From Flavobacterium limnophilum (GTDB lineage Bacteria; Bacteroidota; Bacteroidia; Flavobacteriales; Flavobacteriaceae): a stretch of 64,000 bases of DNA. The position numbers and the translations under genes were made by a program. The notes beneath the pieces are model-generated. The model ran no database searches, was not told the DNA's origin, and saw nothing but the letters and a program-made list of their open reading frames with translations. Below are positions 1 through 64,000 of the stretch, one piece after another. The stretch lies in the NCBI RefSeq assembly GCF_027111315.2, contig NZ_CP114289.2, forward strand, positions 2,418,001 to 2,482,000, read 5' to 3'. Every line of letters begins with the position of its first letter. Within the stretch, counting starts at the first letter, position 1.

Positions 1-144
1 TTAAATAAAGTGTCCTCCGCCTTCCAAACAACCAGCACCAATGACATTATTGAATTGAGTCATTTAGAAGCCGCTTGGCAAAAAAATGAACAAAACAAAA
101 GCATCATCAGTTATGAACATGCTTTTGAATTAAGTCAAATATAA
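1..144 (+). CDS. 3' end of an unidentified gene upstream of hsdM
   Basis: An open frame enters from the left edge in frame 1 and ends at a TAA at 142-144, giving 47 C-terminal residues ending in FELSQI. It stops 2 bp before the hsdM start, so the two are very likely co-transcribed, and this may be another part of the restriction-modification locus. The residues show no motif I recognise and do not look like the coiled-coil end of an HsdS subunit. Function unknown. Confidence 0.6.
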   Translation, partial: LNKVSSAFQTTSTNDIIELSHLEAAWQKNEQNKSIISYEHAFELSQI

Positions 145-146
145 AT

Positions 147-1640
147 ATGAGCAAAGAAAATTCAGCGAATACCTCGAGTATCGTCAGTAAAGTATGGGCC
201 TTTTGTCAAACCCTTAGAGACGATGGCGTGGGCTACGGCGACTACTTGGAGCAATTGACCTATTTGCTGTTCCTGAAAATGGCCGACGAATACAGCAAAC
301 CGCCCCACAATAGAGTAATGCCCATTCCTGTGGAGTTTTCCTGGGAAACCTTGACCAACAAAAGTGGTACAGAGTTGGAGACGCATTACAACATTATGTT
401 GCGGGAACTTGCCAAAGAAAAAGGGATTTTGGGACAAATCTTTGTCAAGAGCCAAAACAAAATACAAGACCCCGCCAAGTTGTACAAACTCATTGCCCTG
501 ATCAATGCCGAGAACTGGATTTTGATGGGCGTGAAAGACAAAGGTGATATTTATGAAGGTCTATTAGAGAAGAATGCCGAGGACACCAAAAGTGGTGCGG
601 GCCAGTACTTCACCCCTCGCCCACTAATCAAGGCGATGGTGGAATGTTTGCGTCCGGAACCCTTGAAAACCATTGCCGACCCTGCTTGTGGCACGGGAGG
701 CTTTTTCTTGGCAGCTTACGACTGGATTGTGGACAACAGGAACTTGGACAAGGAGGCGAAACAGTTCTTGAAATACGAAACGTTTTTCGGGAACGAGATT
801 GTGGCCAGTACCAGACGTTTGGCATTGATGAATTTGTTCTTGCACAATATTGGCGACATCGATTCGGATAATTTTATTTCACCGAATGATTCCCTGATTA
901 CGGATTCGGGGACTCGATATGATTATATTTTGGCCAATCCGCCTTTCGGCAAGAAAAGCAGCATGACCTTTACCAATCAAGATGGCGAGCAGGAGAAAGA
1001 GGATTTGACTTATAACCGCCAAGATTTTTGGGTGACTACCAGCAACAAGCAGTTGAACTTTGTGCAACACATTCGCACGATGCTTAAAACGACTGGATTG
1101 GCCGCTGTGGTATTGCCCGACAATGTTTTGTTTGAAGGTGGCGTTGGTGAAACGGTGCGTAAAAAACTATTGGAGACTACCGATTTGCATACGATATTGC
1201 GTTTGCCAACAGGGATTTTCTATGCCAATGGCGTAAAAGCGAACGTCTTGTTTTTTGACGGTAAACCATCGAGCAAAGAACCGTGGACCAAGGAAGTTTG
1301 GGTGTATGACTATAGAACCAACATTCACCATACGCTAAAGAAAAATCCTTTAAAACTAAGCGATTTAAAAGATTTCATCACGCTTTACAACCCAGAGAAC
1401 CGACACAAACGTACAGAGACCTATAACGTCGAGACCAATCCTGAAGGGCGTTGGAGGAAGTTTAGCTATGATGAAATCATTGCCCGAGACAAAACGAGTT
1501 TGGACATCACTTGGCTGAAAGACAAATCCTTGGCGGATTTGGACAATCTGCCGGATCCTGATGTTTTGGCATTGGAGATTGTGGAGAACATTGAAGCGAG
1601 TTTGGATAGTTTCAGGGCGATTATTGCCAGTTTGAAGTAG
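147..1640 (+). CDS. hsdM: Type I restriction-modification system methyltransferase subunit M
   Basis: This 497-residue protein is an N6-adenine DNA methyltransferase of the HsdM type, which uses S-adenosylmethionine and needs an HsdS partner for sequence recognition. The helical HsdM N-domain occupies about residues 8-135. The SAM-binding motif DPACGTGG is at 178-185 and the catalytic NPPF motif at 264-267, so the enzyme looks intact. The C-terminal helical tail is typical of the family, as is the length. It starts 2 bp after the preceding frame. No hsdS follows: the next genes are an AbiE-like pair after 415 bp. The specificity and restriction subunits must therefore lie to the left of the window, or are missing. 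Confidence 0.93.
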   Translation: MSKENSANTSSIVSKVWAFCQTLRDDGVGYGDYLEQLTYLLFLKMADEYSKPPHNRVMPIPVEFSWETLTNKSGTELETHYNIMLRELAKEKGILGQIFVKSQNKIQDPAKLYKLIALINAENWILMGVKDKGDIYEGLLEKNAEDTKSGAGQYFTPRPLIKAMVECLRPEPLKTIADPACGTGGFFLAAYDWIVDNRNLDKEAKQFLKYETFFGNEIVASTRRLALMNLFLHNIGDIDSDNFISPNDSLITDSGTRYDYILANPPFGKKSSMTFTNQDGEQEKEDLTYNRQDFWVTTSNKQLNFVQHIRTMLKTTGLAAVVLPDNVLFEGGVGETVRKKLLETTDLHTILRLPTGIFYANGVKANVLFFDGKPSSKEPWTKEVWVYDYRTNIHHTLKKNPLKLSDLKDFITLYNPENRHKRTETYNVETNPEGRWRKFSYDEIIARDKTSLDITWLKDKSLADLDNLPDPDVLALEIVENIEASLDSFRAIIASLK

Positions 1641-2055
1641 TAGGCGATTGTGGTGGGCGGACCTGCTAACTTTACCGACATAAAAAGTTAAGAATAAAAA
1701 TCTTAATTTTAACTTATGAAAAAGACGCGAAAAATTTATGACCGATTGCCCTGTCTTTTATTTCATTCCAACTTAAAGCCATAGAAAGTATTGCAATTTG
1801 TTATTTACCAAACGCACCATATATAAATGATTTTAACAAGATTATTTACATATAGTTATACCCAATTTTCAACAAATATCAACACTTTTTAAATCATAAT
1901 ATTACGGAAAACCGTAAAGTGAGAATTATTATTATTTTTTACAATTTAAATTATTGGTTTTTCATTTAGATCTACATGTAAGTCACTACAATCAAATAAG
2001 TTAAACTTTTTTATAGTAGTGCACCATATAACTCTAAATTGATTATTTTTACATA
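1641..2055. other. AT-rich intergenic region between hsdM and the AbiE-like pair
   Basis: There is no convincing open frame on either strand and no clear hairpin terminator. The last 60 bases before the GTG at 2056 are very AT-rich and include a weak -7-like TATTTTTA, so a promoter for the AbiE-like pair could lie there. Confidence 0.4.
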
Positions 2056-2343
2056 GTGAAACAGTCCATCAACATAGCCACAATCTTTCCCAAACACTTA
2101 TTTTGGGATATGGATCCTAGTAAACTTAATCTTTCCAGAGACAAGGATATTATTATTCCAAGGGCTTTGTTTGCAACCACTCCAGATATCTTTGAAACAG
2201 ACATTTTAAAATTAGAAGAACTATATTCTGCTAAAGATATTGTTAAATATTTAAAATTAACAACAGAGAATATCAGTAACAAAGTTTGCGTAAGTGTTGC
2301 AAAAAGATACAATGTAAAACCATTTCTTCGTTTTTCACTTTAA
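2056..2343 (+). CDS. DUF6922-like putative antitoxin of an AbiE-type module
   Basis: A 95-residue protein whose N-terminus (FPKHLFWDMDPSKL, then IIPRAL) matches my recollection of the DUF6922 family, small proteins encoded directly upstream of AbiEii-type nucleotidyltransferase toxins in Bacteroidota. The role as antitoxin or partner is inferred from position: the toxin gene starts 3 bp downstream. The start is a GTG at 2056; there is no upstream in-frame ATG. With the toxin gene frameshifted, this gene may be the surviving half of the module. Confidence 0.6.
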   Translation: MKQSINIATIFPKHLFWDMDPSKLNLSRDKDIIIPRALFATTPDIFETDILKLEELYSAKDIVKYLKLTTENISNKVCVSVAKRYNVKPFLRFSL

Positions 2344-2346
2344 TTT

Positions 2347-3113
2347 ATGAGGGCAGTTACTCCAGCAATAATTAAAGCCATCATAGCATTACAAGCATTA
2401 CCAACAGTATCAAAATTCACTTTAGGTGGTGGTACCAATCTGGCACTACAATTCAATCATAGAATTTCTGATGATATTGATTTCTTTTATGATGGAATAA
2501 TTGGCAAAGAGGGGTTTAAAAATATCGAAAATGAAGTCAAAAACTATTTTGGCAGTAAAGCTAAAAGCTTTGACGATCCTTGTGATATAAACGACCAATA
2601 TTATTTTCTGCATTTCTTTCTTGATTTAGAAGATGGCGTAACCATAAAAGTGGAGTTACTTCAAAATATGAAGAATTTGTTCGATGTAGAAATCAATCAA
2701 GGAATAAATCTACTTTCAAAAAAAGACATTGGTTTGTTCAAATTAATCAGCACCTCAAACCGTTCTACCAAAAAGGACATTTACGATTTAGACTTCATAC
2801 CGATACCATTTCATTAATCGATTTATATGACGACTTGAAAGTTAAAACACTTAAGTTCAATAAAGAAGAACACAAAACAATATTTGATTTAAGTAAAAAC
2901 AACACTCCTATTGACAATCCAGAATTACTGTTAAAATTTGATACTAATTCCGATTATTCAAAGTTTCCATCACAGACAAACGATACCATGCAAATCATCG
3001 AGGAAAACAAAACTTGGATTGAAGCAAAAATAAGTTGGCGTTCAAAAGTAAGACGACTTTACAACCATTTAGGCAAAGATTTCCCCGGCCCAAAAGGAAT
3101 AAAAATCAAATAA
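2347..3113 (+). pseudogene. AbiEii/AbiGii-type nucleotidyltransferase toxin, broken by a frameshift
   Basis: The first frame (2347-2817) carries the nucleotidyltransferase signature: GGGTNLALQ at about residues 28-36, then HRISDDIDFF, the DNA polymerase beta-like DxD metal-binding region. It reads KKDIYDLDFI and then leaves the coding frame, ending at 2817. The continuation (TDTISLIDLYDDLKVK and onward) lies in the adjacent frame from about 2799 and runs to 3113, with a normal C-terminus. A one-base loss around 2797-2799 joins the halves exactly. Joined, it would be about 255 residues. The catalytic N-terminal part is intact but the C-terminal third is detached. It is either a real inactivation or a sequencing error. 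Confidence 0.75.
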
Positions 3114-3348
3114 GCCATTATCTCATTCAGCTGCACAAAATCCTCGTTTAGTCCAAGTATTCCTATCCCATTTGTCCCCGCTTACATCATAGTGTAGCTA
3201 TAGAATCAATTTCTTTTTCTAATCAACATTTCAAAAGGAATCTTATTGCAAAAGGATAAAAGCTGAAAATACATCGTACACTATTATCCCATAAAAAACA
3301 CAAAAAACAATTAATAATAAATTCTATTTTTACAGAAGATTTCAATAA

Positions 3349-3714
<366 letters not shown>

Positions 3715-3812
3715 ATAATATTTCCCGTCAAAACATGCTTCCATTTTGCAGTATCAAAAAATGATTGTAGCTTTGAAAAAATAGATTCAACAGCCTTATC
3801 CAGCCTCTTTTT

Positions 3813-4535
3813 ATGAAAAAATACTATCTACACAACGGAACTGAAAGCAGCGGTCCTTTTGATATAGAAGAATTGAAAGCAAAAAACATTAGCAAGACAA
3901 CTCCTGTATGGTTCGAAGGGATGCAACACTGGAAAACTGCCGGGGAGATACCCGAACTCACTCGATTATTCGTGGCAAATCCACCTCCTATCACTTCTTT
4001 TTCGACACCTCCTCCAACTCCAAAAGAGGAAAAAACAACAAAAGAGCACAAGATTCTGGGCTTGTCCAGAAATACGTTCTTCATAGTTTGCGGAGTATTG
4101 GTTTTGACAACGGCAACCCTTGTTTTCAACAACATTCAAGAAAACAGAAGCCGGGAATTAAGAATAAAAAACCATAAAACCGAAGTCGAAAATTACCAAT
4201 TGGAACTGAAACAAAAAGAAATAGAGGAAGAAAAAATCCAGGCAGTCATACAAGAGAAGATTGATGCAGAAAGAATGGCTCGTGAGAAAAAACAAAACTC
4301 TAACAGCAGGCTTTCGGAAATTGGGCAATTATTGGTGGACTACCAAAACAATTTGGATGCCACCGAAAAAAAACTGAAGGACGCTTCGGGTTTCAAGCTA
4401 TTGAGAACTGCCGCAGAAAAAAAGGAACAAATGGATTTGTTGCAAAAAAATATTGATTCCTTCAAAAATGAAATCAACCAGTTAAAAAATGAATCCGACC
4501 AGTTGAAACTGGAATTGGAGAAAATACCCGAATAA
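3813..4535 (+). CDS. GYF_2 (DUF4339) domain membrane protein with coiled coil
   Basis: This 240-residue protein begins with a GYF_2/DUF4339 domain at about residues 1-52 (YYLHNGTESSGPFDIEELK, then TPVWFEGMQHWKTAGEIPEL), a short adaptor fold found on many bacterial membrane proteins. A proline- and threonine-rich linker follows, then one hydrophobic segment at about 88-106 and a long charged coiled coil from about 110 to the end. It is probably a bitopic inner-membrane protein with the GYF domain in the cytoplasm. Specific function unknown. It lies 197 bp upstream of the transglutaminase cluster and need not belong to it. Confidence 0.75.
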   Translation: MKKYYLHNGTESSGPFDIEELKAKNISKTTPVWFEGMQHWKTAGEIPELTRLFVANPPPITSFSTPPPTPKEEKTTKEHKILGLSRNTFFIVCGVLVLTTATLVFNNIQENRSRELRIKNHKTEVENYQLELKQKEIEEEKIQAVIQEKIDAERMAREKKQNSNSRLSEIGQLLVDYQNNLDATEKKLKDASGFKLLRTAAEKKEQMDLLQKNIDSFKNEINQLKNESDQLKLELEKIPE

Positions 4536-4731
4536 GCACAAGCACAAACTGGAAAAAAGAATTGGACAACCCCAAAACAGATTACACAATTCTCAACATA
4601 GCGATCCAAAATTATCAATTTAAAGATAACAAGGCGTAATTTTCATAAATTATTATCACATAAATTCGATAAATAGTGATTTTTTTTCAATATTTGTATT
4701 CAGCAAATAATGTCATAAAAAACACTTCTTT

Positions 4732-7700
4732 ATGTCCATAAAAATAGCCATTTTACATAAAACAACATATAAATTTGACCGAAGCGTCAAATTATTTCCC
4801 CATGTTTTCAGACTTCGTCCAGCGGTGCATTCCAGGACCGCCATAGAGGGCTATTCTTTTAAAATTAGTCCCGAGGATCATTTCATCAATTGGCAACAGG
4901 ATCCTTTTGGAAATTACCAGGCAAGAGTTATTTTTCCCGATAAAATCAAGGAATTAAAAGTCGAGGTCGAAGTCATTGCAAAACTTCAGGTCATCAACCC
5001 TTTTGATTATTTTGTGGAAGAATATGCCCAGAAATATCCCTTTAAATATGACAATCTACTCGAACAGGAATTAGTTCCTTATTTAAAATTAAGCGAAGAA
5101 AGTCCCCTATTCTTGAAATTTATTGAAAAAATAAAGTTAAATGATTCCATAGAAATAAATGATTTTTTGGTTTACCTGAATCAAGAGGTTTACAAAACAC
5201 TTACCTACAATCTACGGATGGAAGCCGGCGTACAAACTCCAGAAGAAACCTTAAGAATAAAAAGTGGCTCCTGCAGGGATTTTGCCTGGCTGTTGATTCA
5301 TGTTTTGCGACACTTTGGTTTAGCGGCGCGGTTTGTTTCCGGCTATATCGTGCAATTGGCACCAGACCTAAAATCGCTTGACGGCCCATCAGGACCAGAG
5401 AATGATTTTACCGATTTGCACGCTTGGGCCGAAGTGTATCTCCCTGGTGCAGGCTGGATTGGATTGGATCCCACCTCCGGACTTTTTGCCAGCGAAGGAC
5501 ATATTCCATTGTGTTGCACGCCTCATTATGAAAGTGCTGCGCCCGTAACGGGTGCCACCGAAAAATGTGAAGTCAGTTTTGATTTCGAAAACAAAGTGAC
5601 CCGTATCCATGAAGACCCGAGAGTAACCAAACCCTATTCCGACAGACAATGGGAAGACATTATGGAAGTTGGAAATGTTGTCGAGAAGGATTTAATCGAA
5701 GGCGATGTCCGCTTGACAATGGGTGGAGAACCGACCTTTATTTCCATCGACGATTTTGAAGGAGCCGAATGGAACACCGCTGCAGACGGGCCATTGAAAC
5801 GAAAATTGGCTTACGATTTGGCGCTTCGTTTAAAACAACGATTTGCCCACGGAGGCTTGCTGCATTTTGGACAAGGAAAATGGTATCCCGGAGAATTATT
5901 TCCACGTTGGCAATATGGGTTGTACTGGAGAAAAGACGGATTTCCCTTGTGGAAAAATGATGCTTTGGTCGCCAAAGAAGGAGAAACCCAATTTACTTTT
6001 CACGATGCCGAAAAATTTGCCGTAGCATTGACCCAATTTTTAGGAATTGACACTAAAAACATATTGCCCACCTACGAAGACCCTATTTATTGGGCACTGG
6101 AGGAAGGCAAACTTCCAGTGAATTTAGACCCATTGAAAGTGAATTTGAAAGATTCCATTGAACGCCATAATCTGGCCAAGGTTTTAGAAAAAGGCTTGAA
6201 TAATCCATCAGGATTTGTTTTGCCAATTCGAAAAGACCACAGCCAGGATAATTGGGAAAGTTGTGCTTGGGAATTTAGAAGAGGAAATTGCTTTTTAATT
6301 CCCGGGAATTCTCCAATCGGTTTGCGGTTGCCATTGGATTCGCTTCCAAAGACTTCCAAAAACAAGAGAAAAACAGTTGTTGACAGGAGTTTATTTGAAG
6401 ATTTACCTGCTTTAGGAGATTACACCGAAAAAATAAACAATCGTTTTGGAACTATTTCAAAGATTTTTGAAGCCGTCAAAAAAGTCGTATCCAAAAAAGA
6501 AAGTAGAAAGGAAGAAGACTCCTTATTATATGAAGTAGACACTTTCATTACGGCAATGTGCGTACAAGAACGCGATGGAATGTTGTACGTTTTTCTGCCG
6601 CCAACCGATTATTTGGAAGACTATATAGACTTAATCACTTCGATAGAAATTACTGCCGAAAAATTGCAAATGCCAGTACGAATTGAAGGCTATCAACCAA
6701 AAACGGATTACAGAGTCGAGAAAATGATGGTTACTCCTGATCCTGGCGTAATTGAAGTGAATGTGCATCCAGCCAAATCTTGGCAAGAAATCGTGGACAA
6801 CACAACGGCACTGTATGAAGAAGCCTTTCTATCTCGTTTAGGCACCGACAAATTTATGGTTGATGGTCGTCATACTGGAACTGGCGGAGGAAATCACGTA
6901 ACATTGGGTGCAGAAAGGCCCGAGGACAGTCCGCTGTTGCGAAGACCTGATTTGTTGCGAAGCCTGATTACCTATTGGCAACACCATCCCGTTTTAAGCT
7001 ACCTTTTTGCCGGGCCTTTTATTGGACCAACGAGTCAGGCACCACGTATTGACGAAGGTCGTGATGAGCGTCTCTATGAAATGGAAATTGCTTTTGACCA
7101 AATCCCGAAAGATAAAGAAGTTCCCTTTTGGATGGTGGACAGAATTTTCAGAAACCTATTGACCGACATTACCGGAAATACGCACCGTACCGAGTTTTGC
7201 ATCGACAAATTGTACTCTCCAGATTCCTCGACAGGACGTTTGGGAATATTGGAATTAAGGGCTTTTGACATGCCGCCCCACAAACACATGAACCTGGTTC
7301 AAAACCTATTGGTTCGTTCCTTGGTCGCCAAATTCTGGAAAAACCCTTACGAAAAAAAATTGATTCGTTGGGGAACTGAACTGCATGACAAGTTTTTGTT
7401 GCCCCATTTTGCCTATCTGGACATGATTGACGTGGTCAACGATTTAAAAGATGCCGGATATAATTTCGACATTTCATGGTTTGACCCTTTCTTCGAATTT
7501 AGATATCCCCATCATGGCAACGTGACTATTGACAATATTCAATTGGAAATTAGATTGGGTATCGAACCTTGGCACGTACTTGGCGAAGAACTCTCCAGCT
7601 CCGGAACCTCTCGATTTGTAGATTCTTCATTGGAACGTTTGCAAGTAAAAGTATCTGGAATTGTACCCGATCGTCATATTTTATTATGCAAAGGATGCCG

Positions 7701-8148
7701 AATCCCATTAAGAAGCACCGGAACCAAAGGAGAATATGTGGCAGGAATACGTTACAAATCATGGAATCCACCGTCCGCCTTGCATCCCAATATTGGAATT
7801 GACGTACCGCTTGTTTTTGATTTGGTAGATACTTGGAACAATAAAGTAATTGGTGGTTGCACCTATTTTGTCACGCATCCCGGCGGAAGAAGTTTTGACA
7901 GTTTCCCCGTGAACAGCCTTGAAGCGGAATCCAGAAAAATAAGCCGCTTTTGGGATTTTGGCCACACCCCTTCTTCTGCACTCGAGGATGTGGAAAAAGA
8001 GAAAGAAATGGTTGCCAACAATACTGCAACCTCCCGTTTTTTGGTAGAATCCAAATCAGAACTAAGACTTGACACGCCCATAGAACTTATTAACCCTGAG
8101 TACCCTTACACCCTAGATTTAAGACATTATTGGAAAGCAAAAGAATAA
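4732..8148 (+). CDS. Transglutaminase-DUF2126 fusion protein
   Basis: A 1138-residue protein. Residues about 1-100 match the bacterial transglutaminase N-terminal domain. The transglutaminase-like core follows with a complete triad: Cys181 in GSCRDFAWLL, His230 in DLHAWAEVYL and Asp246 in GLDPTSG. From about residue 325 (RLTMGGEPTF) to about 1110 is DUF2126, including the glycine-rich GTGGGNH at 716-722. From published genomic analysis of amidoligases (Iyer and colleagues), DUF2126 proteins are, as I recall, predicted glutamine-synthetase-like COOH-NH2 ligases. The protein would then combine peptide-bond making and breaking in one chain. There is no signal peptide, so it is cytoplasmic. It is the first gene of a cluster continuing with the ATP-grasp/alpha-E protein 76 bp downstream. 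Substrate unknown. Confidence 0.88.
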   Translation: MSIKIAILHKTTYKFDRSVKLFPHVFRLRPAVHSRTAIEGYSFKISPEDHFINWQQDPFGNYQARVIFPDKIKELKVEVEVIAKLQVINPFDYFVEEYAQKYPFKYDNLLEQELVPYLKLSEESPLFLKFIEKIKLNDSIEINDFLVYLNQEVYKTLTYNLRMEAGVQTPEETLRIKSGSCRDFAWLLIHVLRHFGLAARFVSGYIVQLAPDLKSLDGPSGPENDFTDLHAWAEVYLPGAGWIGLDPTSGLFASEGHIPLCCTPHYESAAPVTGATEKCEVSFDFENKVTRIHEDPRVTKPYSDRQWEDIMEVGNVVEKDLIEGDVRLTMGGEPTFISIDDFEGAEWNTAADGPLKRKLAYDLALRLKQRFAHGGLLHFGQGKWYPGELFPRWQYGLYWRKDGFPLWKNDALVAKEGETQFTFHDAEKFAVALTQFLGIDTKNILPTYEDPIYWALEEGKLPVNLDPLKVNLKDSIERHNLAKVLEKGLNNPSGFVLPIRKDHSQDNWESCAWEFRRGNCFLIPGNSPIGLRLPLDSLPKTSKNKRKTVVDRSLFEDLPALGDYTEKINNRFGTISKIFEAVKKVVSKKESRKEEDSLLYEVDTFITAMCVQERDGMLYVFLPPTDYLEDYIDLITSIEITAEKLQMPVRIEGYQPKTDYRVEKMMVTPDPGVIEVNVHPAKSWQEIVDNTTALYEEAFLSRLGTDKFMVDGRHTGTGGGNHVTLGAERPEDSPLLRRPDLLRSLITYWQHHPVLSYLFAGPFIGPTSQAPRIDEGRDERLYEMEIAFDQIPKDKEVPFWMVDRIFRNLLTDITGNTHRTEFCIDKLYSPDSSTGRLGILELRAFDMPPHKHMNLVQNLLVRSLVAKFWKNPYEKKLIRWGTELHDKFLLPHFAYLDMIDVVNDLKDAGYNFDISWFDPFFEFRYPHHGNVTIDNIQLEIRLGIEPWHVLGEELSSSGTSRFVDSSLERLQVKVSGIVPDRHILLCKGCRIPLRSTGTKGEYVAGIRYKSWNPPSALHPNIGIDVPLVFDLVDTWNNKVIGGCTYFVTHPGGRSFDSFPVNSLEAESRKISRFWDFGHTPSSALEDVEKEKEMVANNTATSRFLVESKSELRLDTPIELINPEYPYTLDLRHYWKAKE

Positions 8149-8224
8149 AATAATTAACATTGTTGTTTATTTTAAAAACCTTATTTTGCAAGGCTATAAA
8201 ACGCAATTCACTCATAATTAACAA

Positions 8225-10816
8225 ATGATTCAAGATATTTCATTGGGACTACTCCAAACTTATAAAGAAAAAATCAATTCTTACGACGAAGTATTGGACA
8301 AAAACGGTCAGGTAAAGCCGTATTGGAAAGGACTTTTTGCTACTTTGGAATCTATTGGTATCGAAGAATTGGAATTGCGCAATGAAGAAATTGTAAAAAA
8401 ATTAAGGGAAAACGGGGTTACCTATAATGTTTACGATTCCAATAAAGAGTCGAATAGGGCCTGGAAACTGGATCCCATTCCGTTTCTGATTCACGAATCG
8501 GAATGGAAATCCATCGAAAAAGGATTGAAACAAAGAGCGCATTTGCTGGATTTGATTTTAAAAGACCTTTACGGCCCCCAATCGTTGATTAAAAATGCCA
8601 TTATTCCTGCCGAATTGGTTTTTGACAACTCTGGTTTTCTCTTGCCTTGTTTTGACATTAGACAAAAACACGACAAACAATTGCTGAATTATGCGGTTGA
8701 TTTAGCAAGAGGTCCCGACGGAAAAATGTGGCTTTTGGACAACCGAACCCAAGCTCCTTCCGGTGCAGGATATGCCCTCGAAAACAGGATTGTAATGAGC
8801 AAGGTAATTCCCGAACTCAATACCAAAACGTATAGAAGCAGGCTTTCTCCCTACTTTAGCCAATTGCAGCAAACCGTTGACACGTTGGGAAATAATTCTA
8901 ATGAAAATCCAAACGTGGTTTTCTTGACTCCCGGTCCCGGAAACGAAACTTATTTTGAACACGTTTACCTTTCGTCCTATTTGGGTTATACTTTAGTCCA
9001 AGGAAACGATTTGTTGGTGCGGGATGGTTTTGTGTGGCTAAAATCGATTGACCAACTCGAACGGGTTGACGTCATCATCAAACGATTGGACGACGAATGG
9101 TGCGACCCACTGGAATTGCGAAGAGATTCTTTGCTGGGAATTCCCGGTTTGTTGCAAGTGATTCGTTTGGGAAATGTTGCCGTCATGAATCCTCCCGGAA
9201 CCAGTGTTTTGGAAAATTATGGATTGATGGCCTTTATGCAAAATGCCTGCAAATTTCTACTCAAAGAACCCTTGTTGATGCCTTCGGTAGCCACTTGGTG
9301 GTGCGGACAAACCAAGGAATTGAACTTTGTTTTGGCCAATTTGCCCAAATTAATCATTAAAAAAACCAATCGAAAACAAGGTTTTAGATCTATTTACGGA
9401 CGCTTGTTGAACATAGAACAACTGGAAGATTTAAAAAAACTGATTCTAAAAAGTCCCAAAGATTTCGTCGCCCAAGAAGAAGTGAGTTTATCCACCACTC
9501 CATCCTTTATTAACGGCTCGATTGAGCCAAGATATGCCGCCATACGTGCCTTTCTAATAGCCGAAGGCGATAACTACAAAGTAATGCAGGGCGGTTTAAC
9601 GAGAAGCTCAGCAGTAAAAGACAAGTTCGAAATTTCGAACCAATTGGGAGGAATTTCAAAAGATACTTGGGTAATAACCGATTCGCCAATTGAATACCAA
9701 GAAAAATCGGTTGAACGAAAAAACACCAACAACCAACTCAATAATTCGTTGACCAGCCGCAATGCCGAAAACTTGTTTTGGTTGGGTCGTTTGTGCGAAA
9801 GAACAATGGCGTTGCGTAGTTTTCTAAAAATAATTCTCAGTAGATTAAACGAAAATGTAACCAAACACGGCAATAAACAACCCGAATTTTTGGTTGTTTT
9901 ATTAAAATCCTTGACGCATCTTACGCAAACTTATCCCGGATTTGTTGGAAAAGAGGCTAAAGATGGGGAAGAATTTGACAACGAAGCCATTTTCGAAAAC
10001 CCCATTGCCGAATTGCTGCTTTTGATTAATGACTCTGGAAAAGCCGGTTCCGTAGTTTATAATTTGCAATCGCTGCTCAACACCATTAACCAAGTGAGCG
10101 AAAAGTGGAATCACGACACCCGACGCATCATTAATTTAGTGGAAGACAGCCTTTTTGTCCTTAAAAAAACCAATACCAACAACATCAATTACGTGAACCA
10201 TTCTTTGGATAAATTGCACATTCGCCTTTTCTCTTTTTATGGAAACATATACGAAACCTTGCCTCGCGACAATGGTTTTTATTTATTGGAAACCGGGAAA
10301 AACGTGGAGCGCATTTTGTCCTTGATTTCGGTTTTTCGTTCCACTTTCAATTTCAAAAAAATCGAGGAAGAAGAAGCTGTTTTGATGGAAGCCATCCTGG
10401 AAAACCACCATTTATTGGCACAATATCGAAACATTTACAAATCGCATTTGAGTTTGAAGGCCGTCATCAATATGGTCTTTTTAGAAAAAAACTTGCCTTA
10501 CACGCTTACCTATTTGTTGGACACGCTTTCGTATTATCTTTCCAAATTACCCAAATCCAATGAGCCACATCGATTGAGCATTGCCGAGAAATCCGCTTTG
10601 GAAGCCAGCACGATTGTCAAATTAATCGATGCAGAAAGTCTGGTAATTGTGGATTCAACAACACAATTTCGCCCTGAATTAGACGAAACACTCTCCAAGG
10701 TTTTTGAACTGATTTGCAACGTTTCCAACAATTTATCGAGTTTGTATTTCAACCATTCCGTTATACAACATTCTGTATTAGAAAACCTTGAAAATATCGA
10801 TAGCGATGAAATATAA
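8225..10816 (+). CDS. Circularly permuted ATP-grasp / alpha-E domain fusion protein
   Basis: An 863-residue fusion of two modules that are often separate genes. The first half, about residues 80-480, is a circularly permuted ATP-grasp type 2 domain, with VDLARGPDGKMWLLDNRTQAPSG and VAVMNPPGTSVLENYGLMAF, a family expected to form amide bonds using ATP. The second half, from about 515 (SRNAENLFWLGRLCERT) to about 830, is the all-helical alpha-E domain. Their company with transglutaminases is a known association, predicted to make or attach a peptide tag. The stop at 10814-10816 overlaps the next gene's start by 11 bases, which implies translational coupling. Confidence 0.88.
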   Translation: MIQDISLGLLQTYKEKINSYDEVLDKNGQVKPYWKGLFATLESIGIEELELRNEEIVKKLRENGVTYNVYDSNKESNRAWKLDPIPFLIHESEWKSIEKGLKQRAHLLDLILKDLYGPQSLIKNAIIPAELVFDNSGFLLPCFDIRQKHDKQLLNYAVDLARGPDGKMWLLDNRTQAPSGAGYALENRIVMSKVIPELNTKTYRSRLSPYFSQLQQTVDTLGNNSNENPNVVFLTPGPGNETYFEHVYLSSYLGYTLVQGNDLLVRDGFVWLKSIDQLERVDVIIKRLDDEWCDPLELRRDSLLGIPGLLQVIRLGNVAVMNPPGTSVLENYGLMAFMQNACKFLLKEPLLMPSVATWWCGQTKELNFVLANLPKLIIKKTNRKQGFRSIYGRLLNIEQLEDLKKLILKSPKDFVAQEEVSLSTTPSFINGSIEPRYAAIRAFLIAEGDNYKVMQGGLTRSSAVKDKFEISNQLGGISKDTWVITDSPIEYQEKSVERKNTNNQLNNSLTSRNAENLFWLGRLCERTMALRSFLKIILSRLNENVTKHGNKQPEFLVVLLKSLTHLTQTYPGFVGKEAKDGEEFDNEAIFENPIAELLLLINDSGKAGSVVYNLQSLLNTINQVSEKWNHDTRRIINLVEDSLFVLKKTNTNNINYVNHSLDKLHIRLFSFYGNIYETLPRDNGFYLLETGKNVERILSLISVFRSTFNFKKIEEEEAVLMEAILENHHLLAQYRNIYKSHLSLKAVINMVFLEKNLPYTLTYLLDTLSYYLSKLPKSNEPHRLSIAEKSALEASTIVKLIDAESLVIVDSTTQFRPELDETLSKVFELICNVSNNLSSLYFNHSVIQHSVLENLENIDSDEI

Positions 10817-11675
10817 ACTAAAACATAAAACGCTCTATACTTACGTGAACGAGGTGTACAATTACCAAAGTATTTTGTGTCTTCAACCACGGAATTCGGC
10901 CAAACAAATTTGCAAAAATTTCAAGATCGAAATTGAGCCAAAACCATCCAAAATATATTCCCGCACGGATTATTTTGGAAACATCCAGCATTATTTTTCG
11001 CTTCACGAATCGCATAAATCACTAAAAGTTATCGTTTCCAGCGAGATTGAAGTATTGAATAATGTCGTTCAGCCATTGAATCCAATAAGTTGCGCGGAAG
11101 CCCGATTAAAATTTCAAACCGATCTTCAATTAAAAACCGAAGTTTTGCAATACCAATTGCCCAGCCAATTCATTAGTTGGGATGAAGAAATTAAAGCTTT
11201 TGCCGAAACTTGTCTAAAACCCGATGCCTCACTTTTTGAAGCTGTTTTGGATTTAATCAAAAAAATATATACCGAATTCCAATTCAAATCCGGTGCTACC
11301 AGCATCAATACGCCTTTAAAAACGGTGCTCAAAGAGAGAAAAGGCGTTTGCCAAGATTTCTCCCATTTGGCAATTGCCAGTTTGCGCAGTGTGGGAATTC
11401 CGGCAAAATATGTCAGCGGTTATATCGAAACCTTGCCGCCAAAAGGCAAAATAAAACTGGAAGGTTCCGATGCTTCCCACGCCTGGATTTCGGTTTATAT
11501 TCCAGAAATGGGTTGGTGCGAATTTGATCCCACCAACAACATGATTCCGCAACAACACCATATTGTAACGGCTTACGGTAGAGATTTTGCCGATGTGTCG
11601 CCACTAAAAGGAATTATTTTCAGTTCCGGCGATCATAAAGTGAAAGTGGAGGTGGATGTTATACCTTTGGGGTAG
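10806..11675 (+). CDS. Transglutaminase-like cysteine protease family protein
   Basis: A 289-residue transglutaminase-family protein. The bacterial N-terminal domain is at about residues 1-85 (KYKLKHKTLYTY at the start). The catalytic core has Cys182 in KGVCQDFSHL, His225 in ASHAWISVY and Asp241 in EFDPTNN, so the triad is complete. I chose the ATG at 10806 over an upstream TTG at 10788 because MKYKLKHKT is where family homology begins. It overlaps the ATP-grasp/alpha-E gene by 11 bp. In related systems these proteins are thought to act as peptidases or amidases on the ligated product. No signal peptide. Confidence 0.88.
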   Translation: MKYKLKHKTLYTYVNEVYNYQSILCLQPRNSAKQICKNFKIEIEPKPSKIYSRTDYFGNIQHYFSLHESHKSLKVIVSSEIEVLNNVVQPLNPISCAEARLKFQTDLQLKTEVLQYQLPSQFISWDEEIKAFAETCLKPDASLFEAVLDLIKKIYTEFQFKSGATSINTPLKTVLKERKGVCQDFSHLAIASLRSVGIPAKYVSGYIETLPPKGKIKLEGSDASHAWISVYIPEMGWCEFDPTNNMIPQQHHIVTAYGRDFADVSPLKGIIFSSGDHKVKVEVDVIPLG

Positions 11676-11738
11676 TTTTTTTACACAGATTTCACAGATT
11701 TTCACGGATTGAATAAAAATAAAATTAGTTTCAGAACT

Positions 11739-11768
11739 TTGTGAAAGTTATCCAATTGACTAACTTTG
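11739..11768 (+). promoter_or_regulatory. Bacteroidetes-type promoter of the HigBA module
   Basis: TTG at 11739-11741 and TAACTTTG at 11761-11768 are separated by 19 bp, matching the -33/-7 consensus TTG-N19-TAnnTTTG. The higB ATG begins at 11773, only 5 bases after the -7 box, so the transcript would begin at or next to the start codon and be leaderless or nearly so. Confidence 0.65.
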
Positions 11769-11772
11769 TAAA

Positions 11773-12126
11773 ATGAACCAGAAATTTATAAGAGAAGTAG
11801 TTTATTACGAGGATTATTATCTTGACTTTTTTAACGCTCAAAAAGAAGACGTTAAGAAAAAATTTAACTGGACATTACAATTAATTTCAACCCAAGAAAG
11901 AATTCCCGAAAAGTTTTTCAAACATTTGACTGGTTCTGACGGAATATTTGAAGTTCGAGTTGAAGTTGGTTCAGACATCTTTAGAGTTTTTAGTTTTTTT
12001 GACAAAGGAAAAATTGTTGTTTTGGTAAACGGATTTCAAAAGAAAACTCAAAAAACACCCAAATCTGAAATCAAAATGGCTGAAAAGCTAAAAGCAGAAT
12101 ATTTAGAACATAAATATAAAAAGTAA
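11773..12126 (+). CDS. higB: RelE/HigB-type toxin (phage-derived Gp49-like family)
   Basis: A 117-residue small basic protein with the Gp49-like/HigB pattern: YYEDYYLDFFNAQKEDVKKKF near the N-terminus, FFKHLTGSDGIFEVRVEVGSDIFRVF in the middle, then VVLVNGFQKKTQKTP and a lysine-rich C-terminal helix. Proteins of this family are ribosome-dependent mRNA interferases. It is followed 5 bp later by an XRE-type antitoxin, the reverse (toxin-first) order that is usual for higBA. Expression should come from the promoter just upstream. The pair sits inside the transglutaminase/ATP-grasp cluster and looks inserted. Confidence 0.88.
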   Translation: MNQKFIREVVYYEDYYLDFFNAQKEDVKKKFNWTLQLISTQERIPEKFFKHLTGSDGIFEVRVEVGSDIFRVFSFFDKGKIVVLVNGFQKKTQKTPKSEIKMAEKLKAEYLEHKYKK

Positions 12127-12131
12127 CAATC

Positions 12132-12437
12132 ATGAAAGCAGAAAACAAAAAAATAACATCATTTTCTGAACATTTAGATGCTCAATTTGGAAAAATCGGG
12201 ACAGAGCCCCGTGAAAAATACGAAGAAGAATATGAGACCTTTGAACTTGGCGTTATGCTACAAGAAATGCGAAAAGAACGAGGAATGACCCAAGAACAAT
12301 TAGCATTGAAATGTGGCACAACCAAATCTTATATTTCTAAAATTGAAAATAACACCAGCGACATTAGACTTTCGACACTGATGAGAATCATTAGACAAGG
12401 CTTAGGCGGACACTTAAAATTGAGTTTAACCGAATAA
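12132..12437 (+). CDS. higA: HigA-type XRE family antitoxin
   Basis: A 101-residue protein with an acidic N-terminal extension and a helix-turn-helix at about residues 40-90 (LQEMRKERGMTQEQLALKCG, then SYISKIENNTSDIRLSTLMRII), the classic Cro/CI fold of HigA antitoxins, which neutralise the toxin and repress the operon. It starts 5 bp after higB. Its TAA at 12435-12437 is in the same reading frame as the downstream protein-glutaminase-like gene, whose coding-like sequence begins immediately after it, so this stop marks the downstream boundary of the inserted module. Confidence 0.88.
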   Translation: MKAENKKITSFSEHLDAQFGKIGTEPREKYEEEYETFELGVMLQEMRKERGMTQEQLALKCGTTKSYISKIENNTSDIRLSTLMRIIRQGLGGHLKLSLTE

Positions 12438-12536
12438 ATAGTTATTCGCACACACTTTAAAAACACCACCATCAAAAAGCACCCACTTTTAACGCCAAGA
12501 AAAGCATCTATCGTAGACCTAAACACGGTAAACGCT

Positions 12537-13367
12537 TTGTTTGCGGAAATTATGCAATCTGGAATTCCTTTTGGATATCAACAGGCCAATTGCCATAATA
12601 TTTCGCATTACACCAGTTTGTTGTTGGAGTCTAAAGGCTATCAATGTGCCAAAATTTGGGCGTTTGCACCGGTGGTTTATTCCACTTCCAGCTATAAATT
12701 AATCCGGATTCCCGATAAAAACAACCTATCGCCTGGCGGAAAAATCGATTGGGGTTATCATGTTGCACCCATTCTTCAAGTTCGGATTGGGAATAAAGTG
12801 CGAAAAATGGCCATTGACCCAGGATTGTTCAAAACTCCCGTGCGTTATAGAACTTGGTTGGCCAAACTCAAAACCCGAAAATTGATTTATTTAATCATGG
12901 ATTCGGACTGGTATTTATTTAATTCCTCAATGCTTACCAATTCGGAGCTTCAGGCTAATTCTGAGGAATCATCAAATGCAAATCCAACAAATATCAAATT
13001 GCCCGATTGGTTTTCGGACAAACACATCACGGACTTTTTCAGATACGAAGAAGAGGCATTAGAGCAACATTGGATAGAAAAAGGATTGGCCGTAAACGAA
13101 ACCGCTTTGGCTTTTTACGATGCCGAAATCAAGCCCATTTTGCATTCCAAACAACACCAAGATTTAGTCACCGATTATAAAATGTTGGTGGGAAATGTAT
13201 TCCATTTTGAAACCATTTTCAGGGACAATAATTGGAATCCTGAAATGAATGACGAATTTCAATTGAAACATCAAGAAATCATCGCCAAATACCGGGAAAT
13301 CTACTTTTCGAATCTACAAAAATGGCAAGAATCTCTGGCTTCGTTAAACGAAATCATCAAGAAATAA
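12537..13367 (+). CDS. Protein-glutaminase-like Cys-His-Asp protein, apparently missing its start
   Basis: The 276 residues from a TTG at 12537 resemble the protein-glutaminase (Gln_deamidase_2) fold. Counting from that TTG, Cys19 lies in QANCHNISHY, His75 in WGYHVAPIL and Asp94 in AIDPGLF, in the correct order and context for the papain-like triad that deamidates glutamine side chains. Coding-like sequence continues upstream of the TTG without a stop to 12438, where it meets the higA stop in the same frame, and holds no ATG, GTG or TTG earlier than 12537. The original N-terminus therefore seems to have been removed when HigBA inserted. There is no signal peptide, unlike secreted Chryseobacterium protein-glutaminase. 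It may be silent, or made from the TTG or by read-through. Confidence 0.65.
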   Translation: MFAEIMQSGIPFGYQQANCHNISHYTSLLLESKGYQCAKIWAFAPVVYSTSSYKLIRIPDKNNLSPGGKIDWGYHVAPILQVRIGNKVRKMAIDPGLFKTPVRYRTWLAKLKTRKLIYLIMDSDWYLFNSSMLTNSELQANSEESSNANPTNIKLPDWFSDKHITDFFRYEEEALEQHWIEKGLAVNETALAFYDAEIKPILHSKQHQDLVTDYKMLVGNVFHFETIFRDNNWNPEMNDEFQLKHQEIIAKYREIYFSNLQKWQESLASLNEIIKK

Positions 13368-13376
13368 TTCGGAAAT

Positions 13377-14228
13377 TTATTGCTGGGACATCACGATCAA
13401 GACAATTGCCACCAAAGCCAAAAACAGTCCTGCAAAATTCATTTTGGACAGTTTTTCTTTAAAAACAAAGATGCCCGTCAAGCTGCCAATAATGATTACG
13501 CCCATATTCATTCCCGCAAAAACGGTGGAGGGATTTTCGGCAAAGGATTGATGCGCTTTCAAATAGAAGAGAATATTTCCAAAGTTAAAAACACCAACCA
13601 AGCCTCCAAAAAGAAGGTTTTTGCAATTAAATTTTGCCTTTTTGAAACCTATTTCGAAACCAACAACTGCCGTCATTATTGTCAACGCCAATACGAAAAC
13701 AACAAACAAGGAAGTGGTATAGGGCAAATTGGTAAACAAGGCGATTTGTTTAAACAGGATGTCAATCAATCCAAATCCAATCAAAACCACGGCGGGATAG
13801 ATCCATTTGTTTTTGGTATTTTCCGAAGGTTTGTTCAGAATAAGAAGCAAGGCAGGAAAAGCAATCCCGAAAGCGGCAATTTTTAGGGTATTGAAATTTT
13901 CGCCAAAAATCAGCCAAGCGGCCAAAACAGGGATGAATAGCGAAAGTCGTTGTGCCGCATCGGTTTTCACGATGCCGACTTCCTTGATGGACAATGCCAA
14001 AAAAAGAAAAATGGACGGCAACAAAACGCCGAGGGAAAGATAAATTTTCCAAGGTGCTTCAATCCCAACATCGGCGAGGTTTGGACTGAAAAAAAAGTAA
14101 CAAAGGGCAAGCGCAAACAAGTAATTTGCAGCAACAATTTGCGTCGTGTTGATGGAATATTTGCGTGCTATTTTAAAAATAACGCCAACACTTACACTGC
14201 AAATAATGCTTAAGATCAGGAATAACAT
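13377..14228 (-). CDS. DMT superfamily (EamA-like) membrane transporter
   Basis: A 283-residue, highly hydrophobic protein with about ten predicted membrane helices in two similar halves, typical of drug/metabolite transporters of the EamA type. The C-terminal repeat (MNMGVIIIGSLTGIFVF, then KLSKMNFAGLFLAL) is characteristic. The substrate cannot be read from sequence. I place the start at the ATG at 14228 (MLFLILSIICS), not the upstream GTG, because this gives the usual family length and leaves the -7-like TATTTTTG in the upstream DNA. It converges with the protein-glutaminase-like gene with only 9 bp between the two. Confidence 0.85.
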   Translation of the reverse strand: MLFLILSIICSVSVGVIFKIARKYSINTTQIVAANYLFALALCYFFFSPNLADVGIEAPWKIYLSLGVLLPSIFLFLALSIKEVGIVKTDAAQRLSLFIPVLAAWLIFGENFNTLKIAAFGIAFPALLLILNKPSENTKNKWIYPAVVLIGFGLIDILFKQIALFTNLPYTTSLFVVFVLALTIMTAVVGFEIGFKKAKFNCKNLLFGGLVGVFNFGNILFYLKAHQSFAENPSTVFAGMNMGVIIIGSLTGIFVFKEKLSKMNFAGLFLALVAIVLIVMSQQ

Positions 14229-14329
14229 AGATTTATGTTTTATACTCGCAAAAATACTATTTAAACCAAAAAAATCCACTGAATATCCTTTGGATTTCTT
14301 TGAAACATCAAATTTATTAGCCTTTAAAA

Positions 14330-15118
14330 CTAATCCACTTTTTTAAAAACCAACTTTTCGCCTGATGGATTACTCAGTATTAGCTGCCTATTTTCTACTT
14401 TATAAGTAGTGGTACTTTGTAGCGCTTTCAGGAATTCACTTTCTTTATTAGTATTGGGACAAGCCATTCTAGTGGTAATTATATTGGAAAAACGAAGCGT
14501 CCCTCTTTCGAAGAACAGGGTACCGTTCATTCTATTGCAACCTGCAAATCCTAAAAAATTATTGGTTGAACTGTTGATTTCAAGATTTGGTAATTCTTTT
14601 ACAAAATCAGTAGCAACCAAGACTTTACCATTTAGTTTTTCTAAAACCCAAATATCGTGCAAACTAGAATCCGTAACATAATTACCACAACCACTGAAAT
14701 TCGTTGAATTGCTATTTTTACTAATATCAATCCGAACAGCATATGGAGATTTTTCGCCAGACATTTTATTTATGCATTCTTGTTGCCTAATTTGAATGCT
14801 CATTGTTCCAGTTTCTGTAGCCACTCGATACATTTTTACATTGGCATCCATTGCTCGAACGGGTTCTACATGAACACTTTTCAGAGATTCAAAACCCGGT
14901 TTCAAGGAAGTAAATTCGATAGTTTTTTCAGATATTTTCAAACTCCATTCGGGTTCGTTACCGTTTCCTCTAAAATAAATTCCTTGTTCTAAATTTTCCA
15001 CTTGTTGCTTGTACTCTTGAGTTGGCTCGGTTTTTCTAACTTCTTTCTGAGCCGATGCGTTACTTTTACAACTTACAATAACTAAAACGATTGCCAATAA
15101 TTGAATTCCCTTTTTCAT
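14330..15118 (-). CDS. META-domain lipoprotein with COG3650-like N-terminal domain
   Basis: A 262-residue lipoprotein: the signal ends in the lipobox VIVSC, so it should be lipidated at that Cys and anchored in the outer or inner membrane. Residues about 45-140 (GNGNEPEWSLKIS onward) resemble the COG3650-type domain. Residues about 155-262 form a META domain as in HslJ (DIWVLEKLNGK, then LEINSSTNNFLGFAGCNRMNG). META lipoproteins are linked to envelope stress and resistance, but no exact role is established. An in-frame ATG 9 bases upstream (15127) is an alternative start; the chosen one gives a clean MKKG n-region. Confidence 0.82.
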   Translation of the reverse strand: MKKGIQLLAIVLVIVSCKSNASAQKEVRKTEPTQEYKQQVENLEQGIYFRGNGNEPEWSLKISEKTIEFTSLKPGFESLKSVHVEPVRAMDANVKMYRVATETGTMSIQIRQQECINKMSGEKSPYAVRIDISKNSNSTNFSGCGNYVTDSSLHDIWVLEKLNGKVLVATDFVKELPNLEINSSTNNFLGFAGCNRMNGTLFFERGTLRFSNIITTRMACPNTNKESEFLKALQSTTTYKVENRQLILSNPSGEKLVFKKVD

Positions 15119-15162
15119 ATACTCCATTAAAATTTATTCCGACTTTCCATCTATACTAATTC

Positions 15163-16620
15163 TTATAATTTACTGATGTAACTACCAAACAAATCCTTGA
15201 ACTGATAACCTTCGGATACACGGTCTTTGCTCAATTTTTTATATTCGACCAATCCCCAAAGAATAAATTCTTTCATAAAATAGCTATCTTCTTTTTCCAA
15301 TTGTGGCTGGTATTTTTTGACCAACACTTCCAATGGAGCAATGCCGTCCAAAATGGTTTTGTATTCCTCGTCCGAACAATCGTCCAATAATTCGAAACCA
15401 CTTTCGGCAAAAAACCATTCCAAGGTATCGGAATACGGTGTTTTTTCTCCCTGCTTTTCGAGTTTTTCAATTTTCGGAAAATAGGCTGGAAAGAAAGTAT
15501 GAATCGCATCGCCTATTAAGTGCTGCGCCACGATGGCCGCTCCCTCCTGCTCTCCTTCGTAAACCAATTCCACTTTCCCGGTAATGGCTGGAATAATTCC
15601 CATAAAATCGGACAATCGCAAAGTAGTTTTCTCCACTCCCGATTTCAAGGCACGACGTTCGGCGGTGCTTAACAAGTTTTCGAAAGCCGTAATGCTCAGT
15701 CTGGCACTCACGCCACTTTTATTGTCTATAAATTCGCTTTCACGAGCTTCAAAACTGATTTGCTCCAATAAATCTTTGGCCAAGGAAGGCACGTAAACCA
15801 AATCGCTTTGGGCGGCATCCAACTTGGCTTCTTGCTCCGTAATGGTTCGGGCGATTTTGATGGTTTCCGGATAATGCGTCAGGATCTGGGAACCAATTCT
15901 GTCCTTTAAAGGTGTCACGATACTACCACGATTGGTGTAATCTTCCGGATTTGCGGTGAAAATAAATTGCATGTCGAGCGGCATTCTCAGTTTGAATCCT
16001 CGAATTTGAATGTCGCCTTCCTGCAAAATATTGAACAAAGCCACCTGGATTCTGGCCTGTAAATCGGGTAATTCATTGATAACGAAAATACTGCGATTCG
16101 CTCTTGGAATCATTCCAAAATGAATCACTCGGTCGTCGGCATACGACAATTTCAAATTGGCTGCCTTTATCGGGTCGACATCGCCAATTAAATCGGCAAC
16201 GGTAACATCTGGCGTGGCCAATTTTTCGAAGAAACGCTCGCTTCGGTGCAACCAAGAGATGGGAGTTTCATCGCCTTTTTCGGTGATTAGATCTTTTGCA
16301 AAACGGGAAATGGGATTCAAAGGATCGTCATTGATTTCGGAACCCGTTACAAACGGAATGTATTCATCCAACAATTCAATCATTTTGCGCGCCAATCGGG
16401 TTTTGGCTTGACCTCGAAGCCCCAACAAATTGATGTTGTGACGGGACAAAATAGCGCGTTCCAATTCTGGAATAACGGTATTTTCGAAGCCGTGAACTCC
16501 TTCGAATGTAGGTTGTCCTGACTTGATTTTCTCCCGCAGGTTGTGACGCAATTCATCCTTGATGCTTTTGCTCACATAACCTGATTTTTTTAATTCGCCA
16601 AGTGTGTTTATGTTGTTCAT
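15163..16620 (-). CDS. MoxR/ChlI-like AAA+ ATPase
   Basis: A 485-residue AAA+ ATPase of the magnesium-chelatase-I/MoxR group. Walker A is the variant GLRGQAKT at 67-74; the Walker B region reads FVINELPDL, with Asn where Asp is usual, a substitution I recall as normal in this subfamily. A sensor region (IFTANPEDYTNRG) follows. It lies 162 bp downstream of a VWA-domain gene on the same strand. Such MoxR-VWA pairs, like RavA-ViaA, usually cooperate as a chaperone or metal-insertion system. The target is unknown. It is not a true Mg-chelatase, since no tetrapyrrole genes accompany it. Confidence 0.85.
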   Translation of the reverse strand: MNNINTLGELKKSGYVSKSIKDELRHNLREKIKSGQPTFEGVHGFENTVIPELERAILSRHNINLLGLRGQAKTRLARKMIELLDEYIPFVTGSEINDDPLNPISRFAKDLITEKGDETPISWLHRSERFFEKLATPDVTVADLIGDVDPIKAANLKLSYADDRVIHFGMIPRANRSIFVINELPDLQARIQVALFNILQEGDIQIRGFKLRMPLDMQFIFTANPEDYTNRGSIVTPLKDRIGSQILTHYPETIKIARTITEQEAKLDAAQSDLVYVPSLAKDLLEQISFEARESEFIDNKSGVSARLSITAFENLLSTAERRALKSGVEKTTLRLSDFMGIIPAITGKVELVYEGEQEGAAIVAQHLIGDAIHTFFPAYFPKIEKLEKQGEKTPYSDTLEWFFAESGFELLDDCSDEEYKTILDGIAPLEVLVKKYQPQLEKEDSYFMKEFILWGLVEYKKLSKDRVSEGYQFKDLFGSYISKL

Positions 16621-16624
16621 TGAT

Positions 16625-16700
16625 TGCTGTTTAGGGTTTGTTGTTTAGGGTTTAGGGTTTATAGTTTGTTGTTTATAGTTTGTTGTTTATGGTTTGCTAT
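16625..16700. repeat. Short imperfect tandem repeats of GTTTAGGG/GTTTGTT type
   Basis: Between the AAA and VWA genes the + strand contains a run of near-identical units built from GTTTAGGGTTT and GTTTATAGTTTGTT. It has the appearance of a slippage-prone low-complexity repeat. No function is evident; its place between two cooperating genes could affect expression of the AAA gene. Confidence 0.6.
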
Positions 16701-16782
16701 AACCATTAAAAATGTTCTCGCCCTTCGTCTTCGCTCAGGATGACACGCTCGAACTGACAAACTGGGACTGCGACTGAACACT

Positions 16783-17901
16783 TTATTTTATTCTTTTTTT
16801 ACGATTGGTTTCATAATCCTCGAAAATCATTTCGCCCAAGCCTTTCAATCCGGTGTAGAAAGCTTTTCCTTGGTTGGCTTCGGTAAAACGATTGACGAAT
16901 TGCTGCAAATACGGATCTTTGGCAATCATGAAAGTCGTGATGGGAATGTGCAATTTCCGGGCTTGTTGGGCTTCGTTGTAACATTTGTCGACAATGTATT
17001 CGTCGAGTCCGTTGCTGTTCATGTAATAGGTGCCGTCTTTTTCGCGAACGCAACTCGGCTTGCCATCGGTAATCATGAATATTTGCTTGTTCGTATTCTT
17101 TTTTCTGCGGAGTAAATCCATTGCCAATTGCAAACCCGCCACGGTATTGGTGTGAAAAGGGCCCACTTTCAAATACGGCAAATCGCGAATGGCAATCGTC
17201 CAGGCATCGTTTCCAAAAACGAGAATATCCAAGGTGTCTTTTGGATAACGCGTGGTGATTAATTCGGCCAGAGCCATCGCGACTTTCTTGGCAGGCGTGA
17301 TTCGGTCTTCGCCGTACAAGATCATGCTGTGGCTGATGTCAATCATCAAAACCGTGCTCATTTGGGATTTGTATTGGGTTTCTTCGACCACCAAATCATT
17401 TTCGGTGAGCATAAAATCGGCCACGCCATTATTGATTTGGGCATTACGCAGACTTTCGGTCAGGGAAATTCGTTCCAATCCATCGCCGAAATGAAATTCG
17501 CGAAATTCTCCCGTGTGTTCGTCTCCACTTCCGGCATGTTTCGTTTTGTGGTTTCCGGTTCCGGAACGTTTTAGGTTTCCGAAAATGTTGTCCAAAGCCT
17601 GTTGGCGAATGGCTCTTTCGGTTTTGGAAGTAATGCCTAATCCCGAAGTTCCATCGTCCTTGAGTTCGTCTCGAATGTATCCTTTTTTCTTTAAATCTTC
17701 AATAAAATCATCGATGGTGTAGTGTTCATCGGTGAGTTTGTATTCCTTGTCCAATTCCCGCAGCCAATCGATGGCCTCGTCAAAATCTCCCGAAGTATGC
17801 GTGATTAACTCCTTGAATATCGCAAAGAGTTTCTCAAACGGAGACTGGAATGGTGCTTCGTAGGTTTTGAAATAAAATCCTTTTTTGATGGTGTTTTTCA
17901 T
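16783..17901 (-). CDS. VWA domain protein partnered with the AAA ATPase
   Basis: A 372-residue soluble protein. The N-terminal half is helical and charged, with a glycine- and histidine-rich patch near 113-140. The C-terminal half is a von Willebrand factor A domain whose MIDAS metal site is visible as DISHS at 188-192, followed later by FGNDAW and MITDGKPS. VWA proteins of this type act as substrate adaptors for MoxR-family ATPases, and the AAA gene lies immediately downstream. The region just upstream of the start has no clear TAnnTTTG. Confidence 0.85.
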   Translation of the reverse strand: MKNTIKKGFYFKTYEAPFQSPFEKLFAIFKELITHTSGDFDEAIDWLRELDKEYKLTDEHYTIDDFIEDLKKKGYIRDELKDDGTSGLGITSKTERAIRQQALDNIFGNLKRSGTGNHKTKHAGSGDEHTGEFREFHFGDGLERISLTESLRNAQINNGVADFMLTENDLVVEETQYKSQMSTVLMIDISHSMILYGEDRITPAKKVAMALAELITTRYPKDTLDILVFGNDAWTIAIRDLPYLKVGPFHTNTVAGLQLAMDLLRRKKNTNKQIFMITDGKPSCVREKDGTYYMNSNGLDEYIVDKCYNEAQQARKLHIPITTFMIAKDPYLQQFVNRFTEANQGKAFYTGLKGLGEMIFEDYETNRKKRIK

Positions 17902-17993
17902 ATTTTTAAAATTACATTATTTAAAAAAGAACCGAAGCCAAACATATATTAATTTTTAGTTAAAAGCCTTTTTGTTCAGCCCATTGATCTTAA

Positions 17994-18116
17994 ATCCGAA
18001 AATCGGATAAAAAGACCCTAATTTTACCCGTATTCTACATTGACAACTTTGACGATAAAGGCAAAATAACTTCCGAAAATGTGTATTACAATGGAAAGGC
18101 ATTGGAAGTAAAATAA
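17994..18116 (+). pseudogene. Possible 3' remnant of a lost gene
   Basis: Forty codons open from 17994 to the TAA at 18114-18116 read like protein: VFYIDNFDDKGKITSENV, then YYNGKALEVK. There is no start codon and only a stop upstream. A strong hairpin terminator follows 21 bp downstream, as expected for the end of a real gene whose 5' part was deleted. No family is recognisable, and it could be chance. Confidence 0.3.
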
Positions 18117-18137
18117 ATTTTAAAAAGTATGAATTCA

Positions 18138-18168
18138 AAAAGCCGAAACTGGATGTTTCGGCTTTTTC
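18138..18168 (+). terminator. Rho-independent terminator
   Basis: A 12-bp stem AAAAGCCGAAAC / GTTTCGGCTTTT with a short loop (TGGAT region), followed by T-rich sequence. It sits after the remnant frame ending at 18116. Confidence 0.75.
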
Positions 18169-18327
18169 TTTGCTGCAAATAGAATGTCAGATTTTTGTAT
18201 TACAAATTTCAATTTATCATAAATAAAACTTAAAACGACCCATTTTGATTTAAAAAATATTTTTAAATAACTGAAAATCAGTAACTTTATGTAGATAATT
18301 TATTGTTTAACCAAATTAATTCGCATT

Positions 18328-18963
18328 ATGGACAACGAGATTCTTCAAGACAGAAAAGAAGCAGGTATACTACTTTCCGAGAAATTGGAAAAATACCAAA
18401 ACAAAGAAGCCATTATTCTTGCCGTTCCAAGGGGAGGCGTTCCCATAGGATACGAAATTGCCAAGAATTTACATCTTCCCCTGGATATTATTCTTTCCAA
18501 AAAAATTGGACATCCTTTAAACAAAGAATTTGCCATCGGGGCAGTATCCTTGGATTCAATGATTATCGATAAACATCCCGAAATTCCCAAAGAGTATATT
18601 GAAAGAGAAATAAAAACGCTTCGAGAATCATTGCAGGATAAATACACTCTCTATATGGGCAATCGCAAACCCAGTGATATCGAAGGTAAAATAGTAATTA
18701 TAGTAGATGATGGCATCGCTACCGGAAACACCCTTTTAGTCAGTATAGAAATGTTAAGAAAAAGTAAACCTCAAAAAATTATTGTAGCCGTTCCCGTGGT
18801 TCCTTTCGACACAGTCAAGATTTTTCAACAAAAGACGGACGAATTTGTGTACTTGATAGCCGCAAAAGATTTTAGGGGCGTGGGCGGTTTTTATGAAAAT
18901 TTCGAACAAGTAAATGACGAGGAAGTAATTCGCATGCTGGGGGTGGCCAATTTAATAGGATAA
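18328..18963 (+). CDS. Phosphoribosyltransferase family protein (COG1926-like)
   Basis: A 211-residue protein with a type I phosphoribosyltransferase fold. The PRPP-binding loop is visible as VIIVDDGIATGNTLL at about residues 128-142, and an upstream PRGGVPIGYEIA segment is typical of the COG1926 group. Substrate unknown; it is not one of the standard purine or pyrimidine enzymes. An alpha/beta hydrolase gene starts 42 bp downstream. In Mycobacterium these two domains occur fused in one protein, which supports a shared, still uncharacterised function. A TAACTTTA upstream may be the promoter. Confidence 0.85.
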   Translation: MDNEILQDRKEAGILLSEKLEKYQNKEAIILAVPRGGVPIGYEIAKNLHLPLDIILSKKIGHPLNKEFAIGAVSLDSMIIDKHPEIPKEYIEREIKTLRESLQDKYTLYMGNRKPSDIEGKIVIIVDDGIATGNTLLVSIEMLRKSKPQKIIVAVPVVPFDTVKIFQQKTDEFVYLIAAKDFRGVGGFYENFEQVNDEEVIRMLGVANLIG

Positions 18964-19005
18964 AGAATTCTACTTTAGTTTATGTGGTTTTAAAATTTGT
19001 TGATT

Positions 19006-19638
19006 ATGAAAAGAGAAGAAATAAACATCCCTTTGCCGTCAGTGGTATTAAAGGGCGAACTAGTACTCCCGGAAAAAGCCCTTGGAGTTGTAGTTTTTTC
19101 ACATGGAAGTGGCAGTAGCAGATTCAGCCCCAGAAATAAAATGGTGGGAGAATTGATTCAACAAGAGGGAATAGGAACCTTGTTGTTTGATTTGCTCACC
19201 GAACAAGAAGACAGAGTTTATGAAAACAGGTTCAACATCGACTTGTTGGTAAGTCGATTGATAGACGCCACGGAATGGCTCATGGAATATAAAACGACGA
19301 AAAACTTGCCCGTAGGATACTTTGGCGCCAGTACCGGAGCAGCCTCGGCATTGCGGGCAGCCGCCTATTTTGGAAAAAGCATAAAAGCAGTCGTGTCACG
19401 TGGAGGACGCCCAGATTTGGCATTAAATGCTTTACCAATGGTTACGGCTCCCACTTTATTGATCGTGGGACAACTCGACGCACAGGTAATTAAAATGAAC
19501 AAACTGGCTTTTGACCAATTACAGAGCATAAAAGAAATGAAAATAATTCCCGGTGCGACTCATTTGTTTGAAGAACCGGGCAAATTAACAGAAGTCGCCG
19601 ATTTGGCAATTACATGGTACAAAAAATACTTGGTATAA
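19006..19638 (+). CDS. Dienelactone-hydrolase-like alpha/beta hydrolase
   Basis: A 210-residue alpha/beta hydrolase. The oxyanion region is FSHGSGSSR, the nucleophile elbow is GASTG in GYFGASTGAASA, an acid residue is likely in LIVGQLDAQV, and the catalytic His is in GATHLFEE. I start at the ATG at 19006 because the two upstream in-frame codons are TTGs. It is probably co-transcribed with the phosphoribosyltransferase. Substrate unknown. Confidence 0.85.
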   Translation: MKREEINIPLPSVVLKGELVLPEKALGVVVFSHGSGSSRFSPRNKMVGELIQQEGIGTLLFDLLTEQEDRVYENRFNIDLLVSRLIDATEWLMEYKTTKNLPVGYFGASTGAASALRAAAYFGKSIKAVVSRGGRPDLALNALPMVTAPTLLIVGQLDAQVIKMNKLAFDQLQSIKEMKIIPGATHLFEEPGKLTEVADLAITWYKKYLV

Positions 19639-19759
19639 GGCGCACTAACCAACTTTAAACTTTCATTCGGCGGTTTGGAGTTGGTTTATTATGTCTTTTT
19701 GAAAACATCTTACAACTTCCAATCATTGAATTCACTTTCTTATACCATCTTGTTTGAAA

Positions 19760-20143
19760 TCATTCAAACTTTCCATCCACATAAAACCAATTGCCATTTT
19801 CTTTCTTGAAAGTAGAAAATTCGTGATGAATTTGGCTTTGTTTATTTCCATCCAAAAAATAAGCTTTAAACTCCACGGTATATTCTGTTGCGGAAATGAT
19901 TTCCAGTTTTTGCCATTGGTTGGCTGTGGCCCATTGCAAAATTTCTTCCCTGGAGTAGTATTTCCTTTGGGAATTATGAGTGGTATTCAACAAATAATCC
20001 GCTTGATGTGTGGCATAAGCGGAATATCTGGATTTCATCAAAGCCAGAGCCGTTGGAGCTTTTTCAGTTCCGGCAATATATTTTTGGCAACAATCTTGAA
20101 AACTAATTGTCGAACCACAAAAACAAAGTCCTGAATTATTCAC
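19760..20143 (-). CDS. YchJ family protein with SEC-C zinc motif
   Basis: A 127-residue YchJ/UPF0225 protein. The N-terminal SEC-C zinc-binding motif is seen as Cys7, Cys9, Cys18 and Cys19 (CFCGSTISFQDCC), followed by the family sequence LMKSRYSAYATHQADYLL. The C-terminal NTF2-like part ends in NGNWFYVDGKFE. Exact function is unknown. It is the last gene of a four-gene leftward run and overlaps the gene before it by 8 bases. Confidence 0.9.
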   Translation of the reverse strand: MNNSGLCFCGSTISFQDCCQKYIAGTEKAPTALALMKSRYSAYATHQADYLLNTTHNSQRKYYSREEILQWATANQWQKLEIISATEYTVEFKAYFLDGNKQSQIHHEFSTFKKENGNWFYVDGKFE

Positions 20144-20360
20144 CTTCTGGATTTATCTTTTGAAACAGTTGATTTAACAACACTTGGTATTTACTGATTT
20201 CGATCAGGTCTTCGTCTTCGTCTGTATGATCCAAAAAATCATCCAATTTATCACTGACTTCCAACAGTTTATTATTGGCCGATTTATGGTCTTTGGCAGC
20301 CATTAAATCAATAATTTCCTGAACGCCGTTTTTTAATTCCTCGAATTGGCTCTTTTCCAT
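20136..20360 (-). CDS. Small acidic hypothetical protein
   Basis: A 74-residue acidic, helical protein (LLEVSDKLDDFLDHTDEDEDLI) with no known family. It overlaps YchJ by 8 bp and lies 2 bp from the small basic gene before it, so it is translated within the same operon. Confidence 0.7.
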   Translation of the reverse strand: MEKSQFEELKNGVQEIIDLMAAKDHKSANNKLLEVSDKLDDFLDHTDEDEDLIEISKYQVLLNQLFQKINPEGE

Positions 20361-20362
20361 AA

Positions 20363-20515
20363 TTAGTTGTTTTCGTCAGTTTTATTCTCATTAAATTTTT
20401 TCACGATTAGCTTCAGCTTTTCTTTGCGCAACACTTTGGCCGCTTTCACTTTGTCTTGCTCTTTGTGCAACTTATCGTTGTGTTTCTTGATATTCCTTTC
20501 GTTGTTTCTTCCCAT
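20363..20515 (-). CDS. Small, very basic 50-residue protein
   Basis: A short frame from an ATG at 20515 to a TAA at 20363 encodes 50 residues, beginning MGRNNERNIKKHNDKL and rich in Lys, Asn and Glu, probably one amphipathic helix. Its ATG shares a base with the stop codon of the preceding gene (TAATG), and its stop is 2 bp from the next start, so it is embedded in a tight operon. That arrangement is the main support for it being real. Confidence 0.6.
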   Translation of the reverse strand: MGRNNERNIKKHNDKLHKEQDKVKAAKVLRKEKLKLIVKKFNENKTDENN

Positions 20516-21072
20516 TATAGTTCTCTTTTTATTTCGTCCAACGTTTTATTTGTATAAATAAGTTGTTCGATTATTAATTTTCTTAATTCATCCAAATCAT
20601 CGTATTCAAAATACTTCGCCCAAGAAGTCAAGTTAAACAAATTCCTGATTTGCTTGATTTTTTTCGTGGTTTCAAAACTCGTTCGAAGTAGGGCTTTATT
20701 ATCGTATTTCGGATTATTTTTATGTTGGTAATTGACCGTGTTTTGGGTATAATTGGCTTCTAGGTAATACAATTCTTCTTCCGCATTGTCGGGATAGAAT
20801 TCGTTCCAAGGGGCAAAACCCAATTTTGTTTTGGAGTCATTGCGAGCTTCAGCGCCATCATGTTCCATGGGCTCCAATCTCCACTTGCTGTTGGCCAATC
20901 TTCCCCAATGATTCGACAATCGATACATTCCTTCTTCAGTATAAAAATACTTACTTCCCGATTTGCTGTCATACTGCACAGGCATTCCTTCAACCACCTC
21001 AGGAAACACTTCATTAAAAACACAAAACGTGTTTTTGAAAGAATTGGGACTTGGACGAAATACTGCTTTCAT
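20515..21072 (-). CDS. Conserved hypothetical protein
   Basis: A 185-residue soluble protein. I begin at the ATG at 21072 (MKAVFRPSPNSFKNTF) since the upstream extension is cysteine-rich and unconvincing. Visible features are an aromatic-rich middle (YFYTEEGMYRLSNHWGRLANSKW, then LGFAPWNEFYPDN) and a charged helical C-terminus. I do not recognise the family. It is the first gene of the leftward run 20515, 20363, 20136, 19760. Confidence 0.7.
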   Translation of the reverse strand: MKAVFRPSPNSFKNTFCVFNEVFPEVVEGMPVQYDSKSGSKYFYTEEGMYRLSNHWGRLANSKWRLEPMEHDGAEARNDSKTKLGFAPWNEFYPDNAEEELYYLEANYTQNTVNYQHKNNPKYDNKALLRTSFETTKKIKQIRNLFNLTSWAKYFEYDDLDELRKLIIEQLIYTNKTLDEIKREL

Positions 21073-21136
21073 GGCACAAAGGTAATCAGAAAGGCAATAA
21101 CAACCCAATGCAAACTTTAATTGAAATTTAAAATGG

Positions 21137-21245
21137 TGTTGGGCGTTACCACAAGGGTCGGGCTTTTCGCTATATCTTTTGTTCCGCTATCGCTTCACAA
21201 AAGGATGCCGCTGCTATCCCTAACGCAAAATCAGGAAACCCAACA
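21137..21245. repeat. REP-like/MITE-like inverted-repeat element
   Basis: A 109-bp non-coding element with ends TGTTGGG...CCCAACA, inner arms GCGTTA/TAACGC and AGGG/CCCT, and a central CTTTTGT/ACAAAAG pair, so the whole unit can fold into a nested hairpin. It is noticeably richer in GC than its surroundings. I recall very similar sequences between genes in other Flavobacterium genomes, but cannot verify copy number here. Confidence 0.6.
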
Positions 21246-21302
21246 AAATTAAGTTCTAATTGACTAACTTTGCACTTTAGAATCCAATAAAACCAATTGA
21301 TT

Positions 21303-21548
21303 ATGACTAAGCCATCAGAAAAAATGCTCCAAAAAGGAGTTTACACCGGAATAATAGAGCAAGACGAAAACAACAACTTTTTTTGTGGCGAATATCTATT
21401 AGATTATAAAATGGTTATGGCCAACCATAAACTGGGCGATATGGTAACCATCAAATCAGTGATTGAAAATCCAAGCGACATCAACTACAACAAGTATCCA
21501 AAGAAGTCCAAAAACTTTGACAAAGCCAATAACAAGCCCCAACAATAA
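21303..21548 (+). CDS. Small hypothetical protein
   Basis: An 81-residue protein (MTKPSEKMLQKGVYTGI onward) with a possible small beta barrel in its first two thirds and a Lys/Asn-rich tail. The ATG at 21303 is preceded by TAACTTTG at 21265-21272, a good -7 element. No family recognised. Confidence 0.65.
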   Translation: MTKPSEKMLQKGVYTGIIEQDENNNFFCGEYLLDYKMVMANHKLGDMVTIKSVIENPSDINYNKYPKKSKNFDKANNKPQQ

Positions 21549-21580
21549 GCCTTTTTATTGATTTTTTTTAAGTCGGAAAT

Positions 21581-21609
21581 TGAAAACTTAAAAAAAAGTG
21601 TACCTTTGC
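21581..21609 (+). promoter_or_regulatory. Promoter of the J-like/KTSC gene
   Basis: TTG at 21581-21583, an 18-bp spacer and TACCTTTG at 21602-21609 fit the Bacteroidetes consensus. Transcription would begin about 60 bases before the chosen ATG at 21678, which argues against the longer frame opening at 21558. Confidence 0.65.
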
Positions 21610-21677
21610 AAAAAATTGTCGATTTTGGAACTAAATCAGATTGGTTCCATATTAAAAGACAAGTAGTTACCTTATTT

Positions 21678-22118
21678 ATGAAAAAAATAGTTGAATTCCG
21701 CAAGCTGTTAAATGTTGATAAAACAGTAGAATTAAAAGATTTGAAAACCATTTATCGCAATGCGATGAAAGATGCGCATCCTGATAAATTTCAAGGAGAC
21801 GAAGAGGGTTTGAAAGAAGCTGAAGAAAACAGTAAAAAAATTATTGAAGCCTACCACTTTTTGGTAAGCATCAACCCTGAAACTATCAAATCAAACTTAC
21901 CGGAATACACCGAAACCATCTCGACCTCAACCATCACGGATTACAAATTTGTAGAAGGACGATTGATTATCAATTTCTCCAACGGTAGTGTTTACGAATA
22001 CATCAGTGTTCCTAAAGCCACTTACGTAAAAATGGTAAATGCCGATTCTCCGGGAAGATTTGCAAAAAGACACATTTTAAATTCTTTTACTTGGAGAAAA
22101 ACACTTAACCAAGACTAG
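21678..22118 (+). CDS. J-domain-like plus KTSC-domain protein
   Basis: A 146-residue protein. Residues about 10-65 resemble a DnaJ J-domain, with the HPDK loop in AMKDAHPDKF and helices on both sides. Residues about 80-140 form a KTSC domain (TITDYKFVEGRLIINF, then GSVYEYISVPKATY). KTSC domains are associated with RNA or nucleic acid metabolism, but their role is not established. The start at 21678 follows from the promoter at 21581-21609; the upstream extension lies inside or before that promoter. A terminator follows at 22145. Confidence 0.82.
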   Translation: MKKIVEFRKLLNVDKTVELKDLKTIYRNAMKDAHPDKFQGDEEGLKEAEENSKKIIEAYHFLVSINPETIKSNLPEYTETISTSTITDYKFVEGRLIINFSNGSVYEYISVPKATYVKMVNADSPGRFAKRHILNSFTWRKTLNQD

Positions 22119-22144
22119 AAAACTAGATCAACTTACATTTTAAA

Positions 22145-22172
22145 AGCACTCCTTTCGGGAGTGTTTTTTTTT
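22145..22172 (+). terminator. Rho-independent terminator
   Basis: Stem CACTCC / GGGAGTG around a TTTC loop, followed by a long T-run. It lies 27 bp after the J-like/KTSC gene. Confidence 0.85.
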
Positions 22173-22255
22173 TCTGTAAAAAAATAAAACAAGAATTGCA
22201 TAGAACATTTATTTTAAGTAAGTTAGCAATGTCCAATATTTAAAAATAAATTAAC

Positions 22256-22492
22256 ATGAGTGACTCTTGTAAACTATTCAAATCACAATATAAAAAAGCA
22301 AAAGAAACCCTTGACATCTTGCTAACCCATAAGGAAAAAATAAATTTAAAACTAGAATCCGATTATTCGAATGCGCACTTGCACAAAGAATTAAGAACCG
22401 TAAATATGGACATCCGAATCACGGAAAACGAAATAGAACATGCTGAATTTCGCATAAATGAATGTGAAATGAAACAAAATTCCCTTATCTAG
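22256..22492 (+). CDS. Small hypothetical helical protein
   Basis: A 78-residue, charged protein predicted to form one or two long helices (FKSQYKKAKETLDILLTH, then NEIEHAEFRINECEMK). No signal peptide or known domain. Codon use and composition agree with neighbouring genes. Confidence 0.55.
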   Translation: MSDSCKLFKSQYKKAKETLDILLTHKEKINLKLESDYSNAHLHKELRTVNMDIRITENEIEHAEFRINECEMKQNSLI

Positions 22493-22638
22493 AAAAAATT
22501 TCCGACACAAAACCCATTTCGCAATTTTATTCTCCAAATACTTTTAGAAAAAAGGCTAAAATTTGGAAATTTTTATTTGCCCGACTTCCCCCTAATTAAA
22601 ATATATAAACTATAACAAAAATTTAAGTCGTAAAATTA

Positions 22639-22667
22639 TTGATATTTTATAAATTTAGATACTTTTG
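22639..22667 (+). promoter_or_regulatory. Promoter of the thioredoxin-like gene
   Basis: TTG at 22639-22641, an 18-bp spacer and TACTTTTG at 22660-22667, ending 28 bp before the ATG at 22696. Confidence 0.65.
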
Positions 22668-22695
22668 CAGACTTAAAACATTTAACTAACTTATA

Positions 22696-23859
22696 ATGAA
22701 AAAAATAATTTTATTACTTTCGGCTACCGTATTCTTAATTTCTTGTAGCAAAAACAAGTATGTCATTTCAGGTACCGTAAAAGGTATTGAAAATGGGAAA
22801 ACCGTAATTATGGAAACTCAAGATGCCAGTGGTATGGGAGGATTAATTGCTGTAGATACCGTAAAAGTAGAGAACGGTAAATTCGAAATAACAGGAAAAG
22901 CTTTAGAGCCTTCTTTCCATATGTTACAAGTTGAAGGTGTACAAGGAAAAGTGCCATTTATCTTGGAAAATGGAGACATTGCAATAGAAATCAATAAAGA
23001 CAGTCTTAACAAATCGAAAATTTCTGGAACTTACAACAATGACGAATTTTCTTCATTCAACAAAGATCTTGAAAAAATTCAAAAACCATTAATCGATTTT
23101 CAAACGAAAAACACACCATTAATGAATACTGCACAACAAACTAAAGATACTGCAGTCATCAATAAATTAATGGCAGAATTCGGTAAAATTCAACAAAGTA
23201 TTGGTGAAACTACCAAAAAGAAATATACCACTTACGCTGAAACTCATCCAAAATCATTTATAACTGCTTTAATCATTCAATCAATGATGAGTGACCCGGC
23301 TGTTGACTTGAAAAAATTAGAAAAATTATATGCTGATCTTGATGCGTCTTTAAAAACTACAAAACCAGGAAAAGCGATTGACACAAAAATTAAAGAAATA
23401 AAATCAGGTCCTGCAGTTGGTCCAGCTCCAGCTCCAGTTGGAGGCGCTAAATGAAGCTCTGATTTTTCTGCTCCAAATCCTGAAGGAAAATTAATTAGCC
23501 TGAAGGAAAGTTTAGGAAAAGTAACAATTGTTGACTTTTGGGCTTCATGGTGTGCTCCTTGTAGGGTCGAAAACCCGAATGTGGTGACCATCTATAAAGA
23601 ATTTCACGACAAAGGTTTAAACATAGTAGGCGTTTCTTTGGATAAAGACGCTAAAAAATGGAAAGAAGCCATAGCAAAAGATAATTTGACTTGGACTCAA
23701 GTTTCTCATTTAAAATTTTGGGATGAACCCATTGCCGCACAATACCAAGTGCAATCCATTCCAGCCACTTTTATCCTTGATGCGTCAGGCAAAGTAGTGG
23801 CAAAAGATTTAAGAGGCAAGGAACTTAGAGCAAAAATCATGGAACTTTTGGCTAAATAG
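22696..23859 (+). pseudogene. DUF4369/TlpA-like thioredoxin lipoprotein split by an in-frame TGA
   Basis: The reading frame from 22696 begins with a lipoprotein signal (lipobox LISC, Cys17) and a DUF4369 domain from about residue 20, followed by a helical region. At codon 253 (23452-23454) it meets a TGA in the linker. Without changing frame it continues SSDFSAPNPEGKLISL into a TlpA-like thioredoxin domain with WCAPC (Cys286, Cys289) and ends normally at 23859. An intact gene would be a 387-residue periplasmic thiol-disulfide oxidoreductase. One nonsense substitution explains it. The thioredoxin half alone has no signal peptide. It is either decayed, a sequencing error, or expressed by read-through. 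Confidence 0.75.
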
Positions 23860-23879
23860 GTCGAAAAGGTACAACTCAT

Positions 23880-23912
23880 AAAAAATCTCCCTTGTGGAGA
23901 TTTTTTTATTTT
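23880..23912 (+). terminator. Rho-independent terminator
   Basis: Stem AAATCTCC / TGGAGATTT with a CTTG loop and a T-run, located just after the thioredoxin-like gene. Confidence 0.8.
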
Positions 23913-23963
23913 ATTCAATACCAACACATTGCAATTAATCTCAAAATTAAGTGCCCATTTAGT

Positions 23964-23993
23964 TTGGAAACATCAAAACAGTTTTTATATTTG
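23964..23993 (+). promoter_or_regulatory. Promoter of tRNA-Tyr
   Basis: TTG at 23964-23966, a 19-bp spacer and TATATTTG at 23986-23993, about 40 bases before the mature tRNA. It is one of the best matches to the Bacteroidetes consensus in the window. Confidence 0.7.
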
Positions 23994-24032
23994 CAACCGC
24001 TAAGCACAAATAATGCTGGCTAAACACGGTTC

Positions 24033-24113
24033 GGGGAGATACTCAAGCGGCCAACGAGGGCAGACTGTAAATCTGCTGTGTGAACTTCGCAGGTTCGAAT
24101 CCTGCTCTCCCCA
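24033..24113 (+). tRNA. tRNA-Tyr (anticodon GTA)
   Basis: The acceptor arms GGGGAGA (24033) and TCTCCCC (24106-24112) pair perfectly, with discriminator A at 24113. The anticodon GTA is at 24067-24069 in CT-GTA-AATC. The T arm GCAGGTTCGAATCCTGC and a long variable arm typical of bacterial tRNA-Tyr are present. CCA is not encoded (ACA follows). Confidence 0.95.
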
Positions 24114-24118
24114 CAAAA

Positions 24119-24152
24119 CAAAAAGTCCTGAAAATTTTCAGGACTTTTTTTG
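24119..24152 (+). terminator. Terminator of tRNA-Tyr
   Basis: Stem AAAAGTCCTGAAAA / TTTTCAGGACTTTT directly followed by T residues, 6 bases after the tRNA. It could also serve the leftward gene ending at 24174. Confidence 0.85.
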
Positions 24153-24173
24153 TTTAAGTCAGTTGTATCCGAT

Positions 24174-24860
24174 TTATTCCAAAACGAAATTCACGCTTAC
24201 ATTTGCCGTAATCTCTATTTCTCCAACAGCCAATGTTTCTCTAGGCGCTGATTCAGCATCAAACGTCGCTTTCATGGCATACATTCTAGGCTGCGGGTTA
24301 TACGTTTGCGAATTATCAGATATCAATATTGCTTTGCCTACTTTTTGGCCTAAAACCGAAACAAAATCCTCGGCTTTGGCTTTTGCCTCTTTTATGGCCA
24401 ATTTTCGAGCATCGGATTGCAATTGCGTCATTTTGGAAGACTTGAACTCCACATTGTCAATTCGATTAATGCCTTCATTGACCAAGCCTTCCATAAAGGC
24501 ATCATATTTAGACAAATCTTTTAATAAAATTTGTACTGTTTGCGTTGCCACATAACTGTATTTCTTTTTCTCGTAATCATAATTAGGATTTAAAGAAATA
24601 CGTTGGGTCTGGAAATCTTCTGCCGCAATATTCGACTTTTTGATAAATTTCAAGATGGCGTCCATTTTTTTGTCATTCTCCCGTTTTACCTCCTCGGCCT
24701 TTGTTCCTTTTGTTTCAATTGAAATGGAAATTGAGGCTTGGTCTGGAGCCACTTTAATCTTCCCTTCGCCAGAAACGGCAATCATTGGAACTTGTTTTTG
24801 GTCTTGGGCGTAAGACATCGTCATAAATAAAATACCTAGAATCAATAGTGCTTTTTTCAT
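24174..24860 (-). CDS. SIMPL domain (DUF541) periplasmic protein
   Basis: A 228-residue secreted protein with signal peptide ending near SYAQDQ and a SIMPL/DUF541 domain (MIAVSGEGKIKVAPDQASI at about 26-44, then VEFKSSKMTQLQSDARKLA). Such proteins are periplasmic or surface proteins of uncertain function, linked in some bacteria to oxidative stress. It precedes a rhomboid gene on the same strand, in a different transcriptional context. The tRNA terminator separates it from upstream DNA. Confidence 0.9.
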   Translation of the reverse strand: MKKALLILGILFMTMSYAQDQKQVPMIAVSGEGKIKVAPDQASISISIETKGTKAEEVKRENDKKMDAILKFIKKSNIAAEDFQTQRISLNPNYDYEKKKYSYVATQTVQILLKDLSKYDAFMEGLVNEGINRIDNVEFKSSKMTQLQSDARKLAIKEAKAKAEDFVSVLGQKVGKAILISDNSQTYNPQPRMYAMKATFDAESAPRETLAVGEIEITANVSVNFVLE

Positions 24861-24911
24861 TTTAAATAAATTTAATTAGTTTTCACAATCTGTATTCAAA
24901 TCCTGTGCCAA

Positions 24912-25553
24912 TTACAGCTTCCCCAATTTTGACATTGCAAAAAGAATCAGGATGGGAATAGCCAAAAGCACCACCATAAGGGTATTATCCACAAGCATTG
25001 CGGGATCTTTTAAGAGCGTGATCAAATACCCTCCAATTGCCCCTCCAAAATGAGCCGTGTGGCCAATGTTGTCGTTCTTGGCTTTCATCCCGTAAATGGA
25101 ATACAACAAATAGCCAATACCAAAAAGATAAGCCGGAATGGGAATGGGAATAAAAAACAAATACAAACTCATGCTTGGATCAATCAAAATCGCCGAATAC
25201 AGGATTCCGGTAACAGCTCCAGATGCACCAATAGCCCTGTAACTGTAATCGTTTTTGTGCATCAACAGGGTAAGCAAGCTTCCAAAAACAAGACTTATCA
25301 TATAAATCAAGAAAAAGGAAGCATTTCCAAAATAATGAACCACCACGGGCGCAAACATGTAAAGGGTAAACATATTGAAAAACAAATGTCCCATATCGGC
25401 ATGTAAAAACCCAGAAGTAACCATTCGGATTTGTTCCCCGGCTCGAATGCTTCCGATGTGGAATTCATATTTTCTAAAAAATGCCAGATCGTTAAATCCT
25501 TTTAAACTGAATAAAATGGTGGCGGCAATAATTACAATTAAAATAGTGCTCAT
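24912..25553 (-). CDS. Rhomboid family intramembrane serine protease
   Basis: A 213-residue membrane protein with six or so predicted helices. The rhomboid features are all visible: HADMGHLFFN (the HxxxxHxxxN helix), the catalytic serine motif IGASGAVTG and the catalytic His in GHTAHFGGAIGG. It cleaves substrates within the membrane; targets are unknown. The next gene downstream on this strand is the SIMPL protein, 51 bp away. Confidence 0.93.
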   Translation of the reverse strand: MSTILIVIIAATILFSLKGFNDLAFFRKYEFHIGSIRAGEQIRMVTSGFLHADMGHLFFNMFTLYMFAPVVVHYFGNASFFLIYMISLVFGSLLTLLMHKNDYSYRAIGASGAVTGILYSAILIDPSMSLYLFFIPIPIPAYLFGIGYLLYSIYGMKAKNDNIGHTAHFGGAIGGYLITLLKDPAMLVDNTLMVVLLAIPILILFAMSKLGKL

Positions 25554-25655
25554 AAATTGTTTGGATATTTTTTTTTAAAGTGTAAATCTAATTAATATAA
25601 TGCTTGTAAAACAGCCGACAAATCACAAACTTTCATCCAAAAGATTTTTTTGAAT

Positions 25656-25663
25656 TATATTTG
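25656..25663 (+). promoter_or_regulatory. -7 element TATATTTG
   Basis: It lies 17 bp before the ATG at 25681, and its last base is the first base of an in-frame GTG at 25663. That position excludes the GTG as the start and supports the ATG. Confidence 0.55.
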
Positions 25664-25680
25664 TGGAAATATTTTACCCC

Positions 25681-26550
25681 ATGCGTTTTATCGTTTACCT
25701 CATAGTCTATCCCTTTTTATGGTGCATTTCGATGTTGCCGTTTAAATTACTATACTTATTTTCCGACTTCATCTATCTAATCGTTTATTATGTAATTGGT
25801 TACAGAAAAAAAACCGTTCGAGAAAACTTGGCATTGGCATTACCCCATTTATCAGCCGAAGAACGGTTGAGCATCGAAAAAAAATCATTCCGCCACTTGT
25901 GTGACATGTTTCTCGAAATGATAAAAACAATGACCATTTCCAAAAAAGAAATCGAGAAACGTTTCGTGTTTACCAATATGGAGGTTTATAAAAAACTGGA
26001 AGAACAGGAAAAAAGCATCGCAATGATGCTGGCACATTATGCCAGCTATGAATGGGTAATCTCGATGAATGCCTATGTCACTTTTAGTGCTTTTGCCATT
26101 TATAAAAAAATCGCCAATCCTTATTTTGACAAACTGGTTCGGGATATTCGATCCAAATTCAAGGCATCGCTCGTAACCACCAAAGAAACGATCCCAACCA
26201 TCATCAAGAATAACAGAAACAAAAAGCTCTCCATTTATGGATTTGCCAGTGATCAATCACCAAAAATCACTTCTGCATTTCATTGGCAAAAATTTATGGG
26301 AATTGAAGTCCCCGTGCATACCGGTGCCGAAATACTGGCCAAAAAATACAACATGAACATGATTTTCCTTAAAGTAAAAAAGGCAAAACGTGGTTATTAT
26401 GAAGCCAGCTTTGAAGTGCTGTCCGAAAATGCCAAAGAAATACCCAACTATGAAATCACGGATAAATTCCTGACATTGGTGGAACAACAAATTTATGAAG
26501 CGCCTGAATATTATTTGTGGACGCATAAACGTTGGAAACACAAAAGATAG
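25681..26550 (+). CDS. LpxL/HtrB-type lipid A acyltransferase family protein
   Basis: A 289-residue protein with an N-terminal membrane anchor (residues about 1-45) and the lysophospholipid/lipid A acyltransferase domain. The catalytic HX4E motif is in LAHYASYEW. It would transfer an acyl chain to lipid A or another envelope lipid at the inner membrane. The family in Bacteroidota includes LpxL-like enzymes, and single-copy enzymes of this kind probably complete lipid A. The start at 25681 is chosen over a GTG at 25663, which lies on the promoter. Confidence 0.88.
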   Translation: MRFIVYLIVYPFLWCISMLPFKLLYLFSDFIYLIVYYVIGYRKKTVRENLALALPHLSAEERLSIEKKSFRHLCDMFLEMIKTMTISKKEIEKRFVFTNMEVYKKLEEQEKSIAMMLAHYASYEWVISMNAYVTFSAFAIYKKIANPYFDKLVRDIRSKFKASLVTTKETIPTIIKNNRNKKLSIYGFASDQSPKITSAFHWQKFMGIEVPVHTGAEILAKKYNMNMIFLKVKKAKRGYYEASFEVLSENAKEIPNYEITDKFLTLVEQQIYEAPEYYLWTHKRWKHKR

Positions 26551-26595
26551 TGAGCAGTGTCCAGCAGCAGTTGGCAGATCGCATAAAAAGGGAAT

Positions 26596-26979
26596 TTAAC
26601 GCAATTGTATTTCGTTTTCCTCAAGAATTTCAAAAAGATAAATACTATGGTTTGGCTCGTATTTCTCTACCCCGCTTTGATACCATTTTTCGATTACATC
26701 AAGTTGATATGGGGTATAACCATCCGTATCTATGGTTAATCCCAGTAAACCGGACAACAGGAAATCTTCCAACACTTTGTTGTTGACAATTCGTTGGGGA
26801 ATGCCCTCCTTAATTCTACCATTCATTTCCTCATAATCCATCCTTCCAGATTTAAAGCCGGAATTAAAGGCTGCACTATCTTTATGATAATTGGCTTGCG
26901 GAAATGGATTGATGCCTTTAGCATACCCTTCAAAATACTCTTGCCTATAAACGGAGTTAAATATGTTTTTTGTATTCAT
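26596..26979 (-). CDS. Hypothetical protein
   Basis: A 127-residue soluble protein (MNTKNIFNSVYRQEYFEGY, then GFKSGRMDYEEMNGRIKEG) with a Gly-rich, aromatic N-terminal half and an acidic C-terminus. No domain recognised. It converges with the acyltransferase gene, 45 bp away. A competing frame on the + strand (26532-26786) overlaps it and is less convincing. Confidence 0.6.
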   Translation of the reverse strand: MNTKNIFNSVYRQEYFEGYAKGINPFPQANYHKDSAAFNSGFKSGRMDYEEMNGRIKEGIPQRIVNNKVLEDFLLSGLLGLTIDTDGYTPYQLDVIEKWYQSGVEKYEPNHSIYLFEILEENEIQLR

Positions 26980-27391
26980 AAAGAATTAGGTTTGAAATTT
27001 CTCATCAAAATTATCAACAATATTTAACTTAATATCCAAAAATCGTTTAAAGGAAAAAAAAATCTTCAAATCACAAGGCTTATGCCGTTTATCGATAAAA
27101 AAAGCCCCCAATAAACTGCTTTTTCATCATCCCGAAAAACCAATGCCAATGCCAATGATTATGATTACAAAATAAACACGGATAAAAAACAACTCGAAAC
27201 ACATATCGACAAGAACAATTTTGACTTATTCTGAAAAAGAAAACAATATTATTGACATATATAAAAAAATATTTGAAATTATTTCTGATATGCCAAAATA
27301 ATTCATAGTTTTGCTAAACAATCGGTTGTTTAAAACAACCGATTGTTAATTAAAATTACATTTAACTATCAACCATTTAAAACTAAAAATT
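26980..27391. other. Intergenic region upstream of the T9SS protein
   Basis: No open frame is convincing. It contains a triple CCAATG run near 27141-27160, a -7-like TAGTTTTG at 27306-27313 and the perfect palindrome at 27317-27347. The first 200 bases contain nothing I can name. Confidence 0.5.
27306..27347 (+). promoter_or_regulatory. TAGTTTTG promoter element followed by a perfect 31-bp palindrome
   Basis: TAGTTTTG (27306-27313) is followed 3 bp later by AACAATCGGTTGTTT, one A, and its exact complement AAACAACCGATTGTT (27317-27347). The palindrome overlaps the expected transcription start, so it is either an operator or the 5' hairpin of the mRNA for the secreted protein at 27392. It has no T-run after it, so it is not a simple terminator. 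Confidence 0.6.
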
Positions 27392-28582
27392 ATGATCAAA
27401 AAATTACTTTTTTTACTGATAACAGTAACATGCACAACATTTACCGCAAACGCACAAAATTTATTCTTAAACAGTGGTCTTGAAGCAGGTACTGGAAATA
27501 CGTTTACAAACTGGACAACTTGGTCAAATCCAAATATAACAGAAGAAACAGTAAATATACATAGTGGACTTAGAGCTATAAAAGCAATTTCAATGGGAAC
27601 AGATGAATGGAGCCTTCAGCTTATAAGCGATGCAGTAACAACGGTTGCTGGAACAAGTTATGAAGTAACATTTTGGATAAAATCTGTCGGTGGAGCAAAT
27701 ACGATGCGTACATCCATTGCGTCTGGAACTAATTATTACCAAAGTCCCCAAACAATAGGAACAACTTGGCAAAAAGTTAGTTATGCTTTTACTGCAAATT
27801 CAACATCAACCAAAGTTAGCTTAGATTTAGGAAAAAGTACTGAAATTTTCTATATTGATGATTTAGAAATGTATTCACTTACTACTAACAATATCGTTAA
27901 CGATGGATTTGAATTAGGATCTGGAGACAATTTCACAAATTGGACAAAACTAGGCACAACAGCTAATTTAACCTCAGAGACAGGAGCATCAAATGTACGA
28001 AGCGGCGCTAGATCCTTAAAAGCAATCTCAACAGGAACAAATGAATGGGATCTGGTTATGCAAAGTGATGCAGTTACGACTGAAACCGGCAGATATTATG
28101 AAGGCGCAATATGGATAAAATCTGTTGGAGGTGCCAGCAAAATGCGTTTATCAACTAGTGGCGGCACTTCAGAATATGGCACTAGTGTTACAATCGGCTC
28201 CACAGATTTTCAAAGAGTATCTATAGTATTTAAAGCAACTGCAACTGCCACAAAACTAAATTTAGACCTAGGTAAAAGCACAGAAACTTTCTATATAGAT
28301 GATGCCTCTTTTAATTCAGCACAGACAGTGGCATTAGGTGTTTCCGATTTTAATGCCAAAAATGACGAAATCGTGTTTTATCCGAATCCGGTTAAAGACT
28401 ATTTAAATATCAACTCTGATGCATCCATAAAATCAATAATCATCAGTGACCTCGCCGGAAAAACAGTGCGCACGATCAAAGATGCCGAAAACATTCAATC
28501 TGTTGATTTATCAAATCTAAAACAAGGAATGTACATTTTGTCGACGGACACCAACAAACAATTCAAGTTTTTGAAAAACTAA
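27392..28582 (+). CDS. T9SS-secreted protein with two tandem carbohydrate-binding-like modules
   Basis: A 396-residue protein with a Sec signal peptide (cleavage near ANAQ), two repeats of about 140 residues (approximately 22-165 and 168-307) and a type IX secretion sorting domain from about 318 to the end (VFYPNPVKDYLNI, then GMYILSTDTNKQFKFLKN). The repeats look like jelly-roll carbohydrate-binding modules of the CBM4/9 type; each has FTNWT near its start and LDLGKSTE(I/T)FYIDD near its end. There is no catalytic domain, so it is probably a surface adhesin or glycan-binding protein rather than an enzyme. It is followed by a likely terminator. Confidence 0.85.
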   Translation: MIKKLLFLLITVTCTTFTANAQNLFLNSGLEAGTGNTFTNWTTWSNPNITEETVNIHSGLRAIKAISMGTDEWSLQLISDAVTTVAGTSYEVTFWIKSVGGANTMRTSIASGTNYYQSPQTIGTTWQKVSYAFTANSTSTKVSLDLGKSTEIFYIDDLEMYSLTTNNIVNDGFELGSGDNFTNWTKLGTTANLTSETGASNVRSGARSLKAISTGTNEWDLVMQSDAVTTETGRYYEGAIWIKSVGGASKMRLSTSGGTSEYGTSVTIGSTDFQRVSIVFKATATATKLNLDLGKSTETFYIDDASFNSAQTVALGVSDFNAKNDEIVFYPNPVKDYLNINSDASIKSIIISDLAGKTVRTIKDAENIQSVDLSNLKQGMYILSTDTNKQFKFLKN

Positions 28583-28604
28583 ATATTCAATAAAGAAATA
28601 AGGC

Positions 28605-28640
28605 AAGGCCAGTTCATTACGAGCTGGTCTTTGTTTTTGT
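28605..28640 (+). terminator. Possible terminator between convergent genes
   Basis: GGCCAG and CTGGTC pair with one G-T pair over a loop of 11, then TTTGTTTTTG. It overlaps the last codons of the convergent trmH-like gene. Confidence 0.4.
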
Positions 28641-29297
28641 TTCCATTTCAGAAAAATACCTTGCCTCTATTCGTTTAATATCCTTGATTGAACTCTTGGC
28701 CCAAGCCAAACGCTTTTCCAAGATTTCTTCTTCAGACAAATGCCAATCGATATCCGATTGTCGCAATCTATTGGTCAGGTTTTGAATGATGATGGCAGCC
28801 GAAACCGAAATATTCAAACTTTCGGTAAAACCAGCCATCGGGATTTTAAGGAATCCATCCGCTTTTTGCATAATTTCATCCGACAATCCGTCTCTTTCCG
28901 TTCCAAAAAACAAGGCACTGGGTTTCGAAATATCAAAATCGTCCAACAAACAATCATTCTCGTGCGGCGTGGTGGCAATGATTTGGTAGCCTTGGTTTTT
29001 CAAGGTTTCCAAACAATGGGTTACATTGTCGAATTTATTGATGTCAACCCATTTCTGCGCACCCATCGCAATTTCCTTGTCAATGCTTTTGCCGTATCGT
29101 TGCTCAATCACGTTCAATTCCTGGATGCCAAAAACCTCGCAACTGCGCATCACCGCACTGGCATTGTGCATCTGGAAAACATCTTCCACAACCACCGTAA
29201 AATGTTTGGTTCTATTTTCCAATACTTTCAAGAATTTGGCTTTTCTATTGTCAGTCAGAATATTTTCGAGAAAATTAAGGTAATCGAGGTCAATCAT
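28617..29297 (-). CDS. trmH: tRNA (guanosine-2'-O-)-methyltransferase, TrmH family
   Basis: A 226-residue SpoU/TrmH-type methyltransferase, which methylates the ribose of a guanosine, usually G18 in tRNAs. The family features are the N-terminal VVVEDVFQMHNASAVMRSCEVFG, SALFFGTERDGLSDE in the middle and the knot region ESLNISVSAAIIIQNL. The C-terminal extension matches TrmH over other SpoU relatives. It has no obvious operon partner. Confidence 0.9.
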   Translation of the reverse strand: MIDLDYLNFLENILTDNRKAKFLKVLENRTKHFTVVVEDVFQMHNASAVMRSCEVFGIQELNVIEQRYGKSIDKEIAMGAQKWVDINKFDNVTHCLETLKNQGYQIIATTPHENDCLLDDFDISKPSALFFGTERDGLSDEIMQKADGFLKIPMAGFTESLNISVSAAIIIQNLTNRLRQSDIDWHLSEEEILEKRLAWAKSSIKDIKRIEARYFSEMETKTKTSS

Positions 29298-29406
29298 GTT
29301 GCAGCATTATTTTTGGCAAAAATACTAACTATTTTCGCCACGAATTCACTAATTTTAATTTCTAATCCATTAATTTGCGAATTTGCGGTAAAATTATTTA
29401 AAAATT

Positions 29407-30099
29407 ATGAAAAAGAAACTAGTCGTTTTAACCGGAGCCGGAATCAGTGCCGAAAGTGGTATCAAAACCTTTCGCGATGCCGACGGACTTTGGGAAGGAC
29501 ATAATGTGATGGATGTGGCAACTCCCGAAGGCTGGAACAAAAATCCCGAATTAGTACTTGACTTTTACAACCAAAGACGCAAACAATTGCACGAAGTACA
29601 ACCCAATCTCGGTCATCAAATTCTGGCAGAACTAGAAAATGATTTCGAAGTTTCCATCATTACCCAAAACGTGGACAACTTGCACGAAAAATCAGGAAGT
29701 TCAAACGTATTGCATCTTCACGGGGAATTATTGAAAGTGCGAAGTACCAAAAACTATAATTACATTTTGGATTGGGAAACCGACTTGAATTCTAGTGATG
29801 TTGACGACAAAGGACATCAATTGCGACCGCATATTGTTTGGTTTGGCGAAGAAGTTCCTGCTCTTGAAGAAGCCGTAACTCTTGTCGAAAAAGCAGATAT
29901 TCTGGTTATAATTGGCACTTCGCTACAAGTTTATCCTGCGGCTGGATTGATGAATTTTGCCAATCCCAACATTCCTGTTTATTACATTGACCCAAAACCG
30001 GCAACAATGTATGATTTACAAAATCGAGTAGAAATTATTCCGATGAACGCCACGGAAGGAGTTACGGTTCTCCAACAAAGATTATTCAATTTAATCTAA
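29407..30099 (+). CDS. cobB: Sirtuin family NAD-dependent protein deacylase
   Basis: A 230-residue Sir2 protein. It contains GAGISAESGI (NAD binding), TQNVDNLHEKSG and the catalytic His in HLHGELL. YNQRRKQL resembles the Tyr-x-x-Arg of class III sirtuins, which favours desuccinylase-like activity. The four zinc-binding cysteines common in CobB are absent; the corresponding region (VRSTKNYNYI, then QLRPHIVWFGE) has none. I recall similar Bacteroidota sequences also lacking some, so it may be normal here. It is divergent from trmH, with 109 bp between the two. Confidence 0.9.
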   Translation: MKKKLVVLTGAGISAESGIKTFRDADGLWEGHNVMDVATPEGWNKNPELVLDFYNQRRKQLHEVQPNLGHQILAELENDFEVSIITQNVDNLHEKSGSSNVLHLHGELLKVRSTKNYNYILDWETDLNSSDVDDKGHQLRPHIVWFGEEVPALEEAVTLVEKADILVIIGTSLQVYPAAGLMNFANPNIPVYYIDPKPATMYDLQNRVEIIPMNATEGVTVLQQRLFNLI

Positions 30100-30139
30100 A
30101 AAACTGGTTACTAAATACGGAATACTGAACACTATTCCT

Positions 30140-30147
30140 TATTTTTG
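30140..30147 (+). promoter_or_regulatory. -7 element TATTTTTG upstream of purB
   Basis: TATTTTTG lies 24 bp before the ATG at 30172, well placed to start a short leader. It also supports choosing that ATG over an upstream start at 30145, inside the element's reach. Confidence 0.55.
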
Positions 30148-30171
30148 CACCTTTCTAAAAAACCGCTAACA

Positions 30172-31518
30172 ATGACAATCTTAAACGAATTAAACGCCGT
30201 ATCGCCAATTGACGGTAGATACAGAAGCAAAACAAGTTCACTTTCCAAATATTTCTCTGAAGAAGCGTTAATCAAATACCGCGTATTGGTTGAAATTGAA
30301 TATTTTATTGCGCTTTGCGAAATTCCTTTACCTCAACTAAAAGACGTAAACCCGAATGTATTCGAAAGTTTGCGCGACATCTATAAAAACTTCTCTACCG
30401 AAAATGCTCTTTGGATAAAAGAAACCGAAAAAGTGACCAACCACGACGTAAAAGCCGTGGAATATTTCATCAAGGACGCCTTCGAAAAATTAGGTTTATC
30501 ACAACACAAAGAGTTCATCCACTTCGGATTGACTTCACAAGACATCAACAATACAGCGATTCCGCTTTCGACTAAAGAAGCTTTCGAAAAAGTTTATATG
30601 CCATCATTAATCGCTTTGACTTCAAAGTTGAAAGAGTTGAGCATCGAATGGAAGGACATCCCAATGTTGGCCAAAACCCACGGACAACCAGCCTCTCCAA
30701 CACGTTTGGGTAAGGAAATTGGTGTTTTTGTGGAACGTCTAGAAGAGCAAATGCGTTTGTTGTTCAACATTCCTTTTGCAGCCAAATTTGGTGGAGCCAC
30801 CGGGAATTACAATGCCCATCACGTAGCTTATCCGCAAATTGACTGGAAAAAATTCGGAGGAACTTTCGTGGAAGACATTTTAGGTTTGCACCACTCCTTC
30901 CCTACTACACAAATCGAACATTACGATCACTTTGCCGCCTTTTTTGATGCGTTGAAAAGAATCAACACCATCATCATTGACTTGGATAGAGACATTTGGA
31001 CTTATGTTTCGATGGAATATTTCAAACAAAAAATCAAGGCGGGAGAAATTGGTTCGTCGGCAATGCCACACAAAGTAAACCCTATTGATTTTGAAAATTC
31101 GGAAGGAAATTTAGGAATGGCAAATGCTATTTTCGAACACCTTTCGGCTAAATTACCATTGTCAAGATTGCAACGCGATTTGACGGACAGCACGGTTTTG
31201 AGAAACATTGGCGTGCCAATGGGGCATACCTTAATCGCTTTCGAAGCCACTTTGAAAGGCTTGAACAAACTATTGTTGAACGAACCAAAATTCGAAGAAG
31301 ATTTAGAAAAAAACTGGGCAGTTGTAGCAGAAGCAATCCAAACAATCTTGCGTCGCGAGGCCTATCCAAATCCTTACGAGGCATTGAAAGGATTGACCAG
31401 AACCAATGAAGCGATTACAAAAAATTCGATTCACGAGTTTATTGGAACATTGGAAGTTTCAGCCGAAATCAAAGCCGAATTGATGCAAATCACGCCAAGT
31501 AATTTCTTGGGGATTTAA
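30172..31518 (+). CDS. purB: Adenylosuccinate lyase
   Basis: A 448-residue adenylosuccinate lyase, acting twice in purine synthesis: splitting SAICAR and adenylosuccinate with release of fumarate. It has NHDVKAVEYFIKD, AKTHGQPASPTRLGKEI and the superfamily signature GSSAMPHKVNP. The length is normal for the bacterial PurB type that resembles E. coli. The ATG at 30172 begins MTILNELNAVSPIDGRY, the usual N-terminus. Confidence 0.96.
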   Translation: MTILNELNAVSPIDGRYRSKTSSLSKYFSEEALIKYRVLVEIEYFIALCEIPLPQLKDVNPNVFESLRDIYKNFSTENALWIKETEKVTNHDVKAVEYFIKDAFEKLGLSQHKEFIHFGLTSQDINNTAIPLSTKEAFEKVYMPSLIALTSKLKELSIEWKDIPMLAKTHGQPASPTRLGKEIGVFVERLEEQMRLLFNIPFAAKFGGATGNYNAHHVAYPQIDWKKFGGTFVEDILGLHHSFPTTQIEHYDHFAAFFDALKRINTIIIDLDRDIWTYVSMEYFKQKIKAGEIGSSAMPHKVNPIDFENSEGNLGMANAIFEHLSAKLPLSRLQRDLTDSTVLRNIGVPMGHTLIAFEATLKGLNKLLLNEPKFEEDLEKNWAVVAEAIQTILRREAYPNPYEALKGLTRTNEAITKNSIHEFIGTLEVSAEIKAELMQITPSNFLGI

Positions 31519-31548
31519 TAAAAAACACTCTTTTAGTACAAAGCAATC

Positions 31549-32319
31549 ATGAAGAATTCTATTCTAAAAACCGTATTGCTTTGTACTTTTTTTATTTTCT
31601 TTTCCTGTAAAAAGGACAACCCCAAACCAATAATAAAACACAGCATTGCAGGAGTGGTTTTAACTTTTGACGACGCTTATGTAAATGAATGGTTTGCCAC
31701 GAATCAAGAATTGAAAAAATACGGTTGGAAAGGCACTTTTTTTGTTTGCAGAATAAACACTTTAAACAATACCAAAATCAAGAAACTTCTTCAACTTCAA
31801 AAAGAAGGACATGAAATTGGAGGTCACGGATTACAACATCTCAATGCAGCAGATTTTATTCGTGTCCATACAATTGAAGAATATTTAGATCAGGAAATCA
31901 ATCCAATGATGGGTTTAATGGATTTTTATGGTCTGGAAGTAAGTTCATTTGCCTATCCTTACGGTGGAAGAACCAAAAAATTAGATGCTGCTTTATTGGA
32001 CAAATTCAATAGTATAAGAGGAAGGGCTTTTTACGAAAAAGAGGTTTCTAAACAAGGCTGTTATTTCAATCATTCCAAATTGATATTTAGCTTTAGCATT
32101 GACGATACCTATCATCGTTTTAACTTGCCCCACCTTCAGAAATTATTGGATTACGCCAAGAAGAACAATAAAATTTTAATCTTGAATAGTCACAAAACGG
32201 TAAATAATGTAACTGGAGATTATCAGACAAAAAATGCAACGTTAGAATTTGTTTGCCAATACATCAAAATTCATAACATGCAATTTTACACTTTGTCTGA
32301 TTTGGACAAGTTGAAATAA
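31549..32319 (+). CDS. Polysaccharide deacetylase (NodB-homology) lipoprotein
   Basis: A 256-residue lipoprotein with lipobox IFFSC and a NodB-type domain. The first motif TFDDA (residue about 40) supplies the catalytic Asp and metal Asp; the HGLQH motif supplies the metal His residues. A PYGG motif follows. It would remove N-acetyl groups from an extracellular or periplasmic polysaccharide. It is 30 bp downstream of purB, possibly sharing a transcript. Confidence 0.88.
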   Translation: MKNSILKTVLLCTFFIFFSCKKDNPKPIIKHSIAGVVLTFDDAYVNEWFATNQELKKYGWKGTFFVCRINTLNNTKIKKLLQLQKEGHEIGGHGLQHLNAADFIRVHTIEEYLDQEINPMMGLMDFYGLEVSSFAYPYGGRTKKLDAALLDKFNSIRGRAFYEKEVSKQGCYFNHSKLIFSFSIDDTYHRFNLPHLQKLLDYAKKNNKILILNSHKTVNNVTGDYQTKNATLEFVCQYIKIHNMQFYTLSDLDKLK

Positions 32320-32498
32320 GAACAATTTCATTACAAGTAAATTCCTTTTGGAAAAGAACAAAAAATCTTTTCAAAAGGGAATTCCGCATTAAAATCAAGA
32401 CCTAAAAAGACTGTTTTAACAAAGTTTAACCTTTGAAATAAAGATTTTTTGTATCTTACCAAAATACAAAAAAGAACAGTAAATACAAGTAAACGCCT

Positions 32499-34739
32499 AT
32501 GACTCCAGTAGAAAAAGCAACCGAAGTTTCCCAACACTTACAGCCATTAATCAGTGATTTGGGACTGATTCTATTGACTGCGGGAATCGCTGTTTTGATA
32601 TTTAAAAAATTAAAACAACCGCTGGTTTTAGGCTACTTGATTGCCGGTTTTTTGGCCGGAAACCACTTTGATTTTTTTCCTTCGGTAAAAGAAATCAAAA
32701 GCGTGGAAGTTTGGGCAGAAATTGGTGTTATCTTTTTGTTGTTCAGTTTGGGACTGGAATTCAGTTTCAAGAAATTAATGAAAGTGGGCGGAACAGCCTC
32801 GATTACTGCCGGAGTCCAAATTATCAGTATGTGTATTTTGGGTTATGCCGTTGGCCAATGGATGGATTGGTCCAAAATGGACAGTATTTTCTTGGGCGTA
32901 ATTCTCTCCATATCTTCGACCACGATTATTTTAAAATCATTTGACGAATTAGGCGTCAAGACCCAAAAATTTGCAGGAATCGTTATTGGCTCCTTAATCG
33001 TTCAAGACATCCTCGCTATTTTAATGATGGTTTTATTGTCAACCGTTGCCGTGAGCAATCAATTTTCTGGAACAGACCTTTTGATGTCGGTATTAAAACT
33101 TGTGTTTTTTCTGGTGATATGGTTCTTGGGAGGTATTTTTATCATCCCGACAGTCCTCAAAAAAACCAAAAATTTATTAACGGACGAAATGTTGCTTATC
33201 CTTTCGTTGGCCTTATGCCTGACAATGGTTAGTCTCGCTGCCAGCGTTGGTTTTTCACCTGCCTTGGGTGCATTTATAATGGGATCCATAATTGCCGAAA
33301 CCACACAAGCGGAACATATCGAACATTTGGTAAAACCCGTAAAAGATTTATTTGGAGCCGTATTTTTTGTGTCGGTGGGAATGTTGATTGCCCCTGAAGT
33401 ATTGTATCAACACGCGATTCCCGTCATTATTCTGTCGGTTGTCACCATTTTTGGACAATCCCTCAGTTCAACATTTGGCGCTTTATTGTCGGGACAACCT
33501 TTGAAAGATTCCATAAGAACCGGGATGAGTTTGTCACAAATCGGGGAATTCTCCTTTATCATCGCAACTTTGGGCGTGACCCTTAAAGCCACAAATACCT
33601 TTTTATATCCAATAGTAGTGGCTGTTTCAGCCGTAACGGTGTTTACGACTCCATTCATGATTAAATATTCGCTTCCTTTTTCGGAATACTTGGCACATAA
33701 ATTACCCCGTAAATGGACCAAGCGAATCGAACGTTATTCGGCCAGTACACAAGCGATAAAAACAGTCAGTTTATGGCAAACCGTGATTAATGCTTTTTTA
33801 ATCCAGGTTGTGGCACTTGTCGTGATAATTCTTGCCATCATTCTACTTTCTTCCCGATATATTTTGCCTTTGGTAGAGGATTATCATTTGGGAAATACCT
33901 TGGGCGCCTTGATTACATTGAGTATTATTTCTCCTTTTCTATGGGCATTAGCCTTCAGAAGAGTTGCCCTTGCCGAAGTGGAGCATTTGATGCGAGACCG
34001 CAAATCGAGAGGCCCATTGACCATGTTATTTTTTATTCGGATTCTATTGTCGATTTTCTTCATTGGTTTACTGTTGAACATCTTTTTCTCTCCAAAAATC
34101 GCCTTGATTGTATTAATAATTGCAATCGCGATTTATTTGGTTTTCCAAAAGAAACTCCATATTCAATACCATAAAATTGAAAATCATTTCTTGGCTAATT
34201 TAAACGGCAGGGAGATTGATAAAGCCAAAAGAAACCGAAGCGATTTAACGCCTTGGGACGGACACATGGCTATTTTTGACATTGCCACAGAATCGAATAT
34301 AGCTGGAAAATCTTTAAAAAACCTAAAACTTAGGGAGTTGTTGGGCGTAAATATTGTATCGATCAAAAGAGGCGAAATTACCATTCATATTCCTCAAGCC
34401 AATGAACGTATTTTCCCGGGAGATGAAGTTTGTGTTATTGGAACGGATGCTCAAGTGCAGGAATTTAAAAAGTATCTAGACCAACACGAAATGGACATTT
34501 CTCCAGAAATCAAGGAACCCGACATTGTATTGCGCCAAATCGAATTAAAAAACCACACCTTTTTGGGAAAAAGCATCAAAGAATCCAGACTTCGGGAAAA
34601 AACAAAAGGATTGGTTGTGGGCATCGAAAAAAGAGGAAACCGAATCTTGAATCCCGAGTCCTATGTCATTCTGGAAAAAGACGACATCCTATGGATTGTG
34701 GGAGACCGAAAACTATTGGCGGATTTGGTGCATGATTAG
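32499..34739 (+). CDS. CPA2-type cation:proton antiporter with regulatory RCK/TrkA-C domains
   Basis: A 746-residue membrane protein. About 13 predicted helices form a Kef/CPA2-type exchanger fold in residues about 20-400 (LVLGYLIAGFLAGNHFDFF, then FSLGLEFSFKK). Further helices follow to about 560. Two TrkA-C domains lie at about 585-660 and 676-745. It probably exchanges K+ or Na+ for protons, controlled by the C-terminal ligand-binding domains. A hairpin terminator follows the gene at 34743. Confidence 0.9.
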   Translation: MTPVEKATEVSQHLQPLISDLGLILLTAGIAVLIFKKLKQPLVLGYLIAGFLAGNHFDFFPSVKEIKSVEVWAEIGVIFLLFSLGLEFSFKKLMKVGGTASITAGVQIISMCILGYAVGQWMDWSKMDSIFLGVILSISSTTIILKSFDELGVKTQKFAGIVIGSLIVQDILAILMMVLLSTVAVSNQFSGTDLLMSVLKLVFFLVIWFLGGIFIIPTVLKKTKNLLTDEMLLILSLALCLTMVSLAASVGFSPALGAFIMGSIIAETTQAEHIEHLVKPVKDLFGAVFFVSVGMLIAPEVLYQHAIPVIILSVVTIFGQSLSSTFGALLSGQPLKDSIRTGMSLSQIGEFSFIIATLGVTLKATNTFLYPIVVAVSAVTVFTTPFMIKYSLPFSEYLAHKLPRKWTKRIERYSASTQAIKTVSLWQTVINAFLIQVVALVVIILAIILLSSRYILPLVEDYHLGNTLGALITLSIISPFLWALAFRRVALAEVEHLMRDRKSRGPLTMLFFIRILLSIFFIGLLLNIFFSPKIALIVLIIAIAIYLVFQKKLHIQYHKIENHFLANLNGREIDKAKRNRSDLTPWDGHMAIFDIATESNIAGKSLKNLKLRELLGVNIVSIKRGEITIHIPQANERIFPGDEVCVIGTDAQVQEFKKYLDQHEMDISPEIKEPDIVLRQIELKNHTFLGKSIKESRLREKTKGLVVGIEKRGNRILNPESYVILEKDDILWIVGDRKLLADLVHD

Positions 34740-34742
34740 AAA

Positions 34743-34781
34743 TTAAAAAAGGTGCAAGAACAAAATCTTGCACCTTTTTGA
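34743..34781 (+). terminator. Terminator, possibly bidirectional
   Basis: Stem AAAAAGGTGCAAGA / TCTTGCACCTTTTT around an ACAAAA loop. It lies between the antiporter gene and the convergent guaB gene and has T-runs on both strands. Confidence 0.85.
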
Positions 34782-34825
34782 CTTTTATAATTTTCTTCGA
34801 GTCTTTGCGCCTTCGTGGCAAAAAA

Positions 34826-36298
34826 TTATCTCGAATAATTTGGAGCTTCTTTGGTAATGGTCACGTTATGAGGATGGCTTTCGTTGATTCCGCTGGCAGT
34901 GATGCGAACAAAACGACCAGTTTCCTTCAAGGTGTCAATGTCTTTGGCACCACAATACCCCATACCGGCACGAAGTCCACCAATGAATTGTTGCATGCTT
35001 TCGTTCAACTCTCCTTTATAAGGCACACGCCCCACGATTCCTTCTGGAACTAATTTTTTAACATCGTCTTCCACATCTTGGAAATAACGGTCTTTTGAAC
35101 CTTCTTGCATTGCTTCAACAGAACCCATTCCGCGGTAAGACTTGAATTTTCTTCCTTCGAAAATGATGGTTTCTCCTGGAGACTCCATTGTTCCTGCTAA
35201 TAAGGATCCTAACATTACACAATCAGCACCGGCAGCAATCGCTTTAGGAATATCTCCTGTGTAACGAATTCCACCATCGGCAATAACAGGTACTCCAGTT
35301 CCTTTTATGGCAGCAGCTACTTCAAGAACGGCAGAAAATTGAGGAAAACCAACACCGGCAACTATTCTGGTTGTACAAATAGAACCAGGTCCAATTCCTA
35401 CTTTCACGCCATCGGCACCATTTTCTACTAAATATTTGGCGGCTTCCGGAGTGGCTATGTTTCCAACAATAACATCCAATTCCGGGAATTTGGCTTTTAC
35501 CGCTTTCAATACATCCACCACACCTTTAGTATGTCCGTGAGCGGTATCAATAATTACGGCATCTACTCCGGCGTTTACTAAAGCAGTAGCTCTTTCGACC
35601 GCATCGGCAGTAACACCCAAAGCGGCTGCCACTCTCAAACGACCAAATTTATCTTTATTGGCATTTGGTTTTTGTGTCAATTTGGTTATATCTCTAAAAG
35701 TGATTAGACCAACCAACTCATTTTTAGCGTTTACAACAGGTAATTTTTCAATTTTGTATCCTTGCAAAACAACCTCAGCTTGTTCAAGTGAAGTTCCTTC
35801 AGCAACGGTTACTAAATTTTCACTTGTCATTATTTCGATAATAGGTCTTGTGTTGTTTTTTTCAAAACGCAAATCTCTATTGGTAACAATTCCTTTCAAA
35901 ATTCTATTTTCATCCACAATTGGAATACCACCAATACCATATTCTTTCATGGCAGCTTTAGCATCTGCGACAGTAGAATTCAATGGCAAAGTAACTGGAT
36001 CGATAATCATTCCAGACTCGGCACGTTTTACTTTGCGTACTTTGGCAGCTTGTTGTTCGATAGTCATGTTCTTGTGCAAAACTCCTATCCCACCCTCTTG
36101 TGCCATGGCAATTGCCATATCGCTTTCCGTAACGGTATCCATAGCTGCGGACACAATTGGAACATTAAGCGTGATATTTCGGGAGAATTTTGATTTTATA
36201 CTTACTTCGCGAGGAAGTACATTAGAGTAATTTGGAACCAGCAATACATCATCGTAAGTTAAACCTTCGCCGACAATTTTTGAGTTATGTGCTATCAT
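34826..36298 (-). CDS. guaB: Inosine-5'-monophosphate dehydrogenase
   Basis: A 490-residue IMP dehydrogenase, the NAD-linked step to XMP and guanine nucleotides. The catalytic Cys308 lies in GPGSICTTR. Two CBS domains are inserted at about 95-205. The C-terminal [11 protein letters not shown] and GRVPYKGEL segments are standard. A TAAATTTG promoter element lies upstream on this strand. purB at 30.2 kb serves the same purine pathway but is not in the same operon. Confidence 0.97.
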
Positions 36299-36328
36299 TG
36301 CAATTTGAAGTTGTAGTTAAATTGCGTG

Positions 36329-36336
36329 CAAATTTA
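36329..36336 (-). promoter_or_regulatory. -7 element TAAATTTG of guaB
   Basis: Read on the minus strand, TAAATTTG lies about 31 bp before the guaB ATG. Confidence 0.55.
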
Positions 36337-36460
36337 GGAAATCTTAAGGAGATATACATTATAAATGGTAAATTTAATAATTAAATTTGTAGCGTGTCGA
36401 ATTTTTCTGGTTGCAACCGGATTTGACCATTACAAAATCAAAAACTCCTATACTTTTCCA

Positions 36461-38962
36461 ATGGAAAAATCAAATCAATCATTGCAAGGACTTTCAGACG
36501 AGGAAGTAATTCTGTCCAGAAAAAAAAATGGTGCCAATTCGCTGGAACATCAAGATAAAAACCATTTCCTTGCCTCGCTAATAGAAATGGTCAAAGAACC
36601 TATGTTCTTGCTTCTGTTAACTGCCACGAGCATCTATTTCATAACCGGAAAATATGGCGATGGAATTTTTATGGCAGCAGCAATAGTATTGGTTTCCACC
36701 ATTTCGCTTTACCAAGAATCGAGAAGTAGAAATGCCATCGAATTATTAAAAAAACTATCGCAACCCAAGAGCAAAGTCATTCGAAATGGGGAAATTATTG
36801 AAATTCCGAGCGAAGAAATTGTTATTGGCGATTTAATCCAAACCGAAGAAGGGACTTTCATTCCTGCCGATGGAATCATTATCCAGTCCAATGATTTTTC
36901 TGTGAACGAATCTATATTGACCGGAGAATCACTAAGTGTTTTTAAAAACGAAAAATCCGAAAACAATCAAGTTTCCCAAGGAACAATCGTCACAAGTGGT
37001 TTGGCGATTTGCCAAGTTACCGCCATTGGAAACCAAACCCAATTGGGAATAATTGGTAAAAGCATAGAATCGATTATTGAAGAAAAAACGCCTTTGCAAG
37101 TTCAAATTGGAGACTTTGTAAAGAAAATGTCAATTATTGGCTTAGTGATTTTCAGCATTGTTTGGGGCATCAATTTTTATAACTCAGGCAAGGTTCTAGA
37201 CAGTTTATTAAAAGCGTTAACCTTGGCAATGAGTGTTATTCCCGAGGAAATTCCTGTAGCATTTACCACGTTTATGGCGTTGGGAGCTTGGCGATTGATG
37301 AAAATGGGAATTATAGTAAAGCAAACCAAAACCGTGGAAACCCTCGGTAGTGCCAATGTTATTTGTACCGACAAAACCGGAACCATTACCGAAAACAAAA
37401 TGAGTTTGGCACAATTGTATCTTTTATCGCTAGACAAAATAATAAATCCGAAAGAACAATTTAATGATGACGAAAAGGAATTACTCAGTCTTTCGATGTG
37501 GGCAAGCGAACCGATACCGTTTGACGGAATGGAAATAGCATTACACGATGCCTATTCTAAATTAGAAAACAAGGACGAACGCCCAACTTTCAAAATGATT
37601 CACGAATATCCTCTGGGTGGAAATCCTCCTATGATGACCCATATTTTCGAAGACAAAAAAGGAACCAGAATTATTGCTGCCAAAGGCGCTCCCGAAGCCA
37701 TAATCGCCTGTTCCAATCTTTCGAAAACGGAAATTCAACAAATAAACAATGCCATAGAATCGATGTCGAAAGAAGGGTTTCGGGTTTTGGGAGTTGGCGT
37801 TTCCGAATTCAATGGAAATGACTTTCCAAAAACACAGCAGGAATTTGCTTTTAACTTTAAGGGGTTGGTTGCTTTTTATGATCCACCAAAAGAGAATATC
37901 CAAGCTGTTTTTGATGCATTTTACAATGCCGGAATCCAGGTTAAAATTGTTACTGGAGACAACGCCACAACCACTTCGACAATCGCTCGACAAGTAGGCT
38001 TCAGAAATCCAGAAAACACGTTGAATGGAGATGAATTAATGAAAATGAGTGAAGCCGAATTGAAAGAAAAAGTGATGGAAACCACCATTTTTACCAGAAT
38101 GTTCCCCGAAGCAAAACTCAAAATCATCCAAGCTTTAAAAGCCAATAATCAAATTGTGGCCATGACAGGCGACGGCGTGAATGATGGTCCGGCTCTAAAA
38201 TCGGCACACATCGGGATTGCGATGGGCAAAAAAGGAACCGAGATTGCCAAACAAGCCGCAAACCTTATCTTGGTAGAAGATGATTTGGCAAAAATGATTG
38301 ACGCCATCGCTATGGGAAGGAAAATTTATGCCAACCTCAAAAAAGCCATTCAATACATCATTTCCATCCATATTCCCATTATCATGATTGTCTTCATACC
38401 GCTAGTTTTGGGATGGATTTACCCCAATATTTTTTCGCCGGTTCACATCATTTTTCTGGAAATAATTATGGGACCAACTTGCTCGATAATTTACGAAAAT
38501 GAACCCATCGAATCCAATCTAATGTCACAAAAACCGCGACCGTTTACCACTACTTTTTTCAACCTGAAAGAAATAACGATAAGCATCATTCAAGGTCTTG
38601 TCATCACTTTGGGACTTTTGTTTGTCTATCAATATTGCGTTCAAGAAAACTGTACTGAAAGCGTAACTCGAACCGTCATTTTCCTAACATTAATTGCGTC
38701 AAATATTTTCCTGACCTTGGCCAATCGTTCTTTTTATTATTCGACATTCACAACTTTGGGATACAAAAACAACTTGGTTACGATTATCATAGGAATCACG
38801 ATTTTAATTACCGGTTTACTGCTGCTGGTTCCTGTATTTTCGCATTTCTTTATGTTTGATGTGGTTTCAACTTCGCAAATTGGAATGAGTATTCTGGTGG
38901 GATTTGTTTCGGTAATGTGGATAGAATTTTACAAAATATTCAAACGAAGGAGTTCAAAATAA
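36461..38962 (+). CDS. Cation-translocating P-type ATPase (P2-type)
   Basis: An 833-residue P-type ATPase. The phosphorylated Asp304 is in CTDKTGTITENKM. The membrane motif PEEIP at 261-265 corresponds to the P2-type PEGLP. VTGDNATT and AMTGDGVNDGPALK form the ATP and hinge sites. The architecture resembles Ca2+ or Na+ P2 pumps more than heavy-metal P1B pumps: there is no N-terminal metal-binding domain and no CPC motif. The ion is not decidable here. Start at 36461: the upstream extension is not conserved in character, and a TAAATTTG at 36382-36389 lies in it. Confidence 0.88.
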   Translation: MEKSNQSLQGLSDEEVILSRKKNGANSLEHQDKNHFLASLIEMVKEPMFLLLLTATSIYFITGKYGDGIFMAAAIVLVSTISLYQESRSRNAIELLKKLSQPKSKVIRNGEIIEIPSEEIVIGDLIQTEEGTFIPADGIIIQSNDFSVNESILTGESLSVFKNEKSENNQVSQGTIVTSGLAICQVTAIGNQTQLGIIGKSIESIIEEKTPLQVQIGDFVKKMSIIGLVIFSIVWGINFYNSGKVLDSLLKALTLAMSVIPEEIPVAFTTFMALGAWRLMKMGIIVKQTKTVETLGSANVICTDKTGTITENKMSLAQLYLLSLDKIINPKEQFNDDEKELLSLSMWASEPIPFDGMEIALHDAYSKLENKDERPTFKMIHEYPLGGNPPMMTHIFEDKKGTRIIAAKGAPEAIIACSNLSKTEIQQINNAIESMSKEGFRVLGVGVSEFNGNDFPKTQQEFAFNFKGLVAFYDPPKENIQAVFDAFYNAGIQVKIVTGDNATTTSTIARQVGFRNPENTLNGDELMKMSEAELKEKVMETTIFTRMFPEAKLKIIQALKANNQIVAMTGDGVNDGPALKSAHIGIAMGKKGTEIAKQAANLILVEDDLAKMIDAIAMGRKIYANLKKAIQYIISIHIPIIMIVFIPLVLGWIYPNIFSPVHIIFLEIIMGPTCSIIYENEPIESNLMSQKPRPFTTTFFNLKEITISIIQGLVITLGLLFVYQYCVQENCTESVTRTVIFLTLIASNIFLTLANRSFYYSTFTTLGYKNNLVTIIIGITILITGLLLLVPVFSHFFMFDVVSTSQIGMSILVGFVSVMWIEFYKIFKRRSSK

Positions 38963-38969
38963 ACTTTGT

Positions 38970-40361
38970 TTAATCGGGCGTGTTCTTGTCAGGAAAAATG
39001 ATATTGAATCCCAGTTGAAAAGACAAACTATTAGCCTTGCTGATATCCCGATATTCCAAAAGATTGTCGGCAAGGACATAAAAATTGACTTTACCAAGGG
39101 TTGTTGACAATCCCAAACCAATATTTTTGGACGAAAAAGAATCTACCGTATAAGTAGCTTTCATCTCTAAAGAATCGAAAATTTGTCGTCTGTAAAAAGC
39201 CGTCAAGGCCATAAGAGGAGTTCTTGGCACTGACATGACAAACAATTGTGCACCAACAGAATTGGTGTATTTATTTTCGTTTTCACCCGTGCAATTACAA
39301 TCCGAACTTCTTCCATCGCCGAAAGAATATTGAATAGAAGAATTGAATTTCAAAGGTCTCCAAGTAGTATATTTTGTATGCAAACTGTCTAAAGGAATGG
39401 CGTCGTTAAATTCATCCAAGATGTTATTCGAGTTGCCAAGAACGAAATCCGGCGTTAAACCTTCATAGTTATAATGTCCTTTATAGCGATAACTTTCTAT
39501 TTCTTTGGTATGACTTATAAAACCAATGTCTATAAGACTTGCCGTAAATTGAAGGTTTTCTTCTGGATAATATGTCAATCCTAAATCCAATCCCAAACCT
39601 AGATTTCCTCCAAAGAAAGTCTTTTTCATAATATCACTTTTGGCATTTCCAGAGTAATTATCAATGTAATTAGTCAATCCCGAAGTGTTTACCAATCCAT
39701 TAGCCGAAATAACCTGCTCATAAATGGAATTAGTGCCCCGAATGGTATAAAAATAACCTGAATTTTTGGTTGATGACACATTAAAAATACTGGAATAAAT
39801 CTTGCCTCGGGCACCAAGAATCAGTTTTTCGCTTATATTTTTATGAAATCCAAGATGAAAAACCGAAAGCATTTCGCCTCTAGCGCTCAAATCGCCCATA
39901 TCAAAAACTTTCCCCAAATAATCCTTGTTCCCGTCCAAGGCCAATATGGCATAATCTTTTGGCAAATAAGCAAAAACATCCAATTCTTGGTACATTCCAA
40001 AGGATAAATAAGAGCCTTCTTGCCAATCGCCCAATTTGAAACCAGCACTAAAGATTTCTAATTGTTCGTTTATCGAAACTTTGTCGTTTCTAGAAGTTGA
40101 AAAGACGACATTTCTTAACTTGGTATTAAAGTCCACTCCATTGTTGGCAAACAAATCATAAACCGAAAAACCGCTGGATCCCACATTGGTGGAAATTCCG
40201 GAGAGCAAAGGAATCCCGACAAACCAATTGTATTTGACATCGGAACCCGGATTCGTCAACAATGACTGGGGAGTCGAAGTGAAGTTGTATAAAATTTGCC
40301 TGTTTTGGGAAAAGCAACTAATGGATACCGTAAAAATAAAAATCAATAGTACATTTCTCAT
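38970..40361 (-). CDS. Outer-membrane beta-barrel protein, DUF5723-like
   Basis: A 463-residue secreted protein with signal peptide ending near CFSQ. It has alternating aromatic and glycine beta-strand patterns (YLSFGMYQELDVF, FFGGNLGLGLDLGLTYY, FTASLIDIGF) and a C-terminal region like PorP/DUF5723 outer-membrane proteins of Bacteroidota. Specific role unknown. Its ATG overlaps the stop of the upstream lipoprotein gene by 4 bases (ATGA), so the two are coupled and probably work together at the outer membrane. Confidence 0.8.
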   Translation of the reverse strand: MRNVLLIFIFTVSISCFSQNRQILYNFTSTPQSLLTNPGSDVKYNWFVGIPLLSGISTNVGSSGFSVYDLFANNGVDFNTKLRNVVFSTSRNDKVSINEQLEIFSAGFKLGDWQEGSYLSFGMYQELDVFAYLPKDYAILALDGNKDYLGKVFDMGDLSARGEMLSVFHLGFHKNISEKLILGARGKIYSSIFNVSSTKNSGYFYTIRGTNSIYEQVISANGLVNTSGLTNYIDNYSGNAKSDIMKKTFFGGNLGLGLDLGLTYYPEENLQFTASLIDIGFISHTKEIESYRYKGHYNYEGLTPDFVLGNSNNILDEFNDAIPLDSLHTKYTTWRPLKFNSSIQYSFGDGRSSDCNCTGENENKYTNSVGAQLFVMSVPRTPLMALTAFYRRQIFDSLEMKATYTVDSFSSKNIGLGLSTTLGKVNFYVLADNLLEYRDISKANSLSFQLGFNIIFPDKNTPD

Positions 40362-40894
40362 TCCACTACAAAATAAAGAGTGGCACTTGAACGCAATTTC
40401 AAACTTCCCAGGCTACTTTCGCTTAATGCAGGACCAGGCAACAAATTAATCACAAAAGCAATTTTGGAAGTGTTTTTCAATAAATCTAGTTTGGCGTTTT
40501 GAAATATTTCGGTTTTGGTTACGGGAGTCTGTCCAACCGTATAAGCCGGCACGTCGAATGGAATGGAATAAAGCGGCGTATTGTTGGCATCCAATAAAGT
40601 CAAATTAATTCTGAAACCTCTATTTATCGTATTGTTAATTTCGAAAAAGAAGTCGGCTCTATTCAGGTTTTGATCCAAAAAAGTTTGTTTGAAAACATCG
40701 AAATCCATCAAGTCACCGGAGAATGGCTGTTCTACTCCACCAACCACAAATTGATTGGCTTGAATATCAAACGTGACAAGATTTGCAACGACAACGGGCT
40801 TCAGCTTCAAGCCATTGACCTGATCGAAGTCTAAATCGCTGGAACACGATAAACAGAAAACGGAGAGGATAAATATCCTTAAAAATTTATTCAT
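40358..40894 (-). CDS. Lipoprotein coupled to the DUF5723-like barrel
   Basis: A 178-residue lipoprotein with lipobox FCLSC and a beta-rich body (VTFDIQANQFVVGG, then NTINRGFRINLTLLDANN). It is not a recognised family. The start is the ATG at 40894; an upstream TTG in frame at 40903 is less likely. Being translationally coupled to the outer-membrane protein, it may be the periplasmic or surface partner of that barrel. Confidence 0.7.
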   Translation of the reverse strand: MNKFLRIFILSVFCLSCSSDLDFDQVNGLKLKPVVVANLVTFDIQANQFVVGGVEQPFSGDLMDFDVFKQTFLDQNLNRADFFFEINNTINRGFRINLTLLDANNTPLYSIPFDVPAYTVGQTPVTKTEIFQNAKLDLLKNTSKIAFVINLLPGPALSESSLGSLKLRSSATLYFVVE

Positions 40895-40953
40895 ATTATT
40901 CAATGACTTGGGGAGTTAGAGAAACAACGAAGATATTAGATTTTTATTATTTT

Positions 40954-41817
40954 CTAATGAAAAGCACCAAATAATTTAGACGCTACATTGTAAGCACTTT
41001 CAAAACTCATGGCTCTTATATTCGTGTTTTCTTTTTTGGAATTAAAATAAGAGACTAATTTCTCGGTAGGCATATTGCCTGTCAAGACATCTTTAGCCAT
41101 CGGACAGCCTCCAAAACCTTGAATGGCTCCATCAAAACGACGACAACCCGAATTGTAGGCGGCATCAATTTTTTCGAACCATTTATCGGGAGTGCTGTGC
41201 AAATGGGCTCCAAACTCAATCTTGGGATATTGGGAAATTAAATGCGAAAACAAATATTGGATAACATCTGGTGTCGAACTGCCGACAGTGTCCGAAAGCG
41301 AAAGGATTTTCACTCCCATATTCGACAATTTTTCGGTCCATTCGCCAACAATTTCCAAATTCCAAGGATCACCATAGGGATTTCCAAAACCCATGGAAAG
41401 ATAAACCACGACTTCTTTATTGCTTTTATCGGCAATTTCAATGATTTCTTGTAACGTTATTACGGATTCAACTATGGTTTTATGGGTATTCCGCATTTGG
41501 AAATTCTCGGAAATCGAAAAGGGAAATCCCAAATACTGAATGGTTTGGTGTTGCGAAGCGGCAATTGCTCCTTGAGTGTTGGCGATAATGGCCAACAATT
41601 TGCTTCGGGTTTTCGACAAATCAAGTCTTGCCAAAACTTCGGCCGTGTCCTGCATTTGCGGAATGGCTTTGGGGGAAACAAAACTACCAAAATCTATGGT
41701 GTCAAAGCCAACACGCAGTAACGACTGAATGTAAGCTACTTTTCTGTCCGTAGGGATAAAAGTTTTTATTCCCTGCATGGCATCGCGAGGACATTCGATA
41801 ATTTTTATTGCTTCCAT
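40954..41817 (-). CDS. mvaB: Hydroxymethylglutaryl-CoA lyase
   Basis: A 287-residue HMGL-like TIM-barrel enzyme that cleaves HMG-CoA to acetyl-CoA and acetoacetate, usually in leucine catabolism. The early motif IIECPRDAMQG supplies the catalytic Arg/Asp region; GAHLHSTP and the glycine loop IQGFGGCPMAKD are typical of this enzyme group. It stands apart from other leucine-degradation genes, so its pathway role is inferred from the family. Confidence 0.88.
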   Translation of the reverse strand: MEAIKIIECPRDAMQGIKTFIPTDRKVAYIQSLLRVGFDTIDFGSFVSPKAIPQMQDTAEVLARLDLSKTRSKLLAIIANTQGAIAASQHQTIQYLGFPFSISENFQMRNTHKTIVESVITLQEIIEIADKSNKEVVVYLSMGFGNPYGDPWNLEIVGEWTEKLSNMGVKILSLSDTVGSSTPDVIQYLFSHLISQYPKIEFGAHLHSTPDKWFEKIDAAYNSGCRRFDGAIQGFGGCPMAKDVLTGNMPTEKLVSYFNSKKENTNIRAMSFESAYNVASKLFGAFH

Positions 41818-41876
41818 AGAAAACCAAAGATAGGCAAAAGGTAATTTGCCACAAAGTCACAAAGACACAAAGTTTC

Positions 41877-42896
41877 TTATAGATTTTCTAAAATCTTCTT
41901 GTTGATTGCTTTAATCAATGCTGGTCCTTCATAGATAAAACCGGTATAAAGTTGCACTAAACTCGCTCCAGCTTCCAATTTTTCGATGGCGTCTTCAGCC
42001 GAATGAATCCCTCCCACTCCAATAATTGGAAAAGCTTTGTTGCTTTTTTCGGAAAGAAAACGGATTACTTCCGTAGAACGATTTTTCAATGGTTTTCCAG
42101 ACATTCCACCCGTTTCTACTTTGTTTTTCGATTGTAAACCTTCACGAGATAAAGTAGTATTGGTGGCGATAACGCCCGCGATTTTGGTTTCTTTTACGAT
42201 ATCTATAATATCCAATAATTGGGAATCGGTCAAATCGGGAGCGATTTTCAACAAGATTGGTTTTTGCTTTGGCTTGGTCAAATTCTGGTTTTGCAGCGTT
42301 TGCAACAATTGTTTCAACGGCTCTTTTTCTTGTAATTCTCGAAGGTTGGGTGTATTTGGCGAACTCACGTTTACCACAAAATAATCGACATAATCGTATA
42401 AAGCATCGAAGCAAATCAGGTAGTCTGAAGTGGCATCTTCATTGGGAGTCACTTTGTTTTTACCAATATTTCCACCTATAAGAACTCCTTTATTCTTTTT
42501 TAAACGCTCAACGGCTTCTTGAACACCACCATTATTGAATCCCATTCTGTTGATGATAGCGCTGTCTTCCACCAATCGAAAAATACGTTTTTTGGGATTT
42601 CCCTCTTGGCCTTTTGGCGTAATCGTTCCTATTTCTATAAATCCAAAACCTAGGTTCGACAATTCCTTATACAAGGATGCATCTTTATCCATTCCAGCGG
42701 CCAATCCAACAGGGTTCTTGAACTTTAACCCAAAGACTTCTGTTTCCAATCGCTTGTCGTCGACTACATATAATGCTCTAAACAGCGAAGGAATTCCCGG
42801 TATTTTGGATAGATTTCTAATTAACGAAAAGGTAAAATAATGAACCTTTTCAGGATCAAAACAAAAAAATATTGGGCGAATAATTTGTTTATACAT
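41877..42896 (-). CDS. pyrD: Dihydroorotate dehydrogenase (quinone)
   Basis: A 339-residue class 2 dihydroorotate dehydrogenase, the membrane-associated FMN enzyme of pyrimidine synthesis. Its features are an amphipathic N-terminus for quinone access ([17 protein letters not shown]), [15 protein letters not shown], the [14 protein letters not shown] segment and the C-terminal [24 protein letters not shown] -7 element lies upstream. Confidence 0.96.
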
Positions 42897-42915
42897 AATA
42901 AAGTTAGTTGTGGTG

Positions 42916-42923
42916 CAAAAGTA
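42916..42923 (-). promoter_or_regulatory. -7 element TACTTTTG of pyrD
   Basis: Read on the minus strand, TACTTTTG lies about 20 bp before the pyrD ATG, so the leader would be short. Confidence 0.55.
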
Positions 42924-43151
42924 AAATTATCTATTCGATTTATAAATGTTTAGGAAATATATTTATAAAATTATTTGGCTATTAAATGAAAACGTTGTAG
43001 TGTGATTATAAATAGTAAGCCAAAATTAAGCATTCTTTAACAATAAATCAACATGGAAAATTGGGGGCACTTTGAATTTCAACAATCATTAACTTATTAA
43101 AAATCAATTAATTAATTCGGATAAAAAACACTTTTATCTACAAAAAAGCAT

Positions 43152-43178
43152 TATCTTTGAATATGAATAATTCATATT
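43152..43178 (+). promoter_or_regulatory. Distal promoter element with adjoining palindrome
   Basis: TATCTTTG (43152-43159) is followed without a gap by AATATGAAT-A-ATTCATATT, a perfect 19-bp inverted repeat. The site would lie around +1 of a distal YceI-operon transcript. An ATG inside it opens a 20-codon frame that could be a leader peptide but is unproven. Confidence 0.45.
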
Positions 43179-43255
43179 ATATCTTAATTATACACTTATT
43201 TGATATAAATACATCCATATTTTGAATAAATACTCACAATATGACAAATATCAGA

Positions 43256-43284
43256 TTGACTCTTGCCAAATAATAATATCTTTG
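43256..43284 (+). promoter_or_regulatory. Proximal promoter of the YceI-porin-YceI genes
   Basis: TTG at 43256-43258, an 18-bp spacer and TATCTTTG at 43277-43284 match the consensus well. Confidence 0.65.
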
Positions 43285-43355
43285 TAGAAGAAAAAATGAT
43301 AAAAGATTTTACAAAAACAACAAAATCAAAACTTACTAATTTAAATACTAAAGCA

Positions 43356-43937
43356 ATGACCAGATCACAATTTTCAAGAAATTTCATGATGCTTTTGACA
43401 AGTGTCGCCTTTTCGATTACCGGTGCCATAACTGCACAAAGTTTCCCGATTGTTCCCCAAAGCGCTTCCATTAATGTACACGGAACTTCAAATGTGCATG
43501 ACTGGGACATGAAACCGACTAAAGTTACCGGTGAATTAGGATTGAACAGCTCCAAACAAATTAGTGCCATCAGCATCAAAATAGAAGTTAAATCGCTAAA
43601 AAGCGGAAATAGCATTATGGATGGCAAAACTTACGATGCCTTTGATTATAAAAAGAACCCATACATCGTTTTTCAATTGACTGATGCATCTCAAGCAAAA
43701 TTATCCGATAATGACACTGAAATCACATTGACAGGAAATCTATCTTTTGCAGGAGCAACAAGAAAAATCAGCATTAAAACTACTGGAAAAATAACAAAAT
43801 CAGGAGATTACCAACTTAAAGGAAGTATTCCACTAAAAATGACTGATTTCAAAATGAAACCACCAACAGCCATGTTGGGTACCATGAAAACCGGCGATGC
43901 AGTTACCGTAAAATTCGATGTAACTTTCAAAGGATAA
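43356..43937 (+). CDS. YceI family periplasmic protein
   Basis: A 193-residue secreted YceI protein, a lipocalin-like fold that binds isoprenoid or other hydrophobic molecules. It has a signal peptide (cleavage near ITAQ), SINVHGTSNVHDWDMKP and the KNPYIVFQLTDAS strand. I start at the ATG at 43356, which gives a normal signal peptide; an ATG at 43296 would add 20 residues and a very long n-region. It is the first gene of a YceI, porin, YceI trio. Confidence 0.88.
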   Translation: MTRSQFSRNFMMLLTSVAFSITGAITAQSFPIVPQSASINVHGTSNVHDWDMKPTKVTGELGLNSSKQISAISIKIEVKSLKSGNSIMDGKTYDAFDYKKNPYIVFQLTDASQAKLSDNDTEITLTGNLSFAGATRKISIKTTGKITKSGDYQLKGSIPLKMTDFKMKPPTAMLGTMKTGDAVTVKFDVTFKG

Positions 43938-43990
43938 TAAAACACGTAATCAATAAACTAAATATAAACAACTAATTTAAATTCAAATCT

Positions 43991-45385
43991 ATGAAAACAA
44001 TTTTAAAAGCATCATTAATGATGGCGGCCATTTGTCTATCTGGCAACGTTATGGCGCAGCAAGTAACTTTTGGTCAAATCCAAAACCAAATAAAAAGAGA
44101 CAAAACGGGTATAAATCAATTTGACGTAAAAAAAGACAGCGTTGAATTTAAAGGCCTTAGCATTGACTTAGGAGGCGCATTCAATATGGACTACCAAGCA
44201 ATAAATTCGTTCAACGACCAACCGTCAACTTTTGCTTTACCGTCAAAAATTACTGGATATCGATTAATGAATCAGGAAAACAATTTCAATCTTCCTGCAG
44301 CCGATATGTTTTTTGGAGCACAATTGTTTGACGGTGTAAGAGTAAATCTAGATATTTATCTAGCTTCAAGACACCACAATGAAACTTATGCAAGAGGCGG
44401 ATATTTACAAATTGACAAGTTAGACTTCATCAAGAAAGACTTCCTTGCAGGCATTATGAAATACGCTACAATTAAAATTGGGCAAATGGAGAACAACTTT
44501 GGTGATGCTCACTTCAGAAGTTCTGACAACGGTAGCACGATTAGAAATGCATTTGTTGGAAACAACATTATGAATGCATTCACTACTGAAATGGGTATGG
44601 AAGTATATTACAACAGAAGCGGATTAGTAAGTATGTTAGGTGTTACAAACGGAAATTTGAATCAAGGTACTCAAGAAGTTTTTTATGCTGCTGGTCCAGA
44701 TGCAAATACTGTAGTTAGCCCTACAATCTTGGCTAAATTTGGTTACGACAAACAATTAGACAAAGATTTGAGAGTAAGAATTACTGGGTCTTTGTACCAC
44801 AGTGCAAACTTGGGTAACTCCAACTTGTACTCTTCTTCTAGATCCGGATTTGGTTTTTGGGGTGTATTGAACAACAATGCTTATAAAAACAACGGTGTTG
44901 ATGTTGCCGCTAATTACAATGCAAAAGCCACACCTGAAGGAACATTCAACCCTAATTTCAAAAACTGGGCTACTTCCTATATGTTCAACCCATTTGTAAA
45001 ATACAAAGGTCTTGAATTCTTTGGAACTGTCGAATTGGCTTCAGGAGGAGATAAAGCAGGTGTTGACGACAAACGTACTGCCAACCAATATGCTGCAGAC
45101 CTTGTTTACAGATTTGGAAAATCAGAACAATTTTACATTGCAGGAAAATACAATACAGTATCCGGAAAACTATCCAATGCAGATGCTGAAAAAGTAACTG
45201 TAGATAGATTTGAATCAAGCATTGGTTGGTTCATGACTAAAAACATTGTGGCAAAATTAGATTATGTTAGTCAAAACTATAGAGATTACTCACAATTTGT
45301 AGGAAATCCTGCTACTTCAAATGCCAACAATTTTTATGGTGGTAAATTCAACGGCCTAGTATTTGAAGCCGCCATTAGTTTCTAA
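43991..45385 (+). CDS. Porin-like outer-membrane protein
   Basis: A 464-residue protein with a signal peptide (NVMAQ) and a body of alternating amphipathic beta strands resembling phosphate-selective (OprP-type) porins. Examples are GLSIDLGGAFNMDYQAI, IMKYATIKIGQMENNFGDAH and a final strand ending in Phe. It is 53 bp downstream of a YceI gene and followed by a second one, suggesting a shared transport or lipid-binding task. A terminator follows the gene. Confidence 0.82.
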   Translation: MKTILKASLMMAAICLSGNVMAQQVTFGQIQNQIKRDKTGINQFDVKKDSVEFKGLSIDLGGAFNMDYQAINSFNDQPSTFALPSKITGYRLMNQENNFNLPAADMFFGAQLFDGVRVNLDIYLASRHHNETYARGGYLQIDKLDFIKKDFLAGIMKYATIKIGQMENNFGDAHFRSSDNGSTIRNAFVGNNIMNAFTTEMGMEVYYNRSGLVSMLGVTNGNLNQGTQEVFYAAGPDANTVVSPTILAKFGYDKQLDKDLRVRITGSLYHSANLGNSNLYSSSRSGFGFWGVLNNNAYKNNGVDVAANYNAKATPEGTFNPNFKNWATSYMFNPFVKYKGLEFFGTVELASGGDKAGVDDKRTANQYAADLVYRFGKSEQFYIAGKYNTVSGKLSNADAEKVTVDRFESSIGWFMTKNIVAKLDYVSQNYRDYSQFVGNPATSNANNFYGGKFNGLVFEAAISF

Positions 45386-45396
45386 TTGAATTTTGT

Positions 45397-45435
45397 TTAA
45401 AACCGGCAAGGCTATTTCTTGCCGGTTTTATTTTT
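45397..45435 (+). terminator. Terminator after the porin gene
   Basis: Stem AAAACCGGCAAG / CTTGCCGGTTTT with a GCTATTT loop and T-rich tail. It separates the porin from the second YceI gene 23 bp further on, so read-through would be needed for one transcript. Confidence 0.85.
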
Positions 45436-45457
45436 TAAATGTTTTATTTTTTGCATT

Positions 45458-46078
45458 ATGAAAAAGCTAATTAATTTACTGGCACTAAGTTTCATAATTT
45501 CTCTATCTGCGACAGCACAAACTTTGGTTTCTGCCGAAATACAAAAAAATAGTTCCTTGACAATAAACGGATCAACAAACCTGGTTCCATTCAAGATATA
45601 TCAAGACGGAGACAGACTCTCCAGAAGCAAAATGTCGGTTATGACCACGCAAAATCAAAACAAGATATTTGTGAGCCAAAACCAACTTTCCGTGATAGTC
45701 AAAAATTTTGCGTCCAATAATGCAATGGCCCTTAAAGATTTCTTGAAGTTGTTGAAATCCGACAGCTACCCCACCCTGCAAGTTCAACTCAATTATTTAG
45801 ATTTACAACCCATTTACCAAAAAGGAAAAACCTACAATGGCGAAGCATTGGTAAACATTACCATTACAGGCAAAACCAAACAGTATTCCATTCCAATTGT
45901 TTACAACAGCAATGGCGATGTTTACACCGTAAATGGTTCCAAAAAATTAAGTATCCGCGATTTTGGACTGACACCAGAAACCAAAATGATGGGATTGATA
46001 AAAGTAAGCGAATGGATTGACATCAATTTTCATATTATTTGCAAAATTGCAACCCATGGAGAAATGGTAAAACTGTAA
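45458..46078 (+). CDS. YceI-like periplasmic protein
   Basis: A 206-residue protein with signal peptide (cleavage near TAQT) and the YceI pattern (SLTINGSTNLVPFKIYQDGD, later EALVNITITGKTKQYSI). The start at 45458 is chosen because the upstream extension lies on the preceding terminator. It is probably functionally linked to the YceI protein and porin just before it. Confidence 0.8.
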   Translation: MKKLINLLALSFIISLSATAQTLVSAEIQKNSSLTINGSTNLVPFKIYQDGDRLSRSKMSVMTTQNQNKIFVSQNQLSVIVKNFASNNAMALKDFLKLLKSDSYPTLQVQLNYLDLQPIYQKGKTYNGEALVNITITGKTKQYSIPIVYNSNGDVYTVNGSKKLSIRDFGLTPETKMMGLIKVSEWIDINFHIICKIATHGEMVKL

Positions 46079-46190
46079 AAAAGGAACTCCTTAAAAATAA
46101 AGTTTTTCATATTTAATAGTTGGAAAAAGAGGATTGAGTATATTGATTCTCTTTTTTCTTTTTACACTATTTCGATAAAAAGAGAAATAC

Positions 46191-46198
46191 TACCTTTG
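46191..46198 (+). promoter_or_regulatory. -7 element TACCTTTG of prmA
   Basis: It lies 14 bp before the ATG at 46213. A matching TTG at -33 is not clear. Confidence 0.5.
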
Positions 46199-46212
46199 CA
46201 AAAAATAATCTT

Positions 46213-47046
46213 ATGTCAAATATATATTTAGGCTATCATTTTACGGTTGAACCAAAAGAATTAGGTTCAGAAATTCTGGTTGCCGAACTGGGAGAACTTC
46301 CTTTCGAAAGCTTTATCGATAGTGATTTGGGCATTGTGGCCTACATCCAAAAAGACCTTTGGAACGAGAACATCCTTGACGATTTATTCATCTTGAAATC
46401 GCCGGAGTTTACCATATCCTACAAAGTGGAAGAAATAGATCAAGTCAACTGGAACGAAGAATGGGAAAAGAATTTCGAGCCTATAGACGTCGATGGAAAT
46501 TGCCACGTTCGTGCTCCTTTTCACCCCAAAACCAATGCCGAATTTGACATTGTCATCGAACCCAAAATGAGTTTCGGAACAGGTCATCACGAAACCACGC
46601 ACATGATGATACAGCATTTGTTGGAAATCGATGTTACGGGAATGAAAACCCTGGACATGGGATGCGGAACAGCGATTTTAGCCATCTTGGCCGAAATGAA
46701 AGGCGCCCACCCCATTGATGCCATCGATATTGACAACTGGTGTTATTTGAATTCCATAGAAAATACCGAACGCAATAATTGCCAACACATTACCGTTTAT
46801 GAAGGCGATGCTGCCTTGTTGAAAGACAAAAAATACGACTTGATTATTGCCAACATCAACCGAAATATTTTGTTGAACGATATGCAAAGTTACGTGAACT
46901 GCCTAAATCCAAAAGGAACCTTGTTATTAAGCGGATTTTATACGGAAGACATTCCATTTATAGATGCTTCTTGCACGGAAAAAGGGTTGACATATGTTAA
47001 AAAGTTTGAAAGAAACAACTGGGTTTCATTAAAATACGTAAATTAG
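46213..47046 (+). CDS. prmA: Ribosomal protein L11 methyltransferase
   Basis: A 277-residue SAM-dependent methyltransferase that methylates ribosomal protein L11. It has an N-terminal substrate domain, then PKMSFGTGHHETTHMM, the SAM motif DMGCGTAILAI and the IIANINRNILL segment, all PrmA-specific. Length normal. A GTG-started methyltransferase gene begins 18 bp after its stop. Confidence 0.94.
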   Translation: MSNIYLGYHFTVEPKELGSEILVAELGELPFESFIDSDLGIVAYIQKDLWNENILDDLFILKSPEFTISYKVEEIDQVNWNEEWEKNFEPIDVDGNCHVRAPFHPKTNAEFDIVIEPKMSFGTGHHETTHMMIQHLLEIDVTGMKTLDMGCGTAILAILAEMKGAHPIDAIDIDNWCYLNSIENTERNNCQHITVYEGDAALLKDKKYDLIIANINRNILLNDMQSYVNCLNPKGTLLLSGFYTEDIPFIDASCTEKGLTYVKKFERNNWVSLKYVN

Positions 47047-47064
47047 TATTAACAAATTACGACA

Positions 47065-47679
47065 GTGGAAATCAAAATAAAAAATCATTGGGAAACAGTT
47101 TACGAAACCAAACAACCTGAAGAAGTCAGTTGGACACAAGAAAATCCAAAAACTTCGCTTGATTTTATTCGGAAAACCAATTTAGGCAAATCCGCAAAAA
47201 TCATCGACATTGGTGGTGGCGACAGCAAACTGGTTGATTTTTTATTGGAAGAAGGTTATAAAGACATAACCGTTTTGGATATTTCGGCCAAAGCATTGGA
47301 AAGAGCCAAAAAAAGACTAGGAAAAAATGCCGAAAAGGTAAACTGGATTGTTTCGGACATAACCGAATTCAAACCAGAAATTTCGTATGACATTTGGCAC
47401 GACCGAGCCACGTTTCATTTTTTGACAACAGCCCAACAAATTAAAAAATATGTTGACATTACTGAAAAATGGGTTTCGAATTTTCTGATACTGGGTACAT
47501 TTTCAGAAAACGGTCCCAAAAAATGTAGCGGATTGGATATCAAACAATACTCGGAAATGGAACTGGAAAGCCAATTTTCGAATCGTTTCAAAAAACTGAA
47601 ATGCATCACTGAAGACTATGTAACACCATTTGAAACCAAACAAAATTTTACGTTTTGTGTTTTTGAAAAAAGCAAATAG
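47065..47679 (+). CDS. Class I SAM-dependent methyltransferase
   Basis: A 204-residue methyltransferase with motif I IIDIGGGDSKLVDFL at about residues 45-60 and a DIWHDRATFHFL segment. It resembles small thiol or metabolite methyltransferases of the TehB/UbiE type, but the substrate is not evident. The start is a GTG at 47065. It lies 18 bp after prmA and 44 bp before clpS, so the three probably share a transcript. Confidence 0.82.
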   Translation: MEIKIKNHWETVYETKQPEEVSWTQENPKTSLDFIRKTNLGKSAKIIDIGGGDSKLVDFLLEEGYKDITVLDISAKALERAKKRLGKNAEKVNWIVSDITEFKPEISYDIWHDRATFHFLTTAQQIKKYVDITEKWVSNFLILGTFSENGPKKCSGLDIKQYSEMELESQFSNRFKKLKCITEDYVTPFETKQNFTFCVFEKSK

Positions 47680-47723
47680 AGAACCAACTGTATTTTTATT
47701 TATAACCTACAAATTATCTAAAA

Positions 47724-47999
47724 ATGAGTACAAAAGAAAAAACAAAAACAAGAGTTAGTCAAAAAGAAGCCACGTCAATAAACAGCGAAATTATTGTTTA
47801 TAATGACGATGTAAACACTTTTGACCACGTTATAGAAACCTTGATCAGGGTTTGCAACCACACTCCCGAACAAGCGGAACAATGTTCCTTGATTGTGCAT
47901 TATAACGGAAAATGTACCGTAAAAACGGATGTATTGGAAAAATTGAAACCACAATGCACCCAATTACTCGAAGCAGGATTGAGTGCCGAGATTGTATAA
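47724..47999 (+). CDS. clpS: ATP-dependent Clp protease adaptor ClpS
   Basis: A 91-residue ClpS, which delivers N-degron substrates to ClpAP. The core EIIVYNDDVNTFDHVIETLI is diagnostic, and LIVHYNGKCTVKTDV follows. The N-terminal tail is short. No clpA adjoins it here. A strong terminator follows. Confidence 0.95.
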   Translation: MSTKEKTKTRVSQKEATSINSEIIVYNDDVNTFDHVIETLIRVCNHTPEQAEQCSLIVHYNGKCTVKTDVLEKLKPQCTQLLEAGLSAEIV

Positions 48000-48018
48000 A
48001 TTTTTCTTTCTATTATAT

Positions 48019-48060
48019 AAAAAAACAGGATTTTCTTAAATGAAAATCCTGTTTTTTTTT
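48019..48060 (+). terminator. Strong terminator after clpS
   Basis: Stem AAAACAGGATTTTC / GAAAATCCTGTTTT with a TTAAAT loop and a run of T. It stands between clpS and the convergent YeeE genes. Confidence 0.9.
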
Positions 48061-48076
48061 GATTGTAATTTAGAGT

Positions 48077-48490
48077 TTAATGTGGCAATTTATCTTTTAT
48101 CAATCCATAAAGAAAAGTTCCGAAAAGTGCCCCGAAAAGCACCAATATCACGGGCAAAAATCCAGCTCCCAATAATATAAATATCGGACCGGGACAAGAA
48201 CCTACCAAAGCCCAACCCAATCCAAAAAATATTCCGCCGATCCAAAACCGGATTGAACCTGGCTCTTTATCTTGAATTTTTATTGGCAAACCTTTGATGT
48301 CCCTGATTTTTTTTCTTTTTATAATTTGAATGCCAATAACTCCCGTAACGACCGCAACCATGATAATTCCGTACATGTGAAAAGATTGAAACTGGAACAT
48401 TTCATAAATTCTGTACCAAGAAACCGCTTCGGATTTTGTCAAAACAATCCCGAACACGAATCCAACGATTAAATATTTTAATGCTCTCAT
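48077..48490 (-). CDS. YeeE/DUF6691-type sulfur transporter subunit
   Basis: A 137-residue membrane protein with about four helices. It carries the conserved cysteine motif GSCPGPIF and belongs to the half-size YeeE/YedE (DUF6691-like) family implicated in thiosulfate or polysulfide import. It starts 3 bp after the other half's stop, so the two form a transporter unit. Confidence 0.85.
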   Translation of the reverse strand: MRALKYLIVGFVFGIVLTKSEAVSWYRIYEMFQFQSFHMYGIIMVAVVTGVIGIQIIKRKKIRDIKGLPIKIQDKEPGSIRFWIGGIFFGLGWALVGSCPGPIFILLGAGFLPVILVLFGALFGTFLYGLIKDKLPH

Positions 48491-48493
48491 TTT

Positions 48494-49051
48494 TTAAAAA
48501 ATTAAGGGTAAAATAAAATGACTCATAATCAATCCGCCGATGAAAAATCCAATAACGGCTTTCAAGGACTTGAATTGCAAATTGCTCAATCCAGAAATGG
48601 CGTGTCCCGAAGTACATCCGCTGGCGTAACGCGTGCCAAAACCAATTAAAATTCCACCAATAATCAATATAAAAATCATTTTTGGAGATTGGAAAACATC
48701 GTTCCCGAATAAAGTATCCGGCAACAATTTTCCGTTTGGAGCATCAATTCCCAGTTGGGCAAGTTGGGCAATCGTTTTGGGATTGATGTCCACATTGGAG
48801 GCATCTCCCATAAATTGTACCGCAACAAAACCTCCCAACATTGAGCCCAAAACCACCAACAAATTCCAGCGTTGTTGTTTCCAATCAAATTCAAAAAAAG
48901 CCACTTTTTTCCCTATTCCCGTCATCGAACACAAAGTGCTCAAATTAGACGACATCCCAAATACTTTCCCGAAATAAATCAGGCAAAGCATTATCATTCC
49001 TATCAAAAAACCTGAAACATACCAAGGCCAAGTTTGAAAAATAACATTCAT
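48494..49051 (-). CDS. YeeE/YedE family sulfur transporter subunit
   Basis: A 185-residue membrane protein with about five helices and the motif RYASGCTSGHAISG, containing the Cys used in sulfur transfer by YeeE proteins. It is the upstream partner of the DUF6691-type half. The ATG at 49051 is preceded by TATTTTTG (49070-49077 on this strand). A palindrome lies further upstream at 49114-49136. Confidence 0.85.
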   Translation of the reverse strand: MNVIFQTWPWYVSGFLIGMIMLCLIYFGKVFGMSSNLSTLCSMTGIGKKVAFFEFDWKQQRWNLLVVLGSMLGGFVAVQFMGDASNVDINPKTIAQLAQLGIDAPNGKLLPDTLFGNDVFQSPKMIFILIIGGILIGFGTRYASGCTSGHAISGLSNLQFKSLKAVIGFFIGGLIMSHFILPLIF

Positions 49052-49069
49052 AACATTTCTTTTATTTGG

Positions 49070-49077
49070 CAAAAATA
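49070..49077 (-). promoter_or_regulatory. -7 element TATTTTTG of the YeeE pair
   Basis: Read on the minus strand it lies about 19 bp before the ATG at 49051. Confidence 0.5.
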
Positions 49078-49113
49078 ATACTTCCAATGCTAAAAAGCAG
49101 AATTAATACCCCA

Positions 49114-49136
49114 TATTGTTGTTTATGGCAACAATA
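49114..49136. promoter_or_regulatory. Palindrome TATTGTTG-N7-CAACAATA between divergent genes
   Basis: Perfect 8-bp arms with a 7-bp spacer lie between the leftward YeeE operon and the rightward lipoprotein gene. The rightward promoter seems to be TAAATTTG at 49142-49149, so the palindrome would overlap its -33 region and lie upstream of the YeeE promoter. This is a plausible regulator site; the regulator is not in this window. Confidence 0.45.
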
Positions 49137-49207
49137 CCGTTTAAATTTGTTTCGTAAAATCAGTCGTAAAAATTGTCGCCATTTTTATTCAAAAACAAAA
49201 TTCTATC

Positions 49208-49660
49208 ATGAAAAAAATAATTTATTTTATTGCTTTACTGCTCATAGCAACATCATGCATCAGCACCAAATCAACCTTAAAAAACGTCGATGACAATGCT
49301 CCAACTCCCCAATTAAAGGACAACACCACTTTTATCATTACGGAATACAGCAAAGACAAAAGATATGGTTACGACAAAAATTATCCCATCAATATTTTTT
49401 ATGGAACCACCAAAAACGAAACCATAAACCAACAACGATTCTTGAATGCCTTGGCTGGACCAAAAGGCCAAAAAATCACTTATACCAAACTGGAAAGTTG
49501 TTGTCCATTTCCAACAAAAAGAAGCGATATGGGAGCCGGTCTTTTGGATGTGTATGAATTGAGATGGGAAGGTCAAAAAAACCCGATTACCCTATATTTG
49601 AACATCTACGAAAAAGGAGTTCTGATGGTTCCCGTGGGATTGACCTTGAAAAAAAATTAA
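49208..49660 (+). CDS. Lipoprotein found upstream of kdsA
   Basis: A 150-residue lipoprotein with lipobox ATSC and a conserved YGYDKNYPINIFYGTTKN segment, then YTKLESCCPFPTKRS. I recall this protein in Flavobacteria next to kdsA; some database entries name it after KdsA, although nothing in it resembles an aldolase. Probably an envelope protein. A TAAATTTG at 49142-49149 is its likely promoter. Confidence 0.75.
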   Translation: MKKIIYFIALLLIATSCISTKSTLKNVDDNAPTPQLKDNTTFIITEYSKDKRYGYDKNYPINIFYGTTKNETINQQRFLNALAGPKGQKITYTKLESCCPFPTKRSDMGAGLLDVYELRWEGQKNPITLYLNIYEKGVLMVPVGLTLKKN

Positions 49661-49694
49661 TTCCAAACTTAAATCGCAAACCATAAATCCTGAC

Positions 49695-49702
49695 TATCTT
49701 TG
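49695..49702 (+). promoter_or_regulatory. -7 element TATCTTTG of kdsA
   Basis: It ends 21 bp before the ATG at 49724, suggesting kdsA has its own promoter in addition to any read-through. Confidence 0.55.
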
Positions 49703-49723
49703 CGCTTTTAAAAAATCAACCTT

Positions 49724-50542
49724 ATGAATATCAAACATATTCCACAAATCAAACATGTTGATAGTGGCAACTTCTTTCTATTGGCTGGACCTTGTGCTAT
49801 CGAAGGCGAAGAAATGGCGATACGAATTGCCGAAAAACTGGTTGGAATTACCGACAAACTAGAAATCCCTTTCGTTTTTAAAGGTTCGTTCAAGAAAGCC
49901 AATCGCTCCAGAATAGACAGTTTTTCAGGAATTGGAGACGAAAAAGCCTTACGGATACTTCGCAAAATCTCGGAAACTTTTGGTGTTCCCACCGTTACCG
50001 ACATTCACACCAATGAAGATGCCGTAATGGCTGCAGAATATGTTGATGTGTTGCAAATTCCTGCTTTCTTGGTGCGTCAAACCGACTTGGTCGTGGCTGC
50101 CGCCAATACCGGAAAAGTCGTGAACCTCAAAAAAGGACAATTCATGAGTCCGGAAAGCATGAAACACGCCGTACAAAAAGTATTGGATTGCAACAACCAA
50201 AACGTGATGGTTACCGATCGCGGCACCATGTTTGGCTACCAAGACATGATTGTTGATTTCCGCGGAATTCCAACGATGCAACAGTATGCAACGACTGTTC
50301 TTGACGTAACCCATTCCTTGCAACAACCCAACCAAACTGCGGGCGTGACTGGCGGAAGACCCGACATGATTGAAACCATTGCCAAAGCCGGAATTGCCGT
50401 GGGCGTGGATGGAATTTTCATCGAAACCCATTTTGATCCTGCCAATGCCAAAAGCGACGGTGCCAATATGCTGCATTTGGATTATTTCGAAGCCTTGATG
50501 ACCAAGTTGGTGGCCATCAGAAAAACCATCAATCAATTTTAA
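49724..50542 (+). CDS. kdsA: 2-dehydro-3-deoxyphosphooctonate aldolase (KDO-8-P synthase)
   Basis: A 272-residue enzyme condensing arabinose-5-phosphate and phosphoenolpyruvate to make KDO-8-phosphate for lipopolysaccharide. Standard motifs: LLAGPCAIEGEEMA, FKGSFKKANRSR, GVPTVTDIH and IFIETHFDPANAKSDG. Length normal. The neighbouring lipoprotein and outer-membrane protein genes suit an envelope role. Confidence 0.97.
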   Translation: MNIKHIPQIKHVDSGNFFLLAGPCAIEGEEMAIRIAEKLVGITDKLEIPFVFKGSFKKANRSRIDSFSGIGDEKALRILRKISETFGVPTVTDIHTNEDAVMAAEYVDVLQIPAFLVRQTDLVVAAANTGKVVNLKKGQFMSPESMKHAVQKVLDCNNQNVMVTDRGTMFGYQDMIVDFRGIPTMQQYATTVLDVTHSLQQPNQTAGVTGGRPDMIETIAKAGIAVGVDGIFIETHFDPANAKSDGANMLHLDYFEALMTKLVAIRKTINQF

Positions 50543-50561
50543 TTTTTAAGTATTTCCCACA

Positions 50562-51407
50562 TTGAAACCACATTTTTTATATTTTACATTTTTAACAATT
50601 CTTTTTTCTGTTAAAAATTTCGCACAAAACGACACCATCAAAAAGGAAAGATACACCGCCCACAACAAGGGAAAATTCACCATCTCCTGGGGTGGAAACC
50701 GCGAAAAATATACCGATTCCGATATTCATTTTATGGGCGATGACTACAATTTTGTGGTAGCCAATGCCAAGGCTCATGACAAACCAAAAGGCTGGCATGC
50801 TGACTACATTACGCCAGGCCGAATGACGGTTCCCCAAACTAATTTTAAATTGGGTTATTTTATTACCGACAAATACAGCGTTTCTATTGGCATTGACCAT
50901 ATGAAATATGTAATGACCCAAAACCAAACGGCAAATGTTACTGGTATCATTGACGGAAATCCCACATTTAATGGAGGTTACAACAATACTCCAACGGTTT
51001 TGACCGAAGAATTCTTGATGTTCGAACACACCGACGGACTGAATTATGTGTATAGTGAATTCGCCAGACAAGATAACATTTCACATTGGTTCGGCATAAA
51101 AAACACCGATAAATTTCAAGTGAACATCAATGAAGGTTTTGGAATTGGTGTGTTGTATCCAAAAACCAATACTACGCTTATGGGCAAAGAAAGACATGAC
51201 GAATTTCATGTATCGGGTTACGGAACATCGATCAAGGCCGGTATCAACCTGACTATTTTCAAGTACTTTACCATTGAAGGCGTTCTAAAAGGAGGTTATA
51301 TCAACATGCAAGACATTAGAACCACCAAAAGCAGTTCAGACAAGGCAAAACAAGAGTTCTTCTTTGGAGAAACGATAATTGCTTTTGGAGGAATCTTTAG
51401 ATTGTAA
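50562..51407 (+). CDS. Outer-membrane beta-barrel protein
   Basis: A 281-residue protein with signal peptide (cleavage near NFAQ), read from a TTG at 50562. The mature part shows barrel strands such as KFTISWGGNREKYTD, QTNFKLGYFITDKYSVSIG and a C-terminal TIIAFGGIFRL ending. Family not identified. It starts 20 bp after kdsA and may be co-transcribed. Confidence 0.7.
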   Translation: MKPHFLYFTFLTILFSVKNFAQNDTIKKERYTAHNKGKFTISWGGNREKYTDSDIHFMGDDYNFVVANAKAHDKPKGWHADYITPGRMTVPQTNFKLGYFITDKYSVSIGIDHMKYVMTQNQTANVTGIIDGNPTFNGGYNNTPTVLTEEFLMFEHTDGLNYVYSEFARQDNISHWFGIKNTDKFQVNINEGFGIGVLYPKTNTTLMGKERHDEFHVSGYGTSIKAGINLTIFKYFTIEGVLKGGYINMQDIRTTKSSSDKAKQEFFFGETIIAFGGIFRL

Positions 51408-51460
51408 TTTATTTTTCAAAATAGTTGTCAATTCCTTTGGCAACTATTTTTTTTATCATT

Positions 51461-51479
51461 TACTTTGTGATTCAAAGTA
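51461..51479 (+). promoter_or_regulatory. Operator copy 1: TACTTTG-TGATT-CAAAGTA
   Basis: This 19-bp inverted repeat has the same arms and spacer length as the one at 53126-53144. It overlaps a -7-like TTACTTTG, with a TTG 20 bp upstream (51437-51439). It sits 8 bp before the ATG at 51488, so a bound repressor would block transcription of the membrane protein gene. Confidence 0.7.
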
Positions 51480-51487
51480 CTTTAAAA

Positions 51488-52093
51488 ATGGAAGAAAAAT
51501 ATTTACAAGACATTAGCGAAATAAAAAAGATGATGAACAAATCGTCGCAATTTATTTCCTTGAGTGGTTTGGCTGGAATTCTGGCTGGTGTTTATGCCTT
51601 GATTGGTGCTTATGTGGCCAACCAATTATTGATGAATCACAAGAGTTATTACATCACATTAGAAAGCCGTACATTCCAATTAATTGTACTTACCGCTTTT
51701 TTGGTATTGGTTTTATCGGTTGTTACGGCAACAATACTTACTTTTGGCAAAGCCCAAAAAGAAGGAGAAAAAGTTTGGAATGCCACATCCAAAAGAATGA
51801 TCATTAATTTCTTGATTCCACTGGCAACTGGTGGAATCTTTGCATTAATCCTGCTTCGTAACGAAATCTATGGTTTGATTGCCCCGGTTACCCTGATTTT
51901 TTATGGACTTTCTTGTGTCAACGCCAGCAAATACACTTTTAGAGACCTGAGATATCTTGGAATCACCGTTATCATTCTTGGACTTATAGCTACAGAATTT
52001 TCAGGATATGCGTTGGAATTTTGGGCGTTGGGTTTCGGAGTTTGCCACATTCTTTACGGTTCGATAATGTATTATAAATACGATAGAAAATAA
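51488..52093 (+). CDS. Membrane protein of the CreD-linked module
   Basis: A 201-residue protein with about five to six predicted helices (LSGLAGILAGVYALIGAYV, then LIVLTAFLVLVLSVV), a soluble N-terminus and a basic C-terminal YYKYDRK. Family not identified beyond resemblance to unnamed Bacteroidota membrane proteins. The start at 51488 lies just after operator copy 1; the upstream extension covers the operator itself. It is the first gene of the rightward module ending with creD. Confidence 0.75.
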   Translation: MEEKYLQDISEIKKMMNKSSQFISLSGLAGILAGVYALIGAYVANQLLMNHKSYYITLESRTFQLIVLTAFLVLVLSVVTATILTFGKAQKEGEKVWNATSKRMIINFLIPLATGGIFALILLRNEIYGLIAPVTLIFYGLSCVNASKYTFRDLRYLGITVIILGLIATEFSGYALEFWALGFGVCHILYGSIMYYKYDRK

Positions 52094-52125
52094 TTTTAGA
52101 TTAATAAATTCCAAACTGAACATCC

Positions 52126-52806
52126 ATGAAAAAGACAAAGTACATTTTTGGCATAGTTACATTATTGATGAGTTTTGGATGTGCTTTATTCATTTCTAAC
52201 TCTGTTTTTGGGAAAATCCTATTTTCCAAAAGAAATCCAACAACAATAAATGGATTAGATAAAATACAAGAAGGCGACATGATTTTCCAAACTTCCCAAT
52301 CCAAACAATGTGAAGCTGTTCGGATAGCGACCAATTCCAAATTTTCTCATTGCGGAATTGTTTTTACCGAGAAGGGCAAAAAATATGTTTTTGAAGCGGT
52401 TCAGCCCGTAAAACACACGCCACTTGAAGATTGGATTACCCACGGAAAAGAAAACCATTTTGTGGTAACCCGATTGAAAAATGCGGCTAAACTTTTGAAA
52501 CCAGAGACAATTCAAAAGATGAAGGACTATGGAAAAGGTTTGAACAACAAAGACTATGACCTATATTTTGAATGGTCAGATGAAAAAATATATTGCTCCG
52601 AATTAATCTGGAAAATATATAAAAATGGAGCAGGAATCGAATTGTGTCCGCTTCAAAAATTGAAAGATTTTAATCTGAAAGAACCAAGAGTTCAAGCTAT
52701 ATTAGCAGAAAGATATGGAAATGCAATTCCATTTGAAGAAAGTGTAGTGGCTCCATCAGATCTTGAAAATTCTAAAATTGTAACAACCATAATTGATACT
52801 TACTAA
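52126..52806 (+). CDS. YiiX/YebB-like permuted papain-type hydrolase
   Basis: A 226-residue protein with an N-terminal membrane anchor or lipoprotein-like signal (LLMSFGCAL) and the permuted NlpC/P60 papain fold of YiiX-like enzymes. His lies in SKFSHCGIVF and Cys in IYCSELIWKIY, the reversed order typical of the permuted group. Such enzymes may cleave lipid-linked or amide bonds in the envelope. It lies between the membrane protein and the regulator in the CreD module. Confidence 0.82.
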   Translation: MKKTKYIFGIVTLLMSFGCALFISNSVFGKILFSKRNPTTINGLDKIQEGDMIFQTSQSKQCEAVRIATNSKFSHCGIVFTEKGKKYVFEAVQPVKHTPLEDWITHGKENHFVVTRLKNAAKLLKPETIQKMKDYGKGLNNKDYDLYFEWSDEKIYCSELIWKIYKNGAGIELCPLQKLKDFNLKEPRVQAILAERYGNAIPFEESVVAPSDLENSKIVTTIIDTY

Positions 52807-52809
52807 GTT

Positions 52810-53106
52810 TTGAAAAACATCATCCAAAATATCAACAAAGCATTCGATCATCGTATTCGACTGGGTATCATGTCAATTTTGATGGTGAATGAATCTGCCG
52901 ATTTCAGTACGCTGAAAGAACTTTTGGGCGTTACCGACGGGAATTTGGCCAGTCATGCCAAAGCATTGGAACTCGAAAACTATATCGCCATCGAAAAACA
53001 ATTCATCGGCAAAAAACCGAATACCAGTTACAGGGCCACCAAGGAAGGGAGAGGCGCCTTCCAAGACCATATTGAAGCCCTTGAAAAATTAATACAAAAA
53101 CGATAG
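52810..53106 (+). CDS. Winged-helix transcriptional regulator
   Basis: A 98-residue DNA-binding protein with an ArsR/MarR-like winged helix: HRIRLGIMSILMVNESADF, then the recognition helix region LLGVTDGNLASHAKALE and the wing SYRATKEGR. It starts at a TTG 3 bp after the YiiX-like gene. It is the only regulator in the module, and the two TACTTTG-N5-CAAAGTA palindromes are its likely targets. No metal-binding cysteines are seen. Confidence 0.85.
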   Translation: MKNIIQNINKAFDHRIRLGIMSILMVNESADFSTLKELLGVTDGNLASHAKALELENYIAIEKQFIGKKPNTSYRATKEGRGAFQDHIEALEKLIQKR

Positions 53107-53125
53107 CACTATTTTTTTATTCACT

Positions 53126-53144
53126 TACTTTGAAATACAAAGTA
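53126..53144 (+). promoter_or_regulatory. Operator copy 2: TACTTTG-AAATA-CAAAGTA
   Basis: Same arms and spacing as operator copy 1 at 51461-51479; both are followed by CTTT. It lies between the regulator gene and the ATG at 53163 and overlaps a -7-like TTACTTTG. It would control the second membrane protein and creD. Confidence 0.7.
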
Positions 53145-53162
53145 CTTTTTGAAACACAAACA

Positions 53163-53486
53163 ATGAAAAACTCAAAATTTGATCCACCACTCCAAGGTAA
53201 ATTTTCGACAGAATTGGCCATTATTTCCTTTGCTATTGGAACCTTTTTATTGATACTCCAAAAAATGGCTCCAGACAATTTCAACATTTTATTCATAGGA
53301 CTTTTGTATGTTCAATTTGCCATTCTGGTCAATGGAATACTATTTTTCAACCTCGCTTATCACTTCATTATTTTACCAAAACACAGGGAATATATAGGCA
53401 TAAAAATCTTGATCCTGTTGGCAAACATCCCCATTACCATCTTGTATATTCTAATCGTATTCAATATCAATCTTTTAAAATTTTAA
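53163..53486 (+). CDS. Small membrane protein upstream of creD
   Basis: A 107-residue protein with three predicted helices (LAIISFAIGTFLLIL, ILFIGLLYVQFAIL and a C-terminal pair). Start at 53163 follows operator copy 2. It ends 2 bp before creD and is surely co-expressed with it. Confidence 0.75.
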   Translation: MKNSKFDPPLQGKFSTELAIISFAIGTFLLILQKMAPDNFNILFIGLLYVQFAILVNGILFFNLAYHFIILPKHREYIGIKILILLANIPITILYILIVFNINLLKF

Positions 53487-53488
53487 TT

Positions 53489-54850
53489 ATGGAAACACCC
53501 GAAAATGAAAAAGAAACCAGTTTCTTCCAATCCAACACCGCCAAAATGATTATGGTGGGCTTGCTGACATTCGTTTTACTTATTCCGCTCGAATTTGTAA
53601 AAAACCTGATTACCGAAAGGTCGCAACGACAAGAGGAAGTCATAGGCGAAATCAACGATAAATGGGGAGGAAACGTCTTCCTTTATGGCCCAATTTTGAA
53701 AGTTCCCTACACCTATTATGAAGAAACAGTTTCCATCAACGAAAAAACAAAAGAAACCGTAAAGCAAAGAAAAGCCTACACCAATTATGCCTACTTTTTC
53801 CCGGAAGAACTCAAGGCAAAATCGAATGTAACCACCAAAGTCCTGAACAGGAACAATTATGAATCGGTGGTTTTTAGTTCCAAAATGAAGTTTGAGGGCA
53901 ATTATATCCATCCGGATTTCAGCAGCAAAAACATTGCAAACGAAGATATCCAGTGGAACAAAGCCACCATTTTGATACAAACCACCAATTTGAAAAGCAT
54001 CAAGGACGAGGTAAAAATCAATTTTGGAAACACGAATTTGACCTTTGAACCCGTGTACAATTCCAACTCAAAAGAAACTACCGAAGCTTTGGAAACCGGC
54101 TATATTGATTTGGGCAAAATCCTGAATCAAGGAAAAACCGCCTTCCGTTTCGACATCACTTACAACGGAAGCCAACAATTAAAAATAGTTCCCATCGGGA
54201 AAACCACGCAGTTGAACATGGAATCCAATTGGGCATCGCCAAGTTTTACGGGCAATTTCCTTCCGGATGACAAAACCAAACAAATTAGCGCCAATGGATT
54301 TGTGGCCAATTGGAAAATCCTGCACATCAACAGGGCTTTTTCGCAACAAACGTTCAATAATTTGCCTGATTTAAGCCAATATGCTTTTGGCGTTGATTTC
54401 GTGATTCCCGTTAACCAATACCAGCAAAACGAGCGCGCCTCGAAATACGGTTTCTTGGTGATTGGCCTAACCTTCCTGATTTTCTTCCTGATACAATCCA
54501 TAAGCAAAATCAAGATTCACATCTTCCAATACACGATGATTGGACTGGCTCTCATCATGTTTTACACCCTGCTGATTTCGATTACGGAACACAGCAGTTT
54601 CATGAAAGCCTACATCATTGCCGGAATTTCGGTAATTACATTGATAACGCTTTACTCGATTTCTATTTTGAAAAACAGGAAGTTCCCAATGTTTATTGCG
54701 GCTTCGCTCGGCTCTTTATACACTTTCCTTTATGTAATCATCCAGTTGGAAAACTATGCTCTGTTAGTGGGAAGCATTGGATTGTTTGCCATTCTTGCCG
54801 CCGTGATGTATTTTTCCAGAAAGATTGACTGGAGCAACGGCAATTCTTAG
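53489..54850 (+). CDS. creD: Inner-membrane protein CreD
   Basis: A 453-residue CreD-family membrane protein: one N-terminal helix (about 20-38), a large periplasmic region with typical GPILKVPYTYYEE and SFTGNFLPDD segments, then about five C-terminal helices. CreD is linked to envelope stress and beta-lactam response in Gammaproteobacteria; here it is next to a winged-helix regulator rather than CreBC, as I recall in other Flavobacteria. Role here unknown. Confidence 0.9.
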   Translation: METPENEKETSFFQSNTAKMIMVGLLTFVLLIPLEFVKNLITERSQRQEEVIGEINDKWGGNVFLYGPILKVPYTYYEETVSINEKTKETVKQRKAYTNYAYFFPEELKAKSNVTTKVLNRNNYESVVFSSKMKFEGNYIHPDFSSKNIANEDIQWNKATILIQTTNLKSIKDEVKINFGNTNLTFEPVYNSNSKETTEALETGYIDLGKILNQGKTAFRFDITYNGSQQLKIVPIGKTTQLNMESNWASPSFTGNFLPDDKTKQISANGFVANWKILHINRAFSQQTFNNLPDLSQYAFGVDFVIPVNQYQQNERASKYGFLVIGLTFLIFFLIQSISKIKIHIFQYTMIGLALIMFYTLLISITEHSSFMKAYIIAGISVITLITLYSISILKNRKFPMFIAASLGSLYTFLYVIIQLENYALLVGSIGLFAILAAVMYFSRKIDWSNGNS

Positions 54851-54868
54851 TTAATCTCGGATACTAAA

Positions 54869-54911
54869 ATAAAAAGAACTCTTAACTTTATGGTTTTGAG
54901 TTCTTTTTTAT
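54869..54911 (+). terminator. Terminator after creD
   Basis: Stem AAAAAGAACTC / GAGTTCTTTTT with a loop of about 17 and trailing T residues. It closes the CreD module. Confidence 0.75.
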
Positions 54912-55034
54912 TCCAATTGTAATAATTTATCGGTACTTTAGATGGATAAATATAAACCTGATTTTAGTTTAAAGCCAAGGGCATTTTGACTAATTATAGA
55001 CATTTGTGGTTGATATTAACGAGTTAGCAATTTT

Positions 55035-55970
55035 ATGAAAAACCTACAAAAAACAACATTTTTCTTTTTCTTACTTATCATTTCTTGTAAAGATGAAGTT
55101 AATTCTGTCTTTCCCTTAACTGATTATGACACAGAAATGGAAATGGAAAGAGTATCAAAAGAAATGCAAAATTTTGAAGATGTTATAAATAAATTATATA
55201 GGGAATCTGAAAAAGAACCTAAAAAAGTTCTTTCAAAAATAGATAGTTTATCTAAAGCAAACGAAATTGAAAAAGATAAATATAAATCTCAAATAAAAGA
55301 AAATATTGCAGAAGATTTAAGATATTTTAAAGCCGAATTACTTTATAACATTGGCGAATATGAAAAATCTATTCAGGAATTAAAGAATGATCAAAACGGT
55401 TATAATGATATTTCAATAGCATTGGTTTGCAATTATGTAAAACTAAAGAAATTTGATAAAGCAAAATTAATTTTAGACAGTATACCAAATTATACATTTA
55501 ATACTTTTATTTATGCAAATTTCTATGAAAATATTGGTAATAAAAAAGAAGCTTTGGATATTTATAAAACAATTCAGAAAGATAAAGGAATTAATCATTT
55601 CGTATATTACAAACTTGCTGTTGATAGAATTAAAGAACTTGAAAAAGACAATCCAATCTTATTAAATAGTGTGTACTTTCAAACTGGAAGACCTGATTTT
55701 GAAGTTTGTGATGCAGACAATAAAAATAGAACAAAAATAATGAAACTGATTAGCGAACTTCCTGAAGTAACAAATTTAGTGAATTGGAATTCGACCGAAA
55801 TCTTTGAAGCACCAAAAGATAATGACAAAAATTATTACTGGATTAAGGTAAGTGATGATGAAGGTGAAAAATTTAATTTTTTTGTTTATCAAAAGACATT
55901 TGAAATAAAATACTATGAGAAAAAAAATGAAACTATTTTGAGTTTGGAACAATGGCGAAAACAGAAATAG
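55035..55970 (+). CDS. TPR-like lipoprotein
   Basis: A 311-residue lipoprotein with lipobox IISC and helical repeats of the tetratricopeptide type at about 95-200 (ELLYNIGEYEKSIQELK, LKKFDKAKLILDSIP, IGNKKEALDIYK). The C-terminal part is beta-like and unassigned. The DNA is markedly more AT-rich than its left neighbours, which together with the VapBC pair next to it suggests acquired DNA. Confidence 0.75.
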   Translation: MKNLQKTTFFFFLLIISCKDEVNSVFPLTDYDTEMEMERVSKEMQNFEDVINKLYRESEKEPKKVLSKIDSLSKANEIEKDKYKSQIKENIAEDLRYFKAELLYNIGEYEKSIQELKNDQNGYNDISIALVCNYVKLKKFDKAKLILDSIPNYTFNTFIYANFYENIGNKKEALDIYKTIQKDKGINHFVYYKLAVDRIKELEKDNPILLNSVYFQTGRPDFEVCDADNKNRTKIMKLISELPEVTNLVNWNSTEIFEAPKDNDKNYYWIKVSDDEGEKFNFFVYQKTFEIKYYEKKNETILSLEQWRKQK

Positions 55971-56144
55971 AAAAATGACCTATAAAAACAGGTTTGCAAC
56001 AATGATTTTGACCACTCATAAAAAAACTACTTTTGATAGTATCAAATGATAGCATCAAAAGAAACCACCAGAAACCTTAACCGTCATATTGTCCAAAAAA
56101 ACCGCAAATAGAAAATAATTCATAACTTTACAAAAAAGAAAAAA

Positions 56145-56384
56145 ATGAGTTCTACTGACAAACACATTATAGAAACTTATTCAATGCTATTTGATGGGTT
56201 AAGTTCTTTAGCAAAAATCGAACTAATTGAACGTTTAACTAAATCGTTAAAAAGAGAAAAAACCTCAAAAAAAGACACTTTTTTTAAATCTTTTGGCGCT
56301 TTCGGTTCTGAAAAACCTGCCGAAGAAATTGCCGAAGAAATTAAATCAAGTAGAAAATTTAGAAATAAAGAAATTAAATTCTAA
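56145..56384 (+). CDS. VapB-like antitoxin
   Basis: A 79-residue protein with a helical N-terminus (LFDGLSSLAKIELIERLT) and charged C-terminus. Its stop shares a base with the toxin start (TAATG), as in VapBC pairs. No AbrB or MetJ fold is obvious, so the antitoxin role is inferred from its PIN-domain partner. Confidence 0.75.
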   Translation: MSSTDKHIIETYSMLFDGLSSLAKIELIERLTKSLKREKTSKKDTFFKSFGAFGSEKPAEEIAEEIKSSRKFRNKEIKF

Positions 56385-56785
56385 TGCAATATTTACTCGA
56401 TACAAATATTTGTGTTTTCTTTTTACGAGGTAAATTAAACTTGGACGAAATTATCAAACAAAAAGGTAAAGAAAATTGTTTTGTATCAGAAATAACAATT
56501 TTCGAACTTCGTTTTGGAGCAGAAAACAATGAGAATCCAACCAAATCACACAAAGCCGTGGATTTATTTGCTAGTGGTATATCCATAATTCCTATCTATG
56601 GCTCGATTAAAAAATATGCCAAAGAAAAAGTACGTTTAAGGAAAATTGGAAAACCAATAAATGATGAATTTGATTTACTAATTGGAGTTTCTGCCGTTGA
56701 TAATAAATTAACCCTGGTTACCGATAATGGAAAAGATTTTGAAAATATTGAAGGAATTAAAATTGAAAATTGGTTTAGAAAGTAA
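56384..56785 (+). CDS. vapC: VapC-like PIN-domain toxin
   Basis: A 133-residue PIN-domain protein, predicted to be an RNase. The acidic residues of the active site are visible: LLDTNICVFF at the start, SEITIFELRFG in the middle and the later DEFDLLIG, VTDNGKDF pair. Overlaps its antitoxin by one base. Looks intact. Confidence 0.88.
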   Translation: MQYLLDTNICVFFLRGKLNLDEIIKQKGKENCFVSEITIFELRFGAENNENPTKSHKAVDLFASGISIIPIYGSIKKYAKEKVRLRKIGKPINDEFDLLIGVSAVDNKLTLVTDNGKDFENIEGIKIENWFRK

Positions 56786-56885
56786 AAACAGCAACTAATT
56801 TTATGAAGTTTGCCAGTATTCCATAAGTATGCATAAGTAAAAAAAGGCATTCCTGATTACAACATTAACTCAATTCTTTACCAAA

Positions 56886-57413
56886 ATGAACTCAAAAATC
56901 GGAATTCTCTACTCCACGGTTGATGGACAAACCTTGAAAATCTGTAATGTGATCAAGGAAGTTTTGGTCGAAAAGAGCAACTCGGTCAAATTGTTCTCCA
57001 TTGATGATTTTGACGGAAAAATATCGGATTTTGACCAATTCATTATTGGTTCCAGCATTCGATACGGAAAACACAATCCTAAAATAATTCAATTCATAAA
57101 CGAGCACAAAAAGGAACTTGACAAAACCAAGAACGCCTTCTTTTCGGTCAATCTTGTGGCTCGAAAACCCGAAAGAGCCACACCGGAAACCAATCCCTAT
57201 TTCATCAAATTCCTTCAAAACATTGATTGGATTCCCAATACGTCGGCAGTTTTTGCAGGCAAACTCGATTATCAAAAATACCCTTTCACCGACAGATTGA
57301 TGATTCAATTGATTATGTGGATGACCAATGGTCCAACAAATTCAAAAACAAAAATCGAATACACCGATTGGGACAAGGTCAAAGAATTTGCAGTCTTATT
57401 GAACAATAATTAA
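56886..57413 (+). CDS. hemG: HemG-like flavodoxin-family protoporphyrinogen oxidase
   Basis: A 175-residue flavodoxin-like protein: GILYSTVDGQTLKICNVI holds the FMN phosphate loop, GSSIRYGKHNPKIIQFI is the HemG hallmark, and VNLVARKPERATPETNPY follows. It would oxidise protoporphyrinogen IX using menaquinone, in heme synthesis. No other heme genes adjoin. Confidence 0.88.
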   Translation: MNSKIGILYSTVDGQTLKICNVIKEVLVEKSNSVKLFSIDDFDGKISDFDQFIIGSSIRYGKHNPKIIQFINEHKKELDKTKNAFFSVNLVARKPERATPETNPYFIKFLQNIDWIPNTSAVFAGKLDYQKYPFTDRLMIQLIMWMTNGPTNSKTKIEYTDWDKVKEFAVLLNNN

Positions 57414-57567
57414 CGTTTAGTCGATTATTTTGTCCGTTCATGCCTTTTTTTGGAATTTCTAAAAAATTTATCATTACTTTTAGAATATATCCTCACATAG
57501 AATACCCTAAATCAACTGTGTAGCCTTTTTATTTCTAAACAAATTTTGGTCTAAATTCATTCTCAAA

Positions 57568-58362
57568 ATGAGTAAAACTCTAAATTGGTACTTAAGAAGA
57601 CATCCGCTATTGTATAAAATCAGATACCAATTAGTGTCTAAAACCGCTTCATTGGAGGCCATCGAAAACTTTTGTTACAACGATTTAAACCTTAAAACCA
57701 ACATTCCTCCCCTATTTTTCGAAATAAACCATTTAATATTTGATGGAGCAAACAAGGATTTAACCGATTTTGAAAAGGCAACGTCAATAGCCGTTTGGTT
57801 GAAAAAAAACATTAAGGGCGGCCCGGGTTTAGGCAAATCTTCATCAACAGCTTTACAAAAAATGATTAATGGAGAAGGTGGCGTTTGCAGTGATTTCTCC
57901 CAAATTTATTCTAATTTCTGCGTGATAAACGACATCAAAGTCAAAGAATGGGGTTTGAAGAATTTATCCAATGATTCTTGTGTTTCTGGGGGACATTCGT
58001 TTAACGAAATCTATTGCAAAGAACTTCAAAAATGGGTTATGATTGATGTGGCAAAATCCATCCTTTTTTATGATTCAAATAAAAAAAATCCCTTGTCAAC
58101 GTTAGAATACATTGATTTAAAAAAAAAAAATAAAGAAATCAACATTGTATCTATTTATGCAAATGACACCTTTGACAACAGCAATGCAAAGAACATCTTC
58201 CTGATTTCAAAATCCTTGCCTTTCGTCATAACGAATTACGATAATAAAATCTATGATTATTTCCTTGAAAAATTGGATTCTTTTCCTGTTTCAATTGTAC
58301 ATGGAATATTGATTTTCATTGGAAAAAGTTATGTTTTTGAATTCCCGACAAAAGAGATTTAA
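57568..58362 (+). CDS. Transglutaminase-like domain protein
   Basis: A 264-residue protein with a transglutaminase core: Cys107 in GGVCSDFSQIY, His143 in SGGHSFNEIY and Asp160 in WVMIDVAKS. The order and spacing suit the papain-like triad. The N-terminus is basic (LRRHPLLYKIRYQL) with no clear signal peptide. The C-terminus ends in a hydrophobic stretch. It is not adjacent to ligase genes, unlike the cluster at 4.7-13.4 kb, so it is probably a separate function. Confidence 0.75.
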   Translation: MSKTLNWYLRRHPLLYKIRYQLVSKTASLEAIENFCYNDLNLKTNIPPLFFEINHLIFDGANKDLTDFEKATSIAVWLKKNIKGGPGLGKSSSTALQKMINGEGGVCSDFSQIYSNFCVINDIKVKEWGLKNLSNDSCVSGGHSFNEIYCKELQKWVMIDVAKSILFYDSNKKNPLSTLEYIDLKKKNKEINIVSIYANDTFDNSNAKNIFLISKSLPFVITNYDNKIYDYFLEKLDSFPVSIVHGILIFIGKSYVFEFPTKEI

Positions 58363-58465
58363 CAAAATTTTGTTCTTTGGAAAAGAGAAAAACATAAGTC
58401 TTGATTAATAATAACGGAACATTGATAAAGCAATCAAAGAAACAATTCACTCCTAAAAAAATGAT

Positions 58466-58473
58466 TACATTTG
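58466..58473 (+). promoter_or_regulatory. -7 element TACATTTG of pepT
   Basis: It ends 17 bp before the ATG at 58491. Confidence 0.5.
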
Positions 58474-58490
58474 TATAAAAAAATACAAAA

Positions 58491-59738
58491 ATGCAACATA
58501 TCATAGACCGCTTTATAAGCTACGCCGTAATAGACACAGAATCAGATTCTAGTTCAGAAACTACGCCAAGCACCAAAAAACAATGGGATTTAGTCAATAA
58601 ATTGGTCGAAGAACTGAAAAGCATTGGGATGCAGGAGGTAACCATTGACAAAAATGCATACATAATGGCCACTTTACCTTCGAATGTTGACCATAAAGTT
58701 CCAACCATAGGCTTTATTTCCCACTTTGACACTTCGCCTGATTTTAGCGGTGCCAACGTAAAACCACAAATAATTTCCAATTATGATGGAGGCGATATCG
58801 TATTGAATGCCGAACAAAACATAATTTTATCTCCAAAATATTTCAAGGATTTGTTGCAATACAAAGGACAAACCTTGATTACCACAGACGGAACCACGCT
58901 CCTTGGTGCCGATGACAAAGCCGGAATTACCGAAATAGTGACCGCAATGGAATTCCTGATCAATAATCCCGAAATCAAACACGGGAAAATCAGGGTTGGT
59001 TTTACGCCAGACGAAGAAATTGGCCGTGGCGCCCATCATTTTGATGTAGAAAAATTTGGTTGCGACTGGGCTTACACTATGGACGGAAGCCAAGTGGGCG
59101 AACTGGAATATGAAAATTTCAATGCGGCTGGAGCCAAAATTACTTTCAAGGGAAAAAGCGTTCATCCGGGTTATGCCAAAGGAAAAATGATCAATTCGAT
59201 GCTTATCGCCAATGATTTCATCAACGAATTACCCAAAGGAGAAACGCCACAGGAAACCAGGGGCTACGAAGGATTCTTTCACATACACCATTTAAAGGGA
59301 AGCATTGAAGAAACGGTATTGGAGCTTATTATTCGAGATCACAACAAGAAAAAGTTCGAAAAACGCAAAGCACTAATTACCAAAATTGCCAAAAAAATCA
59401 ACCGGAAATTTGCCAAGAAATTTGGCGAAGACATTGTCATTGCCGAGGTAAAAGACCAATATTACAATATGAAAGAGAAGGTTTTGCCTGTAAAACATAT
59501 TGTGGACATTGCCGAAAATGCCATGAAACTATTAAAAATAAAACCACTCATAAAACCTATTCGAGGTGGAACTGACGGTTGCCAGCTATCCTACAAAGGA
59601 TTGCCTTGTCCAAATATTTTTGCTGGCGGTCACAACTTTCACGGAAAATACGAATATGTACCTGCCGAAAGTATGCAAAAAGCGGTTGACGTCATCGTGA
59701 AAATTGCTGAACTAACCGCCAATCCCATTGCCAAATAA
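58491..59738 (+). CDS. pepT: Peptidase T (tripeptide aminopeptidase)
   Basis: A 415-residue M20-family metallopeptidase. The zinc ligands and catalytic residues appear in [39 protein letters not shown] and the C-terminal [15 protein letters not shown]. It removes the N-terminal residue of tripeptides in the cytoplasm. Length as expected. Followed by a terminator. Confidence 0.96.
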
Positions 59739-59763
59739 ATTATCGGAAAAATAAAAGCATTTT

Positions 59764-59794
59764 AAAAACCATCTATTTCGATGGTTTTTTTTGT
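59764..59794 (+). terminator. Terminator after pepT
   Basis: Stem AAAAACCATC / GATGGTTTTT around TATTTC, ending in a T-run. Confidence 0.85.
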
Positions 59795-59908
59795 GATTTC
59801 TTATGGCAAAACCTTAACATTAGCGAGTTGTTTTAATGATTATATTTGATAGAAATTTAGTAGTAATTGATTAACATTTAACTAATCCTTTTAAAACGAT
59901 ATAGAATT

Positions 59909-60346
59909 ATGGAAGAAAACAAAGAAGAAATTGCAAATGAGATTACCCCAGAAACAACAAAGGCAGCTCCAACACCTAAACCTAGAAAACCCAGGGTTAG
60001 TAAATCAACTGAAGTAGTTGAACCAGCCATTGAAATTCCTGCAGCTGAAGAAAATCAAGTTGAGCCTTTTATAGAAGAATTTGACTCTCTAATAGAATTA
60101 GAACCAAAGAAAGACAAGAAAGACAAGAAAGACAAGAAAAAGAAAAAAAACAAGAAGAAAGAAAAAGAGAAAAAGAAAGCCAAAAAAGCAAAAGAAAAAG
60201 CAAAGGCCAAAGCCAAAAAAGCTAAAAAAGCCAAGAAAGAAAAAGCTAAAAAAGCAAAATTAAAAGCCAAAGCGAAAGAAAAAAAGGCTAAATCGAAAGC
60301 CAAAAAAGCAAAGAAAAACAAAAAGAATAAAAGCAAGAAAAAATAA
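59909..60346 (+). CDS. Extremely lysine-rich protein
   Basis: A 145-residue protein with an acidic, Pro- and Glu-rich first half (to about residue 65) and a second half made almost only of Lys with Ala, Glu and Asp, in KAKKAKK-type units. The tail could bind nucleic acids, RNA or teichoic-like polymers, or fold as a long helix; histone H1-like and AlgP-like tails are the nearest analogy I know. A TATATTTG at 59841-59848 is the likely promoter. The IS256 insertion begins 34 bp after its stop. Confidence 0.75.
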   Translation: MEENKEEIANEITPETTKAAPTPKPRKPRVSKSTEVVEPAIEIPAAEENQVEPFIEEFDSLIELEPKKDKKDKKDKKKKKNKKKEKEKKKAKKAKEKAKAKAKKAKKAKKEKAKKAKLKAKAKEKKAKSKAKKAKKNKKNKSKKK

Positions 60347-60380
60347 GGAGTTCCTTTGATAAAGCTTTAAAATAAACGGT

Positions 60381-61720
60381 AGTATCCTATAAAGTGTGTA
60401 AGTAAAAAAAGTATTAGGGTTTGTGCAAACCCTAATACTTTTTTTACTTAATTTTAATATTTTACACATTTTATGAAAAAGGAAGATTTATTATCCGATG
60501 AATTTTTGAAGCAATTCAAAACAGGCGAAGACCTTTATGGCTTCTTAGCCCAACTACAAAAGCGAGGAATAGAGAAAATGCTCGAAGGCGAATTAGACGC
60601 CCATTTAGGCTATGATAAGCACGAGAAAACTACAAAATCCAATGCTCGTAATGGTTTTTCTAACAAGAAAATAAAAACCTCATTTGGCGAATCTCAGATT
60701 CAAGTTCCCAGAGATCGAGAAGCCTCATTTAACCCTTTAATTGTGCCCAAAAGGCAAAATATGCTCGATGGTTTAGAGAACGTAATAATCTCTCTCTATG
60801 CCAAAGGAATGAGCAATAGCGACATCGAAGAACAAATAAGAGAAGTTTATAATTTTGAGGTTTCCACTAGTACTATTTCTAGGATAACCGACACGGTTTC
60901 GAGTGATATTATTGCTTGGCAAAACCGACCTTTAGAGGCTGTTTATCTGATAGTCTGGATGGACGGAATTGTTTTTAAAGTTAGAGAAAACTCAAAAATA
61001 GTCAATAAAACCATCTATTTAGCCGTTGGACTTAATAGAGAAGGTAAAAAAGAAGTCCTTGGAATGTGGCTAGGAAAGAATGAAAGTGCTAGTTTCTGGC
61101 TTGGCGTTTTAACAGATTTAAAAGCTAGAGGAGTTGAAGATATACTAATTACTGCTACTGACAATCTAAATGGTTTTACGCAAACTATCAAAAATGTATT
61201 CCCAGAATCACAAACCCAAATCTGTGTAGTACATCAAATTAGAAACTCAGCTCGTTATGTGGTTTGGAAAGATAAAAAGGAATTTTCGGCAGATATGAAG
61301 CTTATTTACAATGCTCCAACTAAAGAAGCTGCTAAAGCATCTCTGGGAGATTTTTCTAAAAAATGGAATAATAAATATCCTTATGCGATTAAATCCTGGG
61401 AAGAAAATTGGGAGGAACTTACCGTATTCTTTGACTTTCCAGTAGAAATCAGAAAGATAATTTACACCACAAATTTAATCGAAAACCTCAATGGTAAAAT
61501 CAGAAAATACACTAAAAACAAATTATCATTCCCAACGGATGAAGCTGTTTTAAAATCTGTATATTTGGCTTTGAGAGAGGCAACCAAAAAATGGTCGATG
61601 CCAATCCAAAACTGGGGATTAATCCTCAACCAGTTCTTAACTATATTTGAAAAAAGGGTTCAACTTTAATTAAAAAATCAAACCCCTATATTTTTAAACT
61701 TACACACTTTTTGGGATAGT
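60381..61720 (+). mobile_element. IS256-family insertion sequence
   Basis: About 1340 bp bounded by 23-bp imperfect inverted repeats: left AGTATCCTATAAAGTGTGTAAGT (60381-60403) and right, inverted, ACTATCCCAAAAAGTGTGTAAGT (61698-61720), differing at 3 positions. One transposase gene fills it. The flanks do not show a convincing target duplication. The right end abuts a truncated fic gene whose missing half is not on the left, so the insertion was accompanied by a deletion or rearrangement. Confidence 0.85.
60473..61669 (+). CDS. IS256-family transposase
   Basis: A 398-residue DDE transposase of the mutator-like/IS256 group. The acidic triad is visible as Asp164 (VWMDGIVF), Asp230 (ATDNLNGF) and Glu338 ([11 protein letters not shown]). 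The N-terminal [16 protein letters not shown] and [13 protein letters not shown] are family hallmarks. The frame is complete, so the element may still be active. Confidence 0.95.
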
Positions 61721-62296
61721 GTCCGCAACGGTGGTGTTCGTATTTCAGGAGCTAATTTTGTTCCGCCAAACGCCAATAAAGTTTCGGATTATCTGGATGA
61801 ATTGATTGATTTTATCAATACCAATCCTTTGGAATTGAACGATATTGAATTGGCTGCAATTTTCCACCATAAACTGGTTTGGATCCATCCTTTCTTTGAC
61901 GGTAATGGAAGAACGGTTCGTTTAAGCATGAATTTACTGTTGATGCGTTGTGGTTTTCCACCAGCGATTATTCTCAAAAATGACAGAAAAAAATACTACG
62001 AAGCACTCAATCAAGCCAATAATGGCAATTATCAAAAACTAATGCTTTTGATGTGCCAAGCCTTGGAACGCAGTTTAAATATTTATTTGAATGCAATGCC
62101 CGACAACGATAACGATTTTCAAAAAATATCGGATATTGTTAGTGAACCAAGCAGTCCTTATGGTCAAGAATACATAAGTTTATTGGCTAGAACAGGCAAA
62201 ATTGACGCCTACAAAGAAGGAAGAAATTGGTACACAACCAAAGAAGCCATCGAGGATTATATTGAGAATAGGCAGAGGAAAAGAATACTCAGTTAG
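61721..62296 (+). pseudogene. Fic-domain protein truncated at its 5' end by the IS
   Basis: The frame opens immediately at the IS boundary with RNGGVRISGANFVPPN, an internal Fic segment, and continues to 62296. The catalytic FIC motif HPFFDGNGRTVR is complete, as is a C-terminal region (ISLLARTGKIDAYKEGRNWY) that looks like a DNA-binding helix-turn-helix. The N-terminal part, which in many class II Fic proteins holds the self-inhibiting helix, is gone, and no start codon precedes it. Without a start it is probably silent. Confidence 0.85.
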
Positions 62297-62348
62297 CAGT
62301 GTTCAGTTGGTAGTTTACAACTGAACACTAATAACTGAATACCGAACA

Positions 62349-62870
62349 CTATTTGCTTTTATCTCCAACAAAATAATCGTTCGAGTTTTTGAACAAGACA
62401 TTAAAAGTAGTCAAACTACCATAAATTCTGGTGATGTATTGTTGCAAATCGATTTTCTCGGCTTCGTCAAGATTACTCGCATTAATCTTTTGCTCCATCA
62501 CCCTTATCCTGTCGCGAACCATCGTGATTTTATGAAAAAAAGTATCGATTGGCACTTCTTTATTTTGTGTGTTAGTACCCGGTTCCAAAATGATTTTGCC
62601 GCCTTTCCATTTATCGGCAATGGGAACTATCTGGGAAACATCACTCCATTTTTGCAACAAATTCTTCAAGGATTTTTCTACATCCTGAAAACTTACCGAA
62701 TCTACTTCGCCTTCAAGAGCTTCAATAATTTCGAATTCGCTGTCGATTTCAATGGTTTCCAATCCACTTTCAATAAAAGTAACCCAATAATGTTTTGAAG
62801 TTACATTGGTTACTACTCCAAGACCTAATTCTGGATGTTTTATGCGCGAGCCTATTCCTAAAATATTCAT
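62349..62870 (-). CDS. Conserved hypothetical protein
   Basis: A 173-residue soluble protein. The N-terminus (LGIGSRIKHPELGLGVVTNV) resembles a small SH3/Tudor-like beta domain of the sort found in CarD or UvrD C-termini. The rest is helical and acidic. Family unknown to me. Start at 62870 follows an AT-rich region. Confidence 0.65.
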   Translation of the reverse strand: MNILGIGSRIKHPELGLGVVTNVTSKHYWVTFIESGLETIEIDSEFEIIEALEGEVDSVSFQDVEKSLKNLLQKWSDVSQIVPIADKWKGGKIILEPGTNTQNKEVPIDTFFHKITMVRDRIRVMEQKINASNLDEAEKIDLQQYITRIYGSLTTFNVLFKNSNDYFVGDKSK

Positions 62871-62984
62871 ACCTTATTTTTTATTCAAATATAAAAATTT
62901 AAATAATTAAAAAAATTCTTCTTCCAATAATGAAAAGATTAAATTTCGGACAAGTCTAAATTCTTAAATCGAATTCAATTGTTG

Positions 62985-62992
62985 TAACTTTG
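62985..62992 (+). promoter_or_regulatory. -7 element TAACTTTG of uvrA
   Basis: It ends 16 bp before the uvrA ATG at 63009. Confidence 0.55.
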
Positions 62993-63008
62993 CTTTTTGC
63001 CAAAATTT

Positions 63009-64000
63009 ATGTTAGAAAACGATAACAACATTGAAGTATTGGGTGCGCGAGTACACAATCTAAAAAATATAGACGTAAAAATCCCAAGAGAAAAACTGGT
63101 GGTAATTACCGGCCTTTCGGGTTCGGGAAAATCATCCTTGGCTTTCGACACGATTTATGCCGAAGGACAACGCCGTTACGTGGAAACTTTTTCGGCTTAT
63201 GCACGACAATTTCTTGGCGGATTGGAACGTCCCGATGTGGATAAAATAGATGGACTTTCGCCAGTAATTGCTATTGAACAAAAAACGACCAGTAAAAGTC
63301 CACGATCGACCGTTGGAACCATTACCGAGATTTATGATTTCCTCCGTTTGTTATATGCTCGCGCCGCCGATGCGTATAGTTACAACACGGGCGAAAAAAT
63401 GGTTTCTTATGACGACGAGCAAATCAAGGAGTTGATTACCCAAGATTTTGCGGGAAAACGCATCAATATTTTGGCTCCAATTATTCGTGCCAGAAAAGGA
63501 CATTATGCCGAATTATTCCAGCAAATTGCCAAACAAGGTTTTTTGAAAGTCCGCATCAATGGCGACATAAAAGATATTACCACGGGAATGAAACTCGACC
63601 GTTACAAAACCCACGACATCGAAATCGTGATTGACAGGATGGTTGTTGAAGATACTCCCGACAACGAAAAACGCCTGACAGAAAGCATCAAAACGGCAAT
63701 GTATCACGGCGAAAATGTGTTGATGATATTAGACCAAGATTCGAATGAAATTCGGTTTTTTAGTCGAAATTTAATGTGTCCCACAACTGGAATTTCCTAT
63801 CAAAATCCGGAACCCAATTTGTTTTCGTTCAACTCGCCAAAAGGGGCTTGTGACCATTGCAAAGGTTTGGGAACGGTAAACGAAATCAACATCAAGAAGA
63901 TTATCCCCAATCCAAAAATTTCGATAAACAAAGGCGGTTTTGCTCCTTTGGGCGAATACAAAAGCAGTTGGATGTTCAAGCAATTGGAAATCATTGGCGA
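63009..64000 (+). CDS. uvrA: Excinuclease ABC subunit A, 5' part
   Basis: The first 330 residues of UvrA, running off the right edge. The Walker A motif [20 protein letters not shown] is complete, followed by [15 protein letters not shown], and the nucleotide-excision-repair family sequence continues in [16 protein letters not shown]. The first zinc region reads CPTTG where many UvrA proteins have CPxCG, with the later [11 protein letters not shown]ys pair kept; I think this is common in Bacteroidota. Translation start is supported by the promoter at 62985. Confidence 0.95.

What the first reader, a model, noticed from the sequence alone, without database searches (positions are those of the whole stretch)
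4732..13367. Peptide-tag ligase/transglutaminase cluster with a protein-glutaminase-like partner
Three adjacent genes encode a transglutaminase-DUF2126 fusion, a circularly permuted ATP-grasp/alpha-E fusion and another transglutaminase; a fourth gene, beyond an inserted HigBA module, encodes a protein-glutaminase-like Cys-His-Asp protein. The first three are a known predicted amide-ligation system of unknown product. The glutaminase-like protein as a partner is new to me and would add a deamidation or hydrolysis step acting on Gln, which suits a system with a transglutaminase fold.
Basis: partly seen in the sequence, partly recalled or inferred. Interest (0 to 1): 0.75.

Follow-up and report, generated by a model that had tools for sequence, protein, structure and literature searches.

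The report
Amide-ligase operon with glutaminase partner
In some Flavobacterium species an uncharacterised four-enzyme gene cluster that probably builds and edits amide bonds on a peptide or protein carries, as a conserved member, a cell-internal relative of protein-glutaminase whose gene seems to start at an unusual codon.

Summary

GlnD seems to begin 66 bases earlier, at 12471, with ATC: ATC/ATT sits at this site in 19 of 22 orthologues, and four have no canonical start before the catalytic Cys. And all 20 GlnD-operon genomes tested also have a stand-alone ATP-grasp system. Anbu, the partner hydrolase elsewhere, was found in 0 of 249 genomes. DUF2126 varies out of step with the other three genes.

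The parts
4732..8148 (+). Transglutaminase-like domain (Pfam matches within res. 6-247) fused to DUF2126, predicted GS-fold amidoligase (res. 277-1131)
   Evidence: Pfam; TG Cys, His and Asp conserved in 19 of 20 aligned rows, the 20th being a gap; model of the DUF2126 part retrieves glutamine synthetases, none significantly
8225..10816 (+). Circularly permuted ATP-grasp fused to Alpha-E
   Evidence: Pfam; ATP-grasp part matches solved structure 3n6x at E 2.4e-80
10806..11675 (+). Second transglutaminase-like protein (ORF lister start TTG 10788; ATG at 10806 likelier)
   Evidence: Pfam; Cys, His and Asp motifs invariant in 24 of 24 rows
11773..12126 (+). Gp49/RelE-like toxin of an inserted toxin-antitoxin pair
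   Evidence: PF05973; neither gene of the pair has a tblastn hit in loci L019-L038 or L039-L071; TG-to-GlnD gap 795 nt here, 7-206 nt in the 18 other operon loci measured
12132..12437 (+). HTH antitoxin of the inserted pair
   Evidence: PF01381
12471..12473 (+). Proposed non-canonical start codon ATC of GlnD
   Evidence: ATC/ATT four or five codons before PLL in 19 of 22 rows; the only canonical codon 3-8 codons before PLL is a GTG in L031
12471..13367 (+). GlnD: protein-glutaminase-like Cys-His-Asp protein, probably cytoplasmic, with an extra C-terminal helix

Best explanation
The four genes form one intracellular amide-chemistry module. Two ATP-dependent ligase domains (DUF2126, predicted GS fold; ATP-grasp) make amide bonds on a peptide or protein, two transglutaminase-like domains act on amides of the same substrate, and GlnD, a protein-glutaminase without secretion signal or inhibitory pro-domain, hydrolyses a Gln side-chain amide (or the Gln-linked conjugate) of that substrate. 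I think deamidation that exposes a Glu carboxylate for the ligases is most likely, in the way Dop prepares Pup for PafA (analogy, recalled). Shown: gene order, conservation, co-inheritance, predicted fold and catalytic residues of GlnD, intact TG triads. Inferred: substrate, direction of reaction, order of steps, cytoplasmic location. GlnD is translated from an AUC/AUU codon without Shine-Dalgarno-like sequence, which should keep its level low or make it respond to initiation factors (inferred).
Against: No activity is measured for any protein here. DUF2126 systems in a divergent arrangement lack GlnD (G260 L039, G541 L049), so GlnD is accessory. Three orthologues (L034, Cytophaga aurantiaca L036, L038) are not beside the operon. 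In 7 operon loci (and in stand-alone L036) a promoter-like TAnnTTYG lies 53-66 nt before the GlnD start (chance rate not computed), so co-transcription may not be general. Without the four most distant loci the correlations of GlnD fall to 0.55 (ATP-grasp/Alpha-E) and 0.41 (TG), against 0.39 for the stand-alone ATP-grasp. NCBIfam's protein-glutaminase equivalog is not met (31.6 of 250 bits).
Confidence: 0.5

Rival explanations
1. GlnD is the deconjugating or trimming peptidase of the system: it removes the modification and replaces Anbu, the Ntn-hydrolase of the related ATP-grasp/Alpha-E/TG operons elsewhere.
For: GlnD lies at the end of the operon; Anbu shares an operon with the same gene kinds (PMC6376114, PMC5666114, passages). 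PF00227 is absent from 249 of 249 genus genomes and from all 12 GlnD-operon genomes, while 4 of the other 12 there (G541, G455, G545, G576) have a 252-259 aa weak PF00227 match that I take for Anbu (by size and, in two, by eye). A papain-like fold suits amide hydrolysis.
Against: Anbu is missing from the whole 249-genome sample whether or not GlnD is there, so exclusion is not informative inside it; Cytophaga aurantiaca has a stand-alone GlnD and an Anbu-like gene (by eye) behind its ATP-grasp/Alpha-E (L036, L077).
Confidence: 0.25
2. Hitchhiker: GlnD is linked by history only, carried along in a chromosomal segment without functional tie.
For: Divergent DUF2126 systems lack it; three orthologues are unlinked; in some loci it may have its own promoter.
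Against: The block stays together in at least six upstream contexts and down to 50% GlnD identity (L037); GlnD co-varies with ATP-grasp and TG beyond a genomic control, while DUF2126 does not (much of the signal comes from four distant loci).
Confidence: 0.12
3. GlnD serves general nitrogen scavenging by deamidating cytoplasmic proteins or peptides, next to an operon that responds to the same signal.
For: Nitrogen control of the related cluster in B. cenocepacia and the nitrogen-limitation induction of Anbu cited in PMC5666114 and PMC6376114 (passages).
Against: No regulation data for Flavobacterium; an ungated cytoplasmic glutaminase would be costly; a weak start codon argues against bulk expression (both inference).
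Confidence: 0.13

Closest known systems
Anbu / ATP-grasp / Alpha-E / transglutaminase operon (Iyer et al. 2009, recalled; described in PMC5666114 and PMC6376114, passages seen)
   Same: ATP-grasp, Alpha-E and transglutaminase-like genes side by side; a predicted amide-ligation system of unknown product; a hydrolase in the operon.
   Different: ATP-grasp and Alpha-E are fused, a TG-DUF2126 protein is added, PF00227 proteins are absent from the genome and a protein-glutaminase-fold protein ends the operon; the genome has a second, stand-alone ATP-grasp/Alpha-E/TG set as well.
Protein-glutaminase of Chryseobacterium and Flavobacterium (PDB 2zk9, 3a54, 8z3i)
   Same: Fold of the mature domain, Cys-His-Asp triad.
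   Different: 21-24% identity in the structural alignments; no room for signal peptide and pro-sequence; extra C-terminal helix; linked to amidoligases; apparent non-AUG start.
Pup system: Dop deamidase and PafA ligase (recalled)
   Same: Deamidation of Gln coupled to a GS-fold ligase would be the same logic.
   Different: Dop is itself a GS-fold enzyme; no Pup-like protein was searched for here; the relation is analogy.
Burkholderia cenocepacia I35_5080-5083 cluster (PMC5491218, passages seen)
   Same: DUF404/DUF407, DUF403 (Alpha-E), a TG protein and a large TG protein in one cluster.
   Different: No glutaminase gene among the four in the passages seen; under NtrC/sigma54 control.

Membership tests
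Protein-glutaminase (EC 3.5.1.44) | Mature protein-glutaminase fold | tested here: met
Protein-glutaminase (EC 3.5.1.44) | Cys-His-Asp catalytic residues | tested here: met
   All three align with Cys, His and Asp of 8z3i in the phmmer alignment (that these are the catalytic ones is recalled); His97 and Asp116 invariant, Cys41 90% or more in 40 rows
Protein-glutaminase (EC 3.5.1.44) | Secretion signal and pro-sequence | tested here: not met
   Catalytic Cys is residue 41 from the ATC, leaving no room; by eye, kin such as L045 and L046 carry a long N-terminal region with signal-like start. No signal-peptide program was run
Protein-glutaminase (EC 3.5.1.44) | NCBIfam equivalog NF040782 cut-off | tested here: not met
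   31.6 bits, cut-off 250
Protein-glutaminase (EC 3.5.1.44) | Deamidates Gln in proteins | not testable with these tools
   needs an assay
Anbu / ATP-grasp / Alpha-E / TG operon | ATP-grasp, Alpha-E and TG genes adjacent | tested here: met
Anbu / ATP-grasp / Alpha-E / TG operon | Anbu present | tested here: not met
   PF00227 in 0 of 249 genomes including G000; the same family search found Anbu-like proteins in G541, G455, G545 and G576
GS-fold amidoligase (DUF2126) | Glutamine-synthetase fold | tested here: inconclusive
Type II toxin-antitoxin HigBA | HigA equivalog cut-off | tested here: not met
   13.2 of 47.7 bits; Gp49 toxin and HTH are clear by Pfam

The most novel reading that the evidence does not exclude
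A bacterial protein-modification cycle distinct from Pup: GlnD deamidates a Gln of a dedicated substrate (or later hydrolyses the bond) so that a GS-fold/ATP-grasp ligase pair can attach, and transglutaminase domains can transfer, an amine or peptide, with the deamidase held at low level by a conserved AUC/AUU start codon in a phylum that (recalled) makes little use of Shine-Dalgarno sites.
Probability: 0.17. Interest if true: 0.85.

Novelty: new variant of a known kind. Interest (0 to 1): 0.6.

Why it matters
ATP-grasp/Alpha-E/transglutaminase systems occur in several phyla (Alpha-E also rings in Caulobacter and Synechococcus controls; Burkholderia) and no product is known to me. A structural study of Anbu, the usual partner, detected neither peptidase or amidase activity nor interaction with the operon proteins (PMC6376114, passages). 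A partner with a predictable, easily assayed activity (Gln deamidation) gives a handle on the substrate chemistry. A conserved AUC/AUU start in a Bacteroidota gene would also be an unusual case for start-codon selection without Shine-Dalgarno pairing.

Tried and rejected
Frameshift origin of the GlnD N-terminus: unlikely, since in 13 of 21 loci neither other frame holds a start codon between the preceding stop and the site (8 of 21 do: L025, L027, L030, L032, L034, L035, L036, L047), and TG-to-GlnD gaps vary from 7 to 206 nt. RNA hairpin behind the start: a small AAAAG/CTTTT hairpin is in 6 of 21 minimum-energy folds (W, L019, L024, L025, L027, L030), so it is not general; the synonymous conservation there is unexplained. 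GlnD/Anbu mutual exclusion: uninformative inside the genus sample, since PF00227 is absent throughout. Amidoligase genes near the three stand-alone GlnD genes: no tblastn hit of the window's proteins, none seen by eye. In one search the protein-glutaminase rows align model residues up to 253 only, so the last helix (268-297) is untested.

Literature: 'DUF2126' in no paper of the held library; the term PF09899 in one (PMC11597610, listing only, not opened); Gln_deamidase_2 in one (PMC10318531; the passages seen call it protein glutaminase and report type IVb secretion genes in its neighbourhood, not amidoligases). Iyer et al. 2009 (PMC3268129) and Hashizume et al. 2011 (PMC3207460) are not held; they are cited from recall or through other papers. 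PMC12239564 and PMC12096838 (passages) concern other transglutaminase/ATP-grasp loci and were set aside. Nothing is claimed about the partnership being unpublished beyond searches; preprints and most subscription journals are not in that library.
Full report
OBSERVATION. The genes are as described: TG-DUF2126 (4732-8148), ATP-grasp/Alpha-E (8225-10816), TG (to 11675), a Gp49-type toxin with HTH antitoxin (11773-12437) and a Gln_deamidase_2 protein, here called GlnD. TG catalytic motifs are invariant in 24 of 24 TG rows and their Cys, His and Asp in 19 of 20 TG-DUF2126 rows, the 20th being a gap, unlike the inactive TG domain of RloB (PMC12239564, passages).

IS GLND A REAL PARTNER? A protein search gave 218 homologues at E <= 1e-3; the best 120, listed, are 62-93% identical, and the source names that give an organism say Flavobacterium. 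A scan of one genome per species gave 20 GlnD loci. tblastn of the window's proteins found ATP-grasp/Alpha-E and TG directly upstream of GlnD in 17 of the 20; L034, L036 (Cytophaga aurantiaca) and L038 have neither. With the window and two more genomes (L047, L048) this is 20 of 23 distinct loci. DUF2126 lies in front in 17 of the 20 (in L035 a contig end cuts it); in L024 the contig begins inside Alpha-E, in L023 DUF2126 is on another contig of the genome (L065), in L032 a GYF-domain gene is followed by the ATP-grasp gene. Of the 20 loci 13 were informative for flanks; their first upstream gene falls into at least six kinds: a GYF-gene kind in six, another shared kind in three, and four single kinds. 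The shared kinds may reflect common synteny; the single ones speak for the block.

GENUS TALLY. In the same 249 genus genomes: PF18626 in 18, DUF2126 in 13, Alpha-E in 40, of which 14 have the fused ATP-grasp/Alpha-E, PF00227 in 0. PF18626 and the fused gene: 12 of 14 against 6 of 235, Fisher 1.8e-14; PF18626 and DUF2126: 11 of 13 against 7 of 236, 5e-13. These p-values ignore relatedness. The exceptions G179 and G260 have no PF18626; in G260 (L039), as in G541 (L049), DUF2126 is divergent from ATP-grasp/TG; in G179 the genes are on separate contigs. The six other PF18626 genomes hold proteins of 35% local identity or less to GlnD (L041-L046), some with signal-like starts by eye. In the phylum sample DUF2126 is in 12 of 345 genomes; GlnD searched as a profile rings in 9 of 345: strongly in G000 and G588, at 6e-23 but on another contig than DUF2126 in G514, and faintly in six.

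A SECOND SYSTEM. All 40 Alpha-E genomes have a stand-alone Alpha-E; the 14 with the fused gene are a subset. The window's genome has ATP-grasp, Alpha-E and TG as three genes at L072 7421-10877. All 20 GlnD-operon genomes have the stand-alone ATP-grasp (20 of 20). Within these samples the fused system was seen only beside the stand-alone one.

CO-INHERITANCE. Pairwise protein distances of GlnD correlate with ATP-grasp/Alpha-E (Pearson 0.94) and TG (0.87), with the stand-alone ATP-grasp 0.66 and RecA 0.44 (RecA: 14 genomes only); partial Mantel given the stand-alone ATP-grasp: r 0.88 (0 of 5000 permutations) and 0.78 (2 of 5000), 19 genomes. Much of this comes from the four most distant loci; without them GlnD against ATP-grasp/Alpha-E is 0.55, against TG 0.41, against the stand-alone ATP-grasp 0.39. 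DUF2126 correlates weakly with the other operon genes (0.32-0.38): in the collinear loci its identity to the window is 80-82% or 94-97%, out of step with the neighbours (L031: DUF2126 97%, ATP-grasp 82%, GlnD 62%). I read this as exchange of DUF2126 by recombination; I built no tree.

START CODON. The frame upstream of the first TTG/ATG is conserved protein: in 16 of 21 rows (five distant ones left out) the 26 codons from two before PLL onward have 796 non-synonymous of 3120 pair comparisons (26%), 60 codons of the body 22%, 15 codons upstream of the site 92%. An ATC or ATT stands four or five codons before PLL in 19 of 22 rows (for L026); in the distant loci L033-L035 this could be chance, as such codons are common in A+T-rich DNA. 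Of the three others, L031 has a GTG seven codons before PLL, L036 an ATT at seven, L038 nothing comparable. L022, L024, L027 and L047 have no ATG/GTG/TTG between the upstream stop and the catalytic Cys. Of 120 database homologues, 100 were called with a start downstream of PLL, 8 lack the Cys motif, and 12 start upstream; 7 of these start 4-7 codons before PLL, so canonical starts at the site do occur in some, though one of the 7 (P0011) corresponds to an ATC in its DNA, L025. The segment is part of the fold: residues 11-30 have block pLDDT 93-96 and hold a strand and a helix. No Shine-Dalgarno-like word was found 4-20 nt upstream in 21 of 21 loci (L026 measured from a neighbouring codon). A TAnnTTYG promoter-like motif lies 53-66 nt upstream in 8 of 21 (L023, L025, L028, L029, L032, L033, L036, L048); in 8 others the TG stop is 7-28 nt away. 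Conserved AUU and AUA starts are reported in Staphylococcus aureus, there with extended Shine-Dalgarno motifs (PMC13009471, passages).

MECHANISM. Best reading: Gln side-chain hydrolase acting in the same substrate cycle as two amide ligases and two TG domains. Deamidation before ligation and deconjugation after it cannot be told apart here. Nitrogen limitation is the likeliest signal by analogy with B. cenocepacia, where the DUF404/407, DUF403 and two TG genes are listed at -6.0 to -9.4 in the ntrC mutant (PMC5491218, passages).

VERDICT. The work adds a start-codon anomaly, a second system and signs of mosaic evolution.

Noticed in passing
window 12471-12473; L019-L035, L047, L048: GlnD appears to start at ATC or ATT without Shine-Dalgarno-like sequence (19 of 22 rows); 100 of 120 listed database homologues were called with a later start.
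   Followed up: yes
window 4732-8148 and loci L019-L048: DUF2126 identities to the window are 80-82% or 94-97% in collinear loci and discordant with the rest of the operon, pointing to exchange of this gene alone.
   Followed up: partly
L072 7421-10877 (G000:C1, outside the window): The same genome has a second, stand-alone ATP-grasp, Alpha-E, TG set; the fused system was seen only in genomes with a stand-alone Alpha-E (14 of 14 in the genus sample).
   Followed up: partly
window 12486-12494 and orthologues: Leu-Leu-Thr codons just after the GlnD start are nearly invariant at synonymous sites (CTT 16 of 16, TTA 15 of 16, ACG 13 of 14 Thr), which suggests an RNA-level constraint.
   Followed up: partly
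L032 / L082: GYF gene followed by ATP-grasp/Alpha-E with DUF2126 missing; the public record is titled Klebsiella pneumoniae although the genome is placed in the window's genus (G393), so the bin looks mislabelled.
   Followed up: no
L034 581-1630 and 2088-2954: A GlnD outside the operon stands next to a gene that looks like a glutaminyl-peptide cyclotransferase (by eye, no family search).
   Followed up: no
L030 101-3513; L037 10001-10897: DUF2126 in L030 is split by a frame change and GlnD in L037 has an in-frame stop: decay or assembly error.
   Followed up: no
window 11761-11768: TAACTTTG just upstream of the toxin gene looks like a Bacteroidota promoter (motif recalled) belonging to the inserted toxin-antitoxin pair.
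   Followed up: no
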